The translations under genes and the position numbers were made by a program. From a virus: 20,327 nucleotides of DNA. The DNA is taken from IMG/VR virus record IMGVR_UViG_3300049215_000808, positions 1 to 20,327 of that record. One strand, written 5' to 3'. The notes under the pieces are model-generated. The model did not search any database and was not told where the DNA came from. It worked only from the letters and a program-made list of their open reading frames with translations. How positions within the stretch are numbered: position 1 is the stretch's first letter; the number at the start of each line of letters is the position of its first letter. This document shows positions 1 through 20,327 of this stretch, piece after piece.

Positions 1-444
1 TCACTCCACAGCCAGGTTGTAGAAGGCGTGCTTGCCGATAGTGACGAGCGGGGTGCGGAAATGGCCCCAGCTGTAGGGCCAGGGGAGCGAGGCCAGCTTG
101 TAGCTGGTGGCGCCGAAGGTGGGGTCGTCGAGATCGCCGGCGACCGCATCCTCCGCCACCTTGCGCGCGAGGCGGAATTCCGGATCGGAGAGATCGACCG
201 CGAGCAGCTTCGCGCGATTCGGATCGCCGGGATTCCAGCACGAAAATTGCGCGCGGGCGCGGCAGACCGAGACGATGTCGCGACCCCACCAGTGGATACC
301 GCCGATCTCCTGACTCTCGCGCACGCGGTTCAGCACGACGCATGCTACGGCGATCATGCCGGTCTCGCCTTCGCCGCGCGATTCGCCCCAGATCGTGCGC
401 GCGAGTATGTCGACGGCGTTCGCTGTCGGCTGATTGTCGGTCAT
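1..444 (-). CDS. SleB-type cell wall hydrolase (phage endolysin)
   Basis: A 147-aa protein that probably cuts the peptidoglycan to release progeny. The N-terminal half carries the pattern of the SleB/Hydrolase_2 family (PF07486): ILARTIWGESRGEGETGMIA at residues 13-32 with the conserved Glu21, then VACVVLNRV, and later FSCWNPGDPNR around residues 67-77. It has no signal peptide, so release would need the holin-like protein encoded upstream. The start is supported by GGAG six bases before ATG, and the stop codon is the first three bases of the window, so the gene is complete. It is the last of three lysis-type genes in the operon. Family call is from motif recognition; cleavage specificity cannot be told from sequence. 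Confidence 0.9.
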   Translation of the reverse strand: MTDNQPTANAVDILARTIWGESRGEGETGMIAVACVVLNRVRESQEIGGIHWWGRDIVSVCRARAQFSCWNPGDPNRAKLLAVDLSDPEFRLARKVAEDAVAGDLDDPTFGATSYKLASLPWPYSWGHFRTPLVTIGKHAFYNLAVE

Positions 445-488
445 GGGAAACTCCGGAGGAGAAAGATCACGCGCTCAGACGGCGCAGA

Positions 489-1043
489 TCACGGTGCCGA
501 TTTCAGCAAGTCGGCTGGATTGCCCTTGTCCGCGTTCGGCACACAGAGTGCGGACAGTGCGGGCACGAGCCCCGGCACCGTCTGAGCATTCCGCACGACC
601 GCCGAAAATGGCGTGCCGCAGGCATCGGTCTTCCAGATAAGGATGTTGTTGTCCTCCACCGACTGCGCCCCTTTGAGCGCGCTCGTCTCGAAGCCCGACA
701 CGGCCGCTTGTTGCGATGCCGTGCATCCGGTGAGGAACAACAGCGCGGCGGCCGCTACCGCGGGCGGCGTGGTCCTCGCCGTTTTGACGAAATTGAGTGC
801 TACGGCATCGATCACGGCGACGACGGTCGGCGGAAGCCGATTGCGCAGATTGGCAAGGATCGATGCGACAACCGGAACGGCCACCGCGCCCAGCGCCCAT
901 TTCAGCAAGGCGGCATCGTTGCCGCACATGACATCGGCGATCGGCGGGATCTGCGAAAGATCCGGCGTCGCGGCCATTGCCGGAGCGGAGACGCAGAGGA
1001 TCAATCCGGCCAGCGAAAGCCGGCCGGCGTCAAAACGCTTCAT
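489..1043 (-). CDS. Secreted/membrane lysis-region protein with internal lipobox (spanin-like candidate)
   Basis: A 184-aa protein between holin and endolysin. Residues 1-24 look like a Sec signal peptide ending in PAMA-A. Residues 46-64 form a hydrophobic segment, and a second one at 95-106 ends in LLFLTGC, a good lipobox with Cys107. The C-terminal 75 residues hold three cysteines (142, 167 and the lipobox Cys) and no recognised domain. The start is backed by AGGAG seven bases before ATG. Position between holin and endolysin suggests a role in the outer membrane step of lysis, as spanins do, but the layout of a signal peptide plus an internal lipobox is not a standard spanin. It may be a fusion of a small membrane protein with an Rz1-like lipoprotein. 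Function is inference. Confidence 0.65.
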   Translation of the reverse strand: MKRFDAGRLSLAGLILCVSAPAMAATPDLSQIPPIADVMCGNDAALLKWALGAVAVPVVASILANLRNRLPPTVVAVIDAVALNFVKTARTTPPAVAAAALLFLTGCTASQQAAVSGFETSALKGAQSVEDNNILIWKTDACGTPFSAVVRNAQTVPGLVPALSALCVPNADKGNPADLLKSAP

Positions 1044-1053
1044 GACAGGACTC

Positions 1054-1269
1054 CTACGGTTTTGAGGAATGCGACGTGCGGCGCGTACGGAAGAGCCGCA
1101 TCACGCCGGCGACGCCGACGATCGCACCGCACAGCGCGGTGACGAAGGCGAGGATCGCGTTGAGCTCGCCCAGGAGCTGCACCCACCAGGGTGCGGCGAT
1201 CAGCACGCCGCCGACCACAGTCTCGGCGACGGCGCTCGCTTGGGCGGGCGCGACAGACGGATCGCTCAT
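1054..1269 (-). CDS. Small holin-like membrane protein
   Basis: A 71-aa protein with one or two hydrophobic segments: roughly residues 17-30 (weak, TVVGGVLIAAPWWV) and 37-58 (AILAFVTALCGAIVGVAGV), then a basic tail MRLFRTRRTSHSSK. Small size, membrane segments with a charged C-terminus, and position directly before a signal-peptide protein and an endolysin fit a holin that permeabilises the inner membrane. The start has GGAGG seven bases upstream. Holins share little sequence, so the call rests on topology and context rather than on a family match. Confidence 0.65.
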   Translation of the reverse strand: MSDPSVAPAQASAVAETVVGGVLIAAPWWVQLLGELNAILAFVTALCGAIVGVAGVMRLFRTRRTSHSSKP

Positions 1270-1305
1270 GGATGAGCCTCCGGGATTAATGATAGTACCG
1301 GGAGG

Positions 1306-1319
1306 AGCGCCTAGGCGCT
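1306..1319. other. Perfect 14-bp palindrome at a stop codon
   Basis: AGCGCCTAGGCGCT is fully self-complementary and contains the TAG stop codon of the DUF4376-like gene. In RNA it could form only a short hairpin with no free loop. It could be a protein binding site, a weak transcription pause ahead of the lysis genes, or chance in GC-rich DNA. There is no U-tract, so it is not a classical terminator. Confidence 0.35.
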
Positions 1320-1910
1320 GGCGGACGGATAGCCGGCAGTCACATCGATCGCCTCAACCGCGGCGATGGTCGTCGCGGCGCGGATGCCGTCTTTGATCGA
1401 CGCGCAGTGCAAGATGCACGTGCTGACATAGTTTGCAATTGTCGCGGCGAAGGCGAGCATCTGCGCCGCCGTCATCGGCTGATGATCGTTGTTGGCGTCG
1501 CGCCAATAGAAACCGCCGGGCCACGGTATCGCGGCAGGATTGGCGACCGAGGCGCTCGCCAGCGAGCCCATCGCGGCGATGTTCTGCTGGCTCGCCGGAT
1601 CGATCTGGTAGAGCGCACCCGAATATGTGAAGCCAGCTGGCGTCATAAAGAGGCTTTGAAAGTGATTCGCCGCCGCCTGGATGGCCGCCGTCTGAACGTC
1701 CTGCAGCGTCCGAACGTAAGCCGTCAGCGCGGCGCTCGCGGTGCCGGGATTGGAGATTTGGTGCGTTTGGAAACCGATCACGGTTCCGTCGGTCACCTGC
1801 AGATAGCTTTGGCCTGACGGGGCAGCCGGCAGATCGGCTAAAGCCACCGGCGTCTGAAGCACGCTCGTAATGAAGCCGGTCGTGGTCACGTAAGTAGCGT
1901 AAACATTCAT
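1311..1910 (-). CDS. DUF4376-like phage protein (tail fibre accessory)
   Basis: A 199-aa protein directly after the tail tip gene, overlapping it by ATGA. The C-terminal half (about residues 130-195) has the look of the DUF4376 domain found next to tail fibre genes: a W-x-D-A-N-N-D-x-Q-P-M-T-A stretch followed by a long helix (FAATIANYVSTCILHCASIKDGIRAA) and a final TAGYPSA. The N-terminal third is beta-rich with threonine and glycine. In other phages such proteins sit with fibre or fibre-assembly genes, so a role in building or decorating the tail tip is likely, but no activity is known. The stop codon lies inside a 14-bp palindrome. Confidence 0.6.
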   Translation of the reverse strand: MNVYATYVTTTGFITSVLQTPVALADLPAAPSGQSYLQVTDGTVIGFQTHQISNPGTASAALTAYVRTLQDVQTAAIQAAANHFQSLFMTPAGFTYSGALYQIDPASQQNIAAMGSLASASVANPAAIPWPGGFYWRDANNDHQPMTAAQMLAFAATIANYVSTCILHCASIKDGIRAATTIAAVEAIDVTAGYPSASA

Positions 1911-4900
1911 CGCTGCAGCACCGAAACGTACATGACCGCTCCTGTGAGATAGGAAAGCGTGTCACCGCATTGCCAATAGAGATAGAAATTGTGCCCACCG
2001 GCCGCGTATTGGGAGATCGACGCGAAGGAGATGGTCACGGTCTGAGAAGAATCGACCGTGTAGACATTCCCTACCGTCTCAAGAACCGCACCGGTTTCAT
2101 CTCTGAGCTGTAAAGACCAGCCGGCTCCGTTTCGAATCGTTTGCGCAATGGTCGCAGCAACCACCAAATTAGATGCGATGTTTGGCGACACAGGAACAGA
2201 GCAAATATACTCCCATGAAGCCCCAGCGGTCCCGGCCGTCGAACCAGTGTACTTGGTAGACCCTAGTACCGTAGCCGCGTTCGCGGCGAGGTCCGCCGTG
2301 CTGGCTTGCAGCGGAACACATGTCACCCCTGAGCCGGACCCGGTCGCGTTGAAGGGGCCCACCACGCCGGAGCTGTTGACGGCCTTCACCCAGAACATGA
2401 GGGTGCCGTAATTATTGGCGATGTCCTGCACCGCCGCGCCAGAGAACGTGTAATTGCAAACCTGACCGGGCTTCCCAGCTACGCCATCGAACAAGAGATT
2501 GGCATTAGCCGAGTCATTTGTGCTGACCGGTGGCAGATACAGCGCGCCCCAAATCTGCGTGCGCACAAAGTCGACGTCGGACGGATTCGTCCATTGTAGA
2601 CGACAGGAGTAGGTACCGGCCGTGACGCTTAGGCCGGTCGGCGCGGCTGGCGCGGAGGTCTTCGGCGAGACCGTGAAGCCGCCCGGCCAGGTCGACATGG
2701 AATCGAGCCAAGGCGAATAGAAGGTCTGCTGCGGCGTCACATAGACCGTGCGCACACGCACGTCATAAGCCTGACCGGCGCTGCCGGCGAAGAGGTTGGT
2801 CAGCTGGAAGCTCGTGGTGCCGGTCTGCACACTATTGGGGCTCGCACTCCAGGAGCCGGCATGTTGTTGCCACTGCACCTCGTAATAGCTGATGACGGCG
2901 CTCGCCGAGGCGCCCCATGCTGCCGTGAGATACGGCTGCACAGTCCCGTCGGCCTGAGTGTTTACGCTGCTCGAAAGGTTCAGCGGTCCAGTGGGAGCCC
3001 CAACCGCGGGCGTCGTTCCGCTCCCGGCCGCGCTCCAGGTGCCGACCTGGGATGTCGACTGAACAGCGCGCACGAAGACGTAATAGGTCGTGTTCGCCAG
3101 GATGCCGTTGCTGATCGTAACGCTGGTCGCGAGCGGGTTGGAGGTCAAGTTCGCGAGGATGGCGCCCGTGAGCGTGTTCGCCGTGTTGTAGGCGACTTCG
3201 TATCCGGCGAGGTTCGGATCGGTCGATGCGGCCCAGCTGACATTGAGATAAAACGCCCCGGTGCCGACGACCGGCGCCGCCAGCGCCGCTGGGGCGCTCG
3301 GATAGGTCGCGGTGACGCCGCTCGGATGGGCCGTGAGCGTGTCGATCCATGCGGAGTAGGTCGTCGAAAAGCTGCCGACGCCCACGCGCGTGCTGCGAAC
3401 CCGGAAATCATAGGCGACGCCCGCTTGCAGCCCCGTCAGGAAGTAAAGGTCCGCCCAGGGGGACAGCGCGACCGAAGTCCAATTGCCGGAGCCATGCACC
3501 TGCCACGCCAGTTCTTGGCCATCGCAATTGAGATCGGTCGTCGGAGTCCAGGTGATCTGCATGCCGGGCTGGATCGAGCCGTCGAGCTGCACGTCATAGG
3601 ACGCCGTGACATTGAGGGGAACCGTGGGCGCGCCGACAGGGCCGCCGAAACCGCCCGAGCCGCCGCTCACGACTGGCGTATAGGTGTACGCGGTGGCGCT
3701 GGCGAGATCGGTCGGCGCGCCGCCCCACAGATTGTAGGAAACGAATTTGAAATGGAGCGCGACGCCGCTGAGGCTCGCCGGCAGGTCCATGACGAAGACA
3801 TTCTTGCCCATGCCCAGCACCATGGAGCCCGAGGCATGCGCCGCGATCGGCGTGGCGAGCTGTCCGCGACGCAAATAGATCGAGCCGCCGCCGGAATCGG
3901 AGAGCTTGTAGGTGCCGGTGCCGGTCAGCGTCTCGATGCCGTAGCCGACGAGCTCGCCGTTGCTATAGTCGCTGTTACAGATCCATAGCGAGGTCTGATA
4001 ATTGTCGGCTGTACCATGGCTGGCCGGCGCGAGCTGCGCGCCGTAGCTCTGGCTGATGTCGATCGTCAGAAGCTCGCTCGTGTCGGGATCGGTGGCGGCG
4101 CCCGACAAGGCGGCCGTCGTGATACCGACGGCGGCGCCTTTCACCGCGCGGCCGATCAGCTCGTAATTGTTGCCGCCGTCCGCCGACATGTAGATGTCGG
4201 CCGAGCCCCAATAGGGCGAGCTTCCCGACACGCCGATCATCAGCTGCGGCGTGCCCGCGATGAAGCTGATCGGCGGCTCGACGATGACAGGTGCGTTCAC
4301 GACGCCGGGCGAAGCGTTCAGATTCCCGATCGCCGAAGGCAGGCCCGACTGGAAGGTATAGAGTGGCGCGCCGCCGGCACCGCCCAGATATTCCTCCGCT
4401 GTAATGCTCAGATTGCCGTTGTCGTCCTCCTCGATCGAGAGGATGCGCACCCATTGCTGGACGAGGCCGAGATTGGCGTCGGTGATCTCGACGATATCCA
4501 TCGGGTCCAGCAGGCAATATTTCCAGCCGAGCGTGAATGTGTACTGGTTGCGGACCGCCTGGCGCTGCAGCTGCAGCGTGGCCGACATCGTGGCGGCCGA
4601 CAGTGTGCAGAATTGATGCGATTGTTTCGGCTGATCCGAACGTAGACCGTACGTCTCGATCGCCGCTTGGTCTTTTGCCTCGACAATTTCGGCCGCATAC
4701 TGGTTCGAACGGTTGAGCCATTCGAGCTTCACCGAATTCATCCGGTCCGACGGCCTGGCGCGCGACAGCTGCACCGGATCGCCCGAGCCCGTGTCGATGT
4801 AATCGTCGTCGGTCAGGCTGTAGAGCGCAGCGGCCGGTGCGGTATAGGTGGCCCCGTTGCTCGAAACATTCTGGTCGCCATAGGGGACGATGGTGAGCTG

Positions 4901-5626
4901 CCCGCCCGACCAGACAAACTCCGCATTGCATTGCTGCACGATATCATTGAGCGTGCTGGCCGCATCCTGCTGCGTATTCAGGAACAGCGAAATCACCATG
5001 CCCGTGGCGCGGCAATAATTGGAGAAGGTCGACAGATCGCCGAGACGCGACGACGGGAAGCCGACGCCATAGGAAGCATTGGTGAGAAGGTCCGTCACGA
5101 CGAAGGCCGGATCGGCGTCCGGCGTGCCGTAGACCCCGTTTCCGATACCCTGGATCTCGAAGGCGAAATTCTGCATCTGCGGCGACGAGCCGAACAGGCC
5201 CGGCTGCCAATAGACATAGGCGGTCTCGCTATAACCGAGATCCTGGCCCGGATGCTTCGACGACAGATAGCCCCAGGGCGCCTGACCCGACGCGCCGCTT
5301 TCGAATCCGATATTGTGCGCGGAGCAATAAGCCCAGCTGTAGATCGTGCCGTTGGCCCAGACATTCGCGACGCCGCCGATCGGCCCCTCGCAGAGCGCGA
5401 ACGCGAAGTAGGCGCTGTAGGTGTAGGCCTGGCCGCCATTCTTCCCTTTGCTCGCGCTGCCCGCCGATGTCGCCTGGAAATCGCCATACCAGATGAGATT
5501 CCCCGAACCGCGGACCGTCCCGTACGCGATGGGCACGACGTTGCCGTAACAAGAACTATTGATCGACACGCCCGACGCGACGGTCTTCGCCTGGGCGTTG
5601 GTGGTGGATGACCCAAAGAGGCTCAT
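1907..5626 (-). CDS. Tail tip / host-specificity hub protein with four FN3-like domains
   Basis: A 1239-aa protein, the largest in the window. Residues 1-420 resemble the baseplate hub and adsorption part of GTA gp15 and phage J-like proteins, with GNVVPIAYGTVRGSGNLIWYG near the start and an oligomerising region ending near ITAEEYLGG (409-416). Residues 665-1105 hold about four fibronectin type III-like domains. Domains 1 and 3 match each other (LDGSIQPGMQITW with ADGTVQPYLTAAW; YSAWIDTLTAHPSG with YSPWLDSMSTWPGG), so a two-domain unit seems to have been duplicated. Residues 1110-1239 form a beta-rich C-terminal domain that could contact the receptor. It ends in an ATGA overlap with the next gene. 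It is probably the main determinant of host binding. Confidence 0.85.
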   Translation of the reverse strand: MSLFGSSTTNAQAKTVASGVSINSSCYGNVVPIAYGTVRGSGNLIWYGDFQATSAGSASKGKNGGQAYTYSAYFAFALCEGPIGGVANVWANGTIYSWAYCSAHNIGFESGASGQAPWGYLSSKHPGQDLGYSETAYVYWQPGLFGSSPQMQNFAFEIQGIGNGVYGTPDADPAFVVTDLLTNASYGVGFPSSRLGDLSTFSNYCRATGMVISLFLNTQQDAASTLNDIVQQCNAEFVWSGGQLTIVPYGDQNVSSNGATYTAPAAALYSLTDDDYIDTGSGDPVQLSRARPSDRMNSVKLEWLNRSNQYAAEIVEAKDQAAIETYGLRSDQPKQSHQFCTLSAATMSATLQLQRQAVRNQYTFTLGWKYCLLDPMDIVEITDANLGLVQQWVRILSIEEDDNGNLSITAEEYLGGAGGAPLYTFQSGLPSAIGNLNASPGVVNAPVIVEPPISFIAGTPQLMIGVSGSSPYWGSADIYMSADGGNNYELIGRAVKGAAVGITTAALSGAATDPDTSELLTIDISQSYGAQLAPASHGTADNYQTSLWICNSDYSNGELVGYGIETLTGTGTYKLSDSGGGSIYLRRGQLATPIAAHASGSMVLGMGKNVFVMDLPASLSGVALHFKFVSYNLWGGAPTDLASATAYTYTPVVSGGSGGFGGPVGAPTVPLNVTASYDVQLDGSIQPGMQITWTPTTDLNCDGQELAWQVHGSGNWTSVALSPWADLYFLTGLQAGVAYDFRVRSTRVGVGSFSTTYSAWIDTLTAHPSGVTATYPSAPAALAAPVVGTGAFYLNVSWAASTDPNLAGYEVAYNTANTLTGAILANLTSNPLATSVTISNGILANTTYYVFVRAVQSTSQVGTWSAAGSGTTPAVGAPTGPLNLSSSVNTQADGTVQPYLTAAWGASASAVISYYEVQWQQHAGSWSASPNSVQTGTTSFQLTNLFAGSAGQAYDVRVRTVYVTPQQTFYSPWLDSMSTWPGGFTVSPKTSAPAAPTGLSVTAGTYSCRLQWTNPSDVDFVRTQIWGALYLPPVSTNDSANANLLFDGVAGKPGQVCNYTFSGAAVQDIANNYGTLMFWVKAVNSSGVVGPFNATGSGSGVTCVPLQASTADLAANAATVLGSTKYTGSTAGTAGASWEYICSVPVSPNIASNLVVAATIAQTIRNGAGWSLQLRDETGAVLETVGNVYTVDSSQTVTISFASISQYAAGGHNFYLYWQCGDTLSYLTGAVMYVSVLQR

Positions 5627-5646
5627 TCGCGGCTTGCTCCATAAGG

Positions 5647-5788
5647 TTCACCACGAAGCTCACGAAGATTTTTCGTCATTCTCGCGAAAACGGGAATCCA
5701 TTTCGACGCCGGCACGAATGGCGACATGGATTCCCGCTTTCGGCGGAATAACATCAAAACTTCGTGAGCTTCGTGCCTTCGTGGTGAA
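5647..5788. repeat. Nested inverted-repeat element (MITE-like) at the 3' end of the NlpC/P60 gene
   Basis: The outer arms at 5647-5667 and 5760-5788 are inverted copies, both starting TTCACCACGAAG and ending CTCACGAAG; the right arm carries an extra 8-base GCACGAAG unit. Inside them, 5675-5701 and its inverted partner at about 5726-5752 match at 22 of 27 positions and contain the familiar CGGGAATCCAT motif, each arm being partly palindromic itself. Both motifs resemble dispersed intergenic repeats of many proteobacterial chromosomes. The element is non-coding in origin but is read through by the NlpC/P60 gene. No target-site duplication was visible. Confidence 0.8.
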
Positions 5789-6223
5789 TCGGTTCTGCTT
5801 CCACAACGTGAACAACTTCCGCTCACGCCCGCAAAGGGTGGCGCCGTCGACCTTGTCCAGGATCACGCCCGCGCGCTGCACGGCATGGATGATGACCGGC
5901 CATTCGACGATGATCGCGCCGTGCGCAAATGCGCGACCGTATCGATAAACCAGAAGGTCGCCCGGCGCGCCCGGCTCTTCGACAGGAAAGGCCCGCGCCT
6001 CCACCGCGTCCAGCAGACGTTCGGCGTCGCGATGGAGCATCCAGCCGGGCGGATAGCGCTCGAACAGGATTGGCGAAACCAGGCCGGCTTCTTCATAGAC
6101 GGCCGCCAGCAGCATCGCGCAATCGACACCGACGCCCTTCACGCGCGCTGCGTGATGATAAGGCGTGCCGATCCAGGATCGCGCTTCGCGCACGACCGCG
6201 ATCCGTTCTTCGGCCTCGGTCAT
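5660..6223 (-). CDS. NlpC/P60-family tail peptidase (GTA gp14-like), C-terminus replaced by a repeat
   Basis: Counted from ATG at 6223 (ATGA overlap with the gene before), this is a 187-aa protein. Residues 8-115 match the NlpC/P60 fold of phage tail-tip peptidases: WIGTPYHH, then GVDCAML with catalytic Cys35, then GDLLVYRYGR and AHGAII with His101, and a possible third residue His113. The enzyme probably cleaves peptide cross-links of the cell wall so the tail can pass. It lies between the hub genes and the large tail tip gene, as in GTAs. From Phe146 to the stop (42 residues, including FDVIPPKAGIH and DSRFREND) the reading frame runs through the inverted repeat, so the original C-terminus was probably near residue 143. 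Confidence 0.88.
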   Translation of the reverse strand: MTEAEERIAVVREARSWIGTPYHHAARVKGVGVDCAMLLAAVYEEAGLVSPILFERYPPGWMLHRDAERLLDAVEARAFPVEEPGAPGDLLVYRYGRAFAHGAIIVEWPVIIHAVQRAGVILDKVDGATLCGRERKLFTLWKQNRFTTKARSSRSFDVIPPKAGIHVAIRAGVEMDSRFRENDEKSS

Positions 6224-6507
6224 CGAACGGCGAACGCTACGCGGCGGATGACCAGCTGACCGCCAACGGTTTCGCTGCGCTCCCATTCGCCGCGACTGAA
6301 ATGATGCGCCCTGAGGCAATCATTGATTGCGCGTCGATGCGCATGATGGAAACCCGCGGCGGTGGCAAGTCCCTTCAGGATGGCTCTATCATGGTCACCC
6401 ACCAGACAGAGCGACAGATCGAATGGGGCCCTCTCAGCGTGGCTTCCGTTGGAATAGAGACGGATAATGCCGCTCGTGATCTCGAGATGCGCTTGAATGC
6501 CGCTCAT
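6220..6507 (-). CDS. Small tail-tip region protein, unknown function
   Basis: A 95-aa protein wedged between the DUF2163 hub and the NlpC/P60 peptidase, overlapping each neighbour by ATGA, which strongly supports translation. The middle is histidine-rich (AGFHHAHRRAINDCLRAHHFSRG at about 51-73), and the N-terminal half looks beta-stranded. I do not recognise a family. It has no signal peptide or membrane segment. Its tight coupling suggests it is made in step with the tail-tip proteins; it could be a small structural part or an assembly factor. Confidence 0.75.
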   Translation of the reverse strand: MSGIQAHLEITSGIIRLYSNGSHAERAPFDLSLCLVGDHDRAILKGLATAAGFHHAHRRAINDCLRAHHFSRGEWERSETVGGQLVIRRVAFAVR

Positions 6508-7364
6508 ACCGCGGTCTCCGGCGCCGGCACGTATGGGAAACCGCCGAAATGGGCCAGATTGTTGAATTTGGTCTGGCAGGTCGATTGCTGCTTGTCGCAG
6601 CCCGGATAGACGATGCAGCTGTCGCCGGCCGATGGAGGCACCGGGAACGGCACGACCGGCTTCAGCACGCCGCCGGTGTCATGCTCCCGAATCGTGAAGG
6701 ATTTGTTGGCGAGCGCGCCGGACGTGAATGTGACGGTCCCAAGCGACGCCCATCCGACCGCCTGCGCCAGATTGGTGTTTGCGACAAAGTCGGTCGAACC
6801 CGCACCGACTGTTGCCGAGACACCGAACGATGCCTTGTTCAACGTGCAGCGACGGTCATAGAGCGTGAAGGCGCAGCCCGGCTGGAACAGACGCCAGGGC
6901 ATTTGCAATGTCAGCAGCTCTAGATGCGTGTTGGCCTTGATGGTCGCCTGAGTCCGTCCGGCGTCGACTTCCGCGATGCGGCCGGCAAAGATGGTCAGCA
7001 GCCCCGCGGACGTGTCGCCGAAATTCGCCATGAAGGCCCGATCGAGCTGAATCTCCGCGCCGTCGAGCACGCCGCCGCGCAACGCCGACAGCCAGGGTAC
7101 GCCGTCGATCATGTCGTTGGGCCCGGCGGTGAGCACGATGTCGAGCTCATCCACCTGCACGCCGACCTGGAACTTCACCTTGGAGCGCTCGAAGAACGGA
7201 CCCTTCGATGAGAAGACGTGGCCGGTCGCCGCGTCCGTGATATCCTGATCGGCCGTCGTGTAGCGCACGACCGTGCGGTCTACGAGCGTGAAGCTGTAGC
7301 AGTCGGCCATATAGAATTGCGGCCCCGCAAGGATCGCTTGCAGGGTCGCGGAGGCGGATTTCAT
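6504..7364 (-). CDS. DUF2163 / BR0599-family tail hub protein with Fe-S type cysteines (GTA gp13-like)
   Basis: A 286-aa protein of the TIGR02218/DUF2163 family, which forms the central hub of the tail tip. Typical features are the N-terminal strand region LVDRTVVRYTTADQDI, DELDIVLT at about 72-79, and the C-terminal block with QPGCAFTLYDRRC (Cys164 and Cys173) and PGCDKQQSTCQTKFNNLAHFGG (Cys256 and Cys263). In the GTA homologue four cysteines in this arrangement bind an iron-sulfur cluster; the same is likely here but is inference. AAGGA lies 10 bases before ATG. The gene upstream in the pathway, DUF2460, is separated from it by a plus-strand cargo gene, so this gene may depend on read-through or its own promoter. 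Confidence 0.9.
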   Translation of the reverse strand: MKSASATLQAILAGPQFYMADCYSFTLVDRTVVRYTTADQDITDAATGHVFSSKGPFFERSKVKFQVGVQVDELDIVLTAGPNDMIDGVPWLSALRGGVLDGAEIQLDRAFMANFGDTSAGLLTIFAGRIAEVDAGRTQATIKANTHLELLTLQMPWRLFQPGCAFTLYDRRCTLNKASFGVSATVGAGSTDFVANTNLAQAVGWASLGTVTFTSGALANKSFTIREHDTGGVLKPVVPFPVPPSAGDSCIVYPGCDKQQSTCQTKFNNLAHFGGFPYVPAPETAV

Positions 7365-7394
7365 AGGGTTATCATCCTTGATCTGCGACGGACC

Positions 7395-7413
7395 AGCCGA
7401 AACTCATTCGGCT
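7395..7413 (+). other. Hairpin in the leader of the plus-strand membrane gene
   Basis: AGCCGAA and TTCGGCT form a 7-bp stem with loop ACTCA, directly followed by a CCGG-AGGGA-CCGG inverted repeat at 7415-7427. It lies in the 110-base gap between the divergent DUF2163 gene and the membrane protein gene. It may affect expression of either gene, or bind a regulator. No convincing -35/-10 promoter pair was found by eye. Confidence 0.35.
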
Positions 7414-7480
7414 ACCGGAGGGACCGGTTACTCTTTGGCAAGGAGTTCAATCAGAAGATGCAGCGCCGTAGGAGATGCCG

Positions 7481-8068
7481 GTGGACGCGACGCTTATCTA
7501 TGACATCACCAAGCAGGGTTCCGACCGCCATGTCCAATGGCTGATCATTGGCCTTGCGTTGATGCAAGTGGGGCTCATTGCCTACCCGTTCATTGTCCGT
7601 CGGGCCGAGCGCTATCCCGAGTCACGGCTCGCCCGGAACCTAGCAAGGACCGCAAATTTGTCGTTTTTGCAGTCCTGGTTCCTCCGTCATCCGATCGCTT
7701 TTGCTATTCTTGGCACCATTTTCTTTGGTGGCGGGCTTTTGATGATATCCCTCACTTATTATGAACACGTCCAACAAATCCGCCACTCTGACTATGCCGT
7801 CTGGGATGGTCGCGTATCCAGCTATGTCTTTGATAGAGTATCCAGAGGACGTGCGCGAGCAGCTTATGATAGACTCACGGTCGACGGTATGACCTTCACG
7901 ATCACTTGTAGCATACCTCGCACTATCCCAAACCCCGGTGCCCCAGGGGTGTGCCTAGGATTGCAACGCGGCGATCATATCCGCATCGGATATGAAACCT
8001 TCTTCCTTGGCGCACCGGCGAGGCTAGACAACCCGGAACCACTTCTAATATGGGCGGAACGCTCCTAG
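7481..8068 (+). CDS. Plus-strand two-helix membrane protein (moron cargo), unknown function
   Basis: About 195 aa, coded against the direction of the tail operon. GTG at 7481 is chosen because AGGAG lies six bases before it; the in-frame ATG at 7475 abuts the same AGGAG. Two hydrophobic segments occur at about residues 19-36 (WLIIGLALMQVGLIAYPF) and 70-92 (HPIAFAILGTIFFGGGLLMISLTYY). The C-terminal 90 residues form a soluble, beta-rich domain beginning YAVWDGRVSSYVF that may lie in the periplasm. By eye the gene is more AT-rich than its neighbours. It splits the conserved DUF2460-DUF2163 pair, so it is an insertion. Prophage membrane morons often change the host surface or block superinfection, but this role is only a guess. 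Confidence 0.75.
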   Translation: MDATLIYDITKQGSDRHVQWLIIGLALMQVGLIAYPFIVRRAERYPESRLARNLARTANLSFLQSWFLRHPIAFAILGTIFFGGGLLMISLTYYEHVQQIRHSDYAVWDGRVSSYVFDRVSRGRARAAYDRLTVDGMTFTITCSIPRTIPNPGAPGVCLGLQRGDHIRIGYETFFLGAPARLDNPEPLLIWAERS

Positions 8069-8685
8069 TTTTTAACGCTCTCGAATTCGAGCTTCTTCTG
8101 CTCCCACAGCCTGTTCATGAATTTCGCGAAGTCATTGTCGTCGGCCGTGAAGCGGACCGGCCAATAGTAATTGAAGGTCGCCGTCACCGCCGCGCCGTTG
8201 GCCGGTGCATTCCCGGCGGTGAAGGCGATTCCATAAGGCCCATACGTCCCGAACAGCCAGCCCCATTGGGAGCTGAAGGACTGAACGACGCCATTCACTT
8301 TAACGGTCGCGCCGACGTTCGTGTTGACGGCGAGGATCGGCTCGATGAAGCCGCCGAGCGCGCGCACCAATGGGAAATTCAGATTGGAGCCGTTGCCGAC
8401 ACCGATCGCCTGGTCGACCACACTATCATCATCGACATCGTCGAAGAGGAATGAATCATATGCGCCTTGGCGCGCCAGATAGAAGCCGAGCAGCGTGCGG
8501 AATTCATTGTTCGAATCATCGCGCAAGAAATTGAAGCTGAGACTCCATTTCCAGCGCGGATAGACTTGCAGCGCGGCGCGATTCTCCTTGCCGGATACGG
8601 ATTCTTGCACGAGCGTCTTGAAGATCGGCGTGCGCGTGACCGGATAGGCAAGCCCGGCCAAGTTGGGAAACACCGCGTTGCTCAT
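8065..8685 (-). CDS. DUF2460 distal tail protein (GTA gp12-like)
   Basis: A 206-aa protein of the TIGR02217/DUF2460 family, which forms the distal tail ring linking tube and hub. Recognised by FPNLAGLAYPVTRTPIFKT near the N-terminus, LSFNFLRDD....EFRTLLGFYLARQGAYDSFLFDDVDD in the middle, and a C-terminal FNYYWPVRFTADDNDF...LWEQKKLEFESVK. Length is usual for the family. GAGG lies four bases before ATG, and the gene begins one base after the tape measure stop. Its TAG stop overlaps that of the convergent cargo gene in a shared CTAG. Confidence 0.92.
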   Translation of the reverse strand: MSNAVFPNLAGLAYPVTRTPIFKTLVQESVSGKENRAALQVYPRWKWSLSFNFLRDDSNNEFRTLLGFYLARQGAYDSFLFDDVDDDSVVDQAIGVGNGSNLNFPLVRALGGFIEPILAVNTNVGATVKVNGVVQSFSSQWGWLFGTYGPYGIAFTAGNAPANGAAVTATFNYYWPVRFTADDNDFAKFMNRLWEQKKLEFESVKN

Positions 8686-8686
8686 C

Positions 8687-9820
8687 TTACCTCAAGGCCG
8701 GATGGAAGTTACGCGCTTGCTGACGAAGCGAGCGAGCGAGAGTCGAGCCGCTGTTCATCAGCTGTCGCTGGAAGCTTTGCGCGTCGGTCGCGTGGATGTG
8801 GATGTGCGTGTCGCCTCCGCCGCCGGAGCCGCCGGAAACCGCGCTGCGGAAATCCTCGGCGAACGCCCTGGGCAGGATCGTCTCGCCCTGATGCACCATG
8901 GCCAGCATGTCGCCGGGCAGGCTCCACGCGCCTTGGTCAAAGGAAGGGATGAGGGCTTCCTTGGCGATAACCAGTGCCGCGGCGGCAGTCGCAGGCACTA
9001 CTGCAAAGGGACCGAGGGCAGGCGCCGCCCAAGCGAACACGGAGCTGTAGACTCTGGCCGCGTTGGATTCGATCTCCTGCAGCGCATGCGCGAAACTGAA
9101 TCCCGAGCTCGCGGTCGACGCCGCTTGATTCGACGCCGTGCGCGCCGCATCGCCGGCGACGGTGGCCTCGGTCATCGTCAGCTCCGATGTCAGCCAGTTC
9201 GTGACGCGCTGGACGCCGAGATGGACGAAGTCGGAGAGAATCGATTGGCCGATCTTGGCGAGCGCCTGGTGCATGCTCTGCGTGCCGGTGATCATGCCCT
9301 CGATCGCGCTTCCGAACGATTGCTTGATCGGCTGGACCATCGATTTCCAGGCGGCTTCGGATTGCTTCACGGCTTGCAGATCGAGCTGACGCATCCGCGC
9401 ATTGTGCTGCGCTTCCTGAGCATAGGCCTTGTCCTGGATCTGCCGAGCCAGCTTGCTGCCCTCGACAGCGCATTCCTCATCCATCTCCAGCTCGGCGCGT
9501 GCCGCGGCGAAGCGGACATTCTCCAGCCGCTCGCGCTCCGCGATCGCCTGGTCGGTCGACATCTGATTGAGGGCCGACAGCATCGCAACGCGCTGTGTGC
9601 CTGCCGCATAATCGTCCTGCGCCTTCTTCGTTGCATCGGCCGATGCGTCGCTGAGGCTTTTCAAGTGACCGGAGGCCGTCGCGGCGGATGCGGCGATCGC
9701 CCCGAAATCCTGCTCGAGCACCGGCGGCATCTGCGCCAGACTATCCAGCGCCGCGCCGATACCGGATTGCAGCTCCCCGGTATCGACCGAGAAGCCGATC
9801 GAGATCGTGTCGTCGGACAT
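8687..9820 (-). CDS. Tail tape measure protein (short)
   Basis: A 377-aa protein that sets tail length and is likely ejected with the DNA. The N-terminus (ISIGFSVDTGELQSGI) is typical of small tape measure proteins. Residues 60-160 are rich in Ala, Glu, Gln and Arg and likely form a long coiled coil. A hydrophobic Ala-rich stretch lies at about 263-290 (AWAAPALGPFAVVPATAAAALVIAKEAL). The C-terminus holds QGAWSLPGDMLAMVHQGE and a glycine run before THIHIHATDA. If the usual scale of about 0.15 nm per residue holds, the tail would be only some 55 nm long. GAGGGG lies eight bases before ATG. In standard phages this gene directly follows the chaperones; here three cargo genes intervene. Confidence 0.88.
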   Translation of the reverse strand: MSDDTISIGFSVDTGELQSGIGAALDSLAQMPPVLEQDFGAIAASAATASGHLKSLSDASADATKKAQDDYAAGTQRVAMLSALNQMSTDQAIAERERLENVRFAAARAELEMDEECAVEGSKLARQIQDKAYAQEAQHNARMRQLDLQAVKQSEAAWKSMVQPIKQSFGSAIEGMITGTQSMHQALAKIGQSILSDFVHLGVQRVTNWLTSELTMTEATVAGDAARTASNQAASTASSGFSFAHALQEIESNAARVYSSVFAWAAPALGPFAVVPATAAAALVIAKEALIPSFDQGAWSLPGDMLAMVHQGETILPRAFAEDFRSAVSGGSGGGGDTHIHIHATDAQSFQRQLMNSGSTLARSLRQQARNFHPALR

Positions 9821-9943
9821 GTGGGAATCCCCTCGCGGAAGACGAAGCCGTGCGCACGGCCTATTCCGTCGATGCTTCCGTATTGCGCAACCGATTTGGA
9901 ACTGCCGATTTTGGCACGCGACGGGAAGGACGCGTCTGGACCG

Positions 9944-10372
9944 TCAGTGAGCAGCGGAAATCAATGAAATACTTTTAACGAGCAATACATTGTCGCCAAG
10001 ACAAAAATTTGGAACGACTGAGCCGGATAAGATCTTCCTCGGAAGAACGGGACTTTGCTCGTCTGGTAAAGTTGAATATCGAACCAAGACCCCTGAAATT
10101 GTTACCTGCTTGCCATCGTATGCTGAAAAATCCCTTGCTGCCTGATCGGTAAATACGCCGCTCAGGCAGCGAGGATACTTTGCCTCGCTCCTCATGGATG
10201 CAGAGTCGGGATAAATCATGAACTCGCCCCGAACCCGGACCCATCCACTTAGCCGCGCAGGTCCGAGTCTCGATACCTTGTCGGCAAATTCAACTGTATC
10301 GCCAACTGCCGTATGCACGACACAGCCGATTGCAATAATACACATAACCAGCATTCGAAACGCTTCCGGCAT
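9944..10372 (-). CDS. Small secreted protein, possible immunity partner
   Basis: A 142-aa protein with a clear Sec signal peptide (residues 1-24: FRMLVMCIIAIGCVVHTAVG, cleavage probably before Asp25). The mature part is beta-rich, with VTISGVLVRYSTL at about 90-102 suggesting a small barrel such as an OB fold, and has Cys69 and Cys124, which could form a disulfide in the periplasm. AGGAG lies six bases before ATG. It starts 21 bases after the 280-aa protein ends, and both are visibly more AT-rich than the phage genes around them. An effector gene followed closely by a small secreted protein is a common toxin/immunity layout, but no family match was recognised. Confidence 0.7.
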   Translation of the reverse strand: MPEAFRMLVMCIIAIGCVVHTAVGDTVEFADKVSRLGPARLSGWVRVRGEFMIYPDSASMRSEAKYPRCLSGVFTDQAARDFSAYDGKQVTISGVLVRYSTLPDEQSPVLPRKILSGSVVPNFCLGDNVLLVKSISLISAAH

Positions 10373-10393
10373 GCAGCACTCCTATTTCTCTTG

Positions 10394-11236
10394 CTATTGG
10401 AACGGATGACCGTAAATGACCGTCGCCGATTTCGCGCCGGGCTTGATTACCCAAACCCCATTCGGAGTGATGCCATACACGGGGACTTTCTGACCAAAAT
10501 CTCCGGAGCCAGGTTTAGGATCGGCCCATGTGGGATGCGTGTGAATGATTGCTGTATACCCTGGACGTGCATGCCCAGAATTTTGACCGATATTTCCGAC
10601 AGCCGTGCCATGGATGCCAAGATATTCAAAATCAAAGGCGCTATATGCTATCCATAGTTGTTCCTTTGGAAACGGAATATTGAAATTAATGGGTATGCCT
10701 GCGAGCGAATGATCCTTGGCGCCTAGAATGACAATTTCGTCATACAATTTTGGATCTGCCGGCAATCCAGGAGGAGACGCGACAGGTCTGCCCATGGTCC
10801 GATCCAGAGGGAGGCCAAGATGCATGTTGAGCGCGGCACCCTCGAATCCAGATGAACCGGCTGTTGCGGCGCCCGGCTCGGGTCCAAACGTGAACTGTCC
10901 TCCACCTGATCCTGGAGGCTTATGCCAGTGATTGAATTTGGCCAGACCTGAGTCGCTATCGATCTGCAGTTGGAGAAGCAGAATCGGCGCGCGGACCAGA
11001 TCGCCTTTATCGAGAGCGCGTGCGAGAGCTTCTATGCCGCTTCGTCGATTGGCGAGACACAAAGCACCACCCGAGCAGATTTTCTCTTCAGAGCCCAACG
11101 CCTCGCGCGAAGGGACAATTCGGCCCTCGTCGTCGATGTCGGTCAGCGGCGTGCCGTCGCCGAGATATGCGTGTCCCTCGAAAAGGAACGGCAGGCCTTC
11201 GGCGTTAATGCCCTCGCCTAGGCGATACATTCGCAT
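10394..11236 (-). CDS. Protein with GGQF linker and C-terminal JAB/DUF4329-like domain (candidate effector)
   Basis: A 280-aa protein in three parts. Residues 1-100 are an unknown N-terminal domain with GHAYLGDGTPL and a hydrophobic ILLLQLQI. Residues 101-120 hold FNHWHKPPGSGGGQFTFGPE, which resembles the PxGxPDGGQW linker seen in many alphaproteobacterial phage-associated and toxin-like proteins. Residues 165-280 end in IIHTHPTWADPKPGSGDFG: His232, His234, Ser244 and Asp246 give an H-x-H...S-x-D pattern like JAB metalloproteases or DUF4329, followed by VYGITPNGVWVIKPG as in DUF4329. The spacing from the second His to the Ser is longer than in standard JAMM enzymes, so activity is uncertain. 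GGAGG lies seven bases before ATG. It may be a toxin-like effector, a peptidase or a virion accessory protein. Confidence 0.7.
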   Translation of the reverse strand: MRMYRLGEGINAEGLPFLFEGHAYLGDGTPLTDIDDEGRIVPSREALGSEEKICSGGALCLANRRSGIEALARALDKGDLVRAPILLLQLQIDSDSGLAKFNHWHKPPGSGGGQFTFGPEPGAATAGSSGFEGAALNMHLGLPLDRTMGRPVASPPGLPADPKLYDEIVILGAKDHSLAGIPINFNIPFPKEQLWIAYSAFDFEYLGIHGTAVGNIGQNSGHARPGYTAIIHTHPTWADPKPGSGDFGQKVPVYGITPNGVWVIKPGAKSATVIYGHPFQ

Positions 11237-11269
11237 CGCTGCACCTCCACTCCAACGAACGACCCGCCG

Positions 11270-11908
11270 CTATCTCCGCGAGACCTGTATGTCGGCCAGC
11301 CGCCCGTCTTCGAACACGAGCACGTTGTTCTCCGGATAGATCCAGAATTCGACCAATCCGCGTTTCCTCGATTCCCGCTCGACGACGCGATCGGGCTTGC
11401 CCCAGGCGCCGGCGAGCACCTGCGCTTGGGTCATGTGCAGAAGCGCGCCTTGCAGGTTGCGGCGCGCCACCGACGCTTTCCCGGCTTTCGGGCCGAAGAG
11501 AAAGGATGGGTAAGTCCCCGGCTCCTTCATCGGGTCGTGGTCGGCGACTTCGAATTTCAGATCCGCGGGATTGATCCTGGTGAAGCCCGACCGTCCGTCG
11601 GCGAAGGTGATGTGCATGAAGACCTCGCCGCTGTACGACATAGCATCCAGACCTTCGAACGAATCGAAGGTGAATCGGCCGCGGCCCGTGAAGCATCCTT
11701 CCGGCCCCAGCATCATCGCTTTGCTCGGGCAGACGAAGTAGTTGGAGATGCCCACCGTCCACAGCGGGCGCTCGATATACTCAGCCATCAATGCCCGGTC
11801 CTTTGCCTCCTGCTGCTGCCGCGCGATATCCTCGGGATAGGGCGGCGCCGTGCAGCCCGTCAGCAAAAGCATTGCAGCGGCAGACCAGAAGCCTCGTCCT
11901 CTACGCAC
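11270..11908 (-). CDS. Predicted lipoprotein (moron) between chaperone and tape measure genes
   Basis: A 212-aa protein, read from GTG at 11908, which has GGAGGG eight bases upstream and overlaps the end of the chaperone T frame. A lipoprotein signal follows: basic start, hydrophobic FWSAAAMLLL, and lipobox LTGC with Cys19. The mature protein begins with a short Gln/Ala-rich helix. Its C-terminus (WGKPDRVVE...GLVEFWIYPENNVLVFEDGRLADIQ) resembles the pattern of SmpA/BamE-like outer membrane lipoproteins, in which WGxPd and a final FxdGrv strand are typical. Phage lipoproteins in such positions often act at the host envelope, for instance in blocking superinfection; that is inference. It is not part of the usual chaperone/tape-measure set. 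Confidence 0.75.
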   Translation of the reverse strand: MRRGRGFWSAAAMLLLTGCTAPPYPEDIARQQQEAKDRALMAEYIERPLWTVGISNYFVCPSKAMMLGPEGCFTGRGRFTFDSFEGLDAMSYSGEVFMHITFADGRSGFTRINPADLKFEVADHDPMKEPGTYPSFLFGPKAGKASVARRNLQGALLHMTQAQVLAGAWGKPDRVVERESRKRGLVEFWIYPENNVLVFEDGRLADIQVSRR

Positions 11909-12457
11909 GCAGAAATCCCTCCGGTCCGGCCGCAGCCAACAGCTCGGCCAGGTCAGATGTTCTTGCTTTGTCCCCACCCTTATAATCGACAAGAGCCCGA
12001 ATGAGAAGATGCAAAGGCGGATTCTTTTTCCAGTAGGCGGCGAGCTCCAGATATTCGGGGAGCGTCATCTCGTCGATCTCGGCCCGGCGCCAGCCGCACG
12101 CCGTCGCGATCAGCCCGTAGATGTCGCCCCAAGGGAAGGTCTCGCCGCCCTGACTTCCCCCGATTGAGCTTCCCCCGGCTGGGGCGCTCCCGGCTTCAGG
12201 CCCGAAAGGCGCGCGACCGCCGACACCGCGACGCGAAGCTCCTCGACATCGGGCGTCAGCTCGTCGAACTGGGCGCGCGTGAAAGCGGGATCGGCGGTCG
12301 CGATCGCCGCGGTCAGTATCTCGCCCTGCGCGTCGACCTTCGCTTCGCTGTCCATGCCGAGTTGGAGGAACAGCGGCAGCACGCGCTTCAGGTCGCGAAA
12401 CTTCAATGGGGCGATCGGATAGTCCTTGCCGCCGAGTTTAATTGAATTGGCCATCAT
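11901..12457 (-). CDS. Tail assembly chaperone G-T fusion made by -1 frameshift
   Basis: The frame -1 to the short chaperone stays open from about 12198 to a TAG at 11901-11903 and encodes GGSQGGETFPWGDIYGLIATACGWRR, with its later part reading MTLPEYLELAAYW and a tail ending EGFLRA. This is a typical second chaperone (T) domain, and it has no start codon or SD of its own. From 12457 to 11901 there are 557 bases, which is 186 codons once a single base is re-read, exactly what a -1 shift needs and giving 185 aa. The likely slip site is one of two GGGGGAAG copies (12169-12176 and 12154-12161), read G GGG GAA in the zero frame. The fusion would guide tail tube assembly on the tape measure together with the short form. 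Confidence 0.85.
12110..12457 (-). CDS. Tail assembly chaperone, short form (G-like)
   Basis: A 115-aa protein at the place where lambda-type phages code gpG. It begins SIKLGGKDYPIAPLKFRDLKRVLPLF, the usual start of alphaproteobacterial phage chaperones (a GTA gp10-type family), followed by helices and a Pro/Gly-rich linker (KPGAPQPGEAQSGE). Its last 15 or so residues overlap the T-domain code and are low-information, as expected for a zero-frame tail. Two adjacent ATGs exist; the second (12454) sits five bases after GGAG and may be the true start. It is made together with the longer G-T fusion by frameshifting. Confidence 0.82.
   Translation of the reverse strand: MMANSIKLGGKDYPIAPLKFRDLKRVLPLFLQLGMDSEAKVDAQGEILTAAIATADPAFTRAQFDELTPDVEELRVAVSAVARLSGLKPGAPQPGEAQSGEVRAARPSLGATSTG
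12154..12176 (-). promoter_or_regulatory. Candidate -1 ribosomal frameshift site (two GGGGGAAG copies)
   Basis: GGGGGAAG occurs twice, 15 bases apart, on the minus strand at 12169-12176 and 12154-12161, both in the same register (G GGG GAA in the chaperone frame). Slipping back one base lets Gly-tRNA re-pair fully with GGG and moves ribosomes into the open T frame. The site is not a perfect X XXY YYZ heptamer because the A-site GAA would re-pair with GGA. Which copy is used cannot be told. Confidence 0.55.
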
Positions 12458-12536
12458 GTCTCCATCTAAGCTTCTGCGCGTAGCGCGAGCCGGCGGAACG
12501 AAGTGACCGTGAGGTCAATAGCCGAGCCGCGAGCGC

Positions 12537-12613
12537 CGCGCCAAAGGCGCGAGTCTGCGTAACGCCAAGTCGCCTCCGGCGACGGAGCGTAAGCCAAGCC
12601 CGCGGACGCGGGC
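12537..12613. repeat. Cluster of three small GC hairpins between tail tube and chaperone genes
   Basis: Three stems of 6 bp with 3-4 base loops lie within 77 bases: CGCGCC-AAA-GGCGCG (12537-12551), GTCGCC-TCC-GGCGAC (12569-12583) and GCCCGC-GGAC-GCGGGC (12598-12613). They occupy a 182-base gap in an operon whose other gaps are mostly a few bases. They may slow or end transcription, protect the abundant tail tube message from 3' decay, or be remnants of short dispersed host repeats. No U-tract follows, so a classical terminator is not supported. Confidence 0.6.
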
Positions 12614-12639
12614 GCGCGGCGTCTGAGTGAAAAGAAACG

Positions 12640-13383
12640 CTATTCGCTAAGCCACACATTGCCGATGTTACCGGCCGCATCGGCCGCGGCTTGGAAGTCG
12701 AACTCGGGAATGAGGAAATCTTCGTTCTTGAACTGCAGCGACAGCTTGGGAGAGATCACCGAGTTGAGCTGCAGGTTCAGCAGCTTGCCCTGATACTGCT
12801 CGCTCAACACCAGCTTGAAGCTCGGCTGCGAGCCCATGAGCTGGTTCGACAGCGCGATCGCGGTGCCGCCCGTCGTCGTGTAGCTGTAGGTCAAGAGGAT
12901 GACCGCGTTCGCATCGCCGGACGAGAAAGTGTAGGTGCCGGTCCCCGGATTGACGGAATATTTTCCCGCCGCTTCGGAGCCCGGCGCAACGGTCGTCAGC
13001 ATCACGCCGCTCGCGGCGTAGGCCGCGCCCAGATCGGCAACGAAGGTCGCATGGTTCGCGACTTGCACGGTATAGGCTGCGCTGCCCGGAACGGCCGCAG
13101 TTTCGCCGATCTGCGTCACGGTGTTTCCGGTTCCGAGCGTCTGACCGAAGAACAGATTGTTGAAATTGGCCGCGGTGATCCGCGCCGCCTTGGCCTTGCC
13201 GGTGATCTTGAGCCCCCCGCGCGCAAGCGCGGTCGGCGCCTGGAATTGGCCGATCAGCTCCTTGATGGTGAAGCTCATATCGAGCTGCACCTCCTGCAGC
13301 GTGCCGAACTGAGCCGGCGTCGCGTTCGCGACATCGGTGCGCAAGCCGATCAGCGCGCCCAAGCCGAAAGCATATTGAGTCAT
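12640..13383 (-). CDS. Major tail tube protein
   Basis: A 247-aa, beta-rich protein at the expected place between the tail terminator and the chaperones. It starts MTQYAFGLGALIGLRTDVANATPAQFGTLQEV and has the tail tube pattern of a long strand region LDMSFTIKELIGQFQAPTALARGGLKITGKAKAARI (34-70), a Thr/Ala/Gly-rich middle with FVADLGAAYAASG and YTFSSGDANAVILLTYSY, and a C-terminal LSLQFKNEDFLIPEFDFQAAAD. AAGGAGA lies eight bases before ATG, inside the end of the 57-aa gene. It should polymerise into the tail tube that conducts DNA. Confidence 0.88.
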   Translation of the reverse strand: MTQYAFGLGALIGLRTDVANATPAQFGTLQEVQLDMSFTIKELIGQFQAPTALARGGLKITGKAKAARITAANFNNLFFGQTLGTGNTVTQIGETAAVPGSAAYTVQVANHATFVADLGAAYAASGVMLTTVAPGSEAAGKYSVNPGTGTYTFSSGDANAVILLTYSYTTTGGTAIALSNQLMGSQPSFKLVLSEQYQGKLLNLQLNSVISPKLSLQFKNEDFLIPEFDFQAAADAAGNIGNVWLSE

Positions 13384-13386
13384 GGA

Positions 13387-13560
13387 TCAGGTCTCCTTCG
13401 TGAAGGTTGTCGCGATCTCCGCCGCGAGCGCATCGAGCGAGGCGCGCAGATGATTGATCGCCTCGACCGATCGCGAGACCGGCGAATTGGCGAGATTGTC
13501 GTGGAACCAGCGCTCGATCGCGGCGCGAACCGCCGTCGCTCGGTCATTCGTCTCTGTCAT
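13387..13560 (-). CDS. 57-aa helical protein between tail terminator and tail tube genes
   Basis: A small gene easily missed because of its length. The product starts MTETNDRATAVRAAIERWFH and continues with SVEAINHLRASLDALAAEIA, so it is almost entirely alpha-helical. AAAGGA lies six bases before ATG, and the stop codon is three bases before the ATG of the tail tube gene, whose SD is inside this frame. The placement in a tightly packed operon, the good SD and the helical composition support a real gene. I do not recognise a family; a small tail assembly or connector factor is possible. Confidence 0.72.
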   Translation of the reverse strand: MTETNDRATAVRAAIERWFHDNLANSPVSRSVEAINHLRASLDALAAEIATTFTKET

Positions 13561-13571
13561 GCGATGTCCTT

Positions 13572-14006
13572 TCAGGGGATCAGAATTTCGACCGGCACGA
13601 TCGCATAGGCATATTCGCCGAGCAGGCCTTCGTCGGTGGCTATGTGGCCGTTGATCGTGACGCGCTTGGCGAGACCGCCCAGCGTTTGCACATTGGCCGG
13701 ATCGCCCGCGCCGAGCGCCTGGTCGATCGCGTCCAACATCGGATTGAGGAGCGACGAGGTGGGGAAGCTCTTATCGCCGGAATGTACGTAGAGCACGATC
13801 TCCAGATGCATGACCCGCTTCAGCGGGTGCATGCCCGACCACTCGACGGTCTCGCCGCGATAGATCTGGAAGAGCGCCGGGCAATTGCCCGGCCCGACGT
13901 CCTGCGGCGCTTTGAGTCTACGACTTGCGAGCGCGAGACCGGCCACCCCGGCGTGTTCGTCGGTCAGAAGCGCAAACAGCGCGGACTGGATGGCTTCGCG
14001 GCTCAT
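13572..14006 (-). CDS. Tail terminator-like protein (gpU/DUF3168-type)
   Basis: A 144-aa protein overlapping the gp10-like gene by ATGA. It begins with a helix (MSREAIQSALFALLTDE) followed by strands LFQIYRGETVEW and VMHLEIVLYVHS, a helix SSLLNPMLDAIDQAL, and a final strand YAYAIVPVEILIP. This helix-strand-helix order and the place just before the tail tube gene match tail completion/terminator proteins, which cap the tube and join it to the head. No single motif is decisive, so the family name is tentative, while the role from position is fairly safe. Confidence 0.72.
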   Translation of the reverse strand: MSREAIQSALFALLTDEHAGVAGLALASRRLKAPQDVGPGNCPALFQIYRGETVEWSGMHPLKRVMHLEIVLYVHSGDKSFPTSSLLNPMLDAIDQALGAGDPANVQTLGGLAKRVTINGHIATDEGLLGEYAYAIVPVEILIP

Positions 14007-14482
14007 GACTTCAGAACCTCCGCCATTGCGCCGGACAACACACCGTGGATCGTCGGCGCAAGTTGGGCGAGCGCGGAGCGCAGGCAGGACCGGCCCGCGT
14101 AATCGACGCCTCGATCATGCGCGCGCACGGTGACTTCTTTCGGCGCCATCATTCGCCCGAAGACCGTCGATTGGCGCCGCAGAAAATCACGCACGCTTTC
14201 GGTGCCCGAGAAGCCGAATTCCTGAAAGGCGGCATAGGGCGTCACCGCCTGAACGGCGAAGCCGATCGCGTCAGCCGATGTCGAGGTCGCGACGGCAAGG
14301 CTGTCGCGCAGCTTGCCGGAGCGCGCCTGAAGGACGCCGCCCGATAGGTTGTCTTCGGCGGCCGATCGGATCTGAGCGGCCAGATCCGCGCCGGCGGCGC
14401 GAAGCGCGGCTGCCGCATCGACGGGAATGGCCGCGAGCCGCGCGCGAACCGTATCGGCGCCGTCGAGCTCGACGCCGATCAT
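14003..14482 (-). CDS. HK97 gp10-like head-tail joining protein
   Basis: The true protein is 159 aa, read from ATG at 14482, which overlaps the preceding stop (ATGA); a longer open frame upstream is not supported. It starts MIGVELDGADTVRARLAAIP and has the gp10 pattern: a long helix AAALRAAGADLAAQIRSAAEDN, then RSGKLRDSLAV, and the hallmark VTPYAAFQEFG (about residues 88-99), followed by FLRRQSTVFGRMMAP and a C-terminal helix. HK97 gp10-like proteins act at the head-tail junction or in tail completion. Both ends overlap neighbours by ATGA. Confidence 0.85.
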   Translation of the reverse strand: MIGVELDGADTVRARLAAIPVDAAAALRAAGADLAAQIRSAAEDNLSGGVLQARSGKLRDSLAVATSTSADAIGFAVQAVTPYAAFQEFGFSGTESVRDFLRRQSTVFGRMMAPKEVTVRAHDRGVDYAGRSCLRSALAQLAPTIHGVLSGAMAEVLKS

Positions 14483-15039
14483 GCGAGGTTCGCCCGCATG
14501 TAGCGCGTGATCACGCTCTGCACGAACGGGCTCACATCCTTCTGGGTGTAGGATGTGGTCGCGATGCCGCCCATACTCTCGGAGGCCTTGCCCAGCCGGT
14601 CCTTGCCGCGATAGCGCAGGCCCACCAATTCGATCACCGCCTCGGCGACATCCGCGGGCGTCGCGGCATAGCCGGCCTGATAGCTCACCGCTACATTGGC
14701 GTAGCCACGACTGAACCAATAACCGAAGAGGATGATGACATTGCCGTTCTGGACCCAGCCCGGATCGGCGACGGCAATCGAAGCCGGAATGGGGACTTCG
14801 TCGATCGCGACCGAAGTCACCGCAATGACCGGCGTATTTCTGAGATAGAGCCGCGTGCTGCCTTTGCCGTCATAGAGCTCGACATAGCTCCGAGCCAGAA
14901 TCGGATTGCCGCAAGCGGTCGTGAAGAAAGCGCTCGCGGCGGTGATGAGCCGCGTCAGCACAGAATCGTCGTTCGATTGCAGATCGCCGCCGAGATAGGC
15001 CTTCACATCGTCAATCGACACCAAGTCGCCCGCGCTCAT
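14479..15039 (-). CDS. gp6-like head-tail adaptor protein
   Basis: A 186-aa protein of the phage gp6-like connector family (PF05135). Hallmarks are LVSIDDVKAYLGG....DDSVLTRLITAASAFFTTACG at 6-44, a strand domain with YLRNTPVIAVTSVAID, then VSYQAGYAATPADVAEAVIELVGLRYR at about 118-144, and a C-terminal helix with SVITRYMR. It forms the ring below the portal to which the tail attaches. ATGA overlaps link it to both neighbours. Confidence 0.9.
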   Translation of the reverse strand: MSAGDLVSIDDVKAYLGGDLQSNDDSVLTRLITAASAFFTTACGNPILARSYVELYDGKGSTRLYLRNTPVIAVTSVAIDEVPIPASIAVADPGWVQNGNVIILFGYWFSRGYANVAVSYQAGYAATPADVAEAVIELVGLRYRGKDRLGKASESMGGIATTSYTQKDVSPFVQSVITRYMRANLA

Positions 15040-15221
15040 GCATCATCTCCGTCGATCCAAAGGATGAAGCCGCCCTTGCGGAGTAGCGGCGGCGCGGCTT
15101 CTTCGGGCACGTCGACGGTACCGTCGGGCCGGATCGGGTATTGATCGCCGCCGTAAGTCGGACCTTCCCAGGATCCGGAAGGCGCGATCAGGCGCACGAA
15201 ACCAGGGGCTGGTCGGTCCAT
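15036..15221 (-). CDS. 61-aa phage protein following the capsid gene
   Basis: A small protein beginning MDRPAPGFVRLIAPSG and reading YPIRPDGTVDVPEEAAPPLLRKGG in the middle. The pattern G-x-x-Y-x-x-x-x-D-G-x-V-x-V-P-x-x-A-x-x-L-L-x-x-G-F is seen in small proteins next to capsid and connector genes of many phages, where function is unknown. GGAG lies nine bases before ATG and the stop overlaps the adaptor start (ATGA). Without the hipBA insert it would directly follow the major capsid gene. Confidence 0.78.
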   Translation of the reverse strand: MDRPAPGFVRLIAPSGSWEGPTYGGDQYPIRPDGTVDVPEEAAPPLLRKGGFILWIDGDDA

Positions 15222-15244
15222 GGTATGAAACTCCGATGTCGTTT

Positions 15245-15289
15245 TAGGCGGAAATACGCCTATCCCGGAATTAGGCGAATTTCCGCCTA
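15245..15289 (+). promoter_or_regulatory. Twin palindromic operators upstream of hipB-like gene
   Basis: Two 18-bp sites, TAGGCGGAAATACGCCTA at 15245-15262 and TAGGCGAATTTCCGCCTA at 15272-15289, share the half sites TAGGCG-N6-CGCCTA. The second is the reverse complement of the first except for one base in the spacer. Centres lie 27 bp apart, and the second touches the AGGAGG of the regulator gene. Paired palindromes in front of a HipB-type gene are where the antitoxin normally represses its own operon. The binding itself is inference. Confidence 0.82.
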
Positions 15290-15298
15290 GGAGGGATC

Positions 15299-15538
15299 AT
15301 GGCGATCCGAAGCGAGGAAAATCTCGGGCATGCCCTGCGCCGGCATCGATTGGCGAAGGGGCTCAACCAAACCGAGTTGGGTCAGAAAGCCCATCTCCGT
15401 CAGCGCACCGTGTCCGACATAGAGCAAGGCAAGGGCGGAACGCTTGCATCCTTATCTGCCCTTCTGACCGCCATGGGCCTCGAGGTCACCGTCGCCGCGC
15501 GTGAGGACCGGGACATCGAACCCGACCGCTACCTATGA
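15299..15538 (+). CDS. HipB-like Xre-family antitoxin/repressor
   Basis: A 79-aa helix-turn-helix protein on the plus strand, opposite to the capsid genes. Residues 9-62 form the Xre domain: LGHALRRHRLAKGLNQTELGQKAHLRQRTVSDIEQGKGGTLASLSALLTAMGLEV, with the recognition region around RQRTVSDIEQG. The final LEVTVAAREDRD is typical of HipB proteins. AGGAGG lies four bases before ATG and overlaps the second operator. Its stop overlaps the ATG of the broken hipA (ATGA), the usual hipBA coupling. The gene looks intact, so it may still bind its operators even though the toxin is broken. It probably came in as a toxin-antitoxin cargo. Confidence 0.85.
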   Translation: MAIRSEENLGHALRRHRLAKGLNQTELGQKAHLRQRTVSDIEQGKGGTLASLSALLTAMGLEVTVAAREDRDIEPDRYL

Positions 15539-15947
15539 GCCGACGAGGCTCTTGGCCGCTCCCGACGGCCACGCCAAAAATTTTTCGATCTTCTTGAGAT
15601 CAGGCGGATTTCGCTCGACTCCGCTCTACGACGTCATGTCCTCTGCGCCCTACGAGGCGCGCCAATCCGCTTTCCACAAAAGGAAGGTCCGGCTGGCAAT
15701 GGCGGTCGGCAGGAAGCGGCATTACAAGATCGATGAGATCTTGGCGCGCCATTGGCAAGAGACGGCGGACGCCGCCCGGCTCCCGAGGACCATGTGCGCC
15801 CGTGTCATCGAAGAGATCCAGGATACCGTCGATTCGGCGACCGACTCTGTCGCCGGGCAATTGCCGTCCGGGTTCCCAGAGAAGATATACGACATGATTC
15901 GAGCCGCCATCCGCTCCCGGACCAGCAGGCTCGAATCCGTCGACTGA
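15535..15947 (+). pseudogene. hipA: hipA remnant with large internal deletion
   Basis: The original ATG at 15535 reads MSRRGS, then meets a different frame and soon stops (after 20 codons). From about 15550 another frame encodes LLAAPDGHAKNFSIFL and TPLYDVMSSAPY, the catalytic loop and metal-binding region of HipA kinases (matching Asp309 and Asp332 of the E. coli enzyme), through to an apparently natural C-terminus. The N-terminal lobe, ATP-binding loop and autophosphorylated serine are gone, roughly the first 300 residues. A GTG-started frame at 15501 could express the fragment, but it lies inside hipB without a good SD. It should have no kinase activity. It ends five bases from the convergent capsid stop. 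Confidence 0.82.
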
Positions 15948-15952
15948 TCTCC

Positions 15953-17440
15953 TCACCCGTTCGCGATGTTGCCGATGACGCCCATGGCGAAGGGCGCGTA
16001 GACGGCCAGCACTTCTTCGGCATAGACGCCGAACTCGTAGGATCGGGTCTTGAGCGGCCAGTCCATCCGATAATAGTCGCGACGGGTCTTCACCTCGGCG
16101 ACATTCGGCACGTTGGAGGATTGGTACTGCGCCGGCAGATTCTCCGACCAGCCGATGATCGTGCCGGGCGGCACGAAGGGATGAATTTTGACGGGGATCT
16201 TGTAACCGCCGTCGAGCGCGAACGGGTTATAGTAATATTCGACGACGCCGTTGGCGACGATCGCGAAGGGATCCTTGCCGTCGGTGTTGAAGCGCAGCAA
16301 CGGCGCCGAGGCGCTCGACAGAACTTTCGATGTGATGTTCCGCTGCTCCTGGCTGTTGACGTAGAGCACCGTCGGGCTCACCTCGAACAAATCCCACATC
16401 TTCTGCAGCATCAGATCGATCTCGTTGACCGAGCCGCGGCCGGATGCCGAGAGCGGCGTGCCCGTGCCCGCCGTGCCGGTCGCAAGGTAATTTACATAGG
16501 CGCCCGATCCGGCCTTGAGCGCCGAGGTCAAGAGGCCATCGAAAGCCAAGCCCGGATTGGCGGAGTAATCGGCAGCGATCGCAGAGGCGGCCTGGGTCGA
16601 GTTCGCGAGCGGCGCCGCGAACGCCGCGCTGCTGATCGTCGTGATCGCCTGAAGCTTCTCCGATCCGACCGCGCCCACGAACCAGGCATAGCCGACCGCG
16701 CCGGTGACCGGCGTCACCGAAGCGAACAGGGTCTGACCGAGCGTCACGGCTTGCGTCGCGTTGGCCGACGGCGCGGACGCACCGCCATTCACCGCGAAGC
16801 TTGCGCCATCGGCGCCGGTCACGGATTTGGTCGTGGCGATCCCACCCGAAACACTGGAGTTGCGATAACCCTCATAGGTGAGCGCCACGGCAATGACCGA
16901 GTAGGTTGCCGCCGGCAGCGTCGCGCCCGATCCGCTTGCCGACAGCGTGGGTGTCGGCGCGGTGCCGAGCTGCAGCGATCCGTTGCCGCCGAGCAGCGCG
17001 TTCTCCTCCTTCAGCATCATCTTCTGCAGTAGACGCATGGTGGCAGTGGCCTGCACATCCTCGAAGCCTTGCGCGGCGGACACGGCTTCGAAGGTCACCG
17101 AATCCTCTTCGCCGATGGTGGCGAAGGACGCCGAGCGGGTGGAGGTGCTATAGCTCATCTTTCCGGAGCGCTGGCCTTCCGGCACCCATCCGATCGCGTC
17201 CCAGCCGGAGCCGATGATCGCATTCACCTGCCGCCAATTCGTCGCGGTGCCGGTGCCGCCGCCGACGCGCGGCAGCGCATTGCGAATCGGCGTCGCGGCC
17301 GGATAGAGATTCTTCGCCGAGGGCTGCAGGTCATAGGCGAGCAGGCCGCTGGCGGTCGTGATGGTCTTGGCGAGCGTCTCGCCGTTGGCCAGCGATTCCT
17401 TGATCAACGCCAGCGTATCGTCGGTCACATTTCCATTCAT
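15953..17440 (-). CDS. Major capsid protein with probable Ig/FN3-like insert
   Basis: About 495 aa from ATG at 17440, chosen because GGAG lies nine bases upstream; in-frame starts further out (TTG 17470, ATG 17458 and 17455) have weaker sites. The N-terminal part (TASGLLAYDLQPSAKNLYPAATPIRNALPRV) and the C-terminal part (FVPPGTIIGWSENLPAQYQ...VYAEEVLAVYAPFAMGVIGNI) fit an HK97-fold capsid protein. Between them, residues about 162-278 are Ser/Thr/Ala/Gly-rich with TYSVIAVALTYEGYRNSSVS and PVTGAVGYAWFVGA, a pattern like FN3/Ig-type domains, flanked by capsid-like sequence. The N-terminal stretch before the fold is too short for a full scaffold domain, which may instead sit on the protease. Confidence 0.85.
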   Translation of the reverse strand: MNGNVTDDTLALIKESLANGETLAKTITTASGLLAYDLQPSAKNLYPAATPIRNALPRVGGGTGTATNWRQVNAIIGSGWDAIGWVPEGQRSGKMSYSTSTRSASFATIGEEDSVTFEAVSAAQGFEDVQATATMRLLQKMMLKEENALLGGNGSLQLGTAPTPTLSASGSGATLPAATYSVIAVALTYEGYRNSSVSGGIATTKSVTGADGASFAVNGGASAPSANATQAVTLGQTLFASVTPVTGAVGYAWFVGAVGSEKLQAITTISSAAFAAPLANSTQAASAIAADYSANPGLAFDGLLTSALKAGSGAYVNYLATGTAGTGTPLSASGRGSVNEIDLMLQKMWDLFEVSPTVLYVNSQEQRNITSKVLSSASAPLLRFNTDGKDPFAIVANGVVEYYYNPFALDGGYKIPVKIHPFVPPGTIIGWSENLPAQYQSSNVPNVAEVKTRRDYYRMDWPLKTRSYEFGVYAEEVLAVYAPFAMGVIGNIANG

Positions 17441-17540
17441 TCGGATAAGCTCCATCATGTCCTTGCCCAAGGGCGCGAGGGGACATTGCCGGCGCGAGGG
17501 GCGGACCGCGCCGGGATTTCTCGTGCAGTGATGCCGAAGA

Positions 17541-17557
17541 GGGCGCGGACAGCGCCC
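17541..17557. other. Hairpin in the protease-capsid spacer
   Basis: GGGCGC and GCGCCC pair as a 6-bp stem around a 5-base loop in the 122-base gap between the protease stop and the capsid start. It could stabilise the highly expressed capsid message by protecting its 5' end, or mark a processing site. There is no U-tract to make it a terminator. Confidence 0.4.
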
Positions 17558-17562
17558 GCGCG

Positions 17563-18426
17563 TCAGCGGTTGGCGATCTTCTCGATCTGCGCCAGGCTCA
17601 GCGGGCGCCGCAGCGCCCGTTTGGTGAGCTCGATCGGGTCGTTGGTCGGCGTTTCGCGCGCAAAGGCGGCGGAAAGCGAATCCGCCGCCTTGTCGATCGG
17701 CATTGCGCGGAGCGCGGCGCGCCGTTCCGCCGGTTTGGCGGCGAGCGTCTTCACCAGAAGATCGCGTTCGGCTTCGAGCTCGGCGATTCGCAATCTGGCA
17801 GCGCCGAGCTCGCCCGCGAGCTTGGCGAGATTGCGCGGGCGATGCATCTTGTCGGTGTCATCCTGCCCGCCGTCGGCCTCGTCATCATCGTCGTCGTCAT
17901 CGCCGCAAGCGGCGCCGAGCGCGGCGGCGCGATCGTGGATTTCCTGGATCAGCGCCAGATCGGCTTGCGAATTGCGCGCGCCGATCTTCTCGAGATCCTT
18001 GCATTCATCGGATTTGTACATCGTGAACACTGCCTCCGGATTGGCTGGACGATCGACCAGGCTGATCTCGCTCAGCCTCAGGCCGGTGATGACATGCTTC
18101 TCCGTCTCGTCGCGGGACGTCACCTTGCCGCCGATCGAGAAGCCCTTGTAGACGCCCTGGACCACCTTCTCCCAAGCGGTCGGATCGACGATCTTGGCGC
18201 CGAGGAACAGACCCTTGCCGTCGATCTGCGCCTTGGTTGCGACGCCCACGGCCGAGGGTTGATGCATCTCGCGGATATTGGCGAAGCGCATATAGTCGGG
18301 CAGCGCCGCCTCGAGCGCCTCGCGCTTCACGATCTCGCCCTGGCTGTCCAGCGCCTCCGTGGAGGCATAGCCGAACACGAGCTGCTCGGCCTCGTCGATC
18401 TTGGTGATTTCGGCATAGAGCCGCAT
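17563..18426 (-). CDS. XkdF-like prohead protease with C-terminal scaffold-like region
   Basis: A 287-aa protein. Residues 1-137 match the XkdF-like serine protease family: LVFGYASTEALDSQGEIV, MRFANIREMHQPSAVG with candidate catalytic His55, DPTAWEKVVQGVYKGFSIGGKV with candidate Ser97, and LSEISLVDRPANPEA. Then comes an acidic linker with seven Asp in a row (176-182) and, from about 198, a coiled-coil region (LAKLAGELGAARLRIAELEAERDLLVKTLA) and a basic C-terminal segment. This second half looks like a scaffold fused to the protease, as in other phages where the scaffold is removed during maturation. AGGAG lies seven bases before ATG and overlaps the portal stop region. Confidence 0.85.
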   Translation of the reverse strand: MRLYAEITKIDEAEQLVFGYASTEALDSQGEIVKREALEAALPDYMRFANIREMHQPSAVGVATKAQIDGKGLFLGAKIVDPTAWEKVVQGVYKGFSIGGKVTSRDETEKHVITGLRLSEISLVDRPANPEAVFTMYKSDECKDLEKIGARNSQADLALIQEIHDRAAALGAACGDDDDDDDEADGGQDDTDKMHRPRNLAKLAGELGAARLRIAELEAERDLLVKTLAAKPAERRAALRAMPIDKAADSLSAAFARETPTNDPIELTKRALRRPLSLAQIEKIANR

Positions 18427-18430
18427 CGCG

Positions 18431-19804
18431 TCACTCCTGTTGGGATGGTTGCTGCCGATTTGGTGTTTGTTGGGCGCCGGCGAGCACGCTCGAAAGCGTG
18501 ACCGCGCCGCCGCCGGTGTAGATGAGCGGCGTGTCGCCGCCTTCGATCGGATCGAGCCCGGATTCGGCCCGCGCCTCGTTGATGGTCTTCAGGCCTGCGC
18601 GCAGCTTCATGTCCGTGAGCTGTGCTTGCTTCAGCGGATCGACCGCTTCCTCGTCGGCCCATTCGAATTCGAGATCGTCCCAGCCGAAATCCTCTTCGAT
18701 GACGCGATCGATCAAATCCTTGACCCAGAGCATGATCGGACCGAGGCCCTCCGACAGCGCCATCTCCTGCGCATTGTCGGCGGTCGCGCGGTTCATCTGT
18801 CGCGTGAAGGGCGCGGCCGACGCGGAGAACGCGTAGCAGACGACCCGCGCCAGCCATTCGTCGAAATCATCTTTCAGCGGCGCCTCGCGCGTCGCCTGAT
18901 AGCGAAAGTCGGCCGGCACGAAGCGCGCATGGCGTCGCTCGGCGATGTTGCCCGCCATGATCGTGTCCCAATATTCCTGGAACTTGCGGATCTGCTCCAT
19001 CGTCCAGCCCTGCGGCACGCCGACCAGCGCCTCGGGCATGTTGCCCTCGGTGAAATATTGCAGCTGCACCTGCTGGCGACGCAGCGCAATGTTGACGGTG
19101 GTCACGATCTGCTCGACCGGCGAGAAGCCGTAGACCTTGGCCGTGCGCGGATTGCGCGGCAGATAGAGCAGCTCGTCGCGCGAGAAGTCGGCCTTGGGCA
19201 CGCCGTGCAGTATCTGCTGATAGGCCGGATCCGGCGGCTCTGGCGCGCGGCCTTCATCGTCGATCAGCACCTTGATCGTCGCGCCGTCGACCGGCTCCAG
19301 CGCGACCAGCGCGCCGCCCGCGTTCCGCGCCCGATAGAGCGTCGGCGCATCGATGACGAACAGATCCTCGAGCAGCATGCGGAGCCACGGGCCCCAGCGA
19401 TGCACGCCGTCCGGCTTGCGGAAGAATGTCTTCAGGGCCTTGATTCGCGGATCCGCATTTCCGGGCGACTGACGAGCGGGCACTTCGCCCTGCGTCGGCC
19501 TGGGCCGGATGTTCCAGCGCAGCCGCTCGACCTGATCCTTGCGAGTCTCGATGACGAGCCGCAGCAGATCCCAGCTGTCGGCCAGCGCCCGCATTTGCGC
19601 GAAGGAGATCCCCTCCTCGCCGCGCGGCCGGAACTGGATGTTGAGGCCGGTCAGATAATCGAACTGGCGCGGCGCCGACAGCTCAGGCATCACGGGCTCG
19701 AGCGGTTGCAGCGGGCCGAACCAATTGTCGGGCGCCACGCCGCGGATGGCGTAGCGCATGCCGACGGCGAGCCGGCCGAAAAAGCCGGGCTCCAGCGCCG
19801 TCAT
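18431..19804 (-). CDS. Portal protein
   Basis: About 457 aa from ATG at 19804, which follows a GGGGG tract 12 bases upstream; an in-frame ATG at 19837 would overlap the preceding gene by 14 bases and has a weaker site. The protein has portal features: FAQMRALADSWDLLRLVIETRKDQVERLRWNI at the start of the core, WLRMLLEDLFVIDAPTLYRAR, FSRDELLYLPRNPRTAKVYGFSPVEQIV, and a C-terminal QAQLTDMKLRAGLKTINEARAESGLDPIEGGD, which is usual for the clip and stem of many portals. It forms the 12-subunit ring through which DNA enters and leaves the head. The terminase genes expected upstream are outside the window. Confidence 0.92.
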   Translation of the reverse strand: MTALEPGFFGRLAVGMRYAIRGVAPDNWFGPLQPLEPVMPELSAPRQFDYLTGLNIQFRPRGEEGISFAQMRALADSWDLLRLVIETRKDQVERLRWNIRPRPTQGEVPARQSPGNADPRIKALKTFFRKPDGVHRWGPWLRMLLEDLFVIDAPTLYRARNAGGALVALEPVDGATIKVLIDDEGRAPEPPDPAYQQILHGVPKADFSRDELLYLPRNPRTAKVYGFSPVEQIVTTVNIALRRQQVQLQYFTEGNMPEALVGVPQGWTMEQIRKFQEYWDTIMAGNIAERRHARFVPADFRYQATREAPLKDDFDEWLARVVCYAFSASAAPFTRQMNRATADNAQEMALSEGLGPIMLWVKDLIDRVIEEDFGWDDLEFEWADEEAVDPLKQAQLTDMKLRAGLKTINEARAESGLDPIEGGDTPLIYTGGGAVTLSSVLAGAQQTPNRQQPSQQE

Positions 19805-19823
19805 TCGTCCGTCAGACCCCCTG

Positions 19824-20327
19824 TTAGTTGGCGGCATTGGGCAAGCTCGTCGCGTTGAAGAAGGAATGGATCTCGATCATGCGGCCCGCGGCCGTCCTGC
19901 AGGTGAAGCCCAGCAGATAGCGGCCTGGCGGCGGCCGCCCGATCGCCTGCACGGCGACCGTGCCGATCAGCGCGGCAGTGCCGTCGATCGCGCTCCCATA
20001 GTTCGGCTGGCTCGCCTCGACCGGATAGAAGAGAAGCGCGAGGCTCGCGGCGACCAGCGTGTCGCCGGGATCGAGCGCGGGGCCGAGATCGATGCCGAAA
20101 ATCTCGTCGGCATCGATCGAGAGCGGCGGGAAATCGCGCCCGGCATAGCCCGAGACATGGATCGGTACGATCGTGCGAAGCGGCGTCATGACAGGTGACC
20201 CCGAAGGCGGTGGCGGTGGTGGAGGCGGCGGCGGGCTCGTTCCGCCGGCGCCGGCGCCCAGCCCCGCGAGCAGCAGCGACTGCGCCCCGCCAGCGCCCAG
20301 CGCGTCGGTGATCGGCCACAGCGACAT
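19824..20327 (-). CDS. Beta-rich small phage protein with poly-proline linker (fibre-tail adaptor-like)
   Basis: A 167-aa frame whose ATG is the last codon of the window, so it may begin further out. Residues 1-30 are Gly/Ala/Leu-rich, followed by ten prolines in a row, then a beta-rich domain from MTPLRTIVPI (about residue 47) to the end: FGIDLGPALDPGDTLVAAS and GRYLLGFTCRTAAGRMIEIHSFFNAT. That strand order recalls small phage proteins called fibre-tail adaptors, but the match is weak. ATG at 20189 is a possible alternative start, with a GGGG tract nine bases upstream. It lies directly before the portal gene with its stop near the portal start. Confidence 0.55.
   Translation of the reverse strand: MSLWPITDALGAGGAQSLLLAGLGAGAGGTSPPPPPPPPPPSGSPVMTPLRTIVPIHVSGYAGRDFPPLSIDADEIFGIDLGPALDPGDTLVAASLALLFYPVEASQPNYGSAIDGTAALIGTVAVQAIGRPPPGRYLLGFTCRTAAGRMIEIHSFFNATSLPNAAN

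Follow-up and report, generated by a model that had tools for sequence, protein, structure and literature searches.

A hipBA remnant antisense to the virion operon of an uncultivated phage

The hipBA operon of Escherichia coli encodes a Ser/Thr kinase, HipA, and an Xre antitoxin, HipB. E. coli HipB binds cooperatively to four sites with the consensus TATCCN8GGATA (PMC3376134, PMC3920265), and the hipBA promoters of Caulobacter carry similar inverted repeats at regular spacing (PMC7029023). Among phages, the gut 'Gratiaviridae' encode a HipA-family kinase and an AAA ATPase between the portal and major capsid genes, which have been proposed as immunity genes (PMC8008677), and P2 and P4 carry hotspots of antiviral cargo between conserved phage genes (PMC9122126). 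The kind of element that we describe here is already known. Our literature search returned no description of a cargo site at the capsid/connector junction, of antisense hipBA there or of its decayed state.

Here we analyse a stretch of 20,327 bases (the window), the whole IMG/VR record of an uncultivated virus, and present the anatomy of a hipBA locus within it, the segment missing from this locus, its intact siblings, the empty site and a second cargo type at the same junction. The locus resembles E. coli hipBA in its hipB–hipA order, ATGA overlap, Xre-type HipB, 18-bp palindromes at 27 bp (a spacing shared with L117, an E. coli-type locus) and HipA_C domain with DGHAKN; it differs in the loss of the first ~300 HipA residues, in having two operators rather than four, in its TAGGCG/CGCCTA operator arms and in lying antisense in a phage head operon. 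The hipBA modules of sibling phages (L019, L029, L034/L035 and L116) share its insertion point, strand, gene order and operator geometry, but have an intact HipA of 430 aa (35–41% identical to the remnant) and four operators or near-operators, with TATACG arms. The 'Gratiaviridae' likewise hold HipA-family kinase/ATPase accessory genes within the head gene cluster, yet are Bacteroidetes phages with a distant HipA-like kinase, no reported hipB partner and another junction. As at the P2/P4 hotspots, a small variable locus between two conserved flanking genes accommodates different defence systems, although the present site lies inside the virion operon and has few cargo types so far.

Anatomy of the locus

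The virion operon runs on the minus strand through portal, S78 protease, major capsid, 61-aa, connector, HK97-gp10-like and tail genes. The capsid protein matches the 'major capsid protein' gp6 of Mufasa8 and the 'major head protein' of MMB025 (tblastn) and belongs to phrog_13692, a family without a name. Capsid relatives found in genomes are for the most part from Alphaproteobacteria, and the window phage is probably of temperate type and of that class, the host group being judged from distant capsid relatives. Two adjacent minus-strand genes among the tail genes (10394-11236 and 11270-11992) encode proteins of 280 and 240 aa, the second lipoprotein-like; neither matches Pfam or PHROG, and they are possible further cargo in the tail region. 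At the head genes, the sole sizeable interruption of gene order is at 15245-15947 on the plus strand, a region with no nucleotide match in isolated phage genomes. The features of the locus and its surroundings are:

14479-15039, minus strand: head–tail connector/head completion protein (PF24163, PF05135; phrog_442)
15036-15221, minus strand: 61-aa gene, the next virion-strand gene past the cargo
15245-15262, palindromic: operator distal to hipB, TAGGCG-GAAATA-CGCCTA, ending 23 bp short of where the 61-aa gene starts
15272-15289, palindromic: operator proximal to hipB, TAGGCG-AATTTC-CGCCTA
15299-15538, plus strand: hipB-like antitoxin/repressor gene, 79 aa, with helix–turn–helix and C-terminal tail intact on alignment with HipBs of intact hipBA modules
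15535-15546, plus strand: hipA 5' stub of no more than ~4 codons, its ATG coupled to the hipB stop
15547-15947, plus strand: HipA C-terminal remnant, ~130 codons that run from the catalytic loop to the natural stop in a frame other than that of the hipA start
15953-17470, minus strand: major capsid protein, the gene before the cargo in the direction of the virion operon; it lies between the S78 prohead protease and connector genes
17563-18426, minus strand: S78 prohead protease
18431-19837, minus strand: portal

These coordinates and strands agree with the placement given in an earlier sequence-only reading, on the opposite strand between the capsid gene and the 61-aa gene. The hipA and capsid stops converge only 5 bp apart, so the remnant takes up the entire junction. 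A scan of 14900-16100 for sigma-70 promoters and terminators found none, with the proviso that alphaproteobacterial promoters may not fit the sigma-70 consensus.

As in hipBA operons, an Xre/Cro-type helix–turn–helix antitoxin gene comes first. Its product exceeds the Pfam cut-offs for HTH_31 (33.7 bits, cut-off 27) and HTH_3 (30.7 bits, cut-off 23), and with its 79 aa and retained tail it is the intact HipB-like gene that had been claimed; alignment also shows the conserved RQxTxSxxExG helix in place, at 35–45% identity to other HipBs. The hipA ATG at 15535 overlaps the hipB stop, but the frame that it opens closes after 20 codons, and HipA_C occupies the frame of 15537, so that both the coupled start and the catalytic C-terminal region in another frame are as the sequence-only reading described them. 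The remnant covers positions 131–211 of the 213-position profile PF07804 (57.4 bits, cut-off 30.5) and aligns with residues 307–427 of E. coli HipA, a stretch that contains both the DGHAKN catalytic loop and, farther on, the YD motif; no stop interrupts its 130+ codons, and DGHAKN and PLYDV are retained.

Alignment with intact hipA relatives (TTCTGGCTC) places the jump at about 15538-15547, in the Trp codon preceding LLAAPDGHAKN. The same Trp is residue 301 in the intact HipA of the sibling L019, and about 300 codons, or ~0.9 kb and some two thirds of the toxin, are therefore absent from the window hipA, which gives ends to the internal deletion of most of the toxin that had been proposed. The loss takes in the Couple_hipA domain at the N terminus and HipA_C up to profile position 130, with the ATP-binding half, and so nearly everything before the catalytic loop. 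With a gap of this size no kinase can be made, and a one-base sequencing error is excluded as its cause, as a single-base correction would restore no kinase. The full-length kinase, with Couple_hipA and complete HipA_C, is present in the intact siblings and missing here; since only HipA_C 131–211 is left, the locus is a remnant and not a functional hipBA module.

Two other identities were considered for the locus and rejected. A tripartite HipBST system would bring hipS and hipT, and here no further ORF lies between hipB and HipA_C, and the remnant aligns with HipA rather than HipT. An active mini-HipA would have no ATP-binding part, and the only in-frame start for HipA_C is a GTG inside hipB.

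The same junction in related phages

Searching viral contigs with the capsid protein returned 523 relatives, the best 80 of which were examined. In the 36 of these 80 with 81–95% capsid identity, the capsid/connector gap is mostly empty, at about 20–150 bp. L002, the closest among the best 80 (95% capsid identity), has a 61-aa gene 92% identical to that of the window, no cargo and a capsid/61-aa gap of ~50 bp. This empty gap (L002:6247-6299) holds what looks by eye like a terminator, a GC-rich inverted repeat followed by TTT, which in the window is replaced by the cargo.

Intact antisense hipBA occupies exactly the same junction in four of the 36 (L019, L029, L034 and L035) and in L116, which was found later. 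The sibling hipA genes encode 430 aa with complete HipA_C and Couple_hipA, and their product matches E. coli HipA over nearly its full length (E 7e-97). A comparison with related phages had been suggested by the sequence-only reading, and full-length hipA is what it turns up at this junction. In the window, as in all hipBA siblings, the module ends where the capsid gene ends, hipA stop against capsid stop, and its operators directly border the ribosome-binding region of the next virion gene.

A different pair of genes lies at the junction in L013 (5521-7306), on the sense strand, and encodes an AbiLi-like AAA ATPase (161 bits) and a DUF3226/PDC-M38B (TOPRIM-like) protein; going by these domain matches, it is a second cargo type, AbiL-like and defence-like. 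The more distant L098 has an extra ORF of 171 aa there, which reads like a candidate HNH homing endonuclease. Empty, hipBA and AbiL-like states at one junction make this an accessory cargo site within the virion operon, mostly of toxin–antitoxin or defence type, and the window module is present or absent among close relatives in the manner of a moron at a variable site. No hipA was found in eight genomes with related capsids.

The hipBA of the window may have arrived separately from that of its siblings. The HipA remnant is 35–41% identical to sibling HipAs and up to 49–51% identical to bacterial HipAs, and searches of viral contigs with the window HipB and HipA_C returned distant relatives only. 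We found no relative with the same deletion and no intact copy of the window's hipBA lineage, the best HipA_C identity being 49–51%. A tree sets the remnant apart from the sibling HipAs, with a single common clade not rejected (p-AU 0.188); separate acquisitions are thus possible.

Operator pairs with and without hip genes

Both window operators are perfect 18-bp palindromes of the form TAGGCG-N6-CGCCTA, 27 bp apart, and so deserve the description of intact-looking that they had been given. The 20-kb window has no other zero-mismatch site, and the single extra site, with 2 mismatches at 12206, is within chance. Regularly spaced palindromic operators thus lie upstream, as at other hipBA loci. 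Intact sibling modules have two to four TATACG-N6-CGTATA sites in 27-bp steps, and chromosomal hipBA promoters share the geometry (18 bp, 6-6-6, 27-bp step) with them and with the window; L117, a viral hipBA with TATCC arms, likewise has the 27-bp step. The window and sibling geometry also agrees with the published HipB consensus. Because the 27-bp geometry is that of other hipBA loci, the window sites would be HipB operators with a different recognition arm. No TAGGCG pair occurs in 385 alphaproteobacterial genomes, and hence no host hip operon was found.

The same arrangement recurs in viral contigs away from hip genes. For the 27-bp spacing, the TAGGCG pair gave 10 exact matches, none with hipB or hipA within 2.5 kb, and the TATACG pair gave 55, with hipBA adjoining in only 5. 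The scan was controlled by one arm-scramble and one spacing control: the scrambled-arm pair has 0 matches, and TATACG arms at 31 other spacings (N10–N40) have 6. Five of these six are at twice 27 bp, four on known sibling hipBA contigs and one (L210) at a hipB-like ORF; the remaining match has a 35-bp step and is near an HTH ORF. The hip-less pairs (L146–L209) fall into 31 unrelated flank contexts, mostly intergenic gaps, and 17 of 60 sites overlap an ORF of at least 100 aa, compared with 46.5 expected at random positions. Over their full length, the viral records behind the 31 contexts (up to 322 kb, and possibly fragments) contain no HipA_C and one weak HipB-like match, whereas both HipA_C and HipB were detected in the hip-positive control L180.

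Among the 658 alpha- and gammaproteobacterial genomes sampled, there are three exact TATACG pairs, each at a hipB. L212 and L214 have hipA as well, and L213 has HipB without hipA within the 2.7 kb examined; in this gammaproteobacterial locus (hipB at 1147-1449), a further HTH gene lies about 670 bp downstream. The exact 27-bp phasing and the link to hipB in bacteria argue for sites that bind protein as DNA rather than for an RNA structure. On the evidence of sequence, many viruses carry HipB-type operator pairs without a hipBA module, for which a decoy, a docking site and a host-controlled phage promoter are candidate roles.

Some hip-less pairs lie near RNA genes. A pair is within 250 bp of a tRNA or tmRNA at 14 of 59 sites (5.9 expected), an excess that is inflated by related loci and serves as a lead only. 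In L164, L171 and L174–L176 the pair lies within a permuted two-piece tmRNA gene, between the mature pieces, and in L146–L148, L150, L152 and L154 a TAGGCG pair is 10–11 bp upstream of a phage tRNA-Thr gene.

Fate of the toxin-less module

We propose, with a probability of roughly 0.68, that the window carries hipBA cargo at a phage accessory site, decayed by a recent toxin deletion that left HipB without an essential job. A hipBA module presumably entered the accessory-gene (moron) site between the capsid and connector genes of a temperate-type phage on the opposite strand, as in the sibling phages. An internal deletion of about 0.9 kb would then have brought the start of hipA up against the last third of the gene in a different frame, removing the kinase and sparing HipB and the two HipB-type operators. 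Expression in the prophage would start at the module's own autorepressed promoter, and late transcription of the virion genes would run through the module in antisense. HipB probably continues to be produced and to bind both operators; having no essential job, it may have persisted beyond the toxin because the deletion happened recently. A recent deletion was one of two options offered by the sequence-only reading, and it stands as the simpler of them and the simplest reading overall, on indirect grounds: the 130+ open codons and the intact state of hipB, its tail and the operators.

The main rival to recent neutral loss is retention of HipB by selection, as an antitoxin-only protein or repressor that neutralizes the HipA of the host or of rival prophages (anti-addiction or counter-defence) or represses host hip operators, with the toxin dispensable or costly. 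The survival of hipB and both operators beside a lost toxin fits this explanation, as do the retained C-terminal tail and RQxTxSxxExG helix, the solitary HipB with an operator pair in one bacterial genome (L213) and the recurrence of hip-less operator pairs across unrelated viruses. Yet it concerns one sequence, its TAGGCG pair is absent from the 385 alphaproteobacterial genomes, and 35–45% identity to other HipBs together with TAGGCG rather than TATACG arms makes cross-neutralization doubtful; we hold selected retention to be possible, at rather long odds. The hip-less pairs also suggest that tandem operators in phages, alone or with a toxin-less HipB, could be a decoy or docking element that holds host HipB–HipA or titrates HipB, countering hip toxin–antitoxin systems, with the window as a derived or intermediate form; this we consider unlikely.

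Control of the virion operon by HipB, bound at 15245-15289 and blocking or timing transcription into the 61-aa gene and connector, is highly improbable. The operators do lie 23–68 bp upstream of the 61-aa start, in the path of late transcription, but siblings with intact hipBA place theirs alike, so their position was brought in by the cargo and does not speak for recruitment; moreover, empty-site relatives manage without operators and the phage has no other. The suggestion in the sequence-only reading that HipB may have been retained for an action on the phage operon finds no support, and as no other operator-like site in the 20 kb rises above chance, we reject action of HipB elsewhere in the phage. 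We also attach very little probability to an assembly artefact, in which strains that have the toxin segment and strains that lack it were collapsed into one metagenome contig. The record is 20 kb long and comes from an uncultivated virus, and related phages vary at exactly this place, but the junction is clean, both cargo flanks are intact and a mis-join would require the hipA start to be homologous to the Trp codon region, of which nothing is apparent.

With recent loss of the toxin as the preferred reading, the locus offers a cargo site for toxin–antitoxin and defence-like genes within a virion operon, in which empty, intact and decayed states stand side by side. Such a series allows the loss of a toxin with retention of its antitoxin to be posed as a question of neutral decay versus selection. 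The operator pairs of viruses that lack hip genes raise a further, testable question, namely whether phages use the DNA sites of host HipBA to exploit or disarm it.
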